Shown in pieces: positions 1-64,000 of a stretch of 64,000 nucleotides of DNA. The stretch is from NCBI RefSeq assembly GCF_005877885.1, contig NZ_VCHY01000001.1, forward strand, positions 186,001 to 250,000. Direction: 5' to 3'. A program made the position numbers and the translations under genes. The notes below the pieces were generated by a model, which saw only the letters and a program-made list of their open reading frames with translations, had not been told where the DNA came from and ran no database searches. Each line of letters starts with the position of its first letter. Within the stretch, counting starts at the first letter, position 1. This stretch comes from Labilibacter sediminis. GTDB taxonomy: Bacteria; Bacteroidota; Bacteroidia; Bacteroidales; Marinilabiliaceae.

Positions 1-69
1 TGTTATATTCTGCGCATACACAAAAGGTATAGCACAAAACATCAACAGTACGAGAATTGCTTTTTTCAT
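1..69 (-). CDS. Partial secreted protein (signal peptide only)
   Basis: An ATG at 67-69 on the minus strand opens a frame that runs off the window edge. The 23 visible codons form a classical signal peptide: MKK, then a hydrophobic core, then a VYAQ-type cleavage site followed by NIT. The mature protein is outside the window, so no function can be given. It is the next gene downstream, in the same direction, of the alpha/beta-hydrolase at 748-1632, but a gap of nearly 700 bp and a hairpin separate them, so it is probably a separate transcription unit. Confidence 0.6.
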   Translation of the reverse strand, partial: MKKAILVLLMFCAIPFVYAQNIT

Positions 70-747
70 AGATTAACAAATTTTAATTACCACTAAATGT
101 TTTTTTAATATCTGTTAACAAAAATACATCCTAACTATAGGTTATTCTTACCACCAATTATCTATCAATAATCAAATATTATCACCTTTTCAACAATTAT
201 TAACACTAAATAAACTTCAATTAACTCCTTCTGTACAATGAGAAAACACACATACACCTGTATATCAACCTCTTTACTGTATATACATTGAAAATCCACA
301 TTAAAAAGACCACAAAAACCATTTGTAATTGTCAATTTTATTTATGTGAGATTTCCTATATCTATTAGACAGTACTTGAAAGTTGCATTTCTATTAGCCT
401 TATAGTTATACCCAAAGACACCTAACCTAAATTACTTACCGATAGATTTAAAATGAATCTGTTATTTTGTTAAAAAACATCGCTATAGCCGTAGCTATGA
501 CGATGTTTTTATTTTATGAAATCGGCATGGCCGGAGCAAATAATCAAGTCACACAGGAGCATGATTGAAATTTATACTGGTTAACAAGGTTTTGTTAATT
601 TTTATACATATGAAACTACCATGCAAAATTTAATTATTCAATTTTTCACACAAGTGAATCGTAAGATCGACGTAGTCAATGATTAAATTTTCTTGGGAGT
701 TCCATGCAGCAAATGAAAATTATAAAGGCATGAAAACAAAATTATTA
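70..747. other. Long AT-rich intergenic region
   Basis: I see no convincing gene in these 678 bp. It holds a hairpin at about 474-516 (listed separately) and must contain the promoter of the partial gene at 1-69. No tRNA, repeat family or coding remnant was recognised with confidence. Confidence 0.5.
474..516 (-). terminator. Hairpin, possible terminator after the esterase gene
   Basis: The sequence AAAAACATCG pairs with CGATGTTTTT across an inner palindromic loop (ATAGC-CGTA-GCTAT), and runs of T flank it. It lies more than 200 bp downstream of the minus-strand esterase at 748-1632. Its loop resembles the GTAGCTA/CTATG core of the MITE-like repeats at 14.9 and 43.8 kb, so it may instead be a relic of that family. 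Confidence 0.45.
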
Positions 748-1632
748 TTACTCCTCAAATCCCACAGGCAAGCGTTTAATCCAATTGATTGCCACATCTA
801 GCCGCTGACTTGTGCCATCAGCTGTTTTTCCTAAACCATAACCATGTTTGCCTTCCCGATAAAGGTGCAATTCTGCCGGGACTTTGTGTTCAATTAAGCA
901 AGTGGTATAATCAATAGTTTGCTGAACACTACAGACAGGGTCATCAATAGAATGTACCAGAAAAGACGGAGGATGCTCTTTTGATATCAACGAAATTAAA
1001 TCCAATTTTTCAAAATCCTCTTTGTTCATATTTTCGAGTTTCTTTTTTTCTTTTATGCTTCCGCTTCCTTTTTCGGTTCTATTGTATTTACCATAGATGA
1101 GTATTGAAAATGCTGGTTTGGCATTGCTCAATATACAGGTAGTTGCAGCAAGGTTAGCTCCTGCTGAAAATCCGGCTACACCAATCTGATTTTTATGGAA
1201 ACCATAATCTGCTGACTTTGCTCTCATCAAACTAAAAGCCTTTTGCACATCAACTGCTGGCACCAGGTGCGGTTTATCCGAAGCCTCTTTAAGCGGGAGT
1301 CTGTATTTTAAAACACAAGCTGTAATGCCTCGTTCTGATAGTTTTTTAACCACATCAAAACCCTCATGATAAAGAGCAACTAAACGATAACCTCCACCCG
1401 GAAGTATAATCACAGCCTTTCCACTGTTTTTTCCTTTAGCCCTAAAAACCGTTATCTCAGGATTGGTTATATTATGAACACACACTGTGCTCCATACCTC
1501 TTTTTCATACTCTTTCAGAGAATTTTCCTTAAAGTAAGGTTTTTCACCAGCAGCCCACAATTGATACGTGTCTTGGGCTGTAGTAAAACAGTGAACTGAA
1601 ATAGAAAATAAAACCAATAATAAATACTTCAT
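748..1632 (-). CDS. Secreted alpha/beta-hydrolase, acetylxylan-esterase-like
   Basis: This 294-residue protein has a signal peptide ending near TTAQD and an alpha/beta-hydrolase fold of the BD-FAE / acetyl-esterase type. Visible landmarks are the oxyanion motif LPGGGY, the nucleophile elbow GFSAGAN, the acid in HSIDDPVC and the catalytic histidine in GKHGYG, so the Ser-Asp-His triad is complete. The family removes acetyl or feruloyl groups from polysaccharides or oligosaccharides, here probably in the periplasm. It is the last gene of a minus-strand run that starts with the SASA esterase at 3453-4784 and the GH32 at 1702-3417 (69 bp gap), which suggests deacetylation of the same glycan. The exact substrate cannot be read from sequence. 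Confidence 0.85.
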   Translation of the reverse strand: MKYLLLVLFSISVHCFTTAQDTYQLWAAGEKPYFKENSLKEYEKEVWSTVCVHNITNPEITVFRAKGKNSGKAVIILPGGGYRLVALYHEGFDVVKKLSERGITACVLKYRLPLKEASDKPHLVPAVDVQKAFSLMRAKSADYGFHKNQIGVAGFSAGANLAATTCILSNAKPAFSILIYGKYNRTEKGSGSIKEKKKLENMNKEDFEKLDLISLISKEHPPSFLVHSIDDPVCSVQQTIDYTTCLIEHKVPAELHLYREGKHGYGLGKTADGTSQRLDVAINWIKRLPVGFEE

Positions 1633-1701
1633 AACAATTTGTCTTTTAATTCATTTGCCATGAACGTCAACATTAACACAAAAGGAGTATTGAAATTACA
1701 A

Positions 1702-3417
1702 TTACTGCTCTTTTTGCCAAATAGATTTAAGTTGATATATCACCAATGACTTAACTATTTCTTCTGTAGCGGAATTTACTTTTGTTTCTGTGTCCTTCAG
1801 CGTTTCTTCCTTTCTTGTATTCACTCTAAAAAAAGCTCCTTGATCAGCAAAGACTTCGTTGAAATTTCTGTCGGTAAAGATTCTAGCACTCCTCCCTTTA
1901 AAATCAGCCTGAATTCCGTTAATCATTAGTTCTTTTGTTCCGCTATTCTCAAACTCAATCAACACTTCTGTCTCTTTGTTCCCGCATACTTGCAGTAGTT
2001 TGTTTGCTTCGGTTATCGAAAGGTTTTTTCCTTCAGCAAGTATAACACTCCTTAACTGCTTGGTTTCTTCAACTGGCCAACGAAAAACTTTCAAACCATC
2101 GTTAGTTTGGTGTAGCGTAAGCTCCTGTGGCAGGGACATAGATTGACTTGTGATCATGTCAGGATATTCCTTCACCCATCTTGGGTAATTAATCCAGCCT
2201 ATCTGAATGCGTCTTCCATCGGGCGTATCACTAAATATTTGTGCTGCACGAAATATTTGATGTACATACGGTTCCGGCCCATATTTTTTATGAAACGTTT
2301 TTCCGTCAAACTCACCAATGAACATTTGGTTATGAACACCATATACAATCCAATGTTTTTCATCTGGCTTGCCCACTACGGAAAGTTCAAAGAGTTCGGG
2401 ACATTCATAAACTGCCAAACGTTGCGCATCTGTAAAGGAACCTGTTCTTGTCCAGGTATGTAAATCTTTCGATTCGTAAAATGCCATATTCACCAAAGGC
2501 ATATTGGAATTCTTATGTTGCGGATGCTTTTCATGACCTTCAGCAGGCGGTGTATTCAGCGTAATTTCATTTTCTGAATAATCAAGCACCGTCATCACCC
2601 ATTTCTTTTCCGGTTCATACCAAATGATTTTCGGATCGCGCCCTCTATGCTTTACCACTGGCTTTCCTTTTAATTCGGTGAAAGTCATTCCTCCGTCTTT
2701 GCTGTACCCCAAACACTCTCCCCTTCCTGTACTGGTGTATGCAACAAAGAGTGCATTTTCACCTAATCCGGAAGTATTATTATGGTCTACAAAACCTCCT
2801 CCTGAGAATTTCATGTCTTTTACATGGTTTTGGTGTAGCGCTATTGGATGTTCCTCCCAATGAATCATGTCCTTACTGGTCCAATGCCCCCAATGCATGT
2901 TTCCCCAATTGGTTCCAACAGGATTGTACTGGTAGTATAGATGGTACACCCCATTATGATACACCATGCCGTTGGGATCGTTTAACCATCCATGCCGGGA
3001 TGATGCATGAAATTGATCACGATATGAATGATCGTAATCATTTTCGCGATAAACTTCTTCCTCTGTTCCTGAACGAATTATCTCAAATGCCTTAGCATAT
3101 TTTTCATTCTCCGCCTCATCAATATTTACTGCTTTAACAACAATCTCAGAACCAGAAGGCAACTGATACTGGGTAAGTGGGTACGCAGCAAACCAATACG
3201 GTTCATCTCCTGTTGGTAAGGTAATGTTCAGGTTTTGAATACCCTTATCACCAGCATGTATTTGTATTAGAATTTGTTTCCCGGTATTGGATAGGGGAAA
3301 AATTATATGACTACCGGCAATCATGCTTTTTTCTTGTGCATTTGCTGCTTGATTATTTACCGTCAAAAACAACATGCAAGCAAGAAAAGTAACAATTGAA
3401 TAATTAGTATTTTTCAT
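1702..3417 (-). CDS. GH32 fructan hydrolase (exo-levanase/inulinase type)
   Basis: A 571-residue secreted GH32 enzyme with a signal peptide of about 27 residues. Residues about 35-120 form a beta-rich N-terminal domain (DUF4980-like), followed by the five-bladed propeller. All three catalytic landmarks are present: WLNDPNG (nucleophile Asp147), RDP (Asp261, transition-state stabiliser) and ECP (acid/base Glu338). The C-terminal beta-sandwich is present but short. The family cleaves terminal beta-fructosides from levan, inulin or sucrose. There is no T9SS tail, so the enzyme is probably periplasmic. A remnant of a fructokinase lies further upstream at 4856-5050, and a complete fructan unit at 17.8-24.9 kb, so this is one of three GH32 genes in the window. 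Levan versus inulin specificity cannot be decided by eye. Confidence 0.93.
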   Translation of the reverse strand: MKNTNYSIVTFLACMLFLTVNNQAANAQEKSMIAGSHIIFPLSNTGKQILIQIHAGDKGIQNLNITLPTGDEPYWFAAYPLTQYQLPSGSEIVVKAVNIDEAENEKYAKAFEIIRSGTEEEVYRENDYDHSYRDQFHASSRHGWLNDPNGMVYHNGVYHLYYQYNPVGTNWGNMHWGHWTSKDMIHWEEHPIALHQNHVKDMKFSGGGFVDHNNTSGLGENALFVAYTSTGRGECLGYSKDGGMTFTELKGKPVVKHRGRDPKIIWYEPEKKWVMTVLDYSENEITLNTPPAEGHEKHPQHKNSNMPLVNMAFYESKDLHTWTRTGSFTDAQRLAVYECPELFELSVVGKPDEKHWIVYGVHNQMFIGEFDGKTFHKKYGPEPYVHQIFRAAQIFSDTPDGRRIQIGWINYPRWVKEYPDMITSQSMSLPQELTLHQTNDGLKVFRWPVEETKQLRSVILAEGKNLSITEANKLLQVCGNKETEVLIEFENSGTKELMINGIQADFKGRSARIFTDRNFNEVFADQGAFFRVNTRKEETLKDTETKVNSATEEIVKSLVIYQLKSIWQKEQ

Positions 3418-3452
3418 GCGTTGGGATTATTAATTCGTTCTCAATCACCTAC

Positions 3453-4784
3453 TTACTGCTTTACAAATTTACATTCTATGCGTTGTGTTTTGTTTTGCAA
3501 AGAGATGATATACATTCCTGCATTATAACTAGCCACATCAATTGTGTAAGTACCACTGTATGATATTGGAATAACTTTTTTCTCAATTAAATTACCTGAT
3601 ATTGAATGTATTGTAACGGTGCCTTTTTTTAACTCTTCTGGCATCTGAATACTTAGCGAAGAGTCTGTAACAGTTGGAAATACCTTAAAACCTGACTTTT
3701 GATGAATGATTCCCGAATTTGATGATGTTTCATTATCCTCTTCAGGGGCTAACACAGCTGCGGCAAAGCGCTCTCCCAAAATCACCTGACCTTCTGTATT
3801 GTAATGTACATTGGCCATACTCCAATCATCATTGGATAAGAAGGGAAGTCCTGTGTTTGCAGTTACCGTATATACATTTCCTTTACTTTCTGCTACAGCA
3901 TATTGTGCAGTTCTGACTTTATCTCCATTTACACCAGGTGTGGCTATTGTTCCAATAAAATATTTTAACTCATCCCAAGTAGTTGCAGGCTCCATTTTGT
4001 CGGGATTTATAGAAGCCATATCCGACAAATCACTTAATAATATGTCTATAAATTCCGTTAAGTTTGTTTCGTACTTATCCGCAATTAGATTTTTTGCATC
4101 ATTTTCTCCCTGCATCCAAATAACCCCTCTAAATCTTAACTTAACATTTTCAGGTAAAGAATTTACAGCATTACTTACTGTAGTTAGTAATTTATCGTAT
4201 TGGTTCAATCTGCCTCCGTCGTTTGGGTCAAAATCATGCCATGACCCATCATTACGTTGCTTATTGCTTGATGCAATAGGTGTACTGCCCACCGCAAATT
4301 TTACAATGGCGATTTTTTCTCCATTTTTTGTCATTTCTTTACCGAAAGATAATTCAGAACCAAAACGACGCCCTGATTCTTTTCCTATTCCTGTGCCCCA
4401 GTCAAAGCTAATACCTTTATAAGGAAGCATATTGTGCCAAATTCCTACAGGAGCTACACTCATTCCTGCTGATGTTCCACCGGCACCAAAACCTTTAAAA
4501 AATAGCACATTATCATTAACTTGATTTAAGTCGGAACGTCCAATATCTGCAAGCGTAGTAGCAGGAGCCAGACCCGGAACCGGGTTTTCTGTAATGCCAT
4601 ACCCTTCGCTATTGGATTGCCCTGCAAATAACCAGGTATCCAAATATTGAACTTCTACTGTATTCGTTACTGTACTCTCTTTACCTGTAATAGAAACACT
4701 TGCTACCTGAGCATTCACATTTCCAATCAGCAGAAATAATGCTATTAAAACAACACAGGCACTATATAAACCTTTATCATTCAT
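3453..4784 (-). CDS. SASA/CE6-type carbohydrate esterase with T9SS tail
   Basis: A 443-residue protein with a signal peptide (cleavage near VNAQ) and a SASA (DUF303) SGNH-type esterase domain. The nucleophile block is FAGQSNSEGYG, a second block is WMQGENDA, and the C-terminal catalytic His lies in NVHYN. Residues about 365-443 form a T9SS type A sorting domain (VFPTVTDSS ... GMYIISLQNKTQ) ending in FVKQ, so the protein should be exported to the cell surface or outside. Relatives are acetylxylan esterases and sialate O-acetylesterases. The tail is strikingly similar to that of the GH32 at 18795-21386. It is transcribed together with the GH32 just downstream (35 bp gap). Confidence 0.87.
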   Translation of the reverse strand: MNDKGLYSACVVLIALFLLIGNVNAQVASVSITGKESTVTNTVEVQYLDTWLFAGQSNSEGYGITENPVPGLAPATTLADIGRSDLNQVNDNVLFFKGFGAGGTSAGMSVAPVGIWHNMLPYKGISFDWGTGIGKESGRRFGSELSFGKEMTKNGEKIAIVKFAVGSTPIASSNKQRNDGSWHDFDPNDGGRLNQYDKLLTTVSNAVNSLPENVKLRFRGVIWMQGENDAKNLIADKYETNLTEFIDILLSDLSDMASINPDKMEPATTWDELKYFIGTIATPGVNGDKVRTAQYAVAESKGNVYTVTANTGLPFLSNDDWSMANVHYNTEGQVILGERFAAAVLAPEEDNETSSNSGIIHQKSGFKVFPTVTDSSLSIQMPEELKKGTVTIHSISGNLIEKKVIPISYSGTYTIDVASYNAGMYIISLQNKTQRIECKFVKQ

Positions 4785-4855
4785 TTTTTAAAAAAACATC
4801 CATTAAATTTTTCAGTTGCTATTGAACATGACTTCTTTTAGTTAAAAGTCTATGT

Positions 4856-5050
4856 CAGTTTTTCCGGCAATACATGCCCAGCTCCTTTTGCATACACATA
4901 TATGAAGCTACTGCTTTTACGTATTTGTTTTACTTATATTTTGTTTTTGAAGGAATCACATAATAGCTGCAGCAAAAAATGAATTACCGGCTCCCACAAT
5001 GCGTACGATAGCCTCTGTTCAAGTGTCCATCATATACCTATGCTTTTTCA
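4856..5050 (-). pseudogene. Remnant of a PfkB-family fructokinase (C-terminal part)
   Basis: Translation of the minus strand gives the PfkB signature in decayed form, RIVGAGNSFFAAAIM, where the family has D-T-V/I-G-A-G-D-S-F. A stop codon and then a frame change follow, and a second segment, KYVKAVASYMCMQKELG, matches the usual C-terminal end of fructokinases (AVASYVCTQKGA). The catalytic Asp of GAGD is replaced by Asn and there is no N-terminal part. This is therefore a dead fragment, probably left from a fructan or sucrose cluster once linked to the GH32 next door. The rest of 4785-5285 shows no gene. Confidence 0.6.
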
Positions 5051-5285
5051 CTTGTATTATTGCACCAATCATTATAGCTGCAACGGTTATTAGTATTATT
5101 AAAATTCTCTACTCGATAAAATTATACTATTAACTTCTGACAAACTATTCATATTTAATCTTATTTTAGTCATAATTTAACAGGTGGAAGCAGACCGTAA
5201 AGAGTACTATAAACGAAACACTGTAGAAAAGATGATATCCCTTAACGTTTGTTGAATTGTTTACAAACCAAATTATCTAGTTGTT

Positions 5286-6464
5286 TTATACCTCTCCAAT
5301 TTCGACCCTCGTCCCCACTACAGAAGTATTCTCATCTACCATCTCTTTGGTAATCATATCTGAAACACAACAGGAAATATTTGGATTTTGCAATGCCCAC
5401 AAATAGGCTTTTCCATATTTTGAGAGGTTTCCTTCAATGGCAGTATGGAGCTTATCAATGCGCCATTGGGGTGTATCTTCATTATGTATAATTTTTGCCA
5501 CCTTCATGGCCACAATGCCCATACCTACCTCTTTTGCTTTAAGAATCATTCGGTCGAGCGAAGCATGATTTCCAATATTATAAGCGATCATTGTGGCATC
5601 GTAATAACCTAATTCAATGGCTTTTTCCAGGTTACCAGCTACATCGTTATGCATAGATAAAGCTGAAAAGCGGATGACTCCTTTACGTTTTAAGTCATCA
5701 AGCACTTCCCTTATATTTTCATCCTCCAACATTTCGGGCATGGCCACGCCATGAGGACAATGCAACACATCGAAATAATCTGTTTGAGCGGCCTGTAGGG
5801 AGTTCTCAACCAACTGATACATTCGCTTTTTAATTCCCGGTTTCCACTTCTGCATTTGGCAATATTCTTTGACAACCAAATAACGCAAATAAGTGTCGTA
5901 TAACTTATTGGTTTGCCCTTTCCAATAATCAAAATGGTAACCCGGTTTTAATACACCCCTATCTTCTACCATTTTGTTAGCTCTAACTCTAAGTTGTTCC
6001 TGTTTAACTGTTGGAAGGCCTTTGTAAATATCCATTGCCTGTTTTAACATATACTCATCGTAAAAACTGATTTTATTGGACAAAAAGATATTTTGTCGAT
6101 TACCGGACTGTTTTAAATACTGACCCACTAACTTTTCAGCCGCTCCTTTTTTATAGGCAGGGGCTGTATCAATGTAATTCACTCCCTTTTCAAAGGCTAT
6201 ATCAAATACCCTCAAAAAACTTTCATCCGACCACAAGGCAGTTCCTTGAACCATTTCAGAAACCATCATGCCGGTATTGCCAAACATACGGTATGCCATA
6301 CCTGCTTGCTTATTACGCCATTCTGCGGGTTTTAATTCTTTCTTTTGGTAAGAATCAGATAAACCCTCTTCAGCCTTAAGCATAGCAGGAACAATGGCTG
6401 TACCTGCACTTGCTGTCAATGCTTTTTTTAGAAATAATCTTCTGCTATCTTTTTGTTTGGACAT
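5286..6464 (-). CDS. Exported aldo/keto reductase with Tat-like signal
   Basis: A 392-residue aldo/keto reductase. The N-terminus carries a twin-arginine-like leader (SRRLFLKKALTASAG), so the folded enzyme is probably exported with its cofactor. The AKR tetrad can be assigned: Asp in YIDTA, Tyr in APAYKKG, Lys in LSNKIS and His in LHCPHG. An insertion of about 60 residues follows the Lys strand. Such Tat-tagged AKRs are common beside glycosidases in Bacteroidota and Planctomycetes and may oxidise or reduce sugars, but the substrate is unknown. It is upstream of the esterase run but separated from it by about 500 bp, and 52 bp downstream of the GH36 gene. Confidence 0.85.
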   Translation of the reverse strand: MSKQKDSRRLFLKKALTASAGTAIVPAMLKAEEGLSDSYQKKELKPAEWRNKQAGMAYRMFGNTGMMVSEMVQGTALWSDESFLRVFDIAFEKGVNYIDTAPAYKKGAAEKLVGQYLKQSGNRQNIFLSNKISFYDEYMLKQAMDIYKGLPTVKQEQLRVRANKMVEDRGVLKPGYHFDYWKGQTNKLYDTYLRYLVVKEYCQMQKWKPGIKKRMYQLVENSLQAAQTDYFDVLHCPHGVAMPEMLEDENIREVLDDLKRKGVIRFSALSMHNDVAGNLEKAIELGYYDATMIAYNIGNHASLDRMILKAKEVGMGIVAMKVAKIIHNEDTPQWRIDKLHTAIEGNLSKYGKAYLWALQNPNISCCVSDMITKEMVDENTSVVGTRVEIGEV

Positions 6465-6516
6465 AAACTATGTGTTTTATATGCTAACGGCAGTGTATTC
6501 CATAATACATTTGGTA

Positions 6517-8706
6517 TTAGTTCTCGATCTTTTCTAAATATAAAACTAAACTAGTGTACGGTTTTTTTAAATCTACTTTTATACCTGTATTCATTAAAAT
6601 TGAACCGGAAATTTCCATTCCTTCACAATCAACAGTGGATTTTTTAGATATTTTATTGATTTCAACAACTCTATAAATGCCATTTTCATCCAGCCCCTTT
6701 AACTTTAACAAATTGCGTTCGTTTCTACGATGAAACTCATGACTGTACACCATTGCTATGGCTTCATTTTTATTTTGAGTTACATATTTTATAGATGCAA
6801 ATCCATCATTGTCGTATGGAGATTGCAGGCGGTACAAATCGCCAAATTGAATGATGTGACGGTATTTCTTATATGAATCTATAACTGATTTTGTAAAAAG
6901 GATGTCCTCTTTCTTTAAATTGCTCGGTTGTAATTCTAATCCTAATCGACCGCCCATTGCCACGTCGCATCTGAACTTTAACGGGATTTGGCGACGGGTT
7001 TGATGTCCTGGTGATTTAACAATATGTGCGCCTGTTGCAATAGGCGGATAAATATGATTTGTTCCCCATTGGATAAATAGGCGGTCATAAGCGTCAGTGT
7101 TATCGCTTGCCCAAAATTCGTGCATATACTTTAGTGCTCCAAAGTCAACTCTTCCTCCTCCCGAAGCACAAGCCTGAAAAATAACCTGGGGATGTTTTGT
7201 CGTTAGTCGTTCGATAACCGATCCTAATCCCTTTGTATAATCGATCCAGAGATGAGATTGCTGGTTAGTTTCAAGGTAAGTAGATCCAAAATTTTGCAGA
7301 TGTCTATTAGCATCCCATTTGATATATGCTATCCGCGGATTTTCAACCAACAGCTTATGAACAACATTAAATACAAAATCCTGTACCTTGGGATTTGACA
7401 AATCTAATAGAAGTTGATTTCGCTCAAGTAGCATCTCTCTTCCGTTCATACGTTGAATTATCCAATCAGGATGATTCTCGGCCAATTCACTTTTAGGATT
7501 TACCATTTCAGGTTCTACCCAAATACCGAATTTCAAGCCCTTGCTTTCAGCATGATCAATCAAACTGCCAATGCCATTGGGTAATTTTTTTTTATTTACC
7601 TGCCAATCGCCTAATCCAGCCTTATCACTGTTACGGGGATATTTATTACCGAACCAACCATCATCAAGAACAAACATTTCAACTCCCATTTCTGATGCCC
7701 CATCCATCATGTTTTTTATTTTAGTTTCATCGAAATCAAAATATGCTCCTTCCCAACTATTTAAAACGACAGGACGCCTTTGATCGCCGTCTCTTAGGTT
7801 GTATTTACGAGACCAGCGATGCAAATTTATTGAAGCAGCATTTTTTCCGGAGTTGCTGTAGGTCAATATCATTCTTGGAGTAAGAAAAGTATCAGAACTA
7901 GAAATCAAGTAATCGGAAGCAAAAGGGTTTATTCCTGCTATCATTTGACACCGCTCCTGATCATCGACCTGAAAACCAAACTTAAAATTGCCCGACCACG
8001 CCAAGGCTCCCATATAAACCTCACCATTATTTTCCTGAGCCTTTTGATTTAAGGATAATATAAATGATGGATTTTCATATTCTGTAGAACGCACACCTCT
8101 CTTGGTCTCAATACACTTGGTGCCATTCGTAAGCTGCTCTTCGACCATCATCATTTCTTTTGCCCATCCTCCATAGAAATGGGTTAGATAATAGCTTTCG
8201 GCTTTAAAGCCAATTGCTGAAGATGCAAATTGCTCCAAACGAATGTTTCCTTTATCCTTATGATGTATTTTAACCCATTGCTCAATAACATTTTCCTTTT
8301 GGTAGGCTTTAAAATTCAACTCCACATAAAACGGTTTTCTTTCATCTTGTAATTGAATTGTGGTTGTTTGAATGTTGTCACTTGTGGTTTGAGTATGTTT
8401 TTTATATACTAAATCGGTTGCTATCGATCCATCGGCATGAGTTGCGATAAGAGCTACCTCGTCTGATTGTCCGTTGCCAAATGAGGGATATGCCTCATTG
8501 TATATTAATCCTGTATATTCAATCCCTTTAAGAGATGATAAAACAGGGCCAAAATGCAACTGATAGAGTTTACTATTACTCACATTGTATACTAATGACA
8601 TGTTATTGGTATTAATGTGAATAGTCTGAGCATTTGTACTCAAAGCACTAATCAAGATAATACAAATAATAATTGTTCTTTGAATTTTAAACATGTCTAT
8701 TTTCAT
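6517..8706 (-). CDS. GH36 alpha-galactosidase
   Basis: A 729-residue secreted GH36 enzyme with a signal peptide cut near STNAQ. The N-terminal beta-sandwich runs to about residue 320, followed by a TIM barrel and a C-terminal beta domain. The nucleophile is in YIKWDANR (Asp465) and the acid/base region is SDNTDAYDR (Asp535/Asp538). Other family landmarks are VLDDGWFG, GIWVEPEMVNP and CASGGGR. The length matches the family. It would release alpha-galactose from raffinose-type oligosaccharides or galactans. With the neighbouring GH32 enzymes this would allow complete use of raffinose-family sugars, an inference from context. Confidence 0.93.
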   Translation of the reverse strand: MKIDMFKIQRTIIICIILISALSTNAQTIHINTNNMSLVYNVSNSKLYQLHFGPVLSSLKGIEYTGLIYNEAYPSFGNGQSDEVALIATHADGSIATDLVYKKHTQTTSDNIQTTTIQLQDERKPFYVELNFKAYQKENVIEQWVKIHHKDKGNIRLEQFASSAIGFKAESYYLTHFYGGWAKEMMMVEEQLTNGTKCIETKRGVRSTEYENPSFILSLNQKAQENNGEVYMGALAWSGNFKFGFQVDDQERCQMIAGINPFASDYLISSSDTFLTPRMILTYSNSGKNAASINLHRWSRKYNLRDGDQRRPVVLNSWEGAYFDFDETKIKNMMDGASEMGVEMFVLDDGWFGNKYPRNSDKAGLGDWQVNKKKLPNGIGSLIDHAESKGLKFGIWVEPEMVNPKSELAENHPDWIIQRMNGREMLLERNQLLLDLSNPKVQDFVFNVVHKLLVENPRIAYIKWDANRHLQNFGSTYLETNQQSHLWIDYTKGLGSVIERLTTKHPQVIFQACASGGGRVDFGALKYMHEFWASDNTDAYDRLFIQWGTNHIYPPIATGAHIVKSPGHQTRRQIPLKFRCDVAMGGRLGLELQPSNLKKEDILFTKSVIDSYKKYRHIIQFGDLYRLQSPYDNDGFASIKYVTQNKNEAIAMVYSHEFHRRNERNLLKLKGLDENGIYRVVEINKISKKSTVDCEGMEISGSILMNTGIKVDLKKPYTSLVLYLEKIEN

Positions 8707-8804
8707 TTTTAATCTGTTATTAATGCACTCTACTAAACAAAGTAATATTACATGTAATTAGTTTCTGTAAACGATAGTTGCTACCTATCTAATTCATCGA
8801 TAGC

Positions 8805-9563
8805 CTACAATTCCTTAACTAGTTTTTCTTCTATTTCAACCCACCTTTCATAACCTTTATCATTCAAATGAACGCCATCGGTGGTCAGGCATTTTTGCAA
8901 ATCACCATTTGAATCAACAAATTGGCTGTACAAATCAACCACCTGATAATATCCTTTAACTTCATTTTTTTTAATCACTTTATTTACAGATATAATATCT
9001 GCTTTCAAATACCCTCTGCGAGTAGGTAAAACTGTCCGCACAAAGATTTTCGTATCCGGAGATTTATGATGAATTATTTTTGCAATTTTTAATATATTTT
9101 TTCCAACATAATCCGTTGAAGGAACAATTTTATCATATTGAAATTTCCTTTTAGCTTCTTCGTGATGGATGTTAGATAAATCATTTACACCTATAAGTAT
9201 AAATACTGCTTTGGGTTTAAAATAAACTATTTCATTAAGGCGCTTTAATACACCATCTGATACATCACCTGCAATTCCGCGGTTTCGAATATGATCTATT
9301 TTAAATCTATTAGTCCAACTTCCACCTTGTTCTGTAATACTATTTCCAATAAATACAATATCCCCAAACTCCAAAGGTTCGTTCTTAAAATCCTTTATTC
9401 GTTTTTTGTAATGACCTTTCGTCCAATCATTATGGTAACGAGAAGTAATTTCTTTTGTTGGATAAAGTTTATCCTTTTCTTTGTATGCAAGTTGTTTTGA
9501 TTGCCCAAAAGCATTCATACCAAATGCAATTACAATCAGAAAAAACAGTTGTTTTCTTATCAT
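8805..9563 (-). CDS. Secreted SGNH/GDSL hydrolase
   Basis: A 252-residue protein with a signal peptide (MIRKQLFFLIVIAFGMNAFGQ). The SGNH blocks are visible: FIGNSITEQG (nucleophile Ser75), a glycine in RNRGIAGD, IGVNDLS (Asn) and the C-terminal TTDGVHLNDKGY (Asp and His). These enzymes are usually acetylesterases acting on oligosaccharides or lipids. It lies between the GH36 gene (98 bp) and the GH43 gene (57 bp) in the same direction, which supports a carbohydrate-deacetylating role. Confidence 0.88.
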   Translation of the reverse strand: MIRKQLFFLIVIAFGMNAFGQSKQLAYKEKDKLYPTKEITSRYHNDWTKGHYKKRIKDFKNEPLEFGDIVFIGNSITEQGGSWTNRFKIDHIRNRGIAGDVSDGVLKRLNEIVYFKPKAVFILIGVNDLSNIHHEEAKRKFQYDKIVPSTDYVGKNILKIAKIIHHKSPDTKIFVRTVLPTRRGYLKADIISVNKVIKKNEVKGYYQVVDLYSQFVDSNGDLQKCLTTDGVHLNDKGYERWVEIEEKLVKEL

Positions 9564-9620
9564 CTTTAATCAATTTAAATCAGCGCATTTTAAGTACTAT
9601 TATTGAGTAAAAAACATACC

Positions 9621-10757
9621 TTATTCATCAAACACCGACATATCCCATTTTTCCATCCATTTAATAATCGGTTTATCCTCTTCAAACTCAATAGGCAGCC
9701 AAATATAGCGGCCATCAATAGCATTCTCAGGCATCCACCTGTCACCCATATAAATAAAGGCATCTTTCTTCCCCTGAACTGGAATTACATAAGTGCTTTG
9801 AGAACGGAAAGTCAGTTCTGCTTCTTCCCCAACACAAGGATTGTCGAGTTCCGTCCATGGCCCAAAGATGTTAGGAGCCCAAGCAGAACGTGCGGCATTT
9901 GGCGCCCATCCTGTGCAATCGGAAGCGATTAAATAATACATGCCATTTCTTTTAAATAAAGCCGGTGCTTCCATATATCGTTCAGAAAAGATGCGGATGA
10001 AATTTCCTGATTCGGATAAAAAATCATCGCTTAGCTGAGATATATGCAAAGTGCTGTTTTCTTCTGAAGAATAAATATGATATGCCTTTCCATCATCATC
10101 CACAAAAAGATTTTGATCTCTGGCCATTTGACCACCTTCAAAATCTCTACCCAATAAATTTATAGAATCAGGGTGAGCGGGCAAACACCCCTTACCTCCA
10201 CAATACTCATTTTTTACTTCGGGAGCTATTGGTGCTTTATGCAAATCTTGTACATTTATAGGCCACATACCGGCATTGGGACGAAAGCTTTTGACAAAAG
10301 TATATGGTCCTGTTGCCTTATCGCTAATTGCTACACCGGAACGAGCTGCTTTATATCCTTGCCCTTTAAGTTCAAGATGAAACCACATCACAAACTTATC
10401 TGTTTTTGCATTGTATATCACTTTAGGACGTTCCAACACACAGCCTGCTGTAATATCATGAAGTGTATCGTTTTTAATTACTTCCAAAGCAATACCTTCA
10501 TCTTTCCAATCAGTAAGGTTTGTTGACGAATAGCAATGAACACCAACCTCGGCTTTATTACCTGCTTTTCCTTCAATCTTATGCTCACCGTACCAATAAT
10601 AAACATTGTTATGAAACAATACTCCACCCCCATGAGCGTTGATATGAACCCCTTTGTCGTCCTTCCATATTTCACCGGGTGTAAAACCGGATTGTTGCTG
10701 CGTGCAACTCATAAAAACAAAAATAGTTACTGCAATTATTATATTTTTTATAGCCAT
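9621..10757 (-). CDS. GH43-family glycosidase, lipoprotein
   Basis: A five-bladed propeller enzyme of the GH43 type. The longest frame reaches 10793 with a TTG, but an ATG at 10757 gives a good lipoprotein leader (MAIKNIIIAVTIFVFMSC), so I take the shorter 378-residue form. Visible landmarks are INAHGGG at the N-terminus (blade-1 Asp region), LERPKV, DQNLFVDDDGKAYHIYSS and YMEAPALFKRNGMYYL, the last holding the probable acid Glu. Sequences with this N-terminal INAHGGG block belong to GH43 subfamilies acting on galactans or arabinans. Being lipid-anchored, it should face the periplasm or the cell surface. Confidence 0.85.
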   Translation of the reverse strand: MAIKNIIIAVTIFVFMSCTQQQSGFTPGEIWKDDKGVHINAHGGGVLFHNNVYYWYGEHKIEGKAGNKAEVGVHCYSSTNLTDWKDEGIALEVIKNDTLHDITAGCVLERPKVIYNAKTDKFVMWFHLELKGQGYKAARSGVAISDKATGPYTFVKSFRPNAGMWPINVQDLHKAPIAPEVKNEYCGGKGCLPAHPDSINLLGRDFEGGQMARDQNLFVDDDGKAYHIYSSEENSTLHISQLSDDFLSESGNFIRIFSERYMEAPALFKRNGMYYLIASDCTGWAPNAARSAWAPNIFGPWTELDNPCVGEEAELTFRSQSTYVIPVQGKKDAFIYMGDRWMPENAIDGRYIWLPIEFEEDKPIIKWMEKWDMSVFDE

Positions 10758-10976
10758 TATGGGTTTATTTTTACACTTATCTAACAATTTCAATTAAGGC
10801 CTGAAACTCTTCTCATATACACTATATTTTAAAAGTAGTGTATTATAATAGTTTTCGCTATAGTGGCTTGCAGGCACTTTTCATCTTATTGAAAACTACT
10901 AACAGCCAAAAGAAGTGAGTTGATAAGCGAGCTATGAGTAATCTGCAACCGATATAGAACTTTATAAACTTTCAAC

Positions 10977-12413
10977 TCATTCCTCATGCTTTTCGCCAGA
11001 AGCTGCTTTCCTTCTAATCTTATTCCACTTTTCGGTGCGTTCCTTACTTTTAATTACATGCCAGTCTTCCCATTGGGTTACTTCTCTGTTTTTGACCCAT
11101 TGGTCGAATTCAGCCTGTAATTCCGCTTTTATTTCCGGTTTCCTTTCAGACAGATCATTACGCTCACCGGGATCATTAACCACATCAAACAAGAAACTCT
11201 TTCCTTTGGTTAGTCCTGCATACACCAGTTTATATCTACCCTTTCTCACTGCATATTCATCATCAAATCCACTCATCCAAAATAAGGTTCGTTCTATCTT
11301 CTTTTCCGGATGACTCAGATAAGAGTTCAAATCAACCCCGTCTGTTATCAATGAATCGGATTGTTGAATATTACACCAGTTTAAAATAGTCGGGAACAAA
11401 TCAAGGGATATAATCGACTGCTCATATTTTTGCGCCGAAAACCTTTTAGGGCAATTGACAAAAAACGGAACACGAATACCTCCTTCAAACACCATCCCTT
11501 TATGTCCTCTAAACGGTCTGTTATCCGCCAGAGTAGGTCGTCCCCCATTATCGCTAAGAAATATAATGATAGTGTTTTCCTTGAGCCCTAAGTCTATTAA
11601 CTGTTCATCCAACTTTTGAACATTTTTATCAATGGAAGCTACCATGGCCGCATAAATACTACGGTCGCCATATTCAATATACTCAGTGAGTTTCAGGTAT
11701 TCGGATGTTACCTGATCGGGCGAATGGGGTGCATTGTAGGCGAGATACAAAAAGAATGGATCCTCCTGGTTTTTGGAAACGAAATCGATGGCCTCATGGG
11801 TAAAGTCATCAGTGAGATAAGAAATCTCCTCTTTCTTTACCACTTCATCATTTCGCATGATGTAGTTATAATGTTCTCCTTCTCCCGTGAACTTTTTAGG
11901 TTTTCCCCAGTAGTCAAAAGCCCCAGCCGAAAAACCAAACCAATGGTCAAATCCTCTGCTGCGAGGAGAAAACACCTCATGGTCGCCTAAGTGCCATTTT
12001 CCAATTGCACAAGTTTTATAACCATTGGCCTTTAATACTTCTGGCAAAAAGATTTTATCCAACGAAACGCCCACCGTATCAGATTTTACGTGTGGCGGAT
12101 TATTATTAAAACCAAAATGCGCCTGATAACAACCTGTTAAAATTCCTGCTCTGGAAGGAGCACAGTATGGGTGACTCACATAGCCACTGCTAAATTGAAT
12201 TCCTTCAGTAGCTAACTTATCCAAATAAGGAGTAGGAATATCTGTAGCTCCCTGATAACCTACATCCGCCCATCCCTGATCGTCTGTGACGATTAAAATA
12301 ATGTTTGGCTTATCTTGCGTAGCCGATTGGCTTTTATCTGTTGAAGATTTTTTTGTACATCCTACAACCAACAAAAAGGCCATAAAATAAAGTACTGGTT
12401 TTAATATATTCAT
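10977..12413 (-). CDS. Type I sulfatase (Cys-type), lipoprotein
   Basis: A 478-residue sulfatase with a lipobox (LLVVGC, Cys19). The alkaline-phosphatase-like fold shows the metal-binding TDDQG near residue 44, the formylglycine motif CAPSR (Cys84) followed by AGILTG, GKWHLGDH, and the C-terminal metal site SDNGG. The Cys must be converted to formylglycine by a maturase that is not in the window. The substrate is likely a sulfated marine glycan. It lies 183 bp upstream of the GH43 gene in the same direction; the gap contains a small hairpin (ATACACTA/TAGTGTAT at 10817-10843). Confidence 0.92.
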   Translation of the reverse strand: MNILKPVLYFMAFLLVVGCTKKSSTDKSQSATQDKPNIILIVTDDQGWADVGYQGATDIPTPYLDKLATEGIQFSSGYVSHPYCAPSRAGILTGCYQAHFGFNNNPPHVKSDTVGVSLDKIFLPEVLKANGYKTCAIGKWHLGDHEVFSPRSRGFDHWFGFSAGAFDYWGKPKKFTGEGEHYNYIMRNDEVVKKEEISYLTDDFTHEAIDFVSKNQEDPFFLYLAYNAPHSPDQVTSEYLKLTEYIEYGDRSIYAAMVASIDKNVQKLDEQLIDLGLKENTIIIFLSDNGGRPTLADNRPFRGHKGMVFEGGIRVPFFVNCPKRFSAQKYEQSIISLDLFPTILNWCNIQQSDSLITDGVDLNSYLSHPEKKIERTLFWMSGFDDEYAVRKGRYKLVYAGLTKGKSFLFDVVNDPGERNDLSERKPEIKAELQAEFDQWVKNREVTQWEDWHVIKSKERTEKWNKIRRKAASGEKHEE

Positions 12414-12437
12414 TTCTATCTAATATTATAATTTAAT

Positions 12438-12640
12438 TTAACGATGTTTCAATGTTACAATGGAAAAACCAAACCTGATAACTTCAGGTGTTATGTGATA
12501 CTGTGGCAAAGCCACTTCTGCTCCACAACTGGCATTACCCAAACCACACTGTCCAAAATCTATATTCCAATAAATTTCAGGTGTACGATTTAACTCAAAA
12601 GTGTGCGTTGCCTGGGTTAGATTTTCATCAGAAAACCATC
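12438..12640 (-). pseudogene. Remnant of a GH2 beta-galactosidase C-terminus
   Basis: An uninterrupted minus-strand frame of about 67 codons ends with TAA at 12438-12440. It reads WFSDENLTQATHTFEL, then IDFGQCGLGNASCG, then LPQYHITPEVIRFGFSI. The GQCGLGNxSCG block and the following P-x-Y are characteristic of the C-terminal (small-chain) domain of LacZ-like beta-galactosidases. A stop precedes the Trp and there is no start, so only the tail of a once roughly 1000-residue enzyme survives. This fragment accounts for most of the gap between the sulfatase and the beta-helix gene. Confidence 0.6.
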
Positions 12641-12717
12641 ATTTAAAATTATCAATATATTACTGCTTAAAAAAAAGATTTAATTAGCCAACTTGTTTTA
12701 TCAGACTATTTTAAGGC

Positions 12718-14673
12718 TTAATCCAGCACATTAATGGTTACTGCATCAATAAAATTGCCATCCTCTGATTCAACTATAATTTTTGCAGTTCCACCTGATA
12801 ACCCTTTAACCAAGCCATTTGAAACTGTTGCAACGGAAGGATTTAAGCTCTTCCATATAAGCGTTTTATTATCTGCATTTGCAGGTATTACACTGGCAAA
12901 CAGTTGCGTTTCCCTACCTTTTCTTAGGCTCATATCAGATAAGTATTGTATAAGGCCTGTAACTATTATTTTTTCCTGAGTAATGATTTCTCCGTTTTTT
13001 GCATCACACGCTCCAATGTTTACGCTATCAGGGTTGGTACTTAATACATTACCAAAGTAGTCAACAACAGGGTAAGGAGGTATATGCTTAAAAATCCCTT
13101 TCCCTGCAAGAGGAACCGCTGGTACTTGTTGAGCCACTCCCGCATTAATGGCAGAACTATTTGCCGTAAGCTGATAACCCAACGGACTGCTTATTCCCTC
13201 ATTTGAAAACATTGGATTACTCATCACAGGTTTTTTATCTGTATTTGTAAACTTCGCACTATAATCACCACTAAAAAGATTATTGCTTACAAATAGTGAC
13301 TCTTTGCCATTGAGTACAGTCTGTTTCTTACCAACATCCCCCTTAGTAGCGTGAAAAATATTATTGTAGATGTAAATATTTTCGGCTACGGCATCAATGG
13401 CAGTACTATATTCCCTATTCATAAAAACGGTATTGTTGTATACATACACACTATCCGTTTTATGTCCGTGAGCTTCTTTAGTTATCCAGATGGTATGGTT
13501 TCCATTTCGCCAATTAGGGTCGTTACGCCATCCATCATTTACACTCACATTGTAGCGATACACCGCATTGTTATTTCCTCCCAAAATTTCTACAAAACCT
13601 CCTTCGCAGTCTTCCATATAGTTGTACTGTACAAAGGTGTTATGATTGGTATGATCGATATGAATACCATGCGAATCCCAAATACCCCGTATATGCAAAC
13701 AATGATTATTTTGAATAACAGTATTCACACAGTACCATGGCCAAACCGAGCTACCTCTTCCGGGCATTCGCGTATCTATGCGTGAACCCGGATAGTAGAA
13801 CATGTTGTTTTCTATTAAGCAATTATAAGTACAAATAGGTAGCACACAGGTACCTCCGTTGTGTTGAAACTCATTGTTACGAACCACAATATTCATGATC
13901 CGGTTGATACTATCGTTACCGCCATTATTCATCCCCGAATTATGCTTAATATGAATCCCTAATCGTTGCAGATTCACGAACAGACAATTCTCAACTAAAA
14001 CTCCGTTGACAGTACCTGTCTTTTCCCTGGTATTTCGGGTCGCTTCAATCTTTATACCTGCAGGTGTAAAGGCATTAAAAGCTTTTTGATTGGATGCTTT
14101 TACCGTTTTCACAGAATATACATTGCGAATGGTTAGGTTTCGAAATGTAAAGTTGTGCATGGTTCCATTTTCTGAATTCAAAATATGAATACCATAAGAT
14201 TTTGCAGAGTCACTCATTGCTCTATATTGATCTTGTCCCTCAACTACCGGCGCATAACGTCTGTTATTCTGTACATCCAAATCCTCAAAAACAATGTGCT
14301 CATTATTTTCAACTAAAATGGCTGCCATATAATCACCTATATTACTATCAACCAACCCGGTTATGGTAGGCTTAGTACCCTTGCCGTAAGAAGTTATCAC
14401 GATGGGTTTAGCTTCCGTTCCGGAGCCGTTCACTCTTAAACGTCCATCAAAGCGGTCTCCTTTCTTAAAGAACACCGTATCACCCGGATTTAAAACTATA
14501 TCACTGATTTTAATTAAGGATTTGAATGGACGTTGAATGCTACCATCATTACGATCAGCACCAGTTGAATTGCTTAAATAATAATTAGTTTGCCCAAGAA
14601 TAGTCTGAGATAGCAAGCCTATTAGAAAGATAACACATATGTTTATACGTTTAATACTTAAGAGTTTCATCAT
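12718..14673 (-). CDS. Secreted right-handed parallel beta-helix protein with Ig-like tail
   Basis: A 651-residue protein with a signal peptide (cleavage near TILGQ). After an N-terminal YYLSNSTGADRNDGS block come many PbH1-type repeats rich in Asn (VRNNEF, IENNMF, IQNNHC, YVYNNTVF, IYIYNNIF), the hallmark of a right-handed parallel beta-helix. Residues about 565-650 form a bacterial Ig-like (Big_2) domain (LRKGRETQLFASVIPANADN). The fold is shared by polysaccharide lyases, polygalacturonases and epimerases. No known lyase family could be assigned by eye. It is a clear paralogue of the protein at 28024-30384, sharing NYMEDCEGGFVEILGG and VSVNDGWRN. There is no T9SS tail here. Function is unknown; a glycan lyase or binding protein is plausible. 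Confidence 0.8.
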   Translation of the reverse strand: MMKLLSIKRINICVIFLIGLLSQTILGQTNYYLSNSTGADRNDGSIQRPFKSLIKISDIVLNPGDTVFFKKGDRFDGRLRVNGSGTEAKPIVITSYGKGTKPTITGLVDSNIGDYMAAILVENNEHIVFEDLDVQNNRRYAPVVEGQDQYRAMSDSAKSYGIHILNSENGTMHNFTFRNLTIRNVYSVKTVKASNQKAFNAFTPAGIKIEATRNTREKTGTVNGVLVENCLFVNLQRLGIHIKHNSGMNNGGNDSINRIMNIVVRNNEFQHNGGTCVLPICTYNCLIENNMFYYPGSRIDTRMPGRGSSVWPWYCVNTVIQNNHCLHIRGIWDSHGIHIDHTNHNTFVQYNYMEDCEGGFVEILGGNNNAVYRYNVSVNDGWRNDPNWRNGNHTIWITKEAHGHKTDSVYVYNNTVFMNREYSTAIDAVAENIYIYNNIFHATKGDVGKKQTVLNGKESLFVSNNLFSGDYSAKFTNTDKKPVMSNPMFSNEGISSPLGYQLTANSSAINAGVAQQVPAVPLAGKGIFKHIPPYPVVDYFGNVLSTNPDSVNIGACDAKNGEIITQEKIIVTGLIQYLSDMSLRKGRETQLFASVIPANADNKTLIWKSLNPSVATVSNGLVKGLSGGTAKIIVESEDGNFIDAVTINVLD

Positions 14674-14900
14674 TTATTCGTGTTTAATTTTCAGTGGAAA
14701 GTTAAATCTTAAACCTTAAATAAACTGCACTGATATTATCTATTACTTATCCTTTATTAGCTAAATGCAGATGATTTCAGTTATAGAAGTTGATATATCG
14801 CACTCGACATGATCAATCTATTATATAGTTTTAGAAACTTTAATGATTGAGACTATATTTTTATCGTTTTCAAACCTTAAGAAATACATCCCGGGTGATT

Positions 14901-15066
14901 ATACCAATATCACATTGAAATGAGCCTTATTATTTTGTTCTTTAGACTTTATTCTTCGTTAAAAAATATCGTCGTAGCTAAGGCTATGTCTCAATTTTTC
15001 GCCTTGACTAAACCCTAAATATTCAATATAATTTAAAGCTCAGTTCAAAATGAAATTGGTATTACT
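14901..15066. repeat. MITE-like palindromic element, family A copy 1
   Basis: About 165 bp bounded by imperfect inverted ends. The left end reads ATACCAATATCACATTGAAA and the right end is its near reverse complement, ending TTGGTATTAC. The middle holds a core with CGTAGCTA, GGCTATGTCTC and AATTTTTCGCCTTG that is almost identical to the element at 43789-43932. There is no coding potential. It abuts the esterase pseudogene at 15067. Confidence 0.75.
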
Positions 15067-15600
15067 CTAAAAAAAACAGATAGATTGTCCATCCTGAACA
15101 TCAAACTCCTCAAATAGTATTTGTCCTTAAATATTGCTAACTATTAAATTGTAGTGTTCATTACCAACGCAACTAAACGTTAAATAATCACATTCTGGAT
15201 TTGGATATACCTTAACATTGGCGGATACTTCTACCATGTCATCTACACCAACATCTGAACAACTATTATTTAATTTACTATCAAAGAATTCAAGCATCTA
15301 TTCCTGCACCTCCGAATTAGTAAAACTACCATGTCTCCCACCCGGATATATAGTAAGCTGAGAACTTTGCTCATTTGTGCGAAGTACTTCGTGAAGAATT
15401 TGACTTTAATAACTGGACACAGTACAATCAGCATCACCGTGATGTATACTAAAAGTAGGTTCATTTCCATTTATATAGCTAATGGGATTAGCCCCTTCCA
15501 CTCTTTCAGGACAATATGGAGTCGCCTCCTTGTGGGTCATTACTGCTACGATTATGCCGCTTGCTTTTTTCTTTGTAAACTTAAACCTTTATACTCTCAG
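15067..15600 (-). pseudogene. Remnant of a secreted esterase with T9SS tail
   Basis: One minus-strand frame, broken only by in-frame stops, reads KKKASGIIVAVMTHKE, then PTFSIHHGDADCTVSSY, a stop, then LTIYPGGRHGSFTNSE, a stop, then VKVYPNPECDYLTF, a stop after VSNI, and finally GQILFEEFDVQDG. The first parts match the C-terminal half of alpha/beta-hydrolase esterases (the Asp in HGDAD and the His in GGRHG). The last parts match a T9SS sorting domain (VYPNP, then G-x-I-L). The N-terminal half with the nucleophile is missing. Several stops in a still readable frame indicate fairly recent decay. Confidence 0.65.
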
Positions 15601-15699
15601 AAACTGACCCCATCTTAACTAACATTAACCACATTTTACCTAAACTCGCTTTTTTTGAAAAAATCATACCAACTTTTTAATTATTCACATACCATTGCT

Positions 15700-16092
15700 T
15701 TATTCTTTATGATCTTGATTTCTTCTCAGTATTCTCATGCCATATTTCGGATATGAAACAATAAACAGTACTAATAGTTGAGCTGTGTTACTGGCAGATA
15801 GACTCTTGGTTGTAGTTGTCATTTCAAAACATACAAAAAAGGCTTTTCGTATTCCAAATTTAACTTTGTGGAACAAAGTATTAGCTGTAGCTGATTCTAT
15901 ATGGCTACACTTATTACAAATTCTAGAACAATTACTTCTCTTCTGACTTGCAGAATGACCACATTTTAAACAAGTATACTCTTCTGAGCATTTCATATAT
16001 GCCAAATATTCCAAGCAATCTTCATCTGATTTGAAGCGTTCAGCAAACGCTAAAAGTAAGGATGTTATAGATGTTGTTAAGTTTCTGTCATG
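15700..16092 (-). pseudogene. Remnant of an IS1595-family transposase
   Basis: The minus-strand reading gives FAERFKSDEDCLEYLAYMKC, then a zinc ribbon with CLKCGH and CNKC, then TANTLFHKVKFGIRKAFFVC and TTTTKSLSAS. This is the N-terminal zinc-ribbon and linker arrangement of IS1595-type (ISXO2-like) transposases. After the SLSAS segment the frame shifts and the DDE domain is absent, so it cannot transpose. No terminal inverted repeats were recognised. It marks a past insertion upstream of the regulator gene at 16118. Confidence 0.6.
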
Positions 16093-16117
16093 TACTTAGC
16101 TAACTTATATAAATCTA

Positions 16118-17665
16118 TCAAACCTTACTTTTCCGAAACACACTAGGAGATTTACCATATTTCTTGGAGAAGCACTTACTGAAGTATTTTGAATCAGAGA
16201 AACCTACATCGAAGGCGATGCTATCAATCTTATTATTCGTTCCCCACAGTTGCACGGCAGCATTTTCTAAGCGGACATTTTGAATAATCTGAATAGCGCT
16301 ATAGCCCGAAACTGCCTTTATCTTACGGTAAAATGTGGAATTACTCATATTGAATTCGGTCGCAATATTGTCTACTTTAAGGTCCGGATTCATGTAGTTT
16401 TCTTCAATATAACAGGTGACATCTTTAAGCCAATCAGCCCCTTCAATTATCTCAGTAGAAACAATAGACCTCATTGGCTCTAAAGAAGGCTGTGCATCAC
16501 CATGGCGTTTTTCGGTGTCTAACTTTTCCAAAAAAGAAGCGTAATCCTTCTTTTGTCGCTGACCCAAAACGTACCATTTAATGGAATACAGAGTCACTAC
16601 TATGATGATTAACAAAGCAAAGACAATTGTTTTTATAAGTTGTCTTTCGCGTGTTCCAATTTTTATAATCAGGTCATCAACCACTTGAATCTGATGGTCT
16701 AATTTCAGAGATTGATGATAGAGCTCCGTAGCCTGGGTATATATATCCTCCGCATTGGTGTGATTGATGGTAATGCTTGGCAATTCTATATATCTTGCTA
16801 CCTGTTCTCCTGCTAGCAGCTGGAGTGCCACTTGTATCGCTTTATCACCACCAGTAGGATAAGAAAAACTGGCCATCAAATGTCCCTTGCGCACAAGGTC
16901 TATGCCTAGATTCTTTCCATATAATCCATCAATTCCAAAAATGGGTATCTCCTTACTTAATTTCTTCAATGCCATTAGTGCGCCTCGTGCCATATAGTCA
17001 TTGTGGGCAAAGATGGCTTGGCAACTATCAAACAGTTCAGCATTAGAGTTCACTAGATCTATAGCACTCTGCTCCGTCCAGTCGCCATCAAGACTACTAA
17101 TTGCAAAAGCCCTATTGGCTGATATTATATCATGAAAACCACTAGCACGCTCCATGCAGGGCGATGAACCTTCGAGCCCTTTTATTTCTACTATATGGCC
17201 CTCTTTTATGGCCCTCACAACTTCATTCCCTACTTTCATCCCTAGAGCATGATTATTGGCACTAATATAGGTCGTGTAATTATCAGAATTTATTTTGCGA
17301 TCAATTACAATGATTGGAATGTCTTCTTGATAAGTCCTGTTTAAATGGTCAACCAGAGGAGCAGATTCGTGTGGACTGACAATTAATAAATCAACACCCA
17401 TGTCTGTAAAAAAGTCAACATCTTTTTGCTGCTTCGCATTGCTGCCGTCTGCATTACGCACTATAAAGTTGATCTTTTTATCCTTAACTAAGGATAGTTC
17501 ACGGTTCATTTCCATAAGCATCTGCTCACGCCACGAATCATCCATCGTACATTGTGAAAAAGCAATGGTATAATCATACTCAGGCTCTTTGGGGACACAT
17601 GAATAAATCACTAATAAACTCAATAACAGAAGAATATTTCGACAAGTAGATATTTTAATCATCAT
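16118..17665 (-). CDS. One-component membrane regulator: periplasmic sugar-binding domain, TM helix, AraC domain
   Basis: A 515-residue protein of unusual build. The N-terminus is a hydrophobic leader ending in a possible lipobox (IYSC, Cys23). Residues about 30-320 form a LacI/RbsB-like periplasmic sugar-binding domain (DYTIAFSQCTMDDSWREQM, DLLIVSPHES, PIIVIDRKI, AIFAHNDYMARGALMAL, IFGIDG). A TM helix lies at about 345-366, followed by a short linker and an AraC/XylS DNA-binding domain at 403-515 (two HTHs: FNMSNSTFYRKIKAVSG and IAFDVGFSDSKYFSKCFSKKYG). There is no histidine kinase and no receiver domain. It is divergent from fructokinase at 17853, so it is probably a fructose or fructan sensor that activates the GH32 operon directly. 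Family knowledge: in Bacteroides the fructose sensor BT1754 uses a similar periplasmic domain but in a full hybrid two-component system. Confidence 0.85.
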   Translation of the reverse strand: MMIKISTCRNILLLLSLLVIYSCVPKEPEYDYTIAFSQCTMDDSWREQMLMEMNRELSLVKDKKINFIVRNADGSNAKQQKDVDFFTDMGVDLLIVSPHESAPLVDHLNRTYQEDIPIIVIDRKINSDNYTTYISANNHALGMKVGNEVVRAIKEGHIVEIKGLEGSSPCMERASGFHDIISANRAFAISSLDGDWTEQSAIDLVNSNAELFDSCQAIFAHNDYMARGALMALKKLSKEIPIFGIDGLYGKNLGIDLVRKGHLMASFSYPTGGDKAIQVALQLLAGEQVARYIELPSITINHTNAEDIYTQATELYHQSLKLDHQIQVVDDLIIKIGTRERQLIKTIVFALLIIIVVTLYSIKWYVLGQRQKKDYASFLEKLDTEKRHGDAQPSLEPMRSIVSTEIIEGADWLKDVTCYIEENYMNPDLKVDNIATEFNMSNSTFYRKIKAVSGYSAIQIIQNVRLENAAVQLWGTNNKIDSIAFDVGFSDSKYFSKCFSKKYGKSPSVFRKSKV

Positions 17666-17680
17666 TATTATTGCAACACT

Positions 17681-17741
17681 TTGAATGAATATTACACTCT
17701 ATTGAATGAATATACCTCTAAAAACAAATAGAATTCATTCA
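17681..17741. promoter_or_regulatory. Repeat operator between the regulator and fructokinase
   Basis: TTGAATGAATAT occurs twice as a direct repeat at 17681-17692 and 17702-17713, spaced 21 bp (two helical turns). A third copy of the core lies inverted at 17733-17741 (ATTCATTCA). Direct repeats spaced by about 21 bp are what AraC-type dimers bind. The location in the divergent spacer makes this the likely binding site of the PBP-TM-AraC regulator. A CATCTTTG box at 17740-17747 could be the -7 promoter element of the fructokinase operon. Confidence 0.6.
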
Positions 17742-17852
17742 TCTTTGACAAACAATTGACAACCTCATCTCAACTGCACTATATCAAAATAAAAAACAAA
17801 AGTATAAAATTAATGGACGTATTGCAGTACAAATGAAAAACAAACAAAACTT

Positions 17853-18749
17853 ATGATAGATCGAATTTTCAATAAGAAAATCCTTTGTTTTGGCGAATGC
17901 CTTTGGGATTGCCTTCCCTCTGGTGACAAAGCTGGTGGAGCGCCTATGAATGTAGCTATTCACTTAAATCAACTGGGTGTATCAGCTGCCTTTGCTACTA
18001 AAGTAGGCCATGATAAAAGAGGCCAGCAGATGCTCGATTTTATTAGCTCAAAGGGCTTACATACGCCCCCTATACAAGTAGACGAAAGCTACGACACAGG
18101 CATCGTCAAAGTCATGCTGGATGATAATAACAATGCAAGCTATGATATCTGCAGTCCGGCGGCTTGGGATAATATAAAACTCACTCCTAAACTAAGGGAG
18201 TTAGCGAAGCAAACAGACATCCTGATAAGTGGTTCTTTGGTTGCCAGAAATAGCATGAGTCGCAAGACACTTCTTGAGCTTATGGCTGATGTGAAGTTCT
18301 TCGTCTTAGATGTTAACTTACGTGCACCATATGACCTACAAGAAGTGGTAGAGCCATTGATTAAGAAAGCTGATTTCGTAAAAGTAAATGACGAAGAGAT
18401 AATCATTATCAGTGCTTGGAATGGGAAAGCTTTTAGCAGCGACGAAGAGGCTATGCGCTGGCTAAAGGAAAGATATGACCTCAGTGTCGTATGCCTGACG
18501 CGAGGTGACAAGGGAGCAGCTATCCTTTGGGAGGATACTTATTATAACCACCAAGGCATCAAGGCCAAAGTCGTTAGAGATACCATAGGCGCAGGCGATG
18601 CTTTCCTGGCTTCACTTATGACCGCTCTCATCAAGGGCTTCTCTATACAGGAGGCGCTGGATAAAGCTATAGAAGTAGGTGCTTATTTAGTAACGCAAGA
18701 AGGGGCCACTCCGCAACTACCAAAAGAAATAAAAGCTATTTTCATATAA
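17853..18749 (+). CDS. Fructokinase, PfkB family
   Basis: A 298-residue PfkB sugar kinase. The substrate-binding block is AGGAPMNVAIHLNQLG near the N-terminus and the catalytic/anion-hole motif is DTIGAGDAF near residue 250. The N-terminal CFGECLWD is typical for fructokinases. It would phosphorylate fructose in the cytoplasm. It is first gene of a plus-strand operon with the GH32 (45 bp gap) and the sugar porter, which fits import and phosphorylation of fructose released by GH32. It is intact, unlike the fructokinase remnant at 4856-5050. Confidence 0.92.
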   Translation: MIDRIFNKKILCFGECLWDCLPSGDKAGGAPMNVAIHLNQLGVSAAFATKVGHDKRGQQMLDFISSKGLHTPPIQVDESYDTGIVKVMLDDNNNASYDICSPAAWDNIKLTPKLRELAKQTDILISGSLVARNSMSRKTLLELMADVKFFVLDVNLRAPYDLQEVVEPLIKKADFVKVNDEEIIIISAWNGKAFSSDEEAMRWLKERYDLSVVCLTRGDKGAAILWEDTYYNHQGIKAKVVRDTIGAGDAFLASLMTALIKGFSIQEALDKAIEVGAYLVTQEGATPQLPKEIKAIFI

Positions 18750-18794
18750 TACAATAAAAACCATAACATCACTCTATAATAAACATTCAAAAAA

Positions 18795-21386
18795 ATGAGA
18801 ACTACTTTAAATCTTAAAAATTGGCTGATTTTAATACCAGCCCTACTGTTATCAGTAAGTGCAACAGCTCAAATAAACCCCCACACCCACGAGACTGATT
18901 ATTCTGAGTATTACCGAGGACAGTTTCATTTTAGTCCTCAGAGCGAATGGATGAATGACATCAATGGCTTAGTCTATCAAGGTGGAAAATACCACATGAT
19001 ATATCAGTGGGGTAAGTCCAAAAGACATGGCGGATATGCCACCAGTACTGATTTATTACACTGGGAGGACAAAGGAGTGGCGTTAGTGCCCAAGCAAACT
19101 TTCATAGAGGGAGCAGTGCAGAATGTAAGCGGTAATGAAATCTACTCAGGCAGTGCTGTGGTGGTATCAGGACAAACCGCAAAAGCCATCACAGGATCGG
19201 ACAAAGAAGCCATCATAGCCATTTACACGGGCACAGGCGTAGGTACTTGCTTAGCTTGGAGCAACGATGTGGGTGAAACATGGCACGACTATCCGGGTAA
19301 CCCAGTAGCTCATCCCACTACGGGTGCAGTACCCCGTGACCCTTGTGTATTATGGCACGAAGCCTCATCTAAATGGGTACTCGCCATCTACGAAAAAAGT
19401 AATAACGACGAGAATACCACTTCCTTTTATGGCTCGGCTGATTTAATCAACTGGGATTTTCTAAGCACCATCAAATTTGGCTATGAATGCCCTGACTTGA
19501 TAGAACTGCCAGTAGACGGTAACGCAAACAATATGAAATGGTTATTGTATGATGCCAAAGGCTCTTACCTAGTGGGGCAATTTGATGGTAATACCTTCAC
19601 TACAGATCAAGAGGCATTAATAATGGATGTGGGCCCTGACTTTTATGCCGCACAGACCTTTCCTATGGGTGGTTTGCCCAATGATGACCCACGCATTATT
19701 CAAATAGCATGGATGGACCGCTGGAACGGCGGTGTGGGCGAAACCATCTGGGAGCGCAACGCTACTTTTCCTGTCAGTCTAGGCCTCAAGACCGATGCGG
19801 GAAAAATAAAAGTTACTCGTACCCCTATTAGCCAGATAGAAGACCTCTATACCAATACCATCAGCAAAGAAGCACTAGTGATTGAGCCAGGTGAGAATAT
19901 CCTATCGTCGGTACAATCCAAAACATTTGATCTGACGGCTGAGTTTGACTTGAATGAAACAACAGCAACAAGCTTTGGTTTCAAAATCGCAAATAAGATT
20001 ATTAAGTATGATACCTCAAGCAAAGAGCTTTTGGAAAAATCCTTACTGCCAGACAGCAACCAGCGTATAAAAATTCGAATATTGGTAGACTGGGCCATGT
20101 TGGAAGTGTTTGCCAACGAGGGGGTATTTTCTTTCACTCAACAGTTTGCTTTTACACCTAATGAAAGTTCCCTTGCACTATTTTCAGAGGGAGGCAATAC
20201 CAAACTAGTATCTCTCACTTTCAATGAAGTAGGCCGCATCTGGCCAGGCGAAATTGAGGGACCAAAAAATGCCAGTTCAGAAACAATTATTGATGATAGA
20301 GATAGCCCAAAGAGCTATAGTAGAGGCTGGTGGCAAAGTAATGAAAGCCTTTATTACAAGGGAACGTGTACCGTATCAGGAACAAAAGATGCATCTCTGG
20401 AATGCACATTTGAAGGTAACTCGATAGCGTGGTATGGTTTGAAGAATACGGACCTCGGCTTTGCAAATGTATACATCGATGAGGTATTAGAAGGTAATAT
20501 CGATTGCTACGGTACTGGCCGTGTAGTGACAGCTTTGTTTAGTAAAGATGAATTAGGTGATGGCAGCCATACTATAAAGATTGTAGTGACAGGTGATAAG
20601 AACCCATCATCTGCGGGTACTAGCCTGGAACATGATTACTTTGAGGCAACAAAAAAAGACCGCCCTAACAGCGATGGCTCAATGTACGACCCTATGGACA
20701 ATCTTAACCTTATTTACCGGGCTGAAAATATGGCTATTAGCACTGATAATGCCACCTCTTTCAATAATGATGCAGGACGTAGCAGAAGAGCTGGGAATAA
20801 CCCTACTACAGCTTCTCTGATCTACAAGGTTCATGACATCACGGATTTTACTATTGAGTTTTGGAACTGGAAATGGACGGGAGCAGCCGCATTAAAGGTA
20901 TACGGTTCTGCCGACGACATCACTTATCAAGAAATTCCCCTAGATATGAACTCAGAAGACCCGGGGGGTAGCCATCACTTCAAGACCATAAGCCCTACTG
21001 GTATCATTTCTGAGAACACTGATTATCTAAAAATTGAATTATCAGAAGCCGATGAATGGTGGAAAGACCAGATCGGAAGCATTTCCATTACTGCACAAGG
21101 CAGTGAAGGATCATCCTCTATTGCGGAGGATATTCAGGAAAAAACAGAGTTTACTGTTTTTCCTTCGCCCACGGACTCGTCATTCAGTTTTGAGATACCC
21201 GAAGCCTTTGGTAATACAATTGTCACGATACACTCTATGTCAGGAAAACTAATTAATAAAGAAGCTATTAATGTATCGTGCCAAGCCATTCACACCATTA
21301 ATGTAGCAAGTTATATCGATGGCATGTATATCATCTCATTGCAGAGCAAAACACAATGCTTAGAAAGCAAATTTCTGAAGCTATAA
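18795..21386 (+). CDS. GH32 fructan hydrolase with two accessory modules and T9SS tail
   Basis: An 863-residue secreted enzyme with a signal peptide cut near SATAQ. The GH32 domain spans about 38-485 and has all catalytic residues: WMNDINGL (Asp55; the usual Pro of NDPNG is Ile), RDP (Asp182) and ECPD (Glu231). Residues about 490-620 form a beta-sandwich module (GWWQSNESLYYKG, then HTIKIVVTG) that may bind sugar. Residues 632-766 form a second module (NNDAGR, FTIEFWNWKWTGA, KVYGSADD, YLKIELS, WWKDQIGSISI) that recurs in the GH16 at 26373. Residues about 785-863 are a T9SS sorting domain (VFPSPTDSS, GMYIISLQSKTQ). It is expected outside the cell, acting on levan or inulin. It sits between fructokinase and the sugar porter. 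Confidence 0.93.
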   Translation: MRTTLNLKNWLILIPALLLSVSATAQINPHTHETDYSEYYRGQFHFSPQSEWMNDINGLVYQGGKYHMIYQWGKSKRHGGYATSTDLLHWEDKGVALVPKQTFIEGAVQNVSGNEIYSGSAVVVSGQTAKAITGSDKEAIIAIYTGTGVGTCLAWSNDVGETWHDYPGNPVAHPTTGAVPRDPCVLWHEASSKWVLAIYEKSNNDENTTSFYGSADLINWDFLSTIKFGYECPDLIELPVDGNANNMKWLLYDAKGSYLVGQFDGNTFTTDQEALIMDVGPDFYAAQTFPMGGLPNDDPRIIQIAWMDRWNGGVGETIWERNATFPVSLGLKTDAGKIKVTRTPISQIEDLYTNTISKEALVIEPGENILSSVQSKTFDLTAEFDLNETTATSFGFKIANKIIKYDTSSKELLEKSLLPDSNQRIKIRILVDWAMLEVFANEGVFSFTQQFAFTPNESSLALFSEGGNTKLVSLTFNEVGRIWPGEIEGPKNASSETIIDDRDSPKSYSRGWWQSNESLYYKGTCTVSGTKDASLECTFEGNSIAWYGLKNTDLGFANVYIDEVLEGNIDCYGTGRVVTALFSKDELGDGSHTIKIVVTGDKNPSSAGTSLEHDYFEATKKDRPNSDGSMYDPMDNLNLIYRAENMAISTDNATSFNNDAGRSRRAGNNPTTASLIYKVHDITDFTIEFWNWKWTGAAALKVYGSADDITYQEIPLDMNSEDPGGSHHFKTISPTGIISENTDYLKIELSEADEWWKDQIGSISITAQGSEGSSSIAEDIQEKTEFTVFPSPTDSSFSFEIPEAFGNTIVTIHSMSGKLINKEAINVSCQAIHTINVASYIDGMYIISLQSKTQCLESKFLKL

Positions 21387-21405
21387 ACACTAATTCAATT
21401 AACGA

Positions 21406-23004
21406 ATGAAGAACTCACAACTCATTATTTGGTCCATAACAGCTGCTCTGGCAGGTTTCCTATTTGGCTTTGACACCGTGGTCATTTCAGGAGCAGAAAA
21501 ACACATACAAAACCTATGGTCACTGAGTGGCAGCATGCACGGCTGGGCTTCAAGTGCAGCACTATGGGGTACCGTTATCGGCTCATTACTGGGGGCTTAC
21601 CCCACGGCTAAGTATGGGCGTAGGAAGACTTTGATTAGCATTGGTATTTTATACCTTGTGTCGGCTCTAGGCTCGGCTTTCTCCAATGATGTATATACCT
21701 TTATATTTGCCCGCTTAATAGGTGGTTTGGGCGTAGGTGTGTCAACCATTGTAGCCCCCCTTTTTATATCGGAAATAGCGCCGGCCAAGAGCCGAGGGAA
21801 ACTAGCAGGCATGTTTCAGTTCAATATCGTATTTGGTATTTTAGTTGCTTTCTTCTCTAATTACTTAATCGGTTCGTTAATACCCGAAACAATAGCTTGG
21901 CGTTGGATGCTTGGGATTGAAGCTGTGCCCGCACTAATTTATGCGTTGATAGCTTTCACACTGCCCGAAAGCCCACGTTGGCTTATTACCCATGCCAACA
22001 AAAAGGAAGAAGGAGCAGAAGTCTTTCGCAGAATAAACCCACACATGACCGATGCTGAGGTCGACTCTCTCGTTAGTGAGGTGAGTAGTACTAGGGATGA
22101 GAAAACCAAGAAAACACCGTTTTGGACCAAGCGTCTATCCACCCCTATCCTACTGGCTTTTATCATTGCCTTATTCAATCAACTATCGGGTATCAATATC
22201 ATCCTGTATTTTGCACCTCGCTTGCTCGACCTAGCAGGAATCAGTGACACCCTTGCAGCTTCTATCAGCCTTGGGGTAACCAATCTCATATTTACCTTTG
22301 TAGGACTATGGCTCATTGATAAATTAGGACGTAGAATGCTACTCTATATCGGCTCCTTGGGCTATATTCTTTCTCTGGGTATTTGTGCCATTGCTTTTTT
22401 GAGCATCACGGAGTTCAAAGTCGTTTCAAGCGCTATTGATTTGGAAAGCAGTTCCACCCAACTCATTCAAATTGAAAACACCAAGACTTTCCATTCCGAG
22501 AAGGAAAAGCAACGCATCATCACTGATTTTGAAAGCGCCAGACAAGCCTTACAAAAGGCATCCACAGCCGATAGCTATAAAGGGCAAAGTATTGCGATAA
22601 GCGAACAAGCGACACTACCAGAAATAAAGCAGATAGCCCAAAAGGCAAAAGCTGATTCTGCCTACTTACTTGGGAGTACCAGTTGGTTGGTGCTCATCTG
22701 TATTATACTATTTATTGCAGCGCATGCCATTGGTCAGGGAACAGTCATCTGGGTATTTATCTCAGAAATATTCCCCAACGAACACCGTGCGGCAGGGCAG
22801 TCACTGGGTAGTTTTACCCACTGGATTTTTGCGGCCCTATTAACATTACTATTCCCTATGGCCATAAAGGCTTTCGATGCAGGATATATATTCTTATTTT
22901 ACTGCGTAATGATGATATTACAATTGATTTGGGTAAAAATGATGGTACCCGAAACCAAAGGAAAATCACTGGAAGAAATTGAAAAAAAGTTTAATACACA
23001 TTAA
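21406..23004 (+). CDS. MFS sugar porter (fructose/sucrose uptake)
   Basis: A 532-residue MFS transporter of the sugar-porter type with 12 TM helices. Family signatures are visible: GFLFGFDTVVISGA in TM1, GRRKTL in loop 2-3, PESPRWL after TM6, NQLSGINIILYFAP in TM7 and PETKGKSLEEIE at the C-terminus. A loop of about 90 residues rich in charged residues (QLIQIENTKTFHSEKEKQ) is inserted between TM9 and TM10, as is common in Bacteroidota sugar porters. It begins 19 bp after the GH32 stop. The most likely cargo is fructose set free by GH32 and phosphorylated by the adjacent kinase. Confidence 0.92.
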   Translation: MKNSQLIIWSITAALAGFLFGFDTVVISGAEKHIQNLWSLSGSMHGWASSAALWGTVIGSLLGAYPTAKYGRRKTLISIGILYLVSALGSAFSNDVYTFIFARLIGGLGVGVSTIVAPLFISEIAPAKSRGKLAGMFQFNIVFGILVAFFSNYLIGSLIPETIAWRWMLGIEAVPALIYALIAFTLPESPRWLITHANKKEEGAEVFRRINPHMTDAEVDSLVSEVSSTRDEKTKKTPFWTKRLSTPILLAFIIALFNQLSGINIILYFAPRLLDLAGISDTLAASISLGVTNLIFTFVGLWLIDKLGRRMLLYIGSLGYILSLGICAIAFLSITEFKVVSSAIDLESSSTQLIQIENTKTFHSEKEKQRIITDFESARQALQKASTADSYKGQSIAISEQATLPEIKQIAQKAKADSAYLLGSTSWLVLICIILFIAAHAIGQGTVIWVFISEIFPNEHRAAGQSLGSFTHWIFAALLTLLFPMAIKAFDAGYIFLFYCVMMILQLIWVKMMVPETKGKSLEEIEKKFNTH

Positions 23005-23084
23005 GTAGCCTAAACCAGTAGTCAATTTAATGCATCTATAGCCTAATCAAAGCATAAATAAATACTGTGTAGAAAAAACCCAGC

Positions 23085-23290
23085 CCATAATAAAGTATCA
23101 TATGTAATGCGGGTTTCAGCGGTTTTTTTTTGGCTGCGGCTCGTTGTAGATGGCACCGCCAATTCGTCTTTGACGATTGACACAAAACATGAAATATTGA
23201 ATAAACGAATTGGCTCCGTGCGCGAGCTGAAAGTTTTGTACTTCTAATCCCGCACTAAACATACAAAAACCATTAGCGGACATTAAACTG
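23085..23290. repeat. Palindromic intergenic repeat between porter and GH32
   Basis: The space between the sugar porter and the next GH32 is not coding. It shows nested inverted repeats: GCCAATTCGT at 23158-23167 against ACGAATTGGC at 23206-23215, and outer TGCGGG at 23107-23112 against CCCGCA at 23252-23257. GC content is locally higher than around it. It is probably a mobile palindromic element. It may separate the third GH32 from the fructokinase operon. Confidence 0.45.
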
Positions 23291-23328
23291 AGAAGAATTT
23301 ATAATTGTATATTTAAAAATTAATTGAT

Positions 23329-24885
23329 ATGAGAGAAAAACTAATTATTATTTGCTTGATTTTTTCTGCTACTACTCTTCTGGCACAGAATAAAGTAACG
23401 AATGAGATGATCGTTAATGCAAGAACGCTAAGAACTCTTATTCATTCTGATCCCCATCGACCCTCATGGCATTTTGTTGCTCCGGAAGGTAGAGCCTATC
23501 CATTCGATCCGAATGGGGGCATTTTCTGGAAAGGGAAATATCATCTTGGATTTATCTATCAAGCCTTAAAAAATGGAAAAGAGGAGCACTTTTGGGGTCA
23601 TGCAGTAAGCACCGATCTATTCCATTGGAATTTGTATCCTGATATGCTAGATGTAAGGGATGGAGATATAGAAAAAGGTATTTTTAGTGGTGGGGCATTT
23701 TTAAGTAAAGAGGGCGTTCCTTATATTATGTATCATGGACAAGGATCTTCTACAAATTTAGTGGCTTACTCAACAGATGAGGATCTTAAAAACTGGATTA
23801 AATTTGAAGGAAACCCTGTTCTTAAAACACCGATTAAGGGTGACCCCATGCATGGAAAATACAGAGCCTGGGACCCGGAAGGTTGGTACGATAAAGATGC
23901 CGATTACTACTACCAGATATCAGGTGGTAATCCTGCCGGATTCTTCAAATCAAAAGATATGATTAAATGGGATTATCTTGGCGATCTTATTGATCAAAAT
24001 AACAGGATGCGTTATGATTTTGAGGATCTTTCCTGTCCTGATTTCTTTCAGATAGGAGATAAAAAGATGTTGCTGTTTATTAGTCATAATTTTGGTTCTC
24101 AGTACTATATTGGCGATTTTAAAAGTGATGAGTTTATCGTTGAAAAACACGGACGAATGAATTGGCCCGGAGGAACCTTTTTTGCACCAGAAGAGCTGAA
24201 GGATGACAAAGGCCGCAACATTATCTGGGGGTGGGTATTAGAACGTAAACCCAAACATTTGGAGAATAAAGGATGGGGTGGAGTTATGAGTATGCCACGT
24301 GTTCTTTCTCTCTCTAATAAAGGAGATCTGCTTATTAATCCACCCGAAGAGGTTAAGAAATTACGGCTTGATGGTATTAGTGAAAAAAATATCTCTCTAG
24401 CATCAAATCAAATTAGTACACTGGATATCAAAGGAAAATCACTTGAGATTAAGGCAGAATTTAATGGAGGTAACAAGTCGGAATACGGTGTTAAAGTATT
24501 CTGTTCGCCAGATGGTAAAGAAGAGACTGTCATTAAGTACGATCCTATTCATAAAGAGATAGTTATCGATTTTATCAATTCATCAAAAAATGGCCCTGTA
24601 AAGATGCCTGCTTACTGCATAAGGAAACCTAGCCTCGAAGAATTTGTAGATGAGGTGTCAGAACAGAGGGTTCCTTTTGAGCTAAAGAATGGCGAAACAC
24701 TGCAATTAGATATTTTTATTGATAATGCTATTATTGAAGTATTTGCCAACGGAAGAGCGTGTATTACTCAAGTTGTTTATCCTGAAATGGAAAGAAGTAA
24801 TGAGGTGAAAATTTTTAGTGGAGATGAGAACATTAAAGTAAAAAGTGTGAAAGTGTGGAAGATGGCAACTACTAATTTATATTAA
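23329..24885 (+). CDS. GH32-like enzyme with non-canonical acid/base motif
   Basis: A 518-residue secreted protein with a signal peptide cut near LLAQN. The propeller has PFDPNGG in place of WxNDPNG (nucleophile Asp kept) and AWDPEG in place of RDP. Where GH32 has ECPD this protein has DLSCPDFF, so the normal acid/base Glu position holds Ser; a Glu lies three residues before it (FEDLSCPD). Other blocks are WGHAVSTDLFHW, MYHGQG, LLFISHNFGSQYYIGDF and FAPEEL. It belongs to a divergent GH32 group whose specificity I cannot name. A C-terminal beta-sandwich (DIFIDNAIIEVFANG) is present. There is no T9SS tail, so it is probably periplasmic. Confidence 0.85.
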   Translation: MREKLIIICLIFSATTLLAQNKVTNEMIVNARTLRTLIHSDPHRPSWHFVAPEGRAYPFDPNGGIFWKGKYHLGFIYQALKNGKEEHFWGHAVSTDLFHWNLYPDMLDVRDGDIEKGIFSGGAFLSKEGVPYIMYHGQGSSTNLVAYSTDEDLKNWIKFEGNPVLKTPIKGDPMHGKYRAWDPEGWYDKDADYYYQISGGNPAGFFKSKDMIKWDYLGDLIDQNNRMRYDFEDLSCPDFFQIGDKKMLLFISHNFGSQYYIGDFKSDEFIVEKHGRMNWPGGTFFAPEELKDDKGRNIIWGWVLERKPKHLENKGWGGVMSMPRVLSLSNKGDLLINPPEEVKKLRLDGISEKNISLASNQISTLDIKGKSLEIKAEFNGGNKSEYGVKVFCSPDGKEETVIKYDPIHKEIVIDFINSSKNGPVKMPAYCIRKPSLEEFVDEVSEQRVPFELKNGETLQLDIFIDNAIIEVFANGRACITQVVYPEMERSNEVKIFSGDENIKVKSVKVWKMATTNLY

Positions 24886-24892
24886 ATATATA

Positions 24893-25479
24893 ATCATGAG
24901 AATTCGAAACGGATTTTTGGATGGCCGTTGATTGTTGCATTGGGAGGTTTCTTTTTGTGCTTTGATACGGGAGTTGTTTCGGGAATTGAGAAACGCCACG
25001 CTAACAAATTGTAAATTAATCAATAGCTGATGACGATGAAATATATGCTGAAATTCCATGCAAAAGAATTCCGATAGTTATCAATGGTGGATACATTCAA
25101 CAATTTGTGGTGGTGCCAACGGAAGCGCTTCCCGAAACCGTTAAGTATTTTAAAGTAGAACTAAGTGGGGGCAATAATGTATGGGACGGACAGATTGGTG
25201 CAGTACATCTGTATGGTGAAGCGTATGCACTTCCAACTGATATTATTGAGGATGGTATTTCAACAACAGACATTCTTTCTTTCAATGTGGAGAACAATGG
25301 TATCTATATAAAACGAAAATTCGATATCCGATTATAAAATTACAATTTCGGATATTAGGGGTAATTTATTGCTCCAAGGTCAATATGAGTCTAGTTATAT
25401 CCCTTTTGATTTTGAACAACACACAATGTATATTGTGAGAATCAATGAGCTCGCAAAAAAGGTTTTACTGCTTCATTAA
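24893..25479 (+). pseudogene. Composite pseudogene: MFS TM1 fragment plus accessory module and T9SS tail
   Basis: Just after the GH32, one frame reads KRIFGWPLIVALGGFFLCFD followed by TGVVSGIEK, which is TM1 of a sugar porter like the one at 21406, then stops. From about 25035 another frame reads PCKRIPIVINGG, then VKYFKVELSGGNNVWDGQIG. This matches the end of the shared accessory module (YLKIELS, WKDQIGS). After a frameshift near 25317-25332 it continues DYKITISDIRGNLLLQG, then MYIVRINELAKKVLLLH and a stop, a T9SS sorting tail. It looks like a deleted copy of a porter and a secreted GH32-type enzyme. Confidence 0.65.
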
Positions 25480-25533
25480 AATGAGCTAGTTTATAATCCT
25501 TTTAATAGAATATACCAACAACCCTATAACTTC

Positions 25534-25572
25534 ACCCCCGGTAAGATATACATGTCTATCGGGGGTTTCACT
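25534..25572 (+). terminator. Hairpin terminator after the fructan region
   Basis: ACCCCCG at 25534-25540 pairs with CGGGGGT at 25560-25566 around a partly paired loop, followed by a T-rich stretch. It closes the plus-strand GH32/pseudogene region. Confidence 0.55.
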
Positions 25573-25844
25573 TTAAAGCCTCCCAACATAACCATAACGA
25601 TAACTATTCCGGCACATCGGTATTCCTTAAAAGAATGCGTTCACTATACTTTTTCTCACATAGCCAGGTGAATTTAACCTGTTTGGTATTGTAGTTACTT
25701 TTAAAACTAGCTAATTAGTATACCACTTAAGCATTCATAAAAACCAACTTTTAACGAACAGCTCCCACATATTATCAGCAACAGCAGCAAAACATTCCGC
25801 GTAGCAGTTATACTTTACATTGGTCTGTATACCCTTAAAACAGG

Positions 25845-25946
25845 TTAAACCACCCATTTAGTAGCAAGAGCATCTAGTTCTGAAACTTGAATCATTAAGT
25901 GTCCGTTATAGCCAACTTCACCAAAGCCTAAATCAGTAAGAATAAT
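25845..25946 (-). pseudogene. Remnant of a sulfatase N-terminus
   Basis: Between two stops, the minus strand reads IILTDLGFGEVGYNGH, then LMIQVSELDALATKWVV. This matches the N-terminal metal-binding block of type I sulfatases (DDLGxGDVGxNG, then TPNLDALAxxG). One of the paired Asp residues is lost and the frame ends before the CxPSR motif. It is a short, dead fragment; the identification rests on about 30 residues. Confidence 0.4.
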
Positions 25947-26298
25947 TTACTTTAACATCACGTTATGGTTAGTTATAACGGTTATGTTTATTTAGAAATT
26001 ATACACAAACCAATTATAATACTCTGTTTTCATACGGATTTAAAAAATCACTATAAATATAAACCCTATAAACTGTGTTCAAAGGCCATGTCCTATAAAA
26101 GAAGCCGGGCCGTATTACTCTAAAGAGGGAAATATTAAACTACATTTAGATACTTACAAGTTCTGATCCTATTATTAAAAAAACCAAGTAAATTTCAATA
26201 ATAAACAAAGTCTATTTACCCAACCTGGTTGAGCCATAACCTAACGGATTTATGGTTATTCCTTGTTATTCGATAAGATTTATTAGCATATATAACAC

Positions 26299-26329
26299 AA
26301 AAAGCCCCATGATATTCATGGAGCTTTTA
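26299..26329 (-). terminator. Terminator of the GH16 gene
   Basis: AAAAGCCCCATGA and TCATGGAGCTTTT form a hairpin with a three-base loop and one mismatch, flanked by A and T runs. It lies 44 bp beyond the stop of the minus-strand GH16 gene. Confidence 0.75.
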
Positions 26330-26372
26330 TATTCACATTAAACTATTGGGATATAGTATAATTCTATAGAAT

Positions 26373-27959
26373 TTACTGCTTCACTACTCTAACCGGATTA
26401 AATCCTTTTATATTCAACATGTAAACACCATGAGACAATTCTGATAAATCTATCTGATCAATCACCATTTCTTGTTTTACAATTACTCCTCCTATATTAA
26501 TAACATCTACAGATGTTGCTTTGGACAAACCTTTCATGTACAATAGATCTGAAACCGGATTTGGATAGACGTAAACATCCGGTAAAGAATTAACAACCTC
26601 AATATCTGTGGCATTCTCATTGTATGTTTTAATGCTAACACTTCCTACCTGATCCTTCCAACTGGCATCACTCCCACTCAGTTCTATTTTTAGATAGTTG
26701 TAAGCACTTTCCGCTATTGAGCTACCTGGAACAATCGTAAGCAAGTTTCTATTCGCAAACGTTTCAGTACTGCTAACACTAGTTTCAATTTCCTGATAGC
26801 TCTGATTATCAACTGAGCCATAAACCTTGATTGTACCAGCCCCTGCCCAACGCCAGGACCAGAATTCAATACTAAAGTCATTTATTTCATTCACATTGTA
26901 AATGATATGTGCAGGCTCAGTATTGGTACTGCTAAACCTTCCTGCGTCGTTATCGAATTGTTCTGGCTCACTTGTTCTAATTGTCGCATTTGGAGAAGAT
27001 AATGCCATTATTGTTTGATCATCCAAAGGATCGAACACAGTAGTAAGGGGTGCCTCTATGGCACGATAAATATCCAACCAATCTAAACTTAGGTAATTTG
27101 GATAAGTAGTAGCTCCCTGTCCGGCAAGCGTACTCATAATACCGTTATTGATCACCAAGGCAAAATCTTCGTTTGGCCACTCTTCTGATGGAATAACTTT
27201 ATTGGGCCAGCTTCCTGAATCTGCTACACCATTGGTCATGGTACCTATTATATCTCCATCAATTTTCCATATCATAGCTTCTGAAGTCCACTCCCAACTG
27301 TACTCGTGCCATTGGGTCAAATCATAGGTACTATCAAAAGACAATAGTTCATGTTTCACATTGGTGGGATCAGTCCAATGACCATAGATAAATCTTAAAG
27401 CCATTAGCTCTTGCTTGTTGGTACTATTAAAAAACTGACCAAAATATTCCCAGATATCAATTTCAGGAGGCCAATGAGGGGCGTCTGTCACTAACCATAT
27501 AGCGGGCCATACTTCTTTACCAACAGGGAATTTAGCCCTCAATTTAAGACAAACTCCACGTTCGGTTCCATTAATCAAAACCTTACCACACGAATTAATC
27601 CAACCGGAAGTATAATTAAACTGAGCTGCCGGATCTGTTCCCTGGTATACTCTTTGCTGATTTCTAAGCATCAACGCACCGTTCTCTACATAGGAATCCT
27701 CATTGGTAATATATCCGGCATAGTTATCGTTTAAAAGACCTGAACCTCCGGTAGTGTTATTCCATATCAGTTTTTTATCCGAACCCGGCGTATCATCCTC
27801 TAATCCACGAGACCATAAACTACTGTTAAATGTATTAAAATCATCACTTATCCATTCTTCATAGCCTACAGGGGCTACCCGCTGTGCTTTGGTTTGTAGC
27901 GATAGTTGAACAATACCAATTACCAGTAAAACTTTCACTAAAGCTTTTGTAAAGTGCAT
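26373..27959 (-). CDS. GH16 glycanase with accessory module and T9SS tail
   Basis: A GH16 enzyme. The frame opens with a GTG at 27980, but the ATG at 27959 gives a clean signal peptide (MHFTKALVKVLLVIGIVQL), so I take the 528-residue form. The catalytic signature PEIDIWEYFG is present (Glu166, Asp168, Glu171 in this numbering) inside the beta-jelly roll at about 35-300. The module at about 310-446 (FDNDAGR, FSIEFWSWRWAGAG, KVYGS, YLKIELSGSD, WKDQVGS) is shared with the GH32 at 18795. The C-terminal 70 residues are a T9SS sorting domain (VYVYPNPVSD, ending in VVKQ). GH16 members cut agar, porphyran, carrageenan or laminarin; with nearby sulfatases a red-algal galactan is plausible but not shown. 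Confidence 0.88.
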   Translation of the reverse strand: MHFTKALVKVLLVIGIVQLSLQTKAQRVAPVGYEEWISDDFNTFNSSLWSRGLEDDTPGSDKKLIWNNTTGGSGLLNDNYAGYITNEDSYVENGALMLRNQQRVYQGTDPAAQFNYTSGWINSCGKVLINGTERGVCLKLRAKFPVGKEVWPAIWLVTDAPHWPPEIDIWEYFGQFFNSTNKQELMALRFIYGHWTDPTNVKHELLSFDSTYDLTQWHEYSWEWTSEAMIWKIDGDIIGTMTNGVADSGSWPNKVIPSEEWPNEDFALVINNGIMSTLAGQGATTYPNYLSLDWLDIYRAIEAPLTTVFDPLDDQTIMALSSPNATIRTSEPEQFDNDAGRFSSTNTEPAHIIYNVNEINDFSIEFWSWRWAGAGTIKVYGSVDNQSYQEIETSVSSTETFANRNLLTIVPGSSIAESAYNYLKIELSGSDASWKDQVGSVSIKTYNENATDIEVVNSLPDVYVYPNPVSDLLYMKGLSKATSVDVINIGGVIVKQEMVIDQIDLSELSHGVYMLNIKGFNPVRVVKQ

Positions 27960-28023
27960 ATTAGCTATTTTTGGTATCACAAAAATCTGTCTTTCAGTGA
28001 ATAATTAGTTTAATTACAAAGTC

Positions 28024-30384
28024 TTATTTCTTTATCAACTTGACCGGCTGGTAACCTTCAAGCTGCAACAAATAAACTCCCGTTTTAAGATCTTCAACAT
28101 TAATTTGATTCATAGCCCGTCCCTCTCTTACTTTTAGGCCCATCAAATCAATAACCATATAACGGTTTTCTTTAACCAGACCTGTTAGGTTAACTATTCC
28201 ATCCGTTGGATTTGGCGCAAAATTTAATTTTGGCAAATGTGTATAATCGCCAACAGCCGAATCGGTTATCTTAGCATTACATGCACCAATATTTGGTGTA
28301 CCTGATGAAAGATCAATAGGATTACCATAATAATCAACAGTTGGGTACTCTGGTACATCTATAAAAATACCACTACCTGCTCCCGGGATCGGAGGGCCGG
28401 GGTTTGCGACACCCGCATCAATAGCCGGGCTATTTTCACCAATCTGATATTTATCTACTGTTTCTTCTTCGCTTAATGTGAACAAAGGATTACCTGTTAC
28501 TGGGTTTGTATCCAGATTTTTAAAACTCTGATTTACTGCACCAAAATATAAGTTGTTACGCATATATAATTCAGTACCGTTATTTTTAACCACCATTTGT
28601 TTTGCGCCCATTCCTGAACCATTGGTGGAGTAAAATACATTGTTGAATATGTGTGTATTTTTTGCATTGATATCAATCGCTGTACTGTATGGTTGGTCGA
28701 TAACAACCGTATTATTATAAATGTAGCTATAATCACAAAAATGTTCGCCAGACGGGGCGTTCTGATTGATCCAAAGGGTATGATTGCTATTTACCCAGCC
28801 CGGATTATTTCTCCAACCATCATTGACACTCACATTAAAACGGTACACCGCATTCACATTACCGCCCAATATTTCTACAAAACCACCTTCACAATCTTCC
28901 ATATAGTTATATTGAACAAAGGTATTATGGTTTTCGTGGTCGATATGAATACCGTGAGAATCAAGATATCCACGAGTACTGATGCATCGGTTACGTTGAA
29001 TAACTGTGTTGTAACAACGCCAGGTCCACACTGAACTACCCCTATTAGGCATGCGAGGATCAATATCTGAACCCGGATGGTCAAACAAGTTATCTTCAAT
29101 TAAGCAATTATAAGTTTTGGTAGGTAAAATACAAGTACCTCCCAGATAGTGAAACTCATTATTTCTGAATACAAGATTCATGTTTCGGTTTATCATTTCA
29201 TCGCCAACACCGGTTGCTCCTCCCGCATGCTTCATGTGCACACCTAACCTTTGCAGATCGGTAAAATAACAATCTTCCATTAATACATCCTGGATGTTTT
29301 TTTCCTGTCCCACAACCGTATTTTTAGCACTATAAATCCTTACGGCTGCCACTTCCAGTCCATTAAACGAATCTTCACCTTCTTCTTGCAGTATAGGTTT
29401 AGGAGCATATACATTTTGGAAGGTCATATTACGAAACACAAAATTACGCATCACCTCAGTTCCCGTGTTCAGAATGTAAATACCAAAGGCATCCGTTTCG
29501 TCCACTCCAGGGCGATCAACCATTCGTTCGTTATTGATTTCCAATCCATCGAAAATAATATTGTCATGGTTTTCTACCAAAACAGCTTCCTGGTAGTCAC
29601 CTCCTCCGGCTTCACCAACTTCTCCGGTAATAATCGGCTTTGCTCCCTCTCCATAAGAAGTTATCGTGATAGGCTCTTCAGTTGTTCCTGAACCATTCAA
29701 AACAAAATGCCCATCAAAACGATCGCCACATTTAAAATTAACCGTATTACCAGGCTTTAAACTTGCTAAGCTAATCCGGTCCAGAGTTTTCCATGGAGAG
29801 TCAATCGTACCATCATTGGCATCATCTCCTTCCGAGCTACTTAAATAATAGTCTGAAAGTTCTTGAACAGCCATTTCTTCCACCTTAATATCATCCACCT
29901 TTAAGGTACCTGACCAGTTGTGATATATTCCCAACTGAACACTACTTACTCCTTCTCCGGCCACAAATATTATTTCGTGGGATATCCACTGTGTTTTCTG
30001 TTCTTCCGTAGGTGTAACGTCGGCATTTTGCTTTATCAAGGTAGTCCCATCCGATTGATACACTCGCAGGTGTCGTTTAAAAGGGCTCATGGTTGATACA
30101 GTATATTTATATGAACTACCGGGTGTTACGCTAATTACCTTGCGAAATTGCATATTGGCCGCTCCATTAACACTAGCCTCCCAGGATGCATATTGATTGG
30201 AATTATCACCTTGTACCGTAGTGGTAATTGCTTCAGTATAAGCTGGATTTTTCAACAATATGTACCCTTGCTGAATAAGGTCAGTTCCCAGGGTGTAGTT
30301 TTCGAAGTTATCTTCAAAAACAAGCTGACCAATTATCGTGTGGCCAATAAAAACCATCATTAACACTGTTACTATTATCTTCAT
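28024..30384 (-). CDS. Large secreted parallel beta-helix protein with T9SS tail
   Basis: The frame extends to an ATG at 30414, but the ATG at 30384 gives a standard signal peptide (MKIIVTVLMMVFIGHTIIG), so I prefer 786 residues. A carbohydrate-binding-like beta domain of about 150 residues comes first (FEDNFENYTLGTDL, WSGTLKVDDIKV). Then comes the same YYLSSSEGDDANDGT start and PbH1 repeats as in the protein at 12718 (FRNMTF, FRNNEF, IEDNLF, IQRNRC, YIYNNTVV, THIFNNVF). The C-terminus is a T9SS sorting domain (FAPNPTDG, TGVYLLQLEGY, LIKK). It is probably a surface or extracellular glycan lyase or binding protein of an unassigned family. It sits between GH16 (about 45 bp from the end of its frame) and two sulfatases. 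Confidence 0.82.
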   Translation of the reverse strand: MKIIVTVLMMVFIGHTIIGQLVFEDNFENYTLGTDLIQQGYILLKNPAYTEAITTTVQGDNSNQYASWEASVNGAANMQFRKVISVTPGSSYKYTVSTMSPFKRHLRVYQSDGTTLIKQNADVTPTEEQKTQWISHEIIFVAGEGVSSVQLGIYHNWSGTLKVDDIKVEEMAVQELSDYYLSSSEGDDANDGTIDSPWKTLDRISLASLKPGNTVNFKCGDRFDGHFVLNGSGTTEEPITITSYGEGAKPIITGEVGEAGGGDYQEAVLVENHDNIIFDGLEINNERMVDRPGVDETDAFGIYILNTGTEVMRNFVFRNMTFQNVYAPKPILQEEGEDSFNGLEVAAVRIYSAKNTVVGQEKNIQDVLMEDCYFTDLQRLGVHMKHAGGATGVGDEMINRNMNLVFRNNEFHYLGGTCILPTKTYNCLIEDNLFDHPGSDIDPRMPNRGSSVWTWRCYNTVIQRNRCISTRGYLDSHGIHIDHENHNTFVQYNYMEDCEGGFVEILGGNVNAVYRFNVSVNDGWRNNPGWVNSNHTLWINQNAPSGEHFCDYSYIYNNTVVIDQPYSTAIDINAKNTHIFNNVFYSTNGSGMGAKQMVVKNNGTELYMRNNLYFGAVNQSFKNLDTNPVTGNPLFTLSEEETVDKYQIGENSPAIDAGVANPGPPIPGAGSGIFIDVPEYPTVDYYGNPIDLSSGTPNIGACNAKITDSAVGDYTHLPKLNFAPNPTDGIVNLTGLVKENRYMVIDLMGLKVREGRAMNQINVEDLKTGVYLLQLEGYQPVKLIKK

Positions 30385-30522
30385 ACCTATGTTTTTTTTT
30401 GCACGAACTAACATCCGCAGATGTAGATTTTTAATTTAAACAAACATACGCAAATGATAGTTTTCTTATTGTTCAGGTATTAACCAATTCTGACCGGATA
30501 TTGGCTAATTTTTAATAACATT

Positions 30523-31932
30523 TTACTTCTTACCCTTCTTCCCTCTGTTCTTCCATTTTTCGGTATGAATAAGGCCTAGAAAAGTCGGATCTATTAATTG
30601 ATCTGCCCATTCATCTAGAATAACTTTCAACTCTTTAACTTTGCCAGGCATCAGCTTAGCCAGGTTATTTTTCTCACCAATATCTTTACTTAAGTCATAT
30701 AGCTCCTTAACCTTTGTTTGCTTGTTCAGAACCAGCTTGTAGTCGCCATCGCGCACAGCAAAACGCTGCTGATCAAACTTTCTTAAGTAGATGTTTTGAT
30801 GTGGTGCTTTTTTGTTTTTCCCGGTAACATACGGTACCAGATTCACACCATCCAAAGGTCGTTTATTATTAACAGGTGAATCAGCCAATTCAGAGATCGT
30901 GGCGAAAATATCCAGTGATGATACCGGAAAATCATAGATTAGCGGCTCTATCTGCCCTTTCCATCTCAGTGCAAACGGTACACGGTAGCCCCCTTCGTAA
31001 TGCGAACTTTTACCTTCACGAAGTGGTCCGTTATCCGATGCATTCTTATGTTCCGGGCCACCATTGTCTGATAAGAAGAAAATTAATGTGTTATCATCAA
31101 TCTCCAGCTCCTCCAGTTTATTCAACACCCGGCCTACACCATCATCCAATGCACTCACCATGGATGCATAGATTTTGCGTTTGGGATCCTCGATGTGCTC
31201 AAAGCGTGCCAGATACTCATCCGTGGTCTGCAACGGTAAGTGGGGCGCGTTATAGGACAGAAACATAAAAAATGGTTCATCAGCATTGCGTTCAACAAAT
31301 CGCACTGCCTCATCCGAAAATTCATCGGTCAGGTACTTCTTTGTCTGTACCGGTTCATGGTCACGCATAATCCATGTGCGGTAACTATCCGATTCCCCTG
31401 TGATGGCATAACTATCTTTAATGGTCAATTCTTCCGGTAAATAACGATGACCTCCCCCCAGGTGTCCGAAAAATTCAGTAAATCCTCTGTTAAGGGGATG
31501 ATGCGTTTCCTTATGCGCCCCCATGTGCCATTTACCAATAACAGTTGATTGATAACCAACCTGAGCCAATGATTCCGCAATGATTGTTTCATCTGTTGTG
31601 AGACCCATATTAGGGTTATCGGGGCGATATTGGGGGTTACGCTCAAAACCAAAGCGTTGCTGATAACGACCGGTCAGAAAGCCAGCACGACTAGGGCTAC
31701 ACACCGAATATGAGGTGTAGCCATTGGTAAAATTCACCCCTTCGTTGGCAATCCGATCAATATTTGGTGTTGGTATATCCTTGCACCCGTTAAATCCCAC
31801 ATCGGCATAGCCTAAATCATCGGCCATGATAACGATTAAATTAGGCTTTTTACTTTTCGATTTAGCCTCAACTTTTACCCCTTGAATTCCTATAATTAAA
31901 AGAGAAAATATTATAATATAAAAATACTTCAT
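30523..31932 (-). CDS. Type I sulfatase (Cys-type)
   Basis: A 469-residue sulfatase with a signal peptide. MADDLGYADVG carries the metal ligands, CSPSR (Cys78) followed by AGFLTGR is the formylglycine motif, GKWHMGAH follows, and FLSDNGGPEH is the second metal site. The Lys-rich C-terminus (RGKKGKK) is unremarkable. It starts only 3 bp after the stop of the next sulfatase (31936), so the two genes are translationally close and co-transcribed. Together with GH16 and the beta-helix protein it suggests a sulfated glycan target. Confidence 0.93.
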   Translation of the reverse strand: MKYFYIIIFSLLIIGIQGVKVEAKSKSKKPNLIVIMADDLGYADVGFNGCKDIPTPNIDRIANEGVNFTNGYTSYSVCSPSRAGFLTGRYQQRFGFERNPQYRPDNPNMGLTTDETIIAESLAQVGYQSTVIGKWHMGAHKETHHPLNRGFTEFFGHLGGGHRYLPEELTIKDSYAITGESDSYRTWIMRDHEPVQTKKYLTDEFSDEAVRFVERNADEPFFMFLSYNAPHLPLQTTDEYLARFEHIEDPKRKIYASMVSALDDGVGRVLNKLEELEIDDNTLIFFLSDNGGPEHKNASDNGPLREGKSSHYEGGYRVPFALRWKGQIEPLIYDFPVSSLDIFATISELADSPVNNKRPLDGVNLVPYVTGKNKKAPHQNIYLRKFDQQRFAVRDGDYKLVLNKQTKVKELYDLSKDIGEKNNLAKLMPGKVKELKVILDEWADQLIDPTFLGLIHTEKWKNRGKKGKK

Positions 31933-31935
31933 AAC

Positions 31936-33486
31936 TTATAATTCAATGCCTACTATTTGGCAGATTTCTGTATATAACTGTTTTTTATTTTTTTGATATT
32001 CAGACATACCGGCCAGGTTATTCCATTCATAAGGGTCATTCGGATGATAATATAACTCCTCCTGACCACTGGCATAACGGATATAACGCCATTCCTTGGT
32101 ACGGTAGGAATAGTGTTGTCCTTCAACTGTTGTATTAGCCCCTATATTTCCAACGATGCTTAAGGCACCGCTTGGCCCTTCCCATTTTCTTTTAGCACTC
32201 TTATCAAATAATGGCACCAGGCTGTAACCACCCAGATTGCCACCTTGCTCGTTAAATTTGTTATCGCCTTTTAAATCACAATAATCAACAAGTGTTGGGT
32301 AAATATCCACCAATGATACTGACTGTTCAATTTTGGCACCAACATTGGTATCCGGTGCTTTTATGACCATAGGCACACGAGCGCTTTCTTCCCAGGGTGA
32401 ATTTTTAAACAGGTAATCTTTTTCACCCATTTGCCAACCATGGTCAGCAGTTAAGATTACAATGGTGTTATCCTTAAATTTACTATTCTCCACAGCTGTT
32501 AACACTTTCCCTATTTGTTCATCCACAAAAGCAACACAGGCCAGGTATGCTTGTAAAAAATGCTTTATAGCAAGTTCCCGATCACCCCCATAGGATTCTA
32601 ATAGCATACGGTAATATCGATATCCCTTGTTATTTGGATTGATACTATCTCTTAGGTAGGTATCCTCGGCATCACCAGCTAACCAACCAGCCAATTCCAG
32701 ATCTTCAATGGGAAACATATCAAAAAAACGATCAGGAGCGTGCAAAGGGGTATGTGGGTTTACAAAACCAACACCCATAAAAAATGGCTGCGTATTATTT
32801 TTGTCCTCCAACTCTTTTATTTTATTCTCAGCCCATTGAGCATGAAGCTCATCCTGCATCAAGTCTCGGTCGGCGTCGTTATTGTAGCGAAATGGCTTTT
32901 TATCCCAGCCATAAGCCCATGTTTCACAAGTTGACAAACGTCCATAGGAACCATCAATTGGTCCAATTGATTGATATGGTTGAGGGACTTCAGGATGTGC
33001 CACCAATTTATCTCCATCAAACGGGAAAGGACCATAGTTATGCTTGGTATTCATACCCCATTCATCCCAGGATTGGGGCTCATAATTACCATGCAATAGT
33101 TTACCCGTACCAAGCGTGTAATAACCATTCTCTTGAAAGAGTTGCATCAAAGTTTTATTATGCTTTAACACAGGCTGTTTTAATCGTCCTGTCCATCCAA
33201 AATCGTTTGAATCATGCGGATAAACACCCGTAAACAGACAATTACGAGAAGGCTGACAAACAGGAATATTAGATTGTGCATTCATAAACTGAACACCTGC
33301 GGCTGCCATGGCATCAATATTTGGAGTTTTAGCCTGTGGATGGCCTCCAAAAACACCTTGATAATCATTTAAATCATCACACATAATTAGTATGACATTA
33401 GGATGTTTATCCTTTGATCCTCCATATAATATTTCAGGAAGTACACACATAAACAGCAGGATTACACACTTTACAAATCTGATCAT
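31936..33486 (-). CDS. Type I sulfatase (Cys-type)
   Basis: A 516-residue sulfatase with a signal peptide. Landmarks are MCDDLNDYQG, the formylglycine motif CQPSR (Cys77) followed by NCLFTG, GTGKLLHG, and TADHGWQMGEK at the metal/His site. The CDDLND start and the TADHGWQ block indicate an iduronate-2-sulfatase-like group, different from the other two sulfatases here. The stop lies 3 bp before the next sulfatase. Activation needs a formylglycine maturase not seen in the window. Confidence 0.92.
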   Translation of the reverse strand: MIRFVKCVILLFMCVLPEILYGGSKDKHPNVILIMCDDLNDYQGVFGGHPQAKTPNIDAMAAAGVQFMNAQSNIPVCQPSRNCLFTGVYPHDSNDFGWTGRLKQPVLKHNKTLMQLFQENGYYTLGTGKLLHGNYEPQSWDEWGMNTKHNYGPFPFDGDKLVAHPEVPQPYQSIGPIDGSYGRLSTCETWAYGWDKKPFRYNNDADRDLMQDELHAQWAENKIKELEDKNNTQPFFMGVGFVNPHTPLHAPDRFFDMFPIEDLELAGWLAGDAEDTYLRDSINPNNKGYRYYRMLLESYGGDRELAIKHFLQAYLACVAFVDEQIGKVLTAVENSKFKDNTIVILTADHGWQMGEKDYLFKNSPWEESARVPMVIKAPDTNVGAKIEQSVSLVDIYPTLVDYCDLKGDNKFNEQGGNLGGYSLVPLFDKSAKRKWEGPSGALSIVGNIGANTTVEGQHYSYRTKEWRYIRYASGQEELYYHPNDPYEWNNLAGMSEYQKNKKQLYTEICQIVGIEL

Positions 33487-33885
33487 AACTATAATGCTTC
33501 TTAATTTTTACAATAGTCACAAATTAAGGCAAATAACGCTTAGTAAAAGGTGCAATAATTAACAAATACTAACAGAAAATTAACTGAAAACATCAAGTGC
33601 ATAGAACATGGATACTACAATTTACTCTATATTAACTTAACCACGAATTAATCGAATTAAACGAATTTTTAAACCACATTGTGTTTTATTAGTTTTTCGA
33701 AGGAAAGCAATTCGATTAATTCGTAAAATTAACTTCGCTGAACGCTGTTTCGCGGTTCATAAACTACATGCAAATCAAGCTATATAAATACTTTGGGGAT
33801 ATGGGAAAAGTCAGTGAAATTACACAAAAAAGCCCTGCTACTTATTCAGGTCACAGGGCTAAAAAATAATTAGTGATGATATTCT
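33487..33885. repeat. Intergenic region with a 15-bp inverted repeat
   Basis: No gene is seen. ACGAATTAATCGAAT at 33643-33657 is repeated exactly in reverse complement at 33710-33724, about 50 bp apart, followed by an AT-rich stretch. The region also holds the terminator at 33826. It is probably a remnant of a small palindromic repeat. Confidence 0.55.
33826..33866 (-). terminator. Terminator of the KDG kinase operon
   Basis: AAAAAAGCCCTG and CAGGGCT(A)6 form a strong hairpin with flanking A and T runs, about 20 bp beyond the stop of the minus-strand kinase gene. Confidence 0.8.
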
Positions 33886-34974
33886 TTATCGTACCACCCT
33901 ACCCGAAGCACTACCACCCATCAGGGCTTCCACTTCAGCTCTGGTTGAGAAGTTAAAATCTCCTTTAATTGAATGCTTTAAACATGAAGCTGCCACAGCA
34001 TACTTTATGGCTGTTTGAGGTTCACTTAGTTCAGCAGTGGTTAAAGCAAAGATTAAACCTCCTGCAAAAGAATCTCCTCCACCAACACGGTCGACTATAT
34101 TTTTGATTTGGTAAGGCTGATAATTGCCCTGTAAATCCAAAGGTGCAAAAGAGGCTGCATCTTGTTTTGGATCGTAAAGCATAGCTCCCCAGTTGTTATG
34201 CGATGCAGAGAGACTTTCGCGCAAGGTGATGGCCACTTTGCTCACATTCGGAAACTGTTGAACCACCTGACGTGCCACGTCGGGATAACGAGAGGTATCC
34301 AATGAACCGGAATGCACATCTGTATCCCCGGCCTGAATGCCGAGCACATCATGGCAATCTTCCTCATTGGCGATAACCACATCTATAAAAGGTAATATTT
34401 TACGCATGGTTTCCTGAGCCAGTTCACGAGCAGTTTTGGACGCATCCCACTTCCATAGTTTGCCTCGAAAATTTAAATCGATAGATACTGAAGCACCCGC
34501 TGCTTTTGCCTTTTGGGCAGCAACGAGCGTCGCATCAGCAGCATTCTTTGATAATGCAGGCGTAATACCGCTTAAGTGTAACCACTGCGCACCGTCAAAA
34601 ATACTGTCCCAATCATATTGATCTGCCGGGGTAATGGCAATTGCAGAATCTTCGCGGTCGTAAATAACATTACTTGGACGTTGGTTGGCTCCAGTTTCCA
34701 GAAAATAAAGCCCCAGACGACCATTGTCGGTTCGTAGTACATAGCTTGTATCAATACCTATGGCTCGGACTGAATCCATGGTTGCTTCCGCTAACGCGTG
34801 CTTCGGTAAAGCCGTCACATAACGTGCTTTTCCTCCAAAATTACATATCGAAGCCGCTACACTGGCTTCTGCCCCTGCATATGTTATTTCAAATTCACGT
34901 GTTTGTCTTAATCTTAAATTATCCGGTGAGGCCATGCGCCCCATTATTTCTCCAAATGTTACTATTGTTTTCAT
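33886..34974 (-). CDS. kdgK: 2-keto-3-deoxygluconate (KDG) kinase, PfkB family
   Basis: A 362-residue PfkB kinase of the KDG-kinase type. The N-terminus VTFGEIMGRMASPDNLR with AGAEASVAASICNFGG binds the sugar acid and the motif DRVGGGDSFAGG (near residue 300) is the catalytic loop with its Asp. It would make 2-keto-3-deoxy-6-phosphogluconate, the substrate of the aldolase encoded upstream at 35367. A palindromic repeat (34991-35352) lies between the two genes. Stereochemistry (gluconate or galactonate type) cannot be read from sequence. Confidence 0.9.
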   Translation of the reverse strand: MKTIVTFGEIMGRMASPDNLRLRQTREFEITYAGAEASVAASICNFGGKARYVTALPKHALAEATMDSVRAIGIDTSYVLRTDNGRLGLYFLETGANQRPSNVIYDREDSAIAITPADQYDWDSIFDGAQWLHLSGITPALSKNAADATLVAAQKAKAAGASVSIDLNFRGKLWKWDASKTARELAQETMRKILPFIDVVIANEEDCHDVLGIQAGDTDVHSGSLDTSRYPDVARQVVQQFPNVSKVAITLRESLSASHNNWGAMLYDPKQDAASFAPLDLQGNYQPYQIKNIVDRVGGGDSFAGGLIFALTTAELSEPQTAIKYAVAASCLKHSIKGDFNFSTRAEVEALMGGSASGRVVR

Positions 34975-34990
34975 ATTTGTTGTATCACGA

Positions 34991-35352
34991 GTATCAAGAT
35001 TATTGATAGTTATTAATATATTAATGTGTCAGGGCTTCCGCATTTAAGAGTGCTTTAAAAGAAACATCTTTTTACAAAAGAGAAAACTATATTTTGCTAA
35101 AGCCGTAAGGGCTTTTACTTTCTTCCTACAGCCGAAGAAAGTAAACAAAGAAGCCCGCCGACTGCACCACTCGCTTACCCACTAATTTCTTTATTTTGAG
35201 ACAGAAAGAACTCCCTGCGGTCAAACAACTTTCTATCTTTTCAAAATTAAAGAAAAGTGGGTCCCAAGCTACGTTGCTGATGTCGGTTGCTCGACTTGAA
35301 CCATTGTGTGTTTAAATGCGATTGCCCTAATTAATGTGTTATATCTTGATAC
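34991..35352. repeat. MITE-like element with perfect 10-bp inverted ends, inside an operon
   Basis: GTATCAAGAT at 34991-35000 and its exact reverse complement at 35343-35352 bound about 362 bp. Further inside, AGGGC-TTC-CGCATTTAA on the left mirrors TTTAAATGCGA-TT-GCCCT on the right. The centre contains CTTTCTTCCTACAGCCGAAG followed by AAAGTAAACAAAGAAG, of the same type as the repeats at 45.6 and 51.9 kb. It is non-coding and splits the aldolase and kinase genes. Confidence 0.7.
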
Positions 35353-35366
35353 ATCTGTCTTTTATT

Positions 35367-36044
35367 TTATTTATTATCCCTAATATCCTTGATCAACTGA
35401 CTAACTTCTCTGGCATTCTGTGTAATGGTTGCCCATCGTTCGCCCTTAATTAAATCCTGTTTGGCAATCCACGATCCTCCAATGGCCGTAATCAAGGGCG
35501 ACTTCAGGTATTCACCTGCGTTATTCAGATTTAAGCCTCCCAGAGGAATAAATTTTAAGCCAAGGTAGCTATAAGGTGCCACCATATTGCTCAGATGTTT
35601 CATACCACCCGATGTTTCAGCCGGGAAATACTTCAGTATACGACAACCTTGTTCAAGGGCCATCTCTATATCTGTTGAAGTCACCACTCCCGGAGCAAAT
35701 GACAATCCATAATCGTAAGCAGCTGCAATCACTTTGGGATTACAACCCGGTGCCACTGCAAAATCAGCACCCACTTTTGCTGCATTTTTAGCCTGCTCAA
35801 CTGTTAATACAGTGCCAAAACCAAGGGTTATTTCTGGTACCTCCTCTTTTATAACTTTGGCCGCATCCCAGGCCACCGGAGTGCGAAGCGTTAACTCAAT
35901 AGCAGATACTCCACCTGCCAACAATGCTTTGGCTACAGGTACAGCATGTTTCACTTCATCAATTACCAATACAGCGATTACGCCGGCATCGTCCACTTTT
36001 TTTATGATATCAGGCACCATGGCCTTTTGTGCAATTGGTTGCAT
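35367..36044 (-). CDS. KDPG/KHG aldolase
   Basis: A 225-residue bifunctional aldolase of the Eda family. Glu50 in AIELTLRTP is the proton relay and Lys138 in RILKYFPAE is the Schiff-base lysine; FGTVLT and AVAPGCNP are other family blocks. It would split 2-keto-3-deoxy-6-phosphogluconate (or its galactonate form) into pyruvate and glyceraldehyde-3-phosphate. The gene lies 17 bp after the stop of the GH78-like gene, in a clear operon. Confidence 0.92.
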   Translation of the reverse strand: MQPIAQKAMVPDIIKKVDDAGVIAVLVIDEVKHAVPVAKALLAGGVSAIELTLRTPVAWDAAKVIKEEVPEITLGFGTVLTVEQAKNAAKVGADFAVAPGCNPKVIAAAYDYGLSFAPGVVTSTDIEMALEQGCRILKYFPAETSGGMKHLSNMVAPYSYLGLKFIPLGGLNLNNAGEYLKSPLITAIGGSWIAKQDLIKGERWATITQNAREVSQLIKDIRDNK

Positions 36045-36061
36045 CTTTATCCTTCTATTAA

Positions 36062-38551
36062 TTAAAATTTAATGTCATATTTTCCTTCAGTGAGGTTCAA
36101 AACCCCATCACTCATTATTGATTTCTGATTCACCAGAATACGCTCCTTATGTTTAAGGCTATTTAAGTCTAAATCAACGGAAATACCCTTAGGCACCACT
36201 ATCAACAGGTTATTTCTTTTTCTGCTTTCCCATTCCACATGTAAATAATTACCTCCTACAGGTATTGTCCCTTTCAAATGGCTGATTCCAGAATCAATGT
36301 ATTGTAACGTCCATTTTTTTAACCCTGGTTCAACTGGTTTCAAACCAAATAAATACTCCGCAAACAAGCCAGGAGGAAAGGCACTCTCCGTCTGGGCGTC
36401 GCTTCGTGTTTTATGAGGCAAAAATTTACCGGTACGTCCTGAGCCATGCAGCCACCACTCTTCCCAAAGCGTTTGGTTGGTATTCTCTGCCAGCATATGT
36501 TTAAAGCGTTTATTAAACAGTTCAAATGATGCTTTCACATAACCATATTCACATAAGCCTTTGTGCAAATAATATGACATGGCTGGTGTTACCATAGTCA
36601 TGCCCGATGCACGCATAGCAAAATCATGCTCATCATTTTCCAATATTTTCTCAGCCACTCTTTCTCCTTGTTCTGATGTAGCAATGCTTAAGGCTAATGC
36701 CATAGCATTAGCATGTTCACTGACTTTTATTGATTGCTTACCAGCTGTAACTGCATCCACAAATAAGCCCACGTCTTCATTCCAGAACAGGTTTTGAAGA
36801 CTTTTTCGTAAAGTCGCAGCTTTTGACTTATAGATATCAGAATTATCATCCTTTAGCCATTTCAATAGCTCAGAATAATTCTCCAACGCTTCCAGGTAAT
36901 GAGCATTCAAAGTAAAATTAGCCCCACTACGATCATTGACGGCATGGTCGAGCCAGTAAGAATAAGGTGGATTGTCAATCAATCCGTTTTCATTCGTAAA
37001 ACCATGTAAGAGTTCTATGAGGCGTTCTGCTGTTGGTAGTAATTGTCTAACAGTTTTTTCATCACCACTATACAAATAATAGTTCCTCAAACTTTTTAGC
37101 CAAAAACAGTTGGAATCCAGAATCACCATGTAATCTTTTGTGGCAAGAGGTGCATACGCCGCCATAATGCCATCAGCCATTTGCTCCTGAGCCACCTGAA
37201 CCAGGTAACGGCGCTGCAAAGCCATATCGCCAAAGGTGTAATAGTTCCCCAGGGCTCCGTAGTAACCGGTTTGTGCATATTGGCGACGCTCTCGATAGTT
37301 ATCGGTGATAGCATCGGTAGTACACACGTCTATTGTTTTGACAGAGGCAGTAAAATAACTATTTACCCATTGAGCATCTGCCGACTCCATCAATCCCTTT
37401 GGTTCAAAAGGGTAGGCAATTCTGCGTAAAGCAATTTGATTAATTGTTACCGGATACCCCGTATTCTCAACCCACACTGCCATATAGCGGCATGGTTTAA
37501 AATAAGACGCCTCCCACAAGTCTCTCTTCCCTGATAGTATGATGCGGTCTTCGTATTTAGCATCCACTAAACTGGCGCAAAACTGTTTATTCAGCACATA
37601 TGGAGCACATAGAACACTTAATTGTGTTCCGGCTTCCCCTTCAATGTCAATTAAAGGAAAGCCATTCATCACTTTCCCAAAGTCAAATAATAGCAAACCG
37701 GCTTTTTCACCTTCCTGAAAAACCAGTTCAAAACGTTCATTCTTACTAATACTTTTAATGATAGCATTATCAGTCGTTCCTTCCAAAAGAATTTTTTCAC
37801 TAACAAGCTGAAAAGGTTTTGTTGAGTACTTTTTTGAAAGAATAAGTTTTGGCTGCAACAGCAACTCCTCCTTTAACATGGGAATATCGCGCTTCACCAA
37901 CTTAATCCATGGATTAATAGAAGCTGTAGCTCGCACGCCTTTCTGGTGTGAAGGCCAGCCCTCATTACGAATGAGTTCCCGGGCATTTGACCAACCGGAA
38001 TCATCATAGCCCTTATTATACCAGCCATGGTTGTATGACCGCATATCTACCTTGTCGCACACATCGCGCTGAAAGCGACTTATTGCTGGGGAATTTTTAT
38101 CCCAACTATGATCTACGGTTAAACGCCATGAATCATCTGATACAATCATTTGACTATCCATCTCCAGTTGCACCAATAAACCAGCACGCGCTTCAAACTG
38201 ATAAGATTGAGCACCCGGTTCAAACACAGCTCTGATAGCTATCAGATTTTCTCCCTTTTGCAAATAAGAACTGATATTGATACTGTCGTACGACTGGTGA
38301 TGAGCGGCACTACGGGCCGGTCCGCGGTTTACGTATTGACCATTAATGTATAGTTGATAAAAATCCGAAGCCGTAATCTTTAATGTTGCCTGGTTAGGCA
38401 TGGCATCCAGCACAAAAGACTTGCGAGCCAAAATAGCTTCAGCTTGTAACGCTTCCTCAGCCCATATCCATTTGGCTGCCCACTGATTTACATTAGCCCT
38501 AAGCTGAGTAAAGCTAAGACCCACGAAGAGGTATATTAGTAAATGTTTCAT
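36062..38551 (-). CDS. GH78-like alpha-L-rhamnosidase family protein
   Basis: The frame can start with TTG at 38572, but the ATG at 38551 gives a proper signal peptide (MKHLLIYLFVGLSFTQLRA), so I take 829 residues. An N-terminal beta domain (WIWAEEAL, YINGQYVNRGPARS, IAIRAVFEPG) precedes an alpha/alpha barrel with TDAITDNYRERRQYAQTGYY, which corresponds to the GH78 catalytic loop, and TLWEEWW with the likely base Glu. A C-terminal beta-sandwich closes it. It may remove rhamnose or a related alpha-linked deoxy sugar. The canonical DCPQRDER loop is altered to ITDNYRER, so rhamnose specificity is not certain. Confidence 0.82.
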   Translation of the reverse strand: MKHLLIYLFVGLSFTQLRANVNQWAAKWIWAEEALQAEAILARKSFVLDAMPNQATLKITASDFYQLYINGQYVNRGPARSAAHHQSYDSINISSYLQKGENLIAIRAVFEPGAQSYQFEARAGLLVQLEMDSQMIVSDDSWRLTVDHSWDKNSPAISRFQRDVCDKVDMRSYNHGWYNKGYDDSGWSNARELIRNEGWPSHQKGVRATASINPWIKLVKRDIPMLKEELLLQPKLILSKKYSTKPFQLVSEKILLEGTTDNAIIKSISKNERFELVFQEGEKAGLLLFDFGKVMNGFPLIDIEGEAGTQLSVLCAPYVLNKQFCASLVDAKYEDRIILSGKRDLWEASYFKPCRYMAVWVENTGYPVTINQIALRRIAYPFEPKGLMESADAQWVNSYFTASVKTIDVCTTDAITDNYRERRQYAQTGYYGALGNYYTFGDMALQRRYLVQVAQEQMADGIMAAYAPLATKDYMVILDSNCFWLKSLRNYYLYSGDEKTVRQLLPTAERLIELLHGFTNENGLIDNPPYSYWLDHAVNDRSGANFTLNAHYLEALENYSELLKWLKDDNSDIYKSKAATLRKSLQNLFWNEDVGLFVDAVTAGKQSIKVSEHANAMALALSIATSEQGERVAEKILENDEHDFAMRASGMTMVTPAMSYYLHKGLCEYGYVKASFELFNKRFKHMLAENTNQTLWEEWWLHGSGRTGKFLPHKTRSDAQTESAFPPGLFAEYLFGLKPVEPGLKKWTLQYIDSGISHLKGTIPVGGNYLHVEWESRKRNNLLIVVPKGISVDLDLNSLKHKERILVNQKSIMSDGVLNLTEGKYDIKF

Positions 38552-38614
38552 TATACCGATATCTAAAAACAATGCTGCACCATAACCACAGCTATATGCA
38601 GCATTCCTTAATTC

Positions 38615-41566
38615 TTAATAATTATTACTGGCTTTATCAGCTGCATATTTCATCATATTGAACAGCAACTTTTCAGCCACCGGGTCTTTTCCCAGAAAAT
38701 CAATCACACGCATGGTTGACATCAAGAGCTGGCCTTTACCAATATTAGCTTCCAATACATCCGCTGCCCACCATACTTCGCCTGGCCCGTTGTAATGACG
38801 TACCATCACATCGTTGTTGGGAAAATGGTCGTAACCAATGATACCTGCAATATATTGCCCTTTAATCTTCGACATGGATTCAACAGGATGCACATTCTCA
38901 TATACACCATGCATAATCTGCTTCGTTGGCAGACCATCAAAGACAGGATGCTCCGTTACAATGTGAGATTTGGCCGCCCATCCGCCACGTGTGGCCCACT
39001 TGGCATGCAGTTCGGCATTAAGAGGTAAAGCATCTTCCTCCACTTCTTGCAGCACTCGGTCGAAACCAGGTATCTTGTTTCCAATTGTTTCCAGGAAGAC
39101 AGCATACCCTCCCTTTTCAACAAAGGCTTTTACTTCCATGGCTGCTTGCTGATACTTCTTATCCTTCTTCTTGCCTTTCCCAACCAAAACAGGAATGGCT
39201 TTATCCAATCCTGTTGTAAACTCAACATATTGAATTCCTTTGGCATCCAGGAATGTTTTTAAACTACCATCGAAATCCACCACCGCGACTTTAGTTTCAG
39301 GTGTTGTTAGCTGAGCATCAGTAAAAACATCAAAAGGCTGTTCGTTTTTAGTAATCACCATACCATTTTCATTACTTACGCTTACCTCTACCGTATAAGA
39401 GCCTGAGTAGTCTCTGGTATCCAGTTTAGTATCGATAAAAGACGAAATACCTGATGCAAAAGTGATATTCAGCATTTCTGACCAGATAACTTTTTTGTTG
39501 GCATCCAAAATTTGCACCTCAACAATGGCCTTTTCATCTTTTAACTCACTTACACTAAAGACCTGCAGTTGTGCTCCTTTTTGAGCATATACATTGCGAG
39601 GTAAAATGCGTATAGGTGCAATCTGAGGCTGATTAGCGGCCTTGGTTAAATCGTAAACCAAGGTCTTTGGGTTACGCCACAAATCCAGTAAGCCGGCACC
39701 AATTACCCAGTCACCACCAACCAAAGCATGCACACAATAGCCTTTCACCGTTGAGTTAAGGCGGATAGCTTCCAACATACGCTTATTGGCTATACCATGT
39801 ATCTTTTGTTCTTCCAGGTATAGTTGGCGTACATCAGGATAAATAGCATCAAACCCCACTTTCTTTAATGCGTTTATATAACCTTCGTTTAACTCTTTAT
39901 GATAGGCTGTCGGTGCAACAATCAGGTTACCATTCTTCTCAAATTCCTTGATGTTGCTGGTTAAATCAGGTGCACTGCCATAACCTACCTCAGACAGGTA
40001 AGTCATCATCCCAGGCACTACATGCTTACCATAGGTTTTAACTCCCTCTAAACCCAGTTTCTGTTTCTGCGCTTTTGTTTTGGCAGTGGCCAGATAGCCA
40101 TCAAACTCCGCCTCACAAACCTGTGATCCGCTGTAATGGTGAATATCGTTGAATTTCTTTGGGATACGTTCATAAGGCAGGTAGATGTTAGCACCTTCAC
40201 CCCATCCGCCTGACTCATCCAGAATCATACGCGTAGGATCCAGCTCCCGTGCCAATACCGACATTGAATTCAGCATTTGTGTTAATATAGGTCGATTGAT
40301 CTCATTAAACAATTCCCATTGTACAATGCAAGTGCGATTACGGTTCTTCAGAATCGTTTCTCGCAGTTCATTCTCCACTACATGCGACAAACGCGGTGTA
40401 GAGATAGGACGTAACATACATTCCGTTACCAAACTACCCACAGTTAACACGCCTATAGAGTCACATAAATCCAACCACATTGGTGGTGCAGGTTTACGCC
40501 ATGGACGAATCATATTGAACCCGGCTTCTTTGGCTAAAGTAATTTCTTTGATGGCCATTTCACGGCTATCGGGGTAAGCCAGTTTAACAGGGTATAAACC
40601 TTCGAAGAATGTGGCCTTCAGATATAAAGGTTTTTCATTTAGTGTAAAAACATCATTTTTAACAGAAAACTCGCGCATCCCAAATTTATGCGACCATTTA
40701 TCTTCTATAATCTGGTCGTCTAACACTTTTACCTGCGCTGTATACAAATAGGGATTATCCATTGACCAATAGTTGGCATTGTCAATTTTTAAAGGCCAGC
40801 TTAACACGTTTTTCCCGGGTAAAGCCATGATGCTCTCTTGTTTGGTCGCAACCACTATTCCCTTAGCATCCTCAATGCTCACTACTACCTGTTTTTGGCA
40901 GGTAAAGGCATCAACGTTATTAAGGGTCATATTTAATATGGCTTCATTGGATGCAATACGTGGTTCAATAAATACATCGGCCAAATGGGTGTGTCCTTTC
41001 GCACTAAGCTTAACTCCCTGCCAGATACCACCGGTGATGGCACCACGCCACATAGGCACTTCCTGACGGCCCATGCCATCAATACGTTTATCGGTTAATA
41101 TGATAGGACTCACCACCCTTACCATGATGGTATTTTCCTCACCGAAATTAAGCAGTTTGTCAATACGGAAACTAAATGGCGTATAACCTCCTTCATGAAA
41201 ACCAACCACCTGCTCATTTATCCATACTTCTGAGTAATAATTAACAGCATCAAAATCAACCTCTACGATTTTACCTTCCCAACTGGCCGGAATATTAAAT
41301 TTACGGGTATAGAAACCAACTCCTTCATAGTTCTCTTGGGTCTCCTCCCAACAAGAAGGTACTTCAATGGATTTACCCGGAAGTTTGCTGAATTCCTCAT
41401 TTAAATACCATTTATTTTCAACACCTTCATTGGCATCGTCAAACACAATATTCCAGATACCATTTAAAGAAATGGTATTTTCATCTTTTTGCGCACATGC
41501 TACTGTCGAAATTAATAACAGCAAGGCTACTATATTTGTAAAGTTCTTTGTCATCAGTCTATTCAT
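38615..41566 (-). CDS. GH2 glycosidase with C-terminal amidotransferase-like domain
   Basis: A 983-residue secreted GH2 enzyme. The sugar-binding domain (SLNGIWNIVFDD, VPSCWEE, VGFYTRKF), the Ig-like domain and the TIM barrel are in order. The acid/base is the Glu of WELFNEINRP and the likely nucleophile is the Glu of YLSEVGYG. After about residue 750 an extra alpha/beta domain resembles class I glutamine amidotransferase/ThuA folds (VAVVDFDGSL, VKAFVEKGGYAVFLET, HPVFDGLP). The ATG overlaps the stop of the preceding enolase-superfamily gene by one base (TAATG), so translation is coupled. Family activities are beta-galactosidase, beta-glucuronidase or others; here unknown. Confidence 0.88.
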   Translation of the reverse strand: MNRLMTKNFTNIVALLLLISTVACAQKDENTISLNGIWNIVFDDANEGVENKWYLNEEFSKLPGKSIEVPSCWEETQENYEGVGFYTRKFNIPASWEGKIVEVDFDAVNYYSEVWINEQVVGFHEGGYTPFSFRIDKLLNFGEENTIMVRVVSPIILTDKRIDGMGRQEVPMWRGAITGGIWQGVKLSAKGHTHLADVFIEPRIASNEAILNMTLNNVDAFTCQKQVVVSIEDAKGIVVATKQESIMALPGKNVLSWPLKIDNANYWSMDNPYLYTAQVKVLDDQIIEDKWSHKFGMREFSVKNDVFTLNEKPLYLKATFFEGLYPVKLAYPDSREMAIKEITLAKEAGFNMIRPWRKPAPPMWLDLCDSIGVLTVGSLVTECMLRPISTPRLSHVVENELRETILKNRNRTCIVQWELFNEINRPILTQMLNSMSVLARELDPTRMILDESGGWGEGANIYLPYERIPKKFNDIHHYSGSQVCEAEFDGYLATAKTKAQKQKLGLEGVKTYGKHVVPGMMTYLSEVGYGSAPDLTSNIKEFEKNGNLIVAPTAYHKELNEGYINALKKVGFDAIYPDVRQLYLEEQKIHGIANKRMLEAIRLNSTVKGYCVHALVGGDWVIGAGLLDLWRNPKTLVYDLTKAANQPQIAPIRILPRNVYAQKGAQLQVFSVSELKDEKAIVEVQILDANKKVIWSEMLNITFASGISSFIDTKLDTRDYSGSYTVEVSVSNENGMVITKNEQPFDVFTDAQLTTPETKVAVVDFDGSLKTFLDAKGIQYVEFTTGLDKAIPVLVGKGKKKDKKYQQAAMEVKAFVEKGGYAVFLETIGNKIPGFDRVLQEVEEDALPLNAELHAKWATRGGWAAKSHIVTEHPVFDGLPTKQIMHGVYENVHPVESMSKIKGQYIAGIIGYDHFPNNDVMVRHYNGPGEVWWAADVLEANIGKGQLLMSTMRVIDFLGKDPVAEKLLFNMMKYAADKASNNY

Positions 41567-42696
41567 TAATCAACTACGTATTTAGCCAATACATCCATAT
41601 TCACATCTACCCCTAATCCTGGTCGGTCCGGCACTTGCAGATAGCCATTTTCAGGTACAATCAATGGCTCAATCAATACATCACGCAACTCATTTTCAGT
41701 CCTGTCCAATTCCATCCATGGGGTTGAATCAAACATACGACCAGGAATTACATCCAGATTAGCAATCAAATGCATAGCAGCATGCAATGCAATACCGGTA
41801 CCCCAGCTGTGCGGTACCACTTCAACACCAAAGGTATTGGCCAAAGCCGCAATTTTTTTCACCTCTGTTAATCCCCCTGCAGCTGCAATATCCGGCTGGG
41901 CTATATCCACCGATTGATTTTGAAATAATTGCAGGAATCCATAGCGTAAATATTCGCATTCGCCACCTGCTATTGGAATATGTGTTTTGTCCCGTAGCTG
42001 CTTGTAGCAGTTGTAGTGTTCCGGAGAAACCGGCTCTTCAAACCAGGAAATATCCAAATGCTCCACCTTACGGGCCAATATGGCCGCTTCTTTTAGTGAA
42101 TAAGCGTGATTGGAATCAATCATCAGCTCCATATCATCACCAATAGCTTTACGAATAGCGCTTACATACTCAACATCCCTGGCAATGCCCAAACCAACTT
42201 TCATCTTCAGTCCTTTAAAACCTTGCTGTTGGTAGTCAACCGCTTCATCCACCAATTCCTGCTTCTGATTTTCACATTGTGTGAAATACAAACCGGTGGC
42301 ATAAGGTTTAATCTTTTCACGTTTTCTACCTCCTAACAGACTTGAAACCGGGAGTCGAAAGTGTTTACCTTTAATGTCCCATAGTGCTATATCAATGGCA
42401 CTTAATGCTGCTAATATCACACCACGTCGTGCATAATCCAGGGAACGACGATACATCATTTGCCACACCGTTTCATGCTCCAGGGCATTCATTCCGGTAA
42501 TAAAAGGCTTAAAGAACTCTATTCCGGCTTTCACCAGGTGGGCAGGTCCATAACCTTCGCCCCAGCCATAGGTACCATCTTCTGTGGTTACTTTAACCAG
42601 GCAGATAGTTCTGGTTTTGTATTCCCATTGTGAAAAATAGAAAGGTTTGTTTAACTCCTGACTGACTACAAAGGGCTCTATTTTAGTTATTTTCAT
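41566..42696 (-). CDS. Enolase-superfamily sugar-acid dehydratase or cycloisomerase
   Basis: A 376-residue mandelate racemase/muconate-lactonizing family enzyme. The active-site set is complete: KMK (Lys164, Lys166), metal ligands Asp194 (MIDSNH), Glu220 (WFEEP) and Glu246 (GGECE), Asp269 (AQPD) and His296 (VPHSWG). The blocks SAIDIALWDIKGKH and VPHSWGTGI recall galactarolactone cycloisomerases and related acid-sugar enzymes. In this operon it most likely turns an aldonate or anhydro-aldonate into a 2-keto-3-deoxy acid for the kinase and aldolase. A 3,6-anhydrogalactonate cycloisomerase role is possible; sequence alone does not settle it. Confidence 0.85.
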   Translation of the reverse strand: MKITKIEPFVVSQELNKPFYFSQWEYKTRTICLVKVTTEDGTYGWGEGYGPAHLVKAGIEFFKPFITGMNALEHETVWQMMYRRSLDYARRGVILAALSAIDIALWDIKGKHFRLPVSSLLGGRKREKIKPYATGLYFTQCENQKQELVDEAVDYQQQGFKGLKMKVGLGIARDVEYVSAIRKAIGDDMELMIDSNHAYSLKEAAILARKVEHLDISWFEEPVSPEHYNCYKQLRDKTHIPIAGGECEYLRYGFLQLFQNQSVDIAQPDIAAAGGLTEVKKIAALANTFGVEVVPHSWGTGIALHAAMHLIANLDVIPGRMFDSTPWMELDRTENELRDVLIEPLIVPENGYLQVPDRPGLGVDVNMDVLAKYVVD

Positions 42697-42725
42697 TTTG
42701 TCTTTTGAATATTGTAATAGCCAGC

Positions 42726-43748
42726 TTAAACCTGGTTAGCATATCCTAGAATAATACTGGCAAGAATTAGTACTGCTAATCCTATTAATAATAATCTAAA
42801 CGGTTTAGCTGCACCGTTCCACTCTCCTGCTCTATATGCCCAGAAGTTACTTACTATTAAGGACAAGCCTAATAACATCGGCCACCCTATAACGCCGCCA
42901 ATTGGGCCAATCAATGCTGCTCCCTGACCGTAAACACCTAGTGCTCCAAACCAAAAAACACTTGCTAAAATGGCCCATCGGTAAGCTTTGGCTGCCCCCT
43001 CTACCCTGAAAGAACTCCATGATTTGTTTTTGAACAGTAAAAAGATTGCATAACCCGCATTCATAATAAATGCGCCAATTAATACAACTACCCATGCAGC
43101 AAGACTGGCATTTCGGCTAATGGCACCCATGCTTTCAGCTAGCTTTGCAATAGGAGCAGCTTCTACAAAACCTACATTTAATAAAGCCGATAATACACCA
43201 CAGCTTACTGCTATTAGTATTCCTTTTAAAATATTAGATTTATCACCTGATGCTTCCGAAGTCATTTTATCTTTATCAATACCTGCTTTGGCTGTAATGG
43301 CTACACCTATCAAGGTAATTACCAATCCTGCAATAACGTATGGAAATTGAGGTAAAGAGGTTGAATCATCCATTCGTAATAAAGGAATTAAAGCACCAAC
43401 CGAACCAGCTAAGCCCATAACAATCCCCATGGTTAGTGATAAACCAATGTAAGGCACACTAACACCGAATAAAATTCCACCTATTCCCCACAGGAATCCA
43501 AAAAGCATGGCTATAAAAACAACACCTTGCATATCAGGATCCGAAAATGATGTACCCAAAACATTGCCCAAGTCGGGTACAGCCAGGCAGGCCCAGCCCA
43601 CAGGTAAAATAATCATGGCAATAATTACGTGAACCAACCACCATGACTCCCATTTAAGTGGTGCCATATATTTCATTCCCAAACCAAAAGATCCCTGGAA
43701 AATACTGGCAAAAACTATCAATAAAAAAGGAAAGAACATTGCTTCCAT
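42726..43748 (-). CDS. RhaT-type sugar:H+ symporter
   Basis: A 340-residue inner-membrane protein with about ten TM helices of the RhaT (L-rhamnose-proton symport, DMT superfamily) type. FQGSFGLGMKYMAPLKWESW at the N-terminus and GFLWGIGGILFGVSVPYIG are typical blocks. It would bring the monosaccharide or sugar acid into the cytoplasm for oxidation by the neighbouring dehydrogenase. It starts the compact part of the operon (30 bp before the enolase-superfamily gene). In other Bacteroidota this family carries various deoxy sugars, so the name does not prove rhamnose. Confidence 0.88.
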   Translation of the reverse strand: MEAMFFPFLLIVFASIFQGSFGLGMKYMAPLKWESWWLVHVIIAMIILPVGWACLAVPDLGNVLGTSFSDPDMQGVVFIAMLFGFLWGIGGILFGVSVPYIGLSLTMGIVMGLAGSVGALIPLLRMDDSTSLPQFPYVIAGLVITLIGVAITAKAGIDKDKMTSEASGDKSNILKGILIAVSCGVLSALLNVGFVEAAPIAKLAESMGAISRNASLAAWVVVLIGAFIMNAGYAIFLLFKNKSWSSFRVEGAAKAYRWAILASVFWFGALGVYGQGAALIGPIGGVIGWPMLLGLSLIVSNFWAYRAGEWNGAAKPFRLLLIGLAVLILASIILGYANQV

Positions 43749-43788
43749 AATATCTTGAATTTTATAATTGATTAAACTTATTGAGGAT

Positions 43789-43932
43789 TATACCAATACT
43801 ACATTAAAATGAGCCTTGTTCTTTCGTTCTTTTTTACTTATACTTTGTTGAAAAATATCACCGTAGCTATGCTATGTCTCAATTTTTCGCCTTGTCTAAG
43901 CTAAACTCACTTCAAAATAGAATTGGTATTAC
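43789..43932. repeat. MITE-like palindromic element, family A copy 2
   Basis: About 144 bp nearly identical in layout to 14901-15066: left end ATTATACCAATACTACATTA, core CGTAGCTATGCTATGTCTC and AATTTTTCGCCTTG, right end AATTGGTATTAC. Its right end overlaps the aldehyde dehydrogenase stop codon: the TAA at 43929-43931 is part of the TAATACCAATT terminal sequence. It therefore sits exactly between that gene and the transporter gene. Confidence 0.75.
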
Positions 43933-45368
43933 TTTGCTATTGAAATACGTTTTTTCACCAGGTAATCATCAAGCGCCAGGTGAGAACAATCATACCCAAT
44001 TCCACTATTTTTAATACCTCCATGTGGTAAATAAATAGAGTATTTCACACCATTGACCTGCACTTCTCCAAACTCCAGTTCAGAGCTAAAACGTTCAATG
44101 CGGGCATGATTATTGGTAAAAATGTATGATGCCAAGCCATATTCCGTATCGTTGGCCATTTCAAGCACATCATCATCTGTAGAGAACTTATAAAGAGCAG
44201 CAACAGGACCAAAAATTTCTTCCTTAGCAATGCGCATATCTGTATTCACATTTGATAACACAGTCGGTTCAATCCAGTTTCCTTTTTCTTTTCCTTCTGG
44301 TATTTTAGCACCTGTCTCAACCACTGCTCCTTTCGAGACAGCATCATTTACAAGGTCGAACATCCGATCACGGTCTTTTAAGGTAACCACTGGTCCCATA
44401 TCCGGCTGTTCTTCTTTTCCAAAACCTAATTTTAGTGCTTTGGCTCTTTCAACATATGCTGTCAGAAACTTATCATAGATGGAATCGTGCACAAAAATGC
44501 GATTGGCTGCCACACAGATTTGCCCGCTATTACCAAATTTTAAACCTATCGCCAAATCCAATGCTGTATCAAAGTCAGCATCTTCAAAAACAATAAATGG
44601 TGAATTACCACCCAGTTCCATGCTTAATTTCTTGATAGATGTTGTACTATCGGCAATCACTCTTAAACCTGTTTGTGTTGAACCAATCATGGTCAAAACA
44701 TTGGTTTTTTTACTTTTCGTTAAGATATCTGCCACATTATCAATACTTCCTGCTATGATATTAACAACACCAGCCGGGAAGTTGATATCGTGCATGATTT
44801 TACCTAACAGGTAAGCTGATAATGGAGATAGTGAGGAAGGCTTAATAATCAAACTACATCCGGCCGCTAAAGCAGGTCCCAATTTAAAACCAACATTTAA
44901 CAAGGGGAAGTTCCATGCCAGATAAGCAACAGCTACACCCGCCGGTTGATGTACCATCTTATGCGTATGAGTCCCTTCATAATCTGGAATTTGCTCATCA
45001 CGTAGGTTTTTCATGGCGTTAGGATACCACTCCAGGCCATTCACTACCGCTTCAATATCTTCCCATGCCCCTTCGTAGGTTTTACCCATTTCGTGAACCA
45101 TAGCCTGACGCAGAATATCCTCATTATCCAACACAGCCTGACGCAATTTCATCATCCATTCTGTACGCTCTGTCAATGGTAATTTAGACCAGTAAGCAAA
45201 CCCTTTCCGGGCTGCTTCAATGGTTCTTTCTGTATCTTCTTTACCGGCCTCGGCTACTACCGCTACTGATTCTCCAGTAGCAGGGCATATTACATCTGCT
45301 TTAAACTGTTCGCTAGAGTCAATTAATTCTCCGCCTATGTATAATTTCTGATATCCAAAATTCATCAT
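43929..45368 (-). CDS. NAD(P)-dependent aldehyde dehydrogenase
   Basis: A 479-residue ALDH-superfamily enzyme. Glu251 (MELGGNSPF) and Cys285 (SGQICVAANR) are the catalytic residues, and LAWNFPLLN and KPSSLSPLSA line the cofactor site. The family oxidises lactaldehyde, succinate semialdehyde or sugar aldehydes. At the head of an operon with a sugar transporter, an enolase-superfamily enzyme, KDG kinase and KDPG aldolase, the best inference is oxidation of an aldose or 3,6-anhydro-sugar to its acid. The stop codon lies within the end of a MITE-like repeat, so the last residues could have been altered by the insertion. Confidence 0.9.
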   Translation of the reverse strand: MMNFGYQKLYIGGELIDSSEQFKADVICPATGESVAVVAEAGKEDTERTIEAARKGFAYWSKLPLTERTEWMMKLRQAVLDNEDILRQAMVHEMGKTYEGAWEDIEAVVNGLEWYPNAMKNLRDEQIPDYEGTHTHKMVHQPAGVAVAYLAWNFPLLNVGFKLGPALAAGCSLIIKPSSLSPLSAYLLGKIMHDINFPAGVVNIIAGSIDNVADILTKSKKTNVLTMIGSTQTGLRVIADSTTSIKKLSMELGGNSPFIVFEDADFDTALDLAIGLKFGNSGQICVAANRIFVHDSIYDKFLTAYVERAKALKLGFGKEEQPDMGPVVTLKDRDRMFDLVNDAVSKGAVVETGAKIPEGKEKGNWIEPTVLSNVNTDMRIAKEEIFGPVAALYKFSTDDDVLEMANDTEYGLASYIFTNNHARIERFSSELEFGEVQVNGVKYSIYLPHGGIKNSGIGYDCSHLALDDYLVKKRISIAK

Positions 45369-45888
45369 TCCAAACTATTTGGTTGTTATACTTTTATCCA
45401 ATTATCCGTTAACAAATTTAGCGGAAAGGAAACGATGATATTTTCCAATATTTACCAAATAATGACCACTTATTACCAGATGCAAAAAATGACAGAAGAA
45501 AATCAACTGTCATTTTTATACTTAATAATAATATTCGGCTAACTGTATTATACTAATGCGAATCAAGGGTTGAAATACTTAAAGTAAATTTCTAAAACAC
45601 TCAGGGATTTCATCCCTAAAACCCTGACTTACTTTCTTAGCTTGATCTAAGAAAGTAAGCAAAGAAGATCAAGACTGCGCCTGCTTCCCTAAAAAAAACT
45701 ACGGTTCTCTTGCCTAAATCGCTAAAACTCGCCCTCTCCTTCGTCGATCTCTCAAACAGGTCGCGATTTTACGACAAAACAACCTTGTTTTTATGCTCAC
45801 CAGACGAGGTCGAAGCTAAAACAAGACGGTATACCCATTTTTAACCCTTGATGCAAATGACTAATTATTCCCTATGATGATATGGTTC
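45369..45888. repeat. Upstream region with palindromic element (about 45555-45857)
   Basis: No gene. GAATCAAGGGTTGAAAT near 45560 and TTTTTAACCCTTGATGCAA near 45838-45855 are imperfect inverted ends around about 300 bp. The interior has CTTTCTTAGCTTGATCTAAG followed by AAAGTAAGCAAAGAAG, a palindrome also seen in variant form at 51.95 kb and 35.1 kb. The part next to 45368 should contain the aldehyde dehydrogenase promoter. Confidence 0.6.
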
Positions 45889-46779
45889 TTATGCCGAATA
45901 AGCTTTATGATTTATGGTTGAATTTAATACCTGATACCTTCGCTTAAAATCTCTTGGAGTAGCGCTTTTTAACTCCTTAAAAACACGATTAAAACTCGTT
46001 AACGAATTAAAACCGGTTTCGAAGCAGACTTCTGTAATAGACAGATTACCGTTAATTAACAATTCACAAGCTTTACCTATACGAAACTCATTCAGAAACT
46101 GGAAAATGGTTTTATTAGTTCGTGTTTTAAAGAAACGACATAGGGAATTAGGTGTCATTGCTGCTTCTCTGGATATATCATCAAGGGTAATTTGATTAAG
46201 ATAATTTCCCGACAAATAATTAATAATCCGGCTTAAGCGATCCTCCTCTGAAGAAGATTTAGACAGGGAGAATTCCTGACTGGCCAGAGTTTGATATTTA
46301 TTGCTTTTTGAAAGAATATCGAGCACCTGTAACAATAAAATAATTTGCATCGCATGATCTGCCTCTGTCAAAGCAATTAATAACCCATGAACTTTATCTG
46401 CAGTTTTAGGACAAAACCTAATCCCACTTTGGGCTAAATTCAGCATGCGCTTAATGTTAACAAACTCAGCAATTGACAACAGACTGAAACCCGGATGATC
46501 AATATCAAATTTAATAACAATAAGATCTAACCCTTCGTATTCTACTTCATCATTATTTTTCCAAAGATGTGGTAAACCGGCTCCAACCAGTACCAAATCC
46601 TTTTTACCAAAATCCGACAGATTATCGCCAACTACTCTGGTTCCTTTTCCTTTGATATAGTATATAAGCTCATGTTCATCATGATAATGCCAATTTTGCT
46701 CATAATGTCTGACGTTAATACGATCAATAGCTATAGCACTTTTTATTTCGTTTTGTGTAGATTTATACTTTAACTTCAT
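45889..46779 (-). CDS. AraC-family regulator with cupin sensor domain
   Basis: A 296-residue cytoplasmic activator. The N-terminal cupin has HYEQNWHYHDEHELIYYIKG and GAGLPHLW; the C-terminal 100 residues are two HTH motifs (DDISREAAMTPNSLCRFFK and ITEVCFETGFNSLTSFNRVF followed by FKELKSATPRDFKRRY). RhaR/RhaS-type regulators share this build. Lying just upstream of the sugar-acid operon and in the same direction, it probably controls it, but a repeat-filled gap of about 500 bp separates them. Confidence 0.88.
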   Translation of the reverse strand: MKLKYKSTQNEIKSAIAIDRINVRHYEQNWHYHDEHELIYYIKGKGTRVVGDNLSDFGKKDLVLVGAGLPHLWKNNDEVEYEGLDLIVIKFDIDHPGFSLLSIAEFVNIKRMLNLAQSGIRFCPKTADKVHGLLIALTEADHAMQIILLLQVLDILSKSNKYQTLASQEFSLSKSSSEEDRLSRIINYLSGNYLNQITLDDISREAAMTPNSLCRFFKTRTNKTIFQFLNEFRIGKACELLINGNLSITEVCFETGFNSLTSFNRVFKELKSATPRDFKRRYQVLNSTINHKAYSA

Positions 46780-46830
46780 TCTAATTTGATTTAAGAATTT
46801 TTATAAAGCTGGATTAAAGGCTCCAAATAA

Positions 46831-46944
46831 CTAACTAATAATAATCGCTAGAAACAATGCCACCGTAACAGCAAAAAGACCCATTAAAAAGTATTTTAAT
46901 CGTTTGATATTTCTAATCTCAACATCAATATCTCTATTCTTCAT
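46831..46944 (-). CDS. Small single-TM membrane protein
   Basis: A 37-residue frame with a charged N-terminus (MKNRDIDVEIRNIKRLKYF) followed by one strongly hydrophobic helix (LMGLFAVTVALFLAIIIS). The pattern is what one expects of a small membrane protein. No ribosome-binding site is obvious and no family is recognised. It lies directly upstream of the AraC gene, in the same direction, 51 bp away, so it could be a leader gene. Confidence 0.4.
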   Translation of the reverse strand: MKNRDIDVEIRNIKRLKYFLMGLFAVTVALFLAIIIS

Positions 46945-47307
46945 AACAACTTGTTTTTTTTCACGAAGGCAAGTTGAAAATAAGTACATTATTTTTGATG
47001 GTTGAGTAGTTCAAATACCGTAGGCCAACAAGTCATATTTTTTATAATCAAGCGGTCTGAAAGAGTTGGTAAATCATGCAACACAAAACTACATATCGCT
47101 GAGTATGAGCCTCCAACTCTAAAATCAACATGATTAATTTCACTCAACATCTCCGAATATTAAATGGCTTAGAAAAACAAAGGGTATTAATAAAATGACT
47201 CTTTTACATGAATAGTCGATAAAGAAAAACTGTGCTTATTCATCATTAAAAAAGTAAAGACAAATCAATAATACTATTGCAATGCATAAAGTTTGATACT
47301 CTATAAT

Positions 47308-47572
47308 AACCTGAGTTCGACGTAAAATTATTGGCTCAGACCGCTTATAAATATTGAGTTTCAAGGAATATTTGAGAAGGAATAGTGGGCTATGTCGAAC
47401 AAATATGAAGCAGAAAGTCAATGTTTATAAGTGGTTACCATTGAGCTTTTCATTAAAATACTCATCTACTTCATTAAATTCTATTAACATAGCTCGCTAT
47501 GCCAATAGAATTTAACTTGTATATCAGTGTTTAATGAAATCTGAGCTCTATAATTTTAATCGAACTCAGGTT
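47308..47572. repeat. Nested palindromic element, 265 bp
   Basis: AACCTGAGTTCGA at 47308-47320 is mirrored exactly by TCGAACTCAGGTT at 47560-47572, with AAAATTA next to both. Inside, GAGCTTTTCATTAAAATACT near 47441 pairs with AGTGTTTAATGAAAT near 47527, and in the centre TTAAATTCTATT (47475-47486) pairs with AATAGAATTTAA (47503-47514). The whole could fold into one long cruciform. No coding content is seen. Confidence 0.7.
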
Positions 47573-47621
47573 ACAATAGAAAAAACACTTGTTTATGGAT
47601 AACCCTTGAGAATAAACAGAT

Positions 47622-47659
47622 AACCTTTTATAATGACAAGATTGCTATTATAAAAGGTT
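47622..47659 (-). terminator. 13-bp perfect hairpin after the HTCS gene
   Basis: AACCTTTTATAAT and ATTATAAAAGGTT are exact inverted repeats separated by 12 bases, 28 bp beyond the HTCS stop codon. A clear U-tract is missing, so it may act as a weak terminator or an mRNA-stabilising hairpin. Confidence 0.5.
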
Positions 47660-47686
47660 ATGACTTATGAAAAAGTGCTTTATTAT

Positions 47687-50600
47687 TTAGGATTTATAAG
47701 TAGTTCTATATTCACTTGGCGACAGATTATAAACCTCGCGAAAGTTTTTTCTGAAATTTCTGATATCCAAATAACCTACACTCTCCACTACTTCAGAAAC
47801 GGTTAAATCAGATTCTTTTAAAAGTTTAGCTGCTTTTTTCAACCTTATGGTTTTAATAAAGGATGATGGTGATTGATCCGTTGCTTTTTTAATTTTACGA
47901 TATAAAGTTGATGAACTCATAGCCAATTCCTTTGCCAATGCTTCGGGCGTAAAATCTGGTTTATTCAGGTGCTTATCTAGCGCTTCAATTGCTTTATCCA
48001 GAAACCGGGCTTCAGATGAAGTAATTTCTTCATGTTTTGATTCCAACACAACTTTACTCGAATACTTTTGCTTTAACTTTTTTCTGGTAGCAATTAACTG
48101 CTTTACCTCTTCTAAAAGCAGATCGGGAACAAAAGGTTTTTTAATATACAAGTCGGCCCCTTTTTTTGCACCTAACAACTGTTCTACATCACTTCCTTTG
48201 GCTGTCAATAAAACTACCGGGATATCTGAAATTAAATCGTTTGTTTTAATTTTTTCGCAAAGTTCATATCCATCCATACCTGGCATCATTACATCCGACA
48301 ATACTAAATCCGGCTTAATGCCAATTACTTTTTCAAATCCCTGAAATCCGTCTTGTGCTTCAATCACCTGATAATACTCTCCAATAATCTCTAAAAGATA
48401 ATTTCTTACTTCCTCATTATCTTCTACAATAAGCACAGTTGCCCCCTTGGTGCCGGTATTTACTGTCGCTTTAGGAACTATTTGTGTATGGTCCGGCATA
48501 ATGTCAACAAATTCTGTATTATCTTCCAACTGTGCTGGTGTAAAATGATCTTTACCTTTCTTAAGGTATACTGAAAATACAATTAGTCCTTCCGGATCAT
48601 TACTAACATGTACTTTACCTTTATGCAGCTCTGTGAATGATTTAACCAAATTTAAACCGATCCCACTACTTCCTATAGAACTGTCCCCTTTCCCCTGATA
48701 AAAACGCTCAAAAAGATGATCTATTTCTGAAACAGAAATGGGCTGCCCTTCATTTTTTACACTGATGCAGTACTGATCCGACTCATCTGTAACCTGAATC
48801 CACACTTTACCTTTGGGAGTAACATGTTTAAATGCATTGGATAATAAGTTTGAAATTACTATGGTCATCCTTTCAGAATCCACATATACCAAAGTATCTT
48901 TAGAGTTATAATCACTACGGAAACGAATCAACTTATTTTTAGCCAAGTGCCTAAAAGGTTCACTGTTTTCCTCTATTAGCTCTTGTAAATTTACCTGACT
49001 TACTTTTAAGGTAATTTTACCCGAATCCATTTTTCTAAATTCCAACAGTTGATTCACCAGATTGTATAAACGAGTTGTACTATGGCCTATTAAACCTATT
49101 CGTTCATTAAAAAAAGCTGGGTTTATTTCTGAAAAATCTTTACTCATTAATTCTTTAACAGGAGCTAAAATCAATGTAAGAGGTGTTCTGAACTCATGTG
49201 AAATATTGGTAAAGAACCTTAGCTTAAAATCATTTATTTTTTTGATTTGTTCATTATGCATCTTTTCCATTTCAATACCACTCTGCAATCTCTCCTGACG
49301 ATTATTCACCCAAAGAATAACTCCCACAAAACCCATGATTAGCATGACGTATCCTATAATGGCATACTTACTTTTCCAGGGAGCAGGCAATACAGATAGC
49401 TCAATTGATTTAATGTGCTTGCTCCAGATTCCATTACTATTTGTTGCTTTTATTTGAAGTTTGTAATCTCCCGGCTTTAGATTGCTAAATGAAATATTTC
49501 GCTGGTTTCTAATATTTATCCAATTTAAATCATGACCTTGCAAGCGATAAGCATACTGATTTTTATGTGGGGCTTTATAATCTAACGATGCTACCTTAAA
49601 TGAAAACTCCAGTTCTTTGTGCCCCAGTTCCAGCCTGGAAATTTCATTGATCGTTTTATTAAGTATGCTGCCGGATCCGTTAACGGAAACTTCATTGTTT
49701 AAAATAGAAAAATTTGAAATCACCACAGAAGGATTATAGTTATTCTTCTTTATTTCTTTTGGATTAAAAAATGTAAGTGCCGAATAACCTCCAAAATATA
49801 AATTCCCCTTTTTATCTTTATAGCATGCACCCTCTGAAAAACTTGCATCCCCTAATCCATCGGCTTTATCGAAATTAAGCAACTGATTGCTTTCAGGATT
49901 TAAACTTGAAATTCCTGCATTGGTTGAACACCAGATTAATCCATCATCACTCACTAAAATACCATTGATATAATCATCGGCTAAACCATTGTCTTTATTG
50001 TATGCTAAAAGTTTAGGTCGATCAACTCTGTTTAAATCCAGTTTATACAAGCCACATGGCGTTCCAAACCAGAGGTTACCATTTTTATCAAGCTCCAAAT
50101 TCAGAAGAATATCGCAGGCCAAAGGTGTAACAATACCCAAGTCGGCCAGTGAAGAAAAGGTCAAATCATTTGGGTTCAATTTATAAAGGCCTTTATAAGT
50201 GGCAAACCACATATTTCCCTTAAAATCCTTTTTAATAAATGTTACCCTATCATCTTGCAGCATGCTGGTTCCCGGTCCACTTGTAAAGTGTTTTACCAAA
50301 CGGTACTTATTATCTTCCTTTTTAAAAAGATAAACCCCACTTTGCTGTGTAGCAATCCACAATTGATTGTTATCAAAATAAAATTGATGAACCTTCTTAA
50401 CCTGTTTAAAATGATCATCAAAATAGCTTTCCGCTGTAATCAGATAAGGTTCAGAAGATTTATCCTGCGCAATAATATAAACACCTCTTTCTAAGCTTAT
50501 CCATATTCGCTTATCCGGATCAATATTTATGGCTTTTACCGATAAATTATCTACATGGTCTGATACACCAATAGAACCTGTTTTTACCTTATTAAAGGTA

Positions 50601-51709
50601 ATCTTATCATCTGAATAATATAATCCATTTCCATTTGTTCCTACCCATGTTCTACCATCTTCATCAACCAGGACTGCACTAATATGAGTTTTTACTTTTC
50701 GTAAATTGTCGATAACGCCAACACTTTTAAAATTGTTTTTAGATGATAAACGAACGATACCAGCCTGGGTACCTAACCAAACATCTCCAACATTATCTTC
50801 ATAAATGACTCTGATTACGTTAAAATCAACAGGGGCAGCATCATGATTTGGTGGGTAAATATCAATTTTCTGAAATTCTTTTTTCTTTTTATCAAACAAA
50901 AACAATCCGTTACCCCATGTACCAATCCACAATTTACCATGGGAATCATTCAGCATACAAAAGTTTTTAACTTTAACTGGCTGTTGATTAATAAATACCT
51001 CAGACCTTAATGTTTTATAATTAACCTTCATTAATTCCTGAGTCCAGCCAAGAGCCCACAAACAAGAATTTTTACTATCAACACTTATCGCAGTTACGCT
51101 TCCTCCTCCAAAATTTATAAATTGATTACCAGTTGTTTTTTTATATTTCAAGCCAACACTGGAAGCAATCCATATAGTTTCATCCTCTGTTTCTGCAATT
51201 TCCCGTACCTGATTTAGCCCCGGATAATGCATTACGGTATCTTGCTTAATGCATAAAACACCATTTGACCACGAACCTATCCATGTATTCCCTTTGCTAT
51301 CTTCAAAAAATGAAAGTATTCTGTTTATGGAATACTGTTTAGGAATATTTATTTTTTCAAAAACTTCTTTTGATACAACGTACTTTGATGGGCCTCCTGA
51401 TTTTAAACCTATGTTAATATCAAATGATGAGTTAAGATACAGATTCTCTATGGATGGATTTGACAGGCTATTGGAATCTACGACAGAAGGTTTATAATGC
51501 TTGAATTCATATCCATCATATCGGTTGAGGCCTCCACGCGTGCCAAACCACATAAAACCATAATGATCCTGTACTATTGATGTTACTTCGTTGTGAGATA
51601 AGCCATCTTCAACCGATAAAAAACCAAAACGATATTTATTTGACGATGAAAATATTGAATTGCAACAAAAACAAAATAAAACAGCAAATAATAAAGGCAT
51701 CCTAAGCAT
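47687..51709 (-). CDS. Hybrid two-component system sensor-regulator (HTCS)
   Basis: A 1340-residue HTCS. After a signal peptide come two seven-bladed Reg_prop propellers (repeats such as IVQDHYGFMWFGTRGGLNRY and EDSKGNTWIGSW) and a Y_Y_Y domain (YRLQGHDLNW, LKPGDYKLQIKATN), all periplasmic. A TM helix lies at about 785-805. The cytoplasmic part has a histidine kinase (His838 in FTNISHEFRTPL; NLLSNAFKHV; GIGLNLVKS), a receiver domain (phospho-acceptor Asp1139 in SDVMMPGMDGYE) and an AraC HTH pair at the C-terminus. HTCSs sense oligosaccharides and switch on polysaccharide-use genes. Which of the clusters here it controls cannot be told; the sugar-acid operon and its neighbours are the nearest. 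Confidence 0.95.
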   Translation of the reverse strand: MLRMPLLFAVLFCFCCNSIFSSSNKYRFGFLSVEDGLSHNEVTSIVQDHYGFMWFGTRGGLNRYDGYEFKHYKPSVVDSNSLSNPSIENLYLNSSFDINIGLKSGGPSKYVVSKEVFEKINIPKQYSINRILSFFEDSKGNTWIGSWSNGVLCIKQDTVMHYPGLNQVREIAETEDETIWIASSVGLKYKKTTGNQFINFGGGSVTAISVDSKNSCLWALGWTQELMKVNYKTLRSEVFINQQPVKVKNFCMLNDSHGKLWIGTWGNGLFLFDKKKKEFQKIDIYPPNHDAAPVDFNVIRVIYEDNVGDVWLGTQAGIVRLSSKNNFKSVGVIDNLRKVKTHISAVLVDEDGRTWVGTNGNGLYYSDDKITFNKVKTGSIGVSDHVDNLSVKAINIDPDKRIWISLERGVYIIAQDKSSEPYLITAESYFDDHFKQVKKVHQFYFDNNQLWIATQQSGVYLFKKEDNKYRLVKHFTSGPGTSMLQDDRVTFIKKDFKGNMWFATYKGLYKLNPNDLTFSSLADLGIVTPLACDILLNLELDKNGNLWFGTPCGLYKLDLNRVDRPKLLAYNKDNGLADDYINGILVSDDGLIWCSTNAGISSLNPESNQLLNFDKADGLGDASFSEGACYKDKKGNLYFGGYSALTFFNPKEIKKNNYNPSVVISNFSILNNEVSVNGSGSILNKTINEISRLELGHKELEFSFKVASLDYKAPHKNQYAYRLQGHDLNWINIRNQRNISFSNLKPGDYKLQIKATNSNGIWSKHIKSIELSVLPAPWKSKYAIIGYVMLIMGFVGVILWVNNRQERLQSGIEMEKMHNEQIKKINDFKLRFFTNISHEFRTPLTLILAPVKELMSKDFSEINPAFFNERIGLIGHSTTRLYNLVNQLLEFRKMDSGKITLKVSQVNLQELIEENSEPFRHLAKNKLIRFRSDYNSKDTLVYVDSERMTIVISNLLSNAFKHVTPKGKVWIQVTDESDQYCISVKNEGQPISVSEIDHLFERFYQGKGDSSIGSSGIGLNLVKSFTELHKGKVHVSNDPEGLIVFSVYLKKGKDHFTPAQLEDNTEFVDIMPDHTQIVPKATVNTGTKGATVLIVEDNEEVRNYLLEIIGEYYQVIEAQDGFQGFEKVIGIKPDLVLSDVMMPGMDGYELCEKIKTNDLISDIPVVLLTAKGSDVEQLLGAKKGADLYIKKPFVPDLLLEEVKQLIATRKKLKQKYSSKVVLESKHEEITSSEARFLDKAIEALDKHLNKPDFTPEALAKELAMSSSTLYRKIKKATDQSPSSFIKTIRLKKAAKLLKESDLTVSEVVESVGYLDIRNFRKNFREVYNLSPSEYRTTYKS

Positions 51710-52302
51710 AAATCCTATCTTTTTTACAAAATTATTTCAAGCGGTAAAAGATAAACAATTACTTAATAACTCCTGCTTCCATGCAATCTTTTATCCATGG
51801 TAATTTTGAATATAAGCCTTACTCCTATTTTATTATTTTAACCCGCAAAATGCATTAGAAAATCCCAGCCTGCCGGCTGGCAGGTTGTGCATTCAATGCT
51901 CATGACGAAGTTCTAATACATAATTCCATCTAACTAATATTGTTTTGCCAAACCGGCTTTCTTTTTGCTTGATCAAAAAGAAACCTGCCTTCCGTCAGGC
52001 AGGCAAAAAATCAAGTTCAATTCATCCTTCAGCCCACCTCCTTGTTGAATCTATTGCCGTCACACATCCCTTATTCACCCGCATTCAACTGCGTCGCGCT
52101 ATTACCGGCCCGGGCCAATTGAACTGGCCAACACACATTTTTATCGAGATAGAACTAAAATACTTGAAATAGTTAGCTACTCGGTTTTACTTTTTCAAAA
52201 AGTCTTAGGAATCCGGGTTTAACCACAATACAGATTATTCTATTCTTTACATTTGTTTATGGCAAAAAAAACATTATTCAGGTTTTCTAATATTCCTCCT
52301 TT
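51710..52302. repeat. Intergenic region with GC-rich palindromic repeats
   Basis: No gene. CCTGCC-ggct-GGCAGG at 51869-51884 and CCTGCCT-tccgtc-AGGCAGG at 51984-52003 are small hairpins, and CTTTTTGCTTGATCAAAAAG lies between them. The last resembles the palindromes at 45.6 kb. This looks like a repetitive element spanning about 51840-52170. Upstream of 51709 the HTCS promoter must lie here. Confidence 0.5.
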
Positions 52303-52794
52303 TCATTTAATCGTGAAAATGAACTCTGACACCTGAAGATCATATCTTGAATATTTGTCCTTAATAAATTCGGCAAGTTTCCTAAAGGTTACTCCATAAT
52401 GCCTTAATGTACCATAAGAATACCCCTTCCCCAATTTACTCTCCATGGTATTTAAATAATACTCGAATACTTCCAACACTCCTTTAGAGCTTCCTATATC
52501 GAGATACCCATTTTTAATGTCGATGATATCAAAAGCTTTTCCTACTGAAACTAATCTGTTATAAATATCATTAACATCCGTAGTGATTTTCTGTAATTGT
52601 TGGTTATAAACTACAGATCCATAGAATTGAGGATTAATAGCTTGTTTTACTTCATCCCAGTCTTCGATATTAATAAAAATGCCCGTTGACAGTTCAACTC
52701 GTTTTTGATTTAAGGAAAGTCTAATGTAGATTGGTGTAGATCCATCTTTTCTTGTTTTGTTCCTCCGGATTAGATACTTCGTATAAAACCTCAT
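52303..52794 (-). pseudogene. Truncated tyrosine recombinase (N-terminal half)
   Basis: A 163-residue frame matches the N-terminal arm-binding and SAM-like core-binding domains of Bacteroidota phage/transposon integrases (FYTKYLIRRNKTRKDGSTPI, STGIFINIEDWD, YYLNTMESKLGKGYSYGTLR). The full family is about 400 residues and the catalytic R-HxxR-Y domain is missing; the frame ends soon after the core-binding domain. It is therefore probably non-functional. It lies about 300 bp from the tandem tRNA-Arg genes, a usual target of such integrases. Confidence 0.7.
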
Positions 52795-52821
52795 AATACA
52801 TCATTTTTTTTAGCAGTTGAG

Positions 52822-52955
52822 AATAGGTCACCAGCATACTGTTAAGTTAACCAGTTTACACCTCCTCAACTAAGTATAAACAATATCAATATGAGTCAAA
52901 CTACACTATGAACCTCAACAAGTTACACCTTTCAACAATCTTCTGGTGACCTATT
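52822..52955. repeat. 13-bp inverted repeats upstream of the integrase remnant
   Basis: AATAGGTCACCAG at 52822-52834 and its exact reverse complement CTGGTGACCTATT at 52943-52955 flank about 108 bp. A further direct copy of GAATAGGTCAC is at 52969-52979. They lie between the truncated integrase and the tRNAs and may be recombinase arm sites or the ends of a small lost element. The rest of 52795-53037 shows nothing. Confidence 0.5.
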
Positions 52956-53037
52956 TTTCAAAAAATACGAATAGGTCACATATTGGTCTCATTTTACTGC
53001 TATTTTGATGCTTTTTTATGGGTTTTACCTAAAACAA

Positions 53038-53071
53038 AAAAGCGCTTAAAACATTGGTTTTAAGCGCTTTT
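53038..53071 (-). terminator. Terminator of the tRNA-Arg pair
   Basis: AAAAGCGCTTAAAAC and GTTTTAAGCGCTTTT form a perfect 15-bp stem with a four-base loop, followed on the minus strand by TTTTTGTTTT. It lies 24 bp beyond the 3' end of the second tRNA. Confidence 0.88.
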
Positions 53072-53095
53072 AACTAATTTTAGACTAACGTCCAG

Positions 53096-53169
53096 TGAAC
53101 CTGAAGGGATTCGAACCCCTAACCTCTGCGGCCGTAACGCAGTGCACTATCCAGTTATGCTACAGGTCC
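53096..53169 (-). tRNA. tRNA-Arg (ACG)
   Basis: A 74-nt cloverleaf on the minus strand. The acceptor stem GGACCTG pairs with CAGGTTC (one G-U), the discriminator is A, the T-loop is TTCGAAT, and the anticodon loop TTACGGC carries ACG. It is the second of two identical copies. ACG is normally edited to ICG by TadA and reads CGU/CGC/CGA. Confidence 0.93.
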
Positions 53170-53216
53170 ATCATTTTATTTACGACTGACTACTAATTAA
53201 TATTAATAGCCATTGG

Positions 53217-53290
53217 TGAACCTGAAGGGATTCGAACCCCTAACCTCTGCGGCCGTAACGCAGTGCACTATCCAGTTATGCTACAGGTCC
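53217..53290 (-). tRNA. tRNA-Arg (ACG), tandem identical copy
   Basis: Identical in sequence to the copy at 53096-53169, with 47 bp between them. A short similarity (ATCATTT) continues into the 5' flank, pointing to a recent tandem duplication. Both are read from the minus strand and probably share one transcript. Confidence 0.93.
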
Positions 53291-53455
53291 ATCATTTAAT
53301 ACTTTTTTGAGAACGTTTTTCTCAAATGCGGTGCAAATATAGGGAATTTATTTCTTTCAAACCAAGCTAAAACTTTAAAATATTGACACATTTTTAAGGT
53401 TTACTTAGCCCAAAAACATTAACAAAAAGGTTTTCAACAATTTAAGCAAACAAAA

Positions 53456-53480
53456 AAAAGGAGCATTTTTTGCTCCTTTT
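53456..53480 (-). terminator. Terminator of the NigD-like gene
   Basis: AAAAGGAGCA and TGCTCCTTTT form a hairpin around a T-rich loop, followed on the minus strand by a run of T. It lies just beyond the stop codon at 53499. Confidence 0.85.
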
Positions 53481-53498
53481 CTCTGTACTTGCAGTTTT

Positions 53499-54263
53499 TT
53501 ATTCAAAAAGACGCTGACTGGCCTCTTTACTTTCATCAAAACTTTTGTTTACCCCCATTGGTTCTACAACCGGGCCATACTCATAGGTAAGCACTTTGTT
53601 ATAGTGGTATTCTCCATCTTTACCAATACTACGTACAAAAATATCAACAGACGATTCACCTTCTTTTTGCAATTCTGAAATATCGAATGAAGCAATACCC
53701 CATTGTAAGTAATTATTTGGATCTCCATTTTTATTATGCTTAAGCTCCAATATTATTTCACCTTCCTCAGTAAGTGCATCCTCACTATCGTGCACTAAAT
53801 TGATGAAATGAACATAGTAACCACCTCCATATTCAAACTCCACATTTAAATAATTTTCGGTAAACCAAGTATCCTTAATGGTAACCGGATCGTTTCCAAT
53901 AGAATCTCTTACCTCCGGTGTAGTTTCGTCCGTAAAGTTAAAAATAGGCTTTGTTAAAATCTCTGACACTCCATTAACTTTTACGTAATAGTCATAAAAC
54001 TCACTATCATCTGCATCGCCCAGAATTGTGTAATTTACCAATACACGCATTCCATCTTCTAAATCCTCAGAATTTACATTTGATGCTGAAGGCCATAAAT
54101 TACTGCCTCCATCGGTTGTGATGTAATAATAATCTGCAGTTTTATGAACCGTACCTGATGTTAACCAAAATTTACCTAATGAGTAACTATCATCATCATC
54201 ATTACATGATGAAAAAGTTAATAAGCCCAAAAGCACAGGAATAATTAATAATAGTTTTTTCAT
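53499..54263 (-). CDS. NigD-like lipoprotein
   Basis: A 254-residue lipoprotein with lipobox LTFSSC (Cys20) followed by NDDDDSYSLGKFWLTSGTVH. This start and the two beta-rich domains (an OB-like N-terminal part with RVLVNYTILGD and a C-terminal part with YYVHFINLVH) are those of NigD-like proteins of the Bacteroidota. The family is linked to bacteriocin loci by name only; function is unknown. A strong Shine-Dalgarno-like GGAGG lies 8 bp before the ATG, unusual for this phylum. It is a single-gene unit with its own terminator. Confidence 0.85.
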   Translation of the reverse strand: MKKLLLIIPVLLGLLTFSSCNDDDDSYSLGKFWLTSGTVHKTADYYYITTDGGSNLWPSASNVNSEDLEDGMRVLVNYTILGDADDSEFYDYYVKVNGVSEILTKPIFNFTDETTPEVRDSIGNDPVTIKDTWFTENYLNVEFEYGGGYYVHFINLVHDSEDALTEEGEIILELKHNKNGDPNNYLQWGIASFDISELQKEGESSVDIFVRSIGKDGEYHYNKVLTYEYGPVVEPMGVNKSFDESKEASQRLFE

Positions 54264-54370
54264 TTTTTAATCCTCCAATTAAATTTGTTTGATTGTATGA
54301 CATGAAAAAACTGTGCCAGTTGCTTTTCTGTAATATTTTTTAACCTTTAATGCTTATTTTTTACAAACAG

Positions 54371-55045
54371 TTACTTTAAACTTTCTTTTAAGGCATTAAT
54401 ATCAAGCAACTTCACTTGCTTACCATTGGCTTCTATGATTCCATCATTATGTAATTCCCTCATTCCTCTACCCACAGAAGGTCTTGTTACGCCAAATAAT
54501 TCAGCCATACTATTTTGCGACATAGGTAAGGTAACCTCCATGGTTTTACCCCCCGACAGTTGAAGTAAATAATTCGCTATTTTTCCTTTTATAGTTTGAA
54601 AAGTAAGGAACCTTATTTTTTGCGAAAGAAACTGCGACCTGTTTGAAATAGCATTTAAATAATTCAGAAGCACGGTCTCATTTTTTTGAAACAAAATAAG
54701 CACCGATGCCTTAGGAATAATCAATATCTCAGAATCTTTATTGGCTACAATATTTACCGGATATTTATTGGACTTACCAAATAAAAATGCAATAGCTAAT
54801 GGTTTCGGAGGATCAATATCTTCAATTTTAATAGATTTACCTGAATAATCAATCATCTCTCCTTTTACGCCTCCTGATAAAACTATATGCAAACGATCCA
54901 CAGTTTCGCCACCATAAGCCACCATTTGACCTTTACCATACTTTTTAACCTGAAAATGAATTTGTCCAAGCAACTCCTTTATATCATTAAAGGATAGTCC
55001 TGTAAATAACGGACTTTGTTCTAGAATAGGATATTTTTCGAGCAT
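54371..55045 (-). CDS. Crp/Fnr-family regulator, HcpR-like
   Basis: A 224-residue regulator with an N-terminal cNMP-like beta-roll (GKGQMVAYGGETVDRLHIVLSG) and a C-terminal winged HTH (SQNSMAELFGVTRPSVGRGM). It has no Cys, so it cannot hold an Fnr-type Fe-S cluster; heme or another ligand is possible. It is divergent from the Fe-S protein and hcp, and a perfect 16-bp palindrome (55100-55115) lies in between. By context it matches the HcpR role known in Bacteroidota: control of hcp in response to nitric oxide or nitrite. Confidence 0.85.
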   Translation of the reverse strand: MLEKYPILEQSPLFTGLSFNDIKELLGQIHFQVKKYGKGQMVAYGGETVDRLHIVLSGGVKGEMIDYSGKSIKIEDIDPPKPLAIAFLFGKSNKYPVNIVANKDSEILIIPKASVLILFQKNETVLLNYLNAISNRSQFLSQKIRFLTFQTIKGKIANYLLQLSGGKTMEVTLPMSQNSMAELFGVTRPSVGRGMRELHNDGIIEANGKQVKLLDINALKESLK

Positions 55046-55099
55046 TATATTAAGCTTTGAATTGAGGCATGTAAGAAATATACAATTTTTTTTCTCATC

Positions 55100-55115
55100 T
55101 GTAACATATGTTACA
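55100..55115. promoter_or_regulatory. Perfect palindromic Crp/Fnr-type operator
   Basis: TGTAACATATGTTACA is its own reverse complement. Its TGTAAC-N4-GTTACA form is that of a Crp/Fnr-family dimer site. It lies 53 bp before the Fe-S protein ATG and 55 bp before the regulator ATG. A CATCTTTG -7-like box for the plus direction is at 55138-55145, so the site is about 22 bp upstream of it, a position suited to activation. Confidence 0.75.
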
Positions 55116-55167
55116 AGCGAATGTTTAATTATGAGAGCATCTTTGCAATAACAAAAAACAAAAGGTT

Positions 55168-56049
55168 ATGGAAAGAGATGTTATAAAAATTGATGAAGAC
55201 TTATGTAACGGATGCGGAGAATGTATTCCGGCATGCCATGAAGGAGCCCTGCAAATAATTGATGGAAAGGCACGACTGATAAGCGATTTAATGTGCGACG
55301 GTTTAGGAGCGTGCTTAGGTCATTGCCCACAAGGTGCTATGGAAATCGAAAAGCGCGAAGCAGAGCCTTATAATGAAACAAAAGTTATGGAGATAATGGT
55401 TGACAAAGGAATTAACACCGTTATAGCACACCTCAAGCATCTCAAAGACCATAACGAAACAGAGTTTGTAAAAGAAGCCATGGGCTTTTTAAAAAATAAT
55501 CCCGACAAATACGATTTTGACTTACAAGAAATAATAGACGCCATGCATAACAAAGTACAAGCAAAACCAATGGCACACCAAGGTGGTGGTTGTCCTGGTT
55601 CACAAGCAAGAGAAATTAACCGACCTGCATTTACCATGCAAAACAACGCATCAACAGGTCCGGTAAATTCAGAATTAAAACAATGGCCGGTTCAAATGCA
55701 TTTGATCAATCCCGGTTCAAGCTTCTTTCAGGAAGCTGATATGGTATTAGCTGCAGACTGTGTTCCTTTTGCCATGGGAAATTTCCATCAAAAGTTCTTG
55801 AAGAATAAAGTTTTGGGTATCGCATGTCCTAAATTAGATGATGGTCAAGACACATACTTAAATAAGCTTGTTTCTCTTATCAACGATGCACGTATTAATT
55901 CTTTAACCGTAGTTATAATGCAGGTTCCATGCTGCGGAGGATTAATGGGGCTTGCGCAACAAGCTGTTCAGTTGGCTTCAAGAAAAATTCCTGTTAAAAG
56001 AGCGATTATCTCCGTTGAAGGAGAAGTTCTTTCTGAAGATTGGATATAG
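55168..56049 (+). CDS. Fe-S (ferredoxin-domain) protein of the hcp operon
   Basis: A 293-residue cytoplasmic protein. The N-terminus is a ferredoxin-like domain: CNGCGECIPAC (Cys13, 16, 19, 23) is a full [4Fe-4S] motif, while the second is CDGLGACLGHC (Cys43, 49, 53), where the usual second Cys is Leu46. The rest carries GGGCPGSQ, AADCVPFAMG, IACPKLDD and VPCCGGLMG, a Cys-rich part that could bind another cluster. It precedes hcp by 47 bp and is probably its electron donor or a maturation partner; this is inferred from linkage. Confidence 0.85.
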   Translation: MERDVIKIDEDLCNGCGECIPACHEGALQIIDGKARLISDLMCDGLGACLGHCPQGAMEIEKREAEPYNETKVMEIMVDKGINTVIAHLKHLKDHNETEFVKEAMGFLKNNPDKYDFDLQEIIDAMHNKVQAKPMAHQGGGCPGSQAREINRPAFTMQNNASTGPVNSELKQWPVQMHLINPGSSFFQEADMVLAADCVPFAMGNFHQKFLKNKVLGIACPKLDDGQDTYLNKLVSLINDARINSLTVVIMQVPCCGGLMGLAQQAVQLASRKIPVKRAIISVEGEVLSEDWI

Positions 56050-56096
56050 AATAAAATAATAATTAAAATATTAAAACTTAAAAAAAAGATCTAGTT

Positions 56097-57743
56097 ATGA
56101 GTATGTTTTGTTATCAATGTCAGGAAGCAGCTAAAGGTACAGGTTGTACAATTAAAGGAGTTTGTGGAAAAACTGATGAAGTAGCCGCTTTACAAGACGT
56201 TTTACTTTTTGTATCAAAAGGAATTGCTAATGTTAATACCATTGCAGAAAGCAACCAGGCAGGAAGAAAAGAGGCCTATAAATATATGGTGGATGCTTTG
56301 TTTATTACCATTACAAACGCAAACTTTGATGGCGATAAAATTGTAAGCAAAATTTCTGAAGGTATTGCATTAAGAGATGCCATTAAACAGGATATAACTG
56401 CAAAAGGGATTGAAATTTCTTGTGATGACTATAGTGTTACTTACGCAGGCACAAGCAAAGATGACTATTTAAAAGTTGCCCCTGCCATTGGTATTTTAAG
56501 CATCGAAAACGAAGATATCCGTTCATTAAAAGAATTGTTAACCTACGGAGTTAAAGGTATGGCAGCTTATGCTGAACATGCGTATAATTTAGGATATGAG
56601 AATGACGAGATCTCTGCATTTATTCAAAAAGCCCTTGTGGCCACAACCAATAAAGATTTAGGTGCTGATGAGTTAGTTGCTTTGGTACTTGAATGTGGTA
56701 AGTACGGTGTTGATGTAATGGCTTTATTAGATAAAGCTAATACCGAAAGCTACGGTAATCCTGAAATCACTTCAGTAAACCTTGGCGTTAGAAGTAATCC
56801 TGCTATTTTAATTTCAGGACATGATTTAAAAGACATGGAAGAGCTTTTAAAACAGACTGAAGGAACAGGAGTTGATGTATATACCCATAGTGAAATGCTT
56901 CCTGCAAATTACTACCCTGCATTTAAAAAGTATGAGCACTTTGTAGGTAATTACGGAAACGCATGGTGGCAACAAAAAGAAGAGTTCGAAAGTTTTAATG
57001 GACCTATTCTTTTCACAACCAACTGTATTGTTCCTCCTAAAGACAGTTACAAAGACCGTGTTTATACTACCGGAGCAAGTGGTTTCGACGGGTGTACACA
57101 CATTGCTGACCGTATAAACGGACAAGCAAAAGACTTTAGTGCCATTATTGAGCACGCTAAAAAATGTGCTGCTCCAACAGAAATTGAAACTGGAGAAATA
57201 GTAGGTGGATTCGCGCATAATCAAGTGCTACAATTAGCGGATAAAGTTGTTGACGCTGTTAAAGGAGGTGCCATTAAAAAGTTTGTTGTAATGGCTGGTT
57301 GCGATGGTCGCATGAACGATCGTTCATACTATAGCGATTTTGCAACAGAATTACCGGAGGATACGGTAATTTTAACAGCCGGATGTGCAAAATACCGTTA
57401 CAACAAACTTCCTTTAGGAGATATTGGTGGAATTCCAAGAGTACTTGATGCAGGACAGTGTAACGATTCATATTCACTGGCAGTAACAGCCCTTAAATTA
57501 AAAGAAGTGTTTGGGTTAGATGATATCAATGATTTACCAATCGTTTACAACATTGCATGGTACGAGCAAAAAGCGGTAATTGTACTATTGGCTCTATTAA
57601 GCCTTGGCGTAAAAAACATCAACTTAGGACCTACATTACCTGCATTCTTATCTCCAAATGTGGCTAAAATTTTAATTGAAAACTTCGATATCGGTGGCAT
57701 TACCAATGTTAAAGATGATATTGAAACAATGATTCTGTCATAA
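56097..57743 (+). CDS. hcp: Hybrid cluster protein (hydroxylamine reductase / NO detoxification)
   Basis: A 548-residue Hcp. The N-terminal cluster motif is C5-x2-C8-x8-C17-x5-C23, the class I arrangement. Hybrid-cluster ligands are visible in [26 protein letters not shown] and [10 protein letters not shown], with conserved Glu near the C-terminus (AWYEQKAV). The enzyme reduces hydroxylamine or nitric oxide in the cytoplasm. It follows the ferredoxin-like gene in one operon under the Crp/Fnr-type regulator. Confidence 0.96.
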
Positions 57744-57789
57744 CTTCATAATTGTTGTTATAACAAGATAAAAAATGCCTTTTGTTTGC

Positions 57790-57826
57790 TCCCTCATTAT
57801 CATTTATGATAGTGGGGGATTTTTTG
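57790..57826 (+). terminator. Terminator of the hcp operon
   Basis: TCCCTCATTATCA and TGATAGTGGGGGA form a 13-bp stem (two G-U pairs) with loop TTTA, followed by TTTTTTG. It lies 46 bp after hcp. Confidence 0.88.
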
Positions 57827-57849
57827 TGCAATACAATACATTAACTTTG
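57823..57849 (+). promoter_or_regulatory. Bacteroidota-type promoter for the GNAT gene
   Basis: TAACTTTG at 57842-57849 is a perfect TAnnTTTG -7 box. A TTTG at 57823-57826, overlapping the U-tract of the hcp terminator, is in reach as the -33 box. The start codon at 57871 is about 22 bp downstream, implying a very short leader, or the second ATG at 57913 is used. Confidence 0.6.
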
Positions 57850-57870
57850 CATCTGAAAAAATGAAAATAA

Positions 57871-58389
57871 ATGAAGTATAAGATAGTTCACTCAAAAGTA
57901 TATTTTTTAAAGATGAAAGAGAATCCTGCATTAAATATTGCAGTTAAAAACAATACTTCCATCGAAAAAATAGAGTCTGAAATTAGTACTGAAGAATATC
58001 GAAAATTGTATTTAAGCGTTGGTGAAAACTTAAATTGGTTGGATCGAATTTTCATGGATGATACACAGCTCTACCATAAAATTAATTCTTCGAAAACGCA
58101 CATATATAAGTTTACCATAGATAAGCAACATGCGGGTTATTGCGAACTCATTGAATGTGATAAATACGTTGAAATACTTTACTTTGGCTTAACTCCTGAT
58201 TTTGTAGGTAAAGGATACGGACAATATTTTTTAAACAAAACTATTGAATTGGCCTGGAGCTATTCACCACAATGGGTTCAATTAAACACTTGCGATTTAG
58301 ATCACCCCAATGCCCTAAGCACATATAAAAGAGTAGGTTTTGAACATTATAAAACCATTGAAGAAGAGAAAAAAACAAAAAGCCTCTAA
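57871..58389 (+). CDS. GNAT-family N-acetyltransferase
   Basis: A 172-residue acetyltransferase. The acetyl-CoA loop is LTPDFVGKGYGQYFLNKTIE, and the C-terminal LNTCDLDHPNALSTYKRVGF is typical for the fold. The substrate is unknown. A second ATG at codon 15 could be the true start, since the first residues (KYKIVHSKVYFLK) are not part of the domain. It has its own promoter and a shared terminator with sucD. Confidence 0.85.
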   Translation: MKYKIVHSKVYFLKMKENPALNIAVKNNTSIEKIESEISTEEYRKLYLSVGENLNWLDRIFMDDTQLYHKINSSKTHIYKFTIDKQHAGYCELIECDKYVEILYFGLTPDFVGKGYGQYFLNKTIELAWSYSPQWVQLNTCDLDHPNALSTYKRVGFEHYKTIEEEKKTKSL

Positions 58390-58411
58390 CTTATATCAAG
58401 TTAAAGGCTTC
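58379..58411. terminator. Bidirectional terminator between GNAT and sucD
   Basis: AGCCTCTAACTT and AAGTTAAAGGCT form a hairpin with loop ATATC and one mismatch, with A-rich and T-rich flanks. The two genes converge here, so it probably serves both. Confidence 0.8.
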
Positions 58412-58440
58412 ATTATAATCTTTTCTTAAAAAACTAATAA

Positions 58441-59310
58441 CTACGAAAGTGCATTTTTCATTGTTGCACCCAAATCAGCAGGAGACTGTACCACATGAAT
58501 TCCGCATTCCTGCATTACTTCCATCTTGGCAGCTGCTGTATCTTCTGCTCCACCAATAATAGCACCGGCATGTCCCATTCTTCTACCCTTAGGGGCTGTT
58601 TGACCGGCGATAAATCCAACAACAGGTTTGGTACCATTGTCTTTAATCCAGCGTGCGGCCTCCGTTTCCATACCCCCTCCTATTTCACCAATCATAATTA
58701 TACCTTCGGTTTCCGGATCATTCATTAACAATTCAACAGCCTCTTTGGTGGTTGTTCCAATAATCGGATCTCCACCAATTCCTATACATGTACTTTGTCC
58801 CAGCCCTTGTTTTGTCAACTGATCAACAGCCTCGTATGTCAATGTCCCGGAGCGTGATACAACACCAATTTTTCCTTTTGTATGTATAAAGCCCGGCATA
58901 ATACCTACTTTGGCCAATCCCGGAGAAATAACACCGGGGCAATTTGGCCCAACGAGTCTAATATCTTTATCCTTAAGATAATCTTTAACCTTTACCATAT
59001 CTGCAGTTGGTATACCTTCTGTAATGGCAATGGCTACTTTAACACCTGCATCTGCAGCTTCCATGATTGCATCTGCAGCAAAAGCGGGAGGTACAAAAAT
59101 TACAGAAACATCGGCACTTACCGTGTCTACAGCATCCTTTACCGAATTAAAAACAGGTAAATTAAGGTGCGAGGTACCTCCTTTACCGGGAGTAACACCT
59201 CCAACAACATTGGTACCGTATTCGATCATTTGACTCGCATGGAAAGTTCCTTCACTTCCGGTAAAACCCTGAACAATTACTTTTGATTTATCTGTAACTA
59301 ATACGCTCAT
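58441..59310 (-). CDS. sucD: Succinyl-CoA synthetase alpha subunit
   Basis: A TCA-cycle enzyme subunit. The open frame reaches a GTG at 59364, but the ATG at 59310 ([18 protein letters not shown]) matches the family start and gives 289 residues. Landmarks are FTGSEGTFH (CoA-binding start), [11 protein letters not shown] and the phospho-histidine loop GHAGAIIGG. It forms ADP/ATP-linked succinyl-CoA synthetase with SucC; sucC is not adjacent in this window. It is expected in the cytoplasm and unrelated to the sugar clusters. Confidence 0.95.
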
Positions 59311-59364
59311 ATCAAATATGTTTATCTTAATATTGTGAAAAGCAAAGTATAAATATTTTCTCAC

Positions 59365-59690
59365 AAACCCAATCGAATAACTTAAAATTGTATTGAATAC
59401 ATTAAATCAATTTATATTAAAACAAACGATTCTATTGAATTCAACTTACACTATAAATTAATCACGATATTTAGTTCATGATGATTTAGCCAATCAACTC
59501 TTTACAAACTACACCCTCCAACAACCTTCTTTATTTATTTTTTAAAGTATCTTAACCAAATTTTACATGATACAACCATAAAAGTATATAAATGTTTAAT
59601 GCTTCATTCAAAAATAGCCATCAATTAAATCTTTACTTTTTAAATCATTTTTTGTACATTAATTAAAATTACTCTCTAAACATATTCGTC
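59365..59690. other. Intergenic region between sucD and the binding-protein gene
   Basis: About 330 bp of AT-rich DNA without coding frames, repeats or a clear promoter box. It must hold both divergent promoters. Confidence 0.5.
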
Positions 59691-60683
59691 ATGAAAGCAC
59701 TTAAATTGATTCTGCTATTTGCTATTGGAATATTGTTTTTCACAAATTGTACTCATAAACCTCATGTTGGTTTACTCATGGATAGTTTAAAGCCTGAAAG
59801 ATGGGAAAAGGACATGGCTTTAATTGAAGAAAAAATTAATGAATTAGGTGGAACTTGTGAAGTTGCCATTGCCGACTCTGATGCAGACAGGCAATATGAT
59901 CAAGCCATTGAGATGATTAATAACGGAGTTGAAGTTTTAATAATAGTTCCTGTCGACCTCGAAAAAGCTGGTGATATTGTTAGATATGCCCGTAAAAATT
60001 ATGTACCCGTAATATCATATGACAGGCTTGTTAGAAATTGCAATTTAGATTATTATATTTCTACGGATAACATTGCCATTGGAGAGCTACAAGCAGAATA
60101 CTTAACCAAAATTAAACCTGCCGGTAAATATGGAATAATTGGAGGAGCTACCTCTGATTACAACGCATACCTTCTTAACCTGGGACAAATGAACATCCTT
60201 CAACCACTTATTGAAAAAGGAGATGTTGACATTGTTTTTAACGAATTTACCAACAACTGGTCGCTACATGAAGGATACGAAATAACCAACAACTACCTTT
60301 CCGGTGAAAACGAAGGCATTGATGCCATTATAGCGAGTAATGATAATATTGCAAGTGGTGTTATAAGTGCCCTAAAAGAGCACAACCTGGCTGGTAAAGT
60401 TCTTCTTGCGGGACAAGATGCCGATATTGAAGCCATTAGAAACATTGTTGGTGGAAACCAAACCATAACTATTTATAAACCCATTGAATCATTGGCATTC
60501 GCTGCCTCTGATGCTGCAATAAAAATTGCCAAAGGTAAGGCTCCTTCTAACATGAACATTACTATCAATAATGGAAAAAGATTAGTTCCGGCGATCTTAT
60601 TACCTGCTCGTGTTGTTCATAAGCAGAATATTAAAATGACAGTTATTTCGGAAGGCTATATTGAAGAAACAGATATTAAATAA
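59691..60683 (+). CDS. XylF-like sugar-binding lipoprotein
   Basis: A 330-residue lipoprotein (lipobox FFTNC, Cys20) with a RbsB/XylF-type periplasmic-binding fold: HVGLLMDSLKPERW, VEVLIIVPVDLEKAG, VISYDRLV, AIIASNDNIASGVISAL and AGQDADIEAI. The AGQDAD and YDRLV blocks are closest to D-xylose-binding proteins. No ABC permease or ATPase gene is adjacent, so it may serve a distant transporter or act as a sensor. The C-terminus ends with an unusual 20-residue extension (KMTVISEGYIEETDIK). Confidence 0.85.
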   Translation: MKALKLILLFAIGILFFTNCTHKPHVGLLMDSLKPERWEKDMALIEEKINELGGTCEVAIADSDADRQYDQAIEMINNGVEVLIIVPVDLEKAGDIVRYARKNYVPVISYDRLVRNCNLDYYISTDNIAIGELQAEYLTKIKPAGKYGIIGGATSDYNAYLLNLGQMNILQPLIEKGDVDIVFNEFTNNWSLHEGYEITNNYLSGENEGIDAIIASNDNIASGVISALKEHNLAGKVLLAGQDADIEAIRNIVGGNQTITIYKPIESLAFAASDAAIKIAKGKAPSNMNITINNGKRLVPAILLPARVVHKQNIKMTVISEGYIEETDIK

Positions 60684-60697
60684 GAGGTTTAGTTTTT

Positions 60698-60798
60698 AAG
60701 ACAAGCAGTTAGAATATTAGTGTGATTACTAGGAAAATGGAAATATAGGATTATTTGTAGTTTATTTATTTTTGGGATGGTTAATAACTGCTTGTCTT
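60698..60798 (+). terminator. 14-bp inverted repeat with long loop and T-tract
   Basis: AAGACAAGCAGTTA at 60698-60711 is exactly reverse-complemented at 60785-60798 (TAACTGCTTGTCTT), with 73 bp between and a T-tract right after. It could be a terminator with a large loop, or a small structured RNA at the 3' end of the binding-protein transcript. Confidence 0.5.
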
Positions 60799-60849
60799 TT
60801 TTATAACAACCACATTCATTTTATAGCACTTCATAATACTGATATATAC

Positions 60850-60889
60850 AAAAAATGGTTTCTATCTTTTAAGACTGAAACCATTTTTA
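60850..60889 (+). terminator. Hairpin terminator
   Basis: AAAAAATGGTTTC and GAAACCATTTTTAA pair around a 14-base loop. It is the second hairpin downstream of the binding-protein gene. Confidence 0.6.
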
Positions 60890-61073
60890 ATGTATCTAAA
60901 CTTGACTTTATATTGTCACATAGAACTCGCTAAATTCAATCATTCTCTTGTGTGAGAAACATGCTCTCATGGCTCGTTTCGTATGTGAACTAGACAAACG
61001 TTTTCTACACAAATAACCACACCTCTTTTTTTCACAACAGGTTATTACTATTTTAGCCATAAAATAAGATTAC

Positions 61074-64000
61074 ATGTCGCAATTGAAAATATACCGGGCT
61101 TCAGCAGGTTCCGGAAAAACATATACGCTTACCAAAGAATTTCTTTTTCTTTTATATAAAAACCCGCTTAATTACAGTCATACATTAGCTGTTACCTTTA
61201 CCAATAAGGCAACCGGAGAAATGAAAAGCAGGATACTTGAAAAACTGCATCAAATATCCATTGCCGAAACCAATGACTATGTCGATGAATTATGCAAGGA
61301 ATTTAACATTAGCCAAAAACAGGTAAGACAAAGAGCTCACGTTTTACTAAGCTACCTTTTGCATGATTTCTCTAACTTTTCTGTAAGTACCATTGATAGT
61401 TTCTTTCAAAAAATAATCCGCTCATTTGCTCGTGAAGCCGGTTTGGAGAGTGGTTTTAAAATTGAATTAAATACGGCTAAAATACTACAAAAGGCTATTG
61501 ATCATGTTTTAATGAAAGTGGATTTACCTGAATATTCCCACCTTAAAGAATGGCTTGTTCAGTTCGCTGAGCAAAAATTAAATCAGGGAAAAAACTGGAA
61601 TCTAAACAATGATTTAAACAAGCTGGGTAATGAAATATTCAATGAATTATTTCAACTGGAAAGTAAAGAAATTTACAATACCATTAGCAACAAAGAATGG
61701 ATGCAGGAGTATCTTAAGCAATTACAAATTATTACAGATACTTTTGAAAACAAAATCAAAGCTATTGGTAATGAAGGAAGTTCTGCCATAGAAAAAAGCG
61801 GACTTAAGTACGATGCATTTACCGGCAAAAGCAGAACCCCCTTAAAATATTTCGAAAAACTAAAAAAGTTAGATAAGATTGATACTTATAAAGCTGTATT
61901 AAAACTTATTGATACACCGGAAAAATGGGGTCGTAAAGACAATACGCCAAACATAAATGACGAAATCGCCAATATATTTCCTTTATTAAACAAGCTGTTA
62001 AAACAAGCTATAGATCTGGTTCAAAACCAGTTTGAAATATACAATACAGCAAAGGTAATTAGCCAGAATTACTTTGCTCTGGGTATTATTGCGGATATTG
62101 CCAATGAAGTTAAGTCTATTTGTCGCGAAGAAAATATATTTTTAATTGCAGATTCTTCTCATTTCTTACATAAAATCATTGATCAAAACGATACCCCGTT
62201 TATTTATGAAAAGATAGGTACACGCTACCAAAACTTTATGATCGATGAGTTTCAGGATACTTCTAAACTTCAATGGTTAAACTTTAAACCGCTTATTGAC
62301 AACTCACTTTCTAATAACGAGAAAAGCTTAATTGTTGGAGATGTAAAACAATCCATTTATCGCTGGAGAAATTCTGACTGGAACTTATTGGACAATCAGG
62401 TAAGCAAAGATTTTAGACAACACGGTAGTCTTGAAAAAACTTTAGATAACAATTGGCGCAGTTATTCAAACATTATTGCTTTTAACAACACCTTATTTAC
62501 ACAGGGTGCCCAATTTGCACAAAACGACTTCAACAATTCAATATCTGAATTTATTCATGATCAAGATACTCTTGACTTATATAAGAATAAAATTTCGCAT
62601 GCCTATTTAGATGTATTTCAGCATAAACCTGAACAGAAAAAGAATGACCTGGGGCATATTCATATGCAGTTTTTTAAACCTGACAAGGAACTGACTTATA
62701 ATGAGCAAATGCTTGGCCATATGGTAGAGCAAATTGAATTGTTGTTAAAAAAAGGATACGCTTGTAGCGACATTTGTGTTTTGGTTAGAAAAAAAGGCGA
62801 AGGCGAAACAGTAGCCAATGCTCTGCTATCAGGCAGTTATTCAACCAATGGAAGTATAATTCCGGTTATTTCTAACGAATCCTTGTTTTTAGGCGGTTCC
62901 AGTGCTGTTAATTTTATGATGGCTCAAATAAAATTCTTACAAAATCCGAACAATAAGATTTTAAAAGCTGATTTGGTTTTAAGTTATCAACTATTTAACA
63001 GCCCAAACTCTGAAATTGATATTGAAATTGGTCAATTCTTTCAGTTAGATTCGGATACTGATTTTGCAAAACAGGAATACGAATGGATTAATGATTTACT
63101 GATGCTTCGTCAAAAACCTCTTCTTGAGTTGGTTGAGATACTTGCCCATAAACTCAATGATGAGGTTAAGGCTGAACAAGGCATTTTTATACAGGCTTTT
63201 ATTAACTGCACCAATCAATTTATAAAAGATCAATTCCCCGATTTAAGTGCCTTTATCGAATGGTGGGATGAAAAAGGAATAAATGAAGCTGTTGCTGTTC
63301 CGGATGATCAGGATGCCATAAAAATAATGACTATCCATAAGTCGAAAGGATTAGAATTTAAAGCTGTTTTAGTGCCTTTCTGTAACTGGAAATTAGATAC
63401 AGAAATAAATAGCAATACTATATGGTGTCGCCCTAATCAGGAACCATTTAACGCCATAAAGTTGCTTCCTGTCACTTATACTCAGAAACTTAAAAACACC
63501 ATTTTTAAAGAAGATTATTTTAAAGAACGTTTGTATCAATACGTAGATAGTTTAAATCTGTTGTATGTTGCCTTTACCAGGTGTTGCGAAGTTTTAGTTA
63601 CCTATGGTCCCACACCTTCAAAAAACAATAAAGGAGAATTAAAAAATGTTTCTGATTTAATTTATTTTATCATTGATAACAATGCATGTACAGAAAACTC
63701 TGACGGCTATTTAAATTTCTCACAAGCCTGGGACAAAGAAAATGGAGTTTTTAAATATGGCGATATTCCTATTTGTCATCGTGATTCAAAATCCGGTGGT
63801 GAAATAGAAAGCGAAAACTTAAAGGCATTTAGCAATAAAGTGCTGAACGATGATAATATTGCCATTAAAATGGAAAGTGAATCTTACTTTTCCACAGATA
63901 ACACGACCAGTAAAATCAACTATGGTAAAATTATGCACGAAGCCTTCGAATACATCAATACCGTTAAAGATGTGGATAATGCACTAACTAAAATGGTTTT
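61074..64000 (+). CDS. UvrD/AddA-type ATP-dependent helicase-exonuclease (partial)
   Basis: A frame of more than 975 codons that runs off the window end. It starts MSQLKIYRASAGSGKT (Walker A, Lys15) and continues with SHTLAVTFTNKATGEMK (motif Ia), FMIDEFQDTSKLQW (Walker B/motif II), IVGDVKQSIYRWR (motif III), IMTIHKSKGLEFKAV (motif V) and LLYVAFTRCCEVL (motif VI). This is the UvrD/RecB superfamily 1A set; the N-terminal ASAGSGKT and the length fit the AddA-like subunit of a double-strand-break repair helicase-nuclease. The PD-(D/E)XK nuclease domain would lie beyond the window edge. Confidence 0.9.
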   Translation, partial: MSQLKIYRASAGSGKTYTLTKEFLFLLYKNPLNYSHTLAVTFTNKATGEMKSRILEKLHQISIAETNDYVDELCKEFNISQKQVRQRAHVLLSYLLHDFSNFSVSTIDSFFQKIIRSFAREAGLESGFKIELNTAKILQKAIDHVLMKVDLPEYSHLKEWLVQFAEQKLNQGKNWNLNNDLNKLGNEIFNELFQLESKEIYNTISNKEWMQEYLKQLQIITDTFENKIKAIGNEGSSAIEKSGLKYDAFTGKSRTPLKYFEKLKKLDKIDTYKAVLKLIDTPEKWGRKDNTPNINDEIANIFPLLNKLLKQAIDLVQNQFEIYNTAKVISQNYFALGIIADIANEVKSICREENIFLIADSSHFLHKIIDQNDTPFIYEKIGTRYQNFMIDEFQDTSKLQWLNFKPLIDNSLSNNEKSLIVGDVKQSIYRWRNSDWNLLDNQVSKDFRQHGSLEKTLDNNWRSYSNIIAFNNTLFTQGAQFAQNDFNNSISEFIHDQDTLDLYKNKISHAYLDVFQHKPEQKKNDLGHIHMQFFKPDKELTYNEQMLGHMVEQIELLLKKGYACSDICVLVRKKGEGETVANALLSGSYSTNGSIIPVISNESLFLGGSSAVNFMMAQIKFLQNPNNKILKADLVLSYQLFNSPNSEIDIEIGQFFQLDSDTDFAKQEYEWINDLLMLRQKPLLELVEILAHKLNDEVKAEQGIFIQAFINCTNQFIKDQFPDLSAFIEWWDEKGINEAVAVPDDQDAIKIMTIHKSKGLEFKAVLVPFCNWKLDTEINSNTIWCRPNQEPFNAIKLLPVTYTQKLKNTIFKEDYFKERLYQYVDSLNLLYVAFTRCCEVLVTYGPTPSKNNKGELKNVSDLIYFIIDNNACTENSDGYLNFSQAWDKENGVFKYGDIPICHRDSKSGGEIESENLKAFSNKVLNDDNIAIKMESESYFSTDNTTSKINYGKIMHEAFEYINTVKDVDNALTKMV

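Follow-up and report, generated by a model that had tools for sequence, protein, structure and literature searches.

A membrane-bound regulator joining a BT1754-type sugar-binding domain directly to an AraC domain beside fructan genes of Labilibacter sediminis

The window, a stretch of 64,000 nucleotides from Labilibacter sediminis, holds a gene whose product joins a periplasmic sugar-binding domain through one membrane helix to an AraC-type DNA-binding domain, and this raises the question of whether such a protein controls the fructan genes beside it and how it relates to the hybrid two-component systems (HTCS). Pfam search identified Peripla_BP_4 (E 7e-28) and HTH_18 (E 6e-20), both passing the curated cut-offs, where the first-pass annotation had proposed an RbsB-like periplasmic domain and an AraC domain; the other two matches are an overlapping HTH_AraC and a weaker, overlapping Peripla_BP_1. 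No Pfam match to HisKA, HATPase_c or a receiver was found in the regulator at E ≤ 0.001, and none between the transmembrane (TM) helix and the HTH, in agreement with the absence of kinase and receiver that had been claimed. The same search detected all three domains in two HTCS relatives and is thus able to reveal them, while a kinase hidden between TM and HTH is excluded, given that just ~70 residues separate the end of the TM at 362 from the start of HTH_18 at 434. Hydropathy gives a single strong TM segment at residues 344-362, close to the helix near 345-366 that had been annotated, together with an N-terminal hydrophobic segment ending 'IYSC'. Thus of the features of an HTCS, the periplasmic N-terminal sensor, the TM and the C-terminal AraC domain are present and the histidine kinase and receiver are absent by Pfam. 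Sensor, TM and DNA-binding domain on one chain without two-component domains is the make-up of a membrane-bound one-component regulator, or transmembrane transcription regulator (TTR), and the protein is best read as such a regulator made of HTCS-type parts, for which we infer the ligand, polarity and mechanism.

Table 1. Coordinates of the regulator gene, its domains, the candidate operator and the presumed target genes in the window.
Feature	Position	Strand	Basis or remark
Membrane-anchored one-component regulator	16118..17665	-	515 aa, ATG start; ORF, Pfam, fold
Signal peptide, residues 1-23, lipobox-like 'IYSC' (Cys23)	17597..17665	-	hydropathy, scripted pattern
Periplasmic sugar-binding domain Peripla_BP_4, residues 34-288	16802..17566	-	Pfam, best PDB match 2x7x
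Transmembrane helix, residues 344-362, within predicted continuous helix 305-387	16580..16636	-	hydropathy, predicted structure
AraC-type DNA-binding domain HTH_18, residues 434-512	16130..16366	-	Pfam
Candidate operator, three half-sites TGAATGAA: 17682-17689 (+), 17703-17710 (+), 17734-17741 (-)	17682..17741		shuffles
PfkB-family sugar kinase, fructokinase-like, presumed target	17853..18749	+	Pfam; best model fructokinase, under its cut-off
GH32 with T9SS sorting tail, presumed target	18795..21386	+	domain search
Sugar-porter MFS transporter, presumed target	21406..23004	+	domain search
Second GH32, possible target, 324-bp gap in front	23329..24885	+	Pfam

Cys23 is nearly invariant across an alignment of 11 proteins of the one-component (OC) form, defined here as a single frame of 491-596 aa covering sensor and HTH. 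A scripted lipobox pattern, which misses some sites plausible by eye, is found in 10 of 12 OC rows and 22 of 39 HTCS rows, so the lipobox-like cysteine looks like a family trait and not proof of lipidation, which is putative for the regulator. In the AlphaFold model (alignment of 42 sequences; mean pLDDT 91.3, pTM 0.65) the stalk, the TM and the first cytoplasmic part form an unbroken helix, the linker 389-406 has pLDDT < 50 and the HTH bundle starts at 402. Given that the pTM is only moderate, the placement of the sensor relative to the AraC domain is not predicted by the model. A single TM helix is a usual substrate of regulated-proteolysis proteases, and the linker, predicted at low confidence, is perhaps disordered. 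This raises the possibility that the AraC domain is released by such proteolysis and that the protein is a tethered precursor, not a membrane-bound DNA binder. However, this is improbable for two reasons: first, the candidate operator described below adjoins the regulator gene, so that tethered binding would be geometrically easy. Second, CadC is described as working at the membrane in full length (PMC5936718).

Both sequence and predicted fold place the sensor in the BT1754 fructose type. The best match among solved structures is 2x7x, titled 'Fructose binding periplasmic domain of hybrid two component system BT1754', both in the sequence search (E 3.5e-56) and in Foldseek (TM-score 0.94 by target length, rmsd 1.2, 38% identity), which bears out the likeness to BT1754 noted at the outset. 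Residues S37, Q38, W45, Q79, R123, R173, D223, D246 and Y269 are common to 60-68 of the 68 other sensors compared. D122, R123, R173, N222 and D246 align with RbsB pocket motifs, whose residues we take to be the sugar contacts of RbsB, and are kept in the window protein and in 62-67 of the 68. Fructose is therefore the ligand we infer from these comparisons, and the neighbouring genes would suit it: the annotated setting of fructokinase, GH32 and porter genes divergent to the regulator gene is present, with starts at 17853, 18795 and 21406, and is followed by the second GH32 gene from 23329, also divergent. Together the kinase, the GH32 with the T9SS tail, the porter and the second GH32 form a plausible route from fructan to fructose phosphate, a gene setting that resembles the one around BT1754-type HTCS. 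The 532-aa porter matches its family in two separate parts and carries an additional segment following residue 334. On the other side, just past the 3' end of the regulator gene, lies a short ORF with CxxC pairs (15700-16014, minus strand), presumably resembling a transposase zinc-ribbon fragment.

It is possible that the architecture is as described and that the ligand is another monosaccharide, or that the protein is mainly a repressor relieved by sugar. RbsB-like domains bind many sugars, and the PDB matches of the sensor by Foldseek also include ribose, galactofuranose, arabinose and inositol binders. Furthermore, PfkB, MFS or GH32 proteins related to those of the window occur in 34 of the 39 HTCS stretches compared and in just 4 of the 11 other OC stretches (G180, G088, G089 and G635), which makes the fructose setting less regular among OC than among HTCS genes; SusC/SusD-like genes, identified by eye from translations, follow several of the remaining OC genes. 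As to polarity, the first half-site of the candidate operator, which begins 17 bp ahead of the start codon of the regulator gene, would be well placed for autorepression. Set against this, the BT1754 sensor, the nearest solved, binds fructose, and the neighbours in the window are fructokinase-like and GH32 genes; a different sugar or a repressor is accordingly rather unlikely, and a fructose-responsive activator is the preferred reading.

A candidate operator for such an activator is likely to lie at 17682-17741, ahead of the fructokinase gene, judging from its repeats. Between the regulator and fructokinase genes TTGAATGAATAT is present twice, 21 bp apart; the first two TGAATGAA half-sites have this same distance, the third is inverted and the last ends 112 bp before the PfkB start codon. 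The three-site score of this region is reached by 0 of 3000 shuffles in a test shaped after the site had been seen, and is the top score among the window's intergenic regions. An exact 12-bp repeat at a spacing of 20-22 bp arose in 1 of 5000 shuffles, and at any spacing of 10-100 bp in 61 of 5000, while in an earlier and weaker direct-repeat test the region was matched by 6 of 300 shuffles. Given the weak outcome of the looser repeat tests, the case for an operator depends on the spacing and on the third site, which were examined post hoc. A repeat-finding program reported no direct repeat in 17600-17870, where the scripted count locates the exact 12-bp repeat. No match to a 20-base half-site pattern was found in the window, and a sigma-70 promoter scan gave 1 site against 2.6 expected. 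In a genome-wide search for the repeat pair with up to 3 mismatches, no second copy with fewer than 3 mismatches was found. Independent support comes from published HTCS operators, which are described as direct repeats, among them a pair of 12-bp sites separated by 9 bp and a pair of 16-bp sites separated by 5 bp (PMC3878776), each with a 21-bp period.

The layout also recurs beside other OC genes. Among promoter-type intergenic regions (100-300 bases), a score of at least 22 was reached by 9 of 26 beside OC genes, the window included, by 0 of 34 beside HTCS genes and by 2 of 122 others, both of the latter being A+T-rich runs; the remaining 17 of the 26 OC regions (either flank) score below 22, and the 907-base region 46780-47686 of the window, which exceeds this size range, likewise reaches 22. 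A classical HTCS of 1340 aa with Reg_prop and Y_Y_Y domains is encoded at 47687-51709 of the window (minus strand). For the three-site score a shuffle p ≤ 0.02 was obtained, in the two orientations, for 13 and 14 of 26 downstream flanks of OC genes and for 0 and 2 of 26 upstream flanks, the corresponding counts for HTCS being 2 and 4 of 42 downstream and 2 and 1 of 42 upstream; the rows are related, so these counts are not independent. In seven OC relatives of one genus the aligned sequence downstream of the OC gene contains two copies of TGTTGCA at a distance of 21 bp, with inverted copies farther on in six of the seven; the stretch of the seventh ends earlier and that of an eighth relative is too short to include. 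Given that HTCS targets may lie away from the HTCS gene, the contrast between OC and HTCS is no more than suggestive, and the three-site layout found at the HTCS of G1036 indicates that it is not peculiar to OC. Where the layout recurs at other OC loci it lies downstream with the half-site TGTT(G/T/A)CA, unlike that of the window, a difference in keeping with the different HTH of the window protein. This difference in half-site sequence raises the possibility that the repeats serve another regulator and that the window protein acts elsewhere. There is only an outside chance of this, given the 21-bp period shared with the published HTCS motifs, the enrichment of the layout beside OC genes relative to the 122 other regions and the lack of a second such repeat pair in the genome at fewer than 3 mismatches.

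How common the OC form is was examined with the window protein as query in overlapping samples of 61, 71, 393, 395 and 395 genomes, and with the proteins of two relatives as queries in 15 and 200 genomes around these relatives. At most three candidates per genome were scored in the 393-, 395- and 395-genome samples and at most seven in the 200-genome sample, so the counts are lower bounds. At least 27 OC proteins, the window's included, were collected for trees: five from a further genus within its family, including two with a longer linker, six from one genus of a second family, 14 from one genus of a third, and G635 alone, from the same class as the window and a different order. G1022, whose frame is flagged with one stop, was counted from its later start (491 aa), and fragments or interrupted genes (G084, G848, G1026, G971, G448 and a second copy in G180) were left uncounted. 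One OC gene, at L137:3923-5467, is cut by a stop codon into a sensor of 291 aa and a TM-AraC piece of 219 aa, and has intact relatives. Most sensor matches among those listed lie in frames of ~900-1000 aa, the size of an HTCS; the 39 HTCS rows are those retrieved whole, many other HTCS-sized matches being unused. In the genome samples the window protein had no close orthologue, the full-length matches among those listed sharing 32-34% identity with it.

The same sensor is found in further settings. In the window's own genome only the regulator and a 674-aa protein match the window protein at E ≤ 1e-28; the latter, a BT1754-like sensor on a kinase alone, with HisKA and HATPase only, is encoded at L147:9329-11353 (contig C1 near 478328, outside the window), and a sensor on a kinase alone occurs also in G503. 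The sensor is joined to a SpoIIE phosphatase in G322, and at L150:6215-8236 a SpoIIE-type phosphatase domain carries this periplasmic sensor; it is joined to kinase and receiver in G033, and to HisKA, receiver and AraC without HATPase in G392 (Pfam). At L108:382-2574 an HTCS has HisKA, receiver and AraC domains, with HATPase undetectable and His and Asp motifs that look intact. A peptide-pattern scan of genome contigs gave 32 loci, by title nearly all of Clostridia type, plus Paenibacillus (HTH only) and 'bacterium MS4'; in no case did a sensor frame match the window's HTH as well. In one of them, L039:7092-10153, a receiver-AraC regulator gene is directly followed by that of a 618-aa protein with two tandem sugar-binding domains (Pfam on L039), and many other Clostridia loci of the scan have sensor frames of similar make-up.

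Forms such as L108, which retains HisKA and receiver without HATPase, and the long branches of the window protein in the trees described below raise the possibility of a decayed HTCS, in which kinase and receiver were lost and the gene is non-functional or dependent on a kinase in trans. This is very improbable: the frame is intact, the pocket positions are conserved, both domains are confidently folded and the three-site repeat is exact. The OC relatives are, moreover, under strong purifying selection, with dN/dS of 0.06-0.11 for the whole protein and 0.01-0.08 for the HTH in six pairs of relatives, in some of which synonymous sites are near saturation; such low values indicate that the OC form is a working gene and not a product of decay. 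Kinase or receiver domains were found by Pfam in none of the 14 OC relatives scanned.

The origin of the OC form was approached with a sensor tree (69 rows, 320 columns), an HTH tree (110 columns) and a second, larger sensor tree built without the rows of kinase-only, SpoIIE, other 'x' and Clostridia type, without four PBP rows and without G084, which is cut by the contig end. The OC label changes five times in the sensor tree, four of these being forced by well-supported branches, and the corresponding numbers for the larger tree are seven and four. A single clade of all OC proteins is rejected by the sensors (p-AU 4e-53, log-likelihood 142 lower), still so without G635 and G312, and by the HTH tree as well (p-AU 3e-9). 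The OC protein of G180 pairs with the G392 HTCS, which lacks HATPase, in both the sensor tree (100/96) and the HTH tree (99/85), and those of G012, G088 and G089 lie near the HTCS of G178 and G359 in both, with weaker support; excision of the kinase-receiver part would give this pattern. The OC clade of 14 is sister, by sensor, to the full, Pfam-checked HTCS of G1036 (100/99), which is not its sister in the HTH tree. With sensor and HTH pointing to different HTCS as the nearest, excision is at most a possible origin of this clade. The change counts alone are silent on direction; that from HTCS to OC rests on the nesting of OC among HTCS, with the root placed on stand-alone binding proteins.

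The window protein itself has a long branch in both trees and lies near the base. Its HTH is set apart, together with those of HTCS and OC proteins, from eight other AraC domains (98/89) and lies outside the BT1754-type group (95/96), near HTHs labelled as of Y_Y_Y type, a label that for these 15 rows we assume from frame length; only L024 among them was Pfam-scanned, its stretch ending before the sensor. The data do not reject a tree with the HTH inside the BT1754-type group (p-AU 0.22) or one with the sensor inside the HTCS/OC group (p-AU 0.27), so that the protein either is an ancient member that evolves fast or was assembled separately. The description of the protein as a short-circuited HTCS in the first-pass annotation stands for the family, in which the OC forms are not one clade and several nest among HTCS in both trees; for the window protein, which sits on a separate long branch and has an HTH that groups with those of other HTCS, excision from a BT1754-type HTCS is at most possible. 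An evenly balanced account would be that a fructose HTCS turned more than once into a membrane one-component regulator, dropping a phosphorelay dispensable for signalling by this sensor while keeping the 21-bp grammar and elaborating it into facing half-sites, and that the window protein arose independently, put together from a sensor of BT1754 type and a DNA-binding domain that came from a different kind of HTCS.

Taken together, these observations make it probable, at roughly two in three, that the regulator is a fructose-responsive membrane one-component activator of the divergent fructan operon, acting through the candidate operator. The half-site unlike that of other OC loci, the long branches and the 4 of 11 OC stretches with PfkB, MFS or GH32 relatives count against this fructose-operon reading. 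In the proposed mechanism, exported GH32 enzymes would free fructose from fructans, and periplasmic fructose would bind the RbsB-like domain and close it. The closure movement would travel along the continuous stalk and TM helix to at least two cytoplasmic AraC domains, which would pair on the half-sites that stand 21 bp apart in the regulator-fructokinase intergenic region and switch on the kinase, GH32 and porter genes, and perhaps also tune the regulator's own promoter. Since neither kinase nor receiver was detected, phosphate transfer within the regulator would not be expected.

Beyond the first-pass annotation, the layout is found to recur in relatives, a candidate operator is present and the N-terminus is lipobox-like. 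In the open-licence literature searched no description of a sugar-binding-TM-AraC one-component protein was found, which is weak evidence of absence, and its repeated rise among fructose HTCS with a facing-repeat operator was likewise not met there. One-component systems are usually considered older than two-component systems (PMC5936718), and the reverse step, from two components to one, seems to have happened more than once here. Given that full HTCS, HTCS without the ATPase domain and OC forms share one sensor family, the contribution of kinase and receiver in gain, timing and threshold becomes directly testable with sensor, operator type and pathway alike, and the OC form may supply short, single-gene sugar switches for Bacteroides-type hosts.

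Comparison with known systems sets the regulator apart from several of them. XylR of E. coli joins a periplasmic-binding-type fold to an AraC domain and is cytoplasmic, with neither signal peptide nor TM; a protein of this kind is ruled out by the hydrophobic N-terminus and TM of the regulator. In the ToxR/CadC family the DNA-binding domain is cytoplasmic and N-terminal and the periplasmic sensor C-terminal (PMC5936718), and this type is ruled out by the reversed domain order and the AraC-type HTH. SusR of B. thetaiotaomicron is likewise a membrane protein with a periplasmic sensor and a cytoplasmic DNA-binding domain, and activates a glycan locus; however, that domain is described as without significant similarity to other known regulators (PMC3878776), a description that sets SusR apart from the regulator, whose clear HTH_18/AraC match rules out this type. 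Membrane one-component regulators, membrane-bound AraC proteins near polysaccharide genes and the shortened two-component protein Rsp are already in print (PMC10269533, PMC2386152). The membrane-bound AraC regulators of Saccharophagus degradans resemble the window protein in having an AraC-type domain on a membrane protein beside polysaccharide genes, but six of them have 2 or 6-7 TM regions and the account consulted mentions no sugar-binding domain (PMC2386152). In TTRs a single protein carries sensor, TM and DNA-binding domain, as here, and Bacteroidia are reported to be rich in them (PMC10269533); 'AraC', 'HTH_18' and 'periplasmic binding' do not occur in the main text of that survey. Rsp of Neisseria gonorrhoeae, in which the PilS membrane part is joined to the PilR DNA-binding domain, is similarly a two-component pathway shortened to one protein, although its domains differ and it is reported as a repressor of pilA (PMC10269533). 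The nearest parallel in sensor type, BT1754 (HTCS_Fru) of Bacteroides thetaiotaomicron, has kinase and receiver between TM and AraC (PMC3878776, PMC3404733), neither of which is detected in the window protein, and shares with it the sensor family, the TM, the C-terminal AraC domain and the position beside fructan genes.
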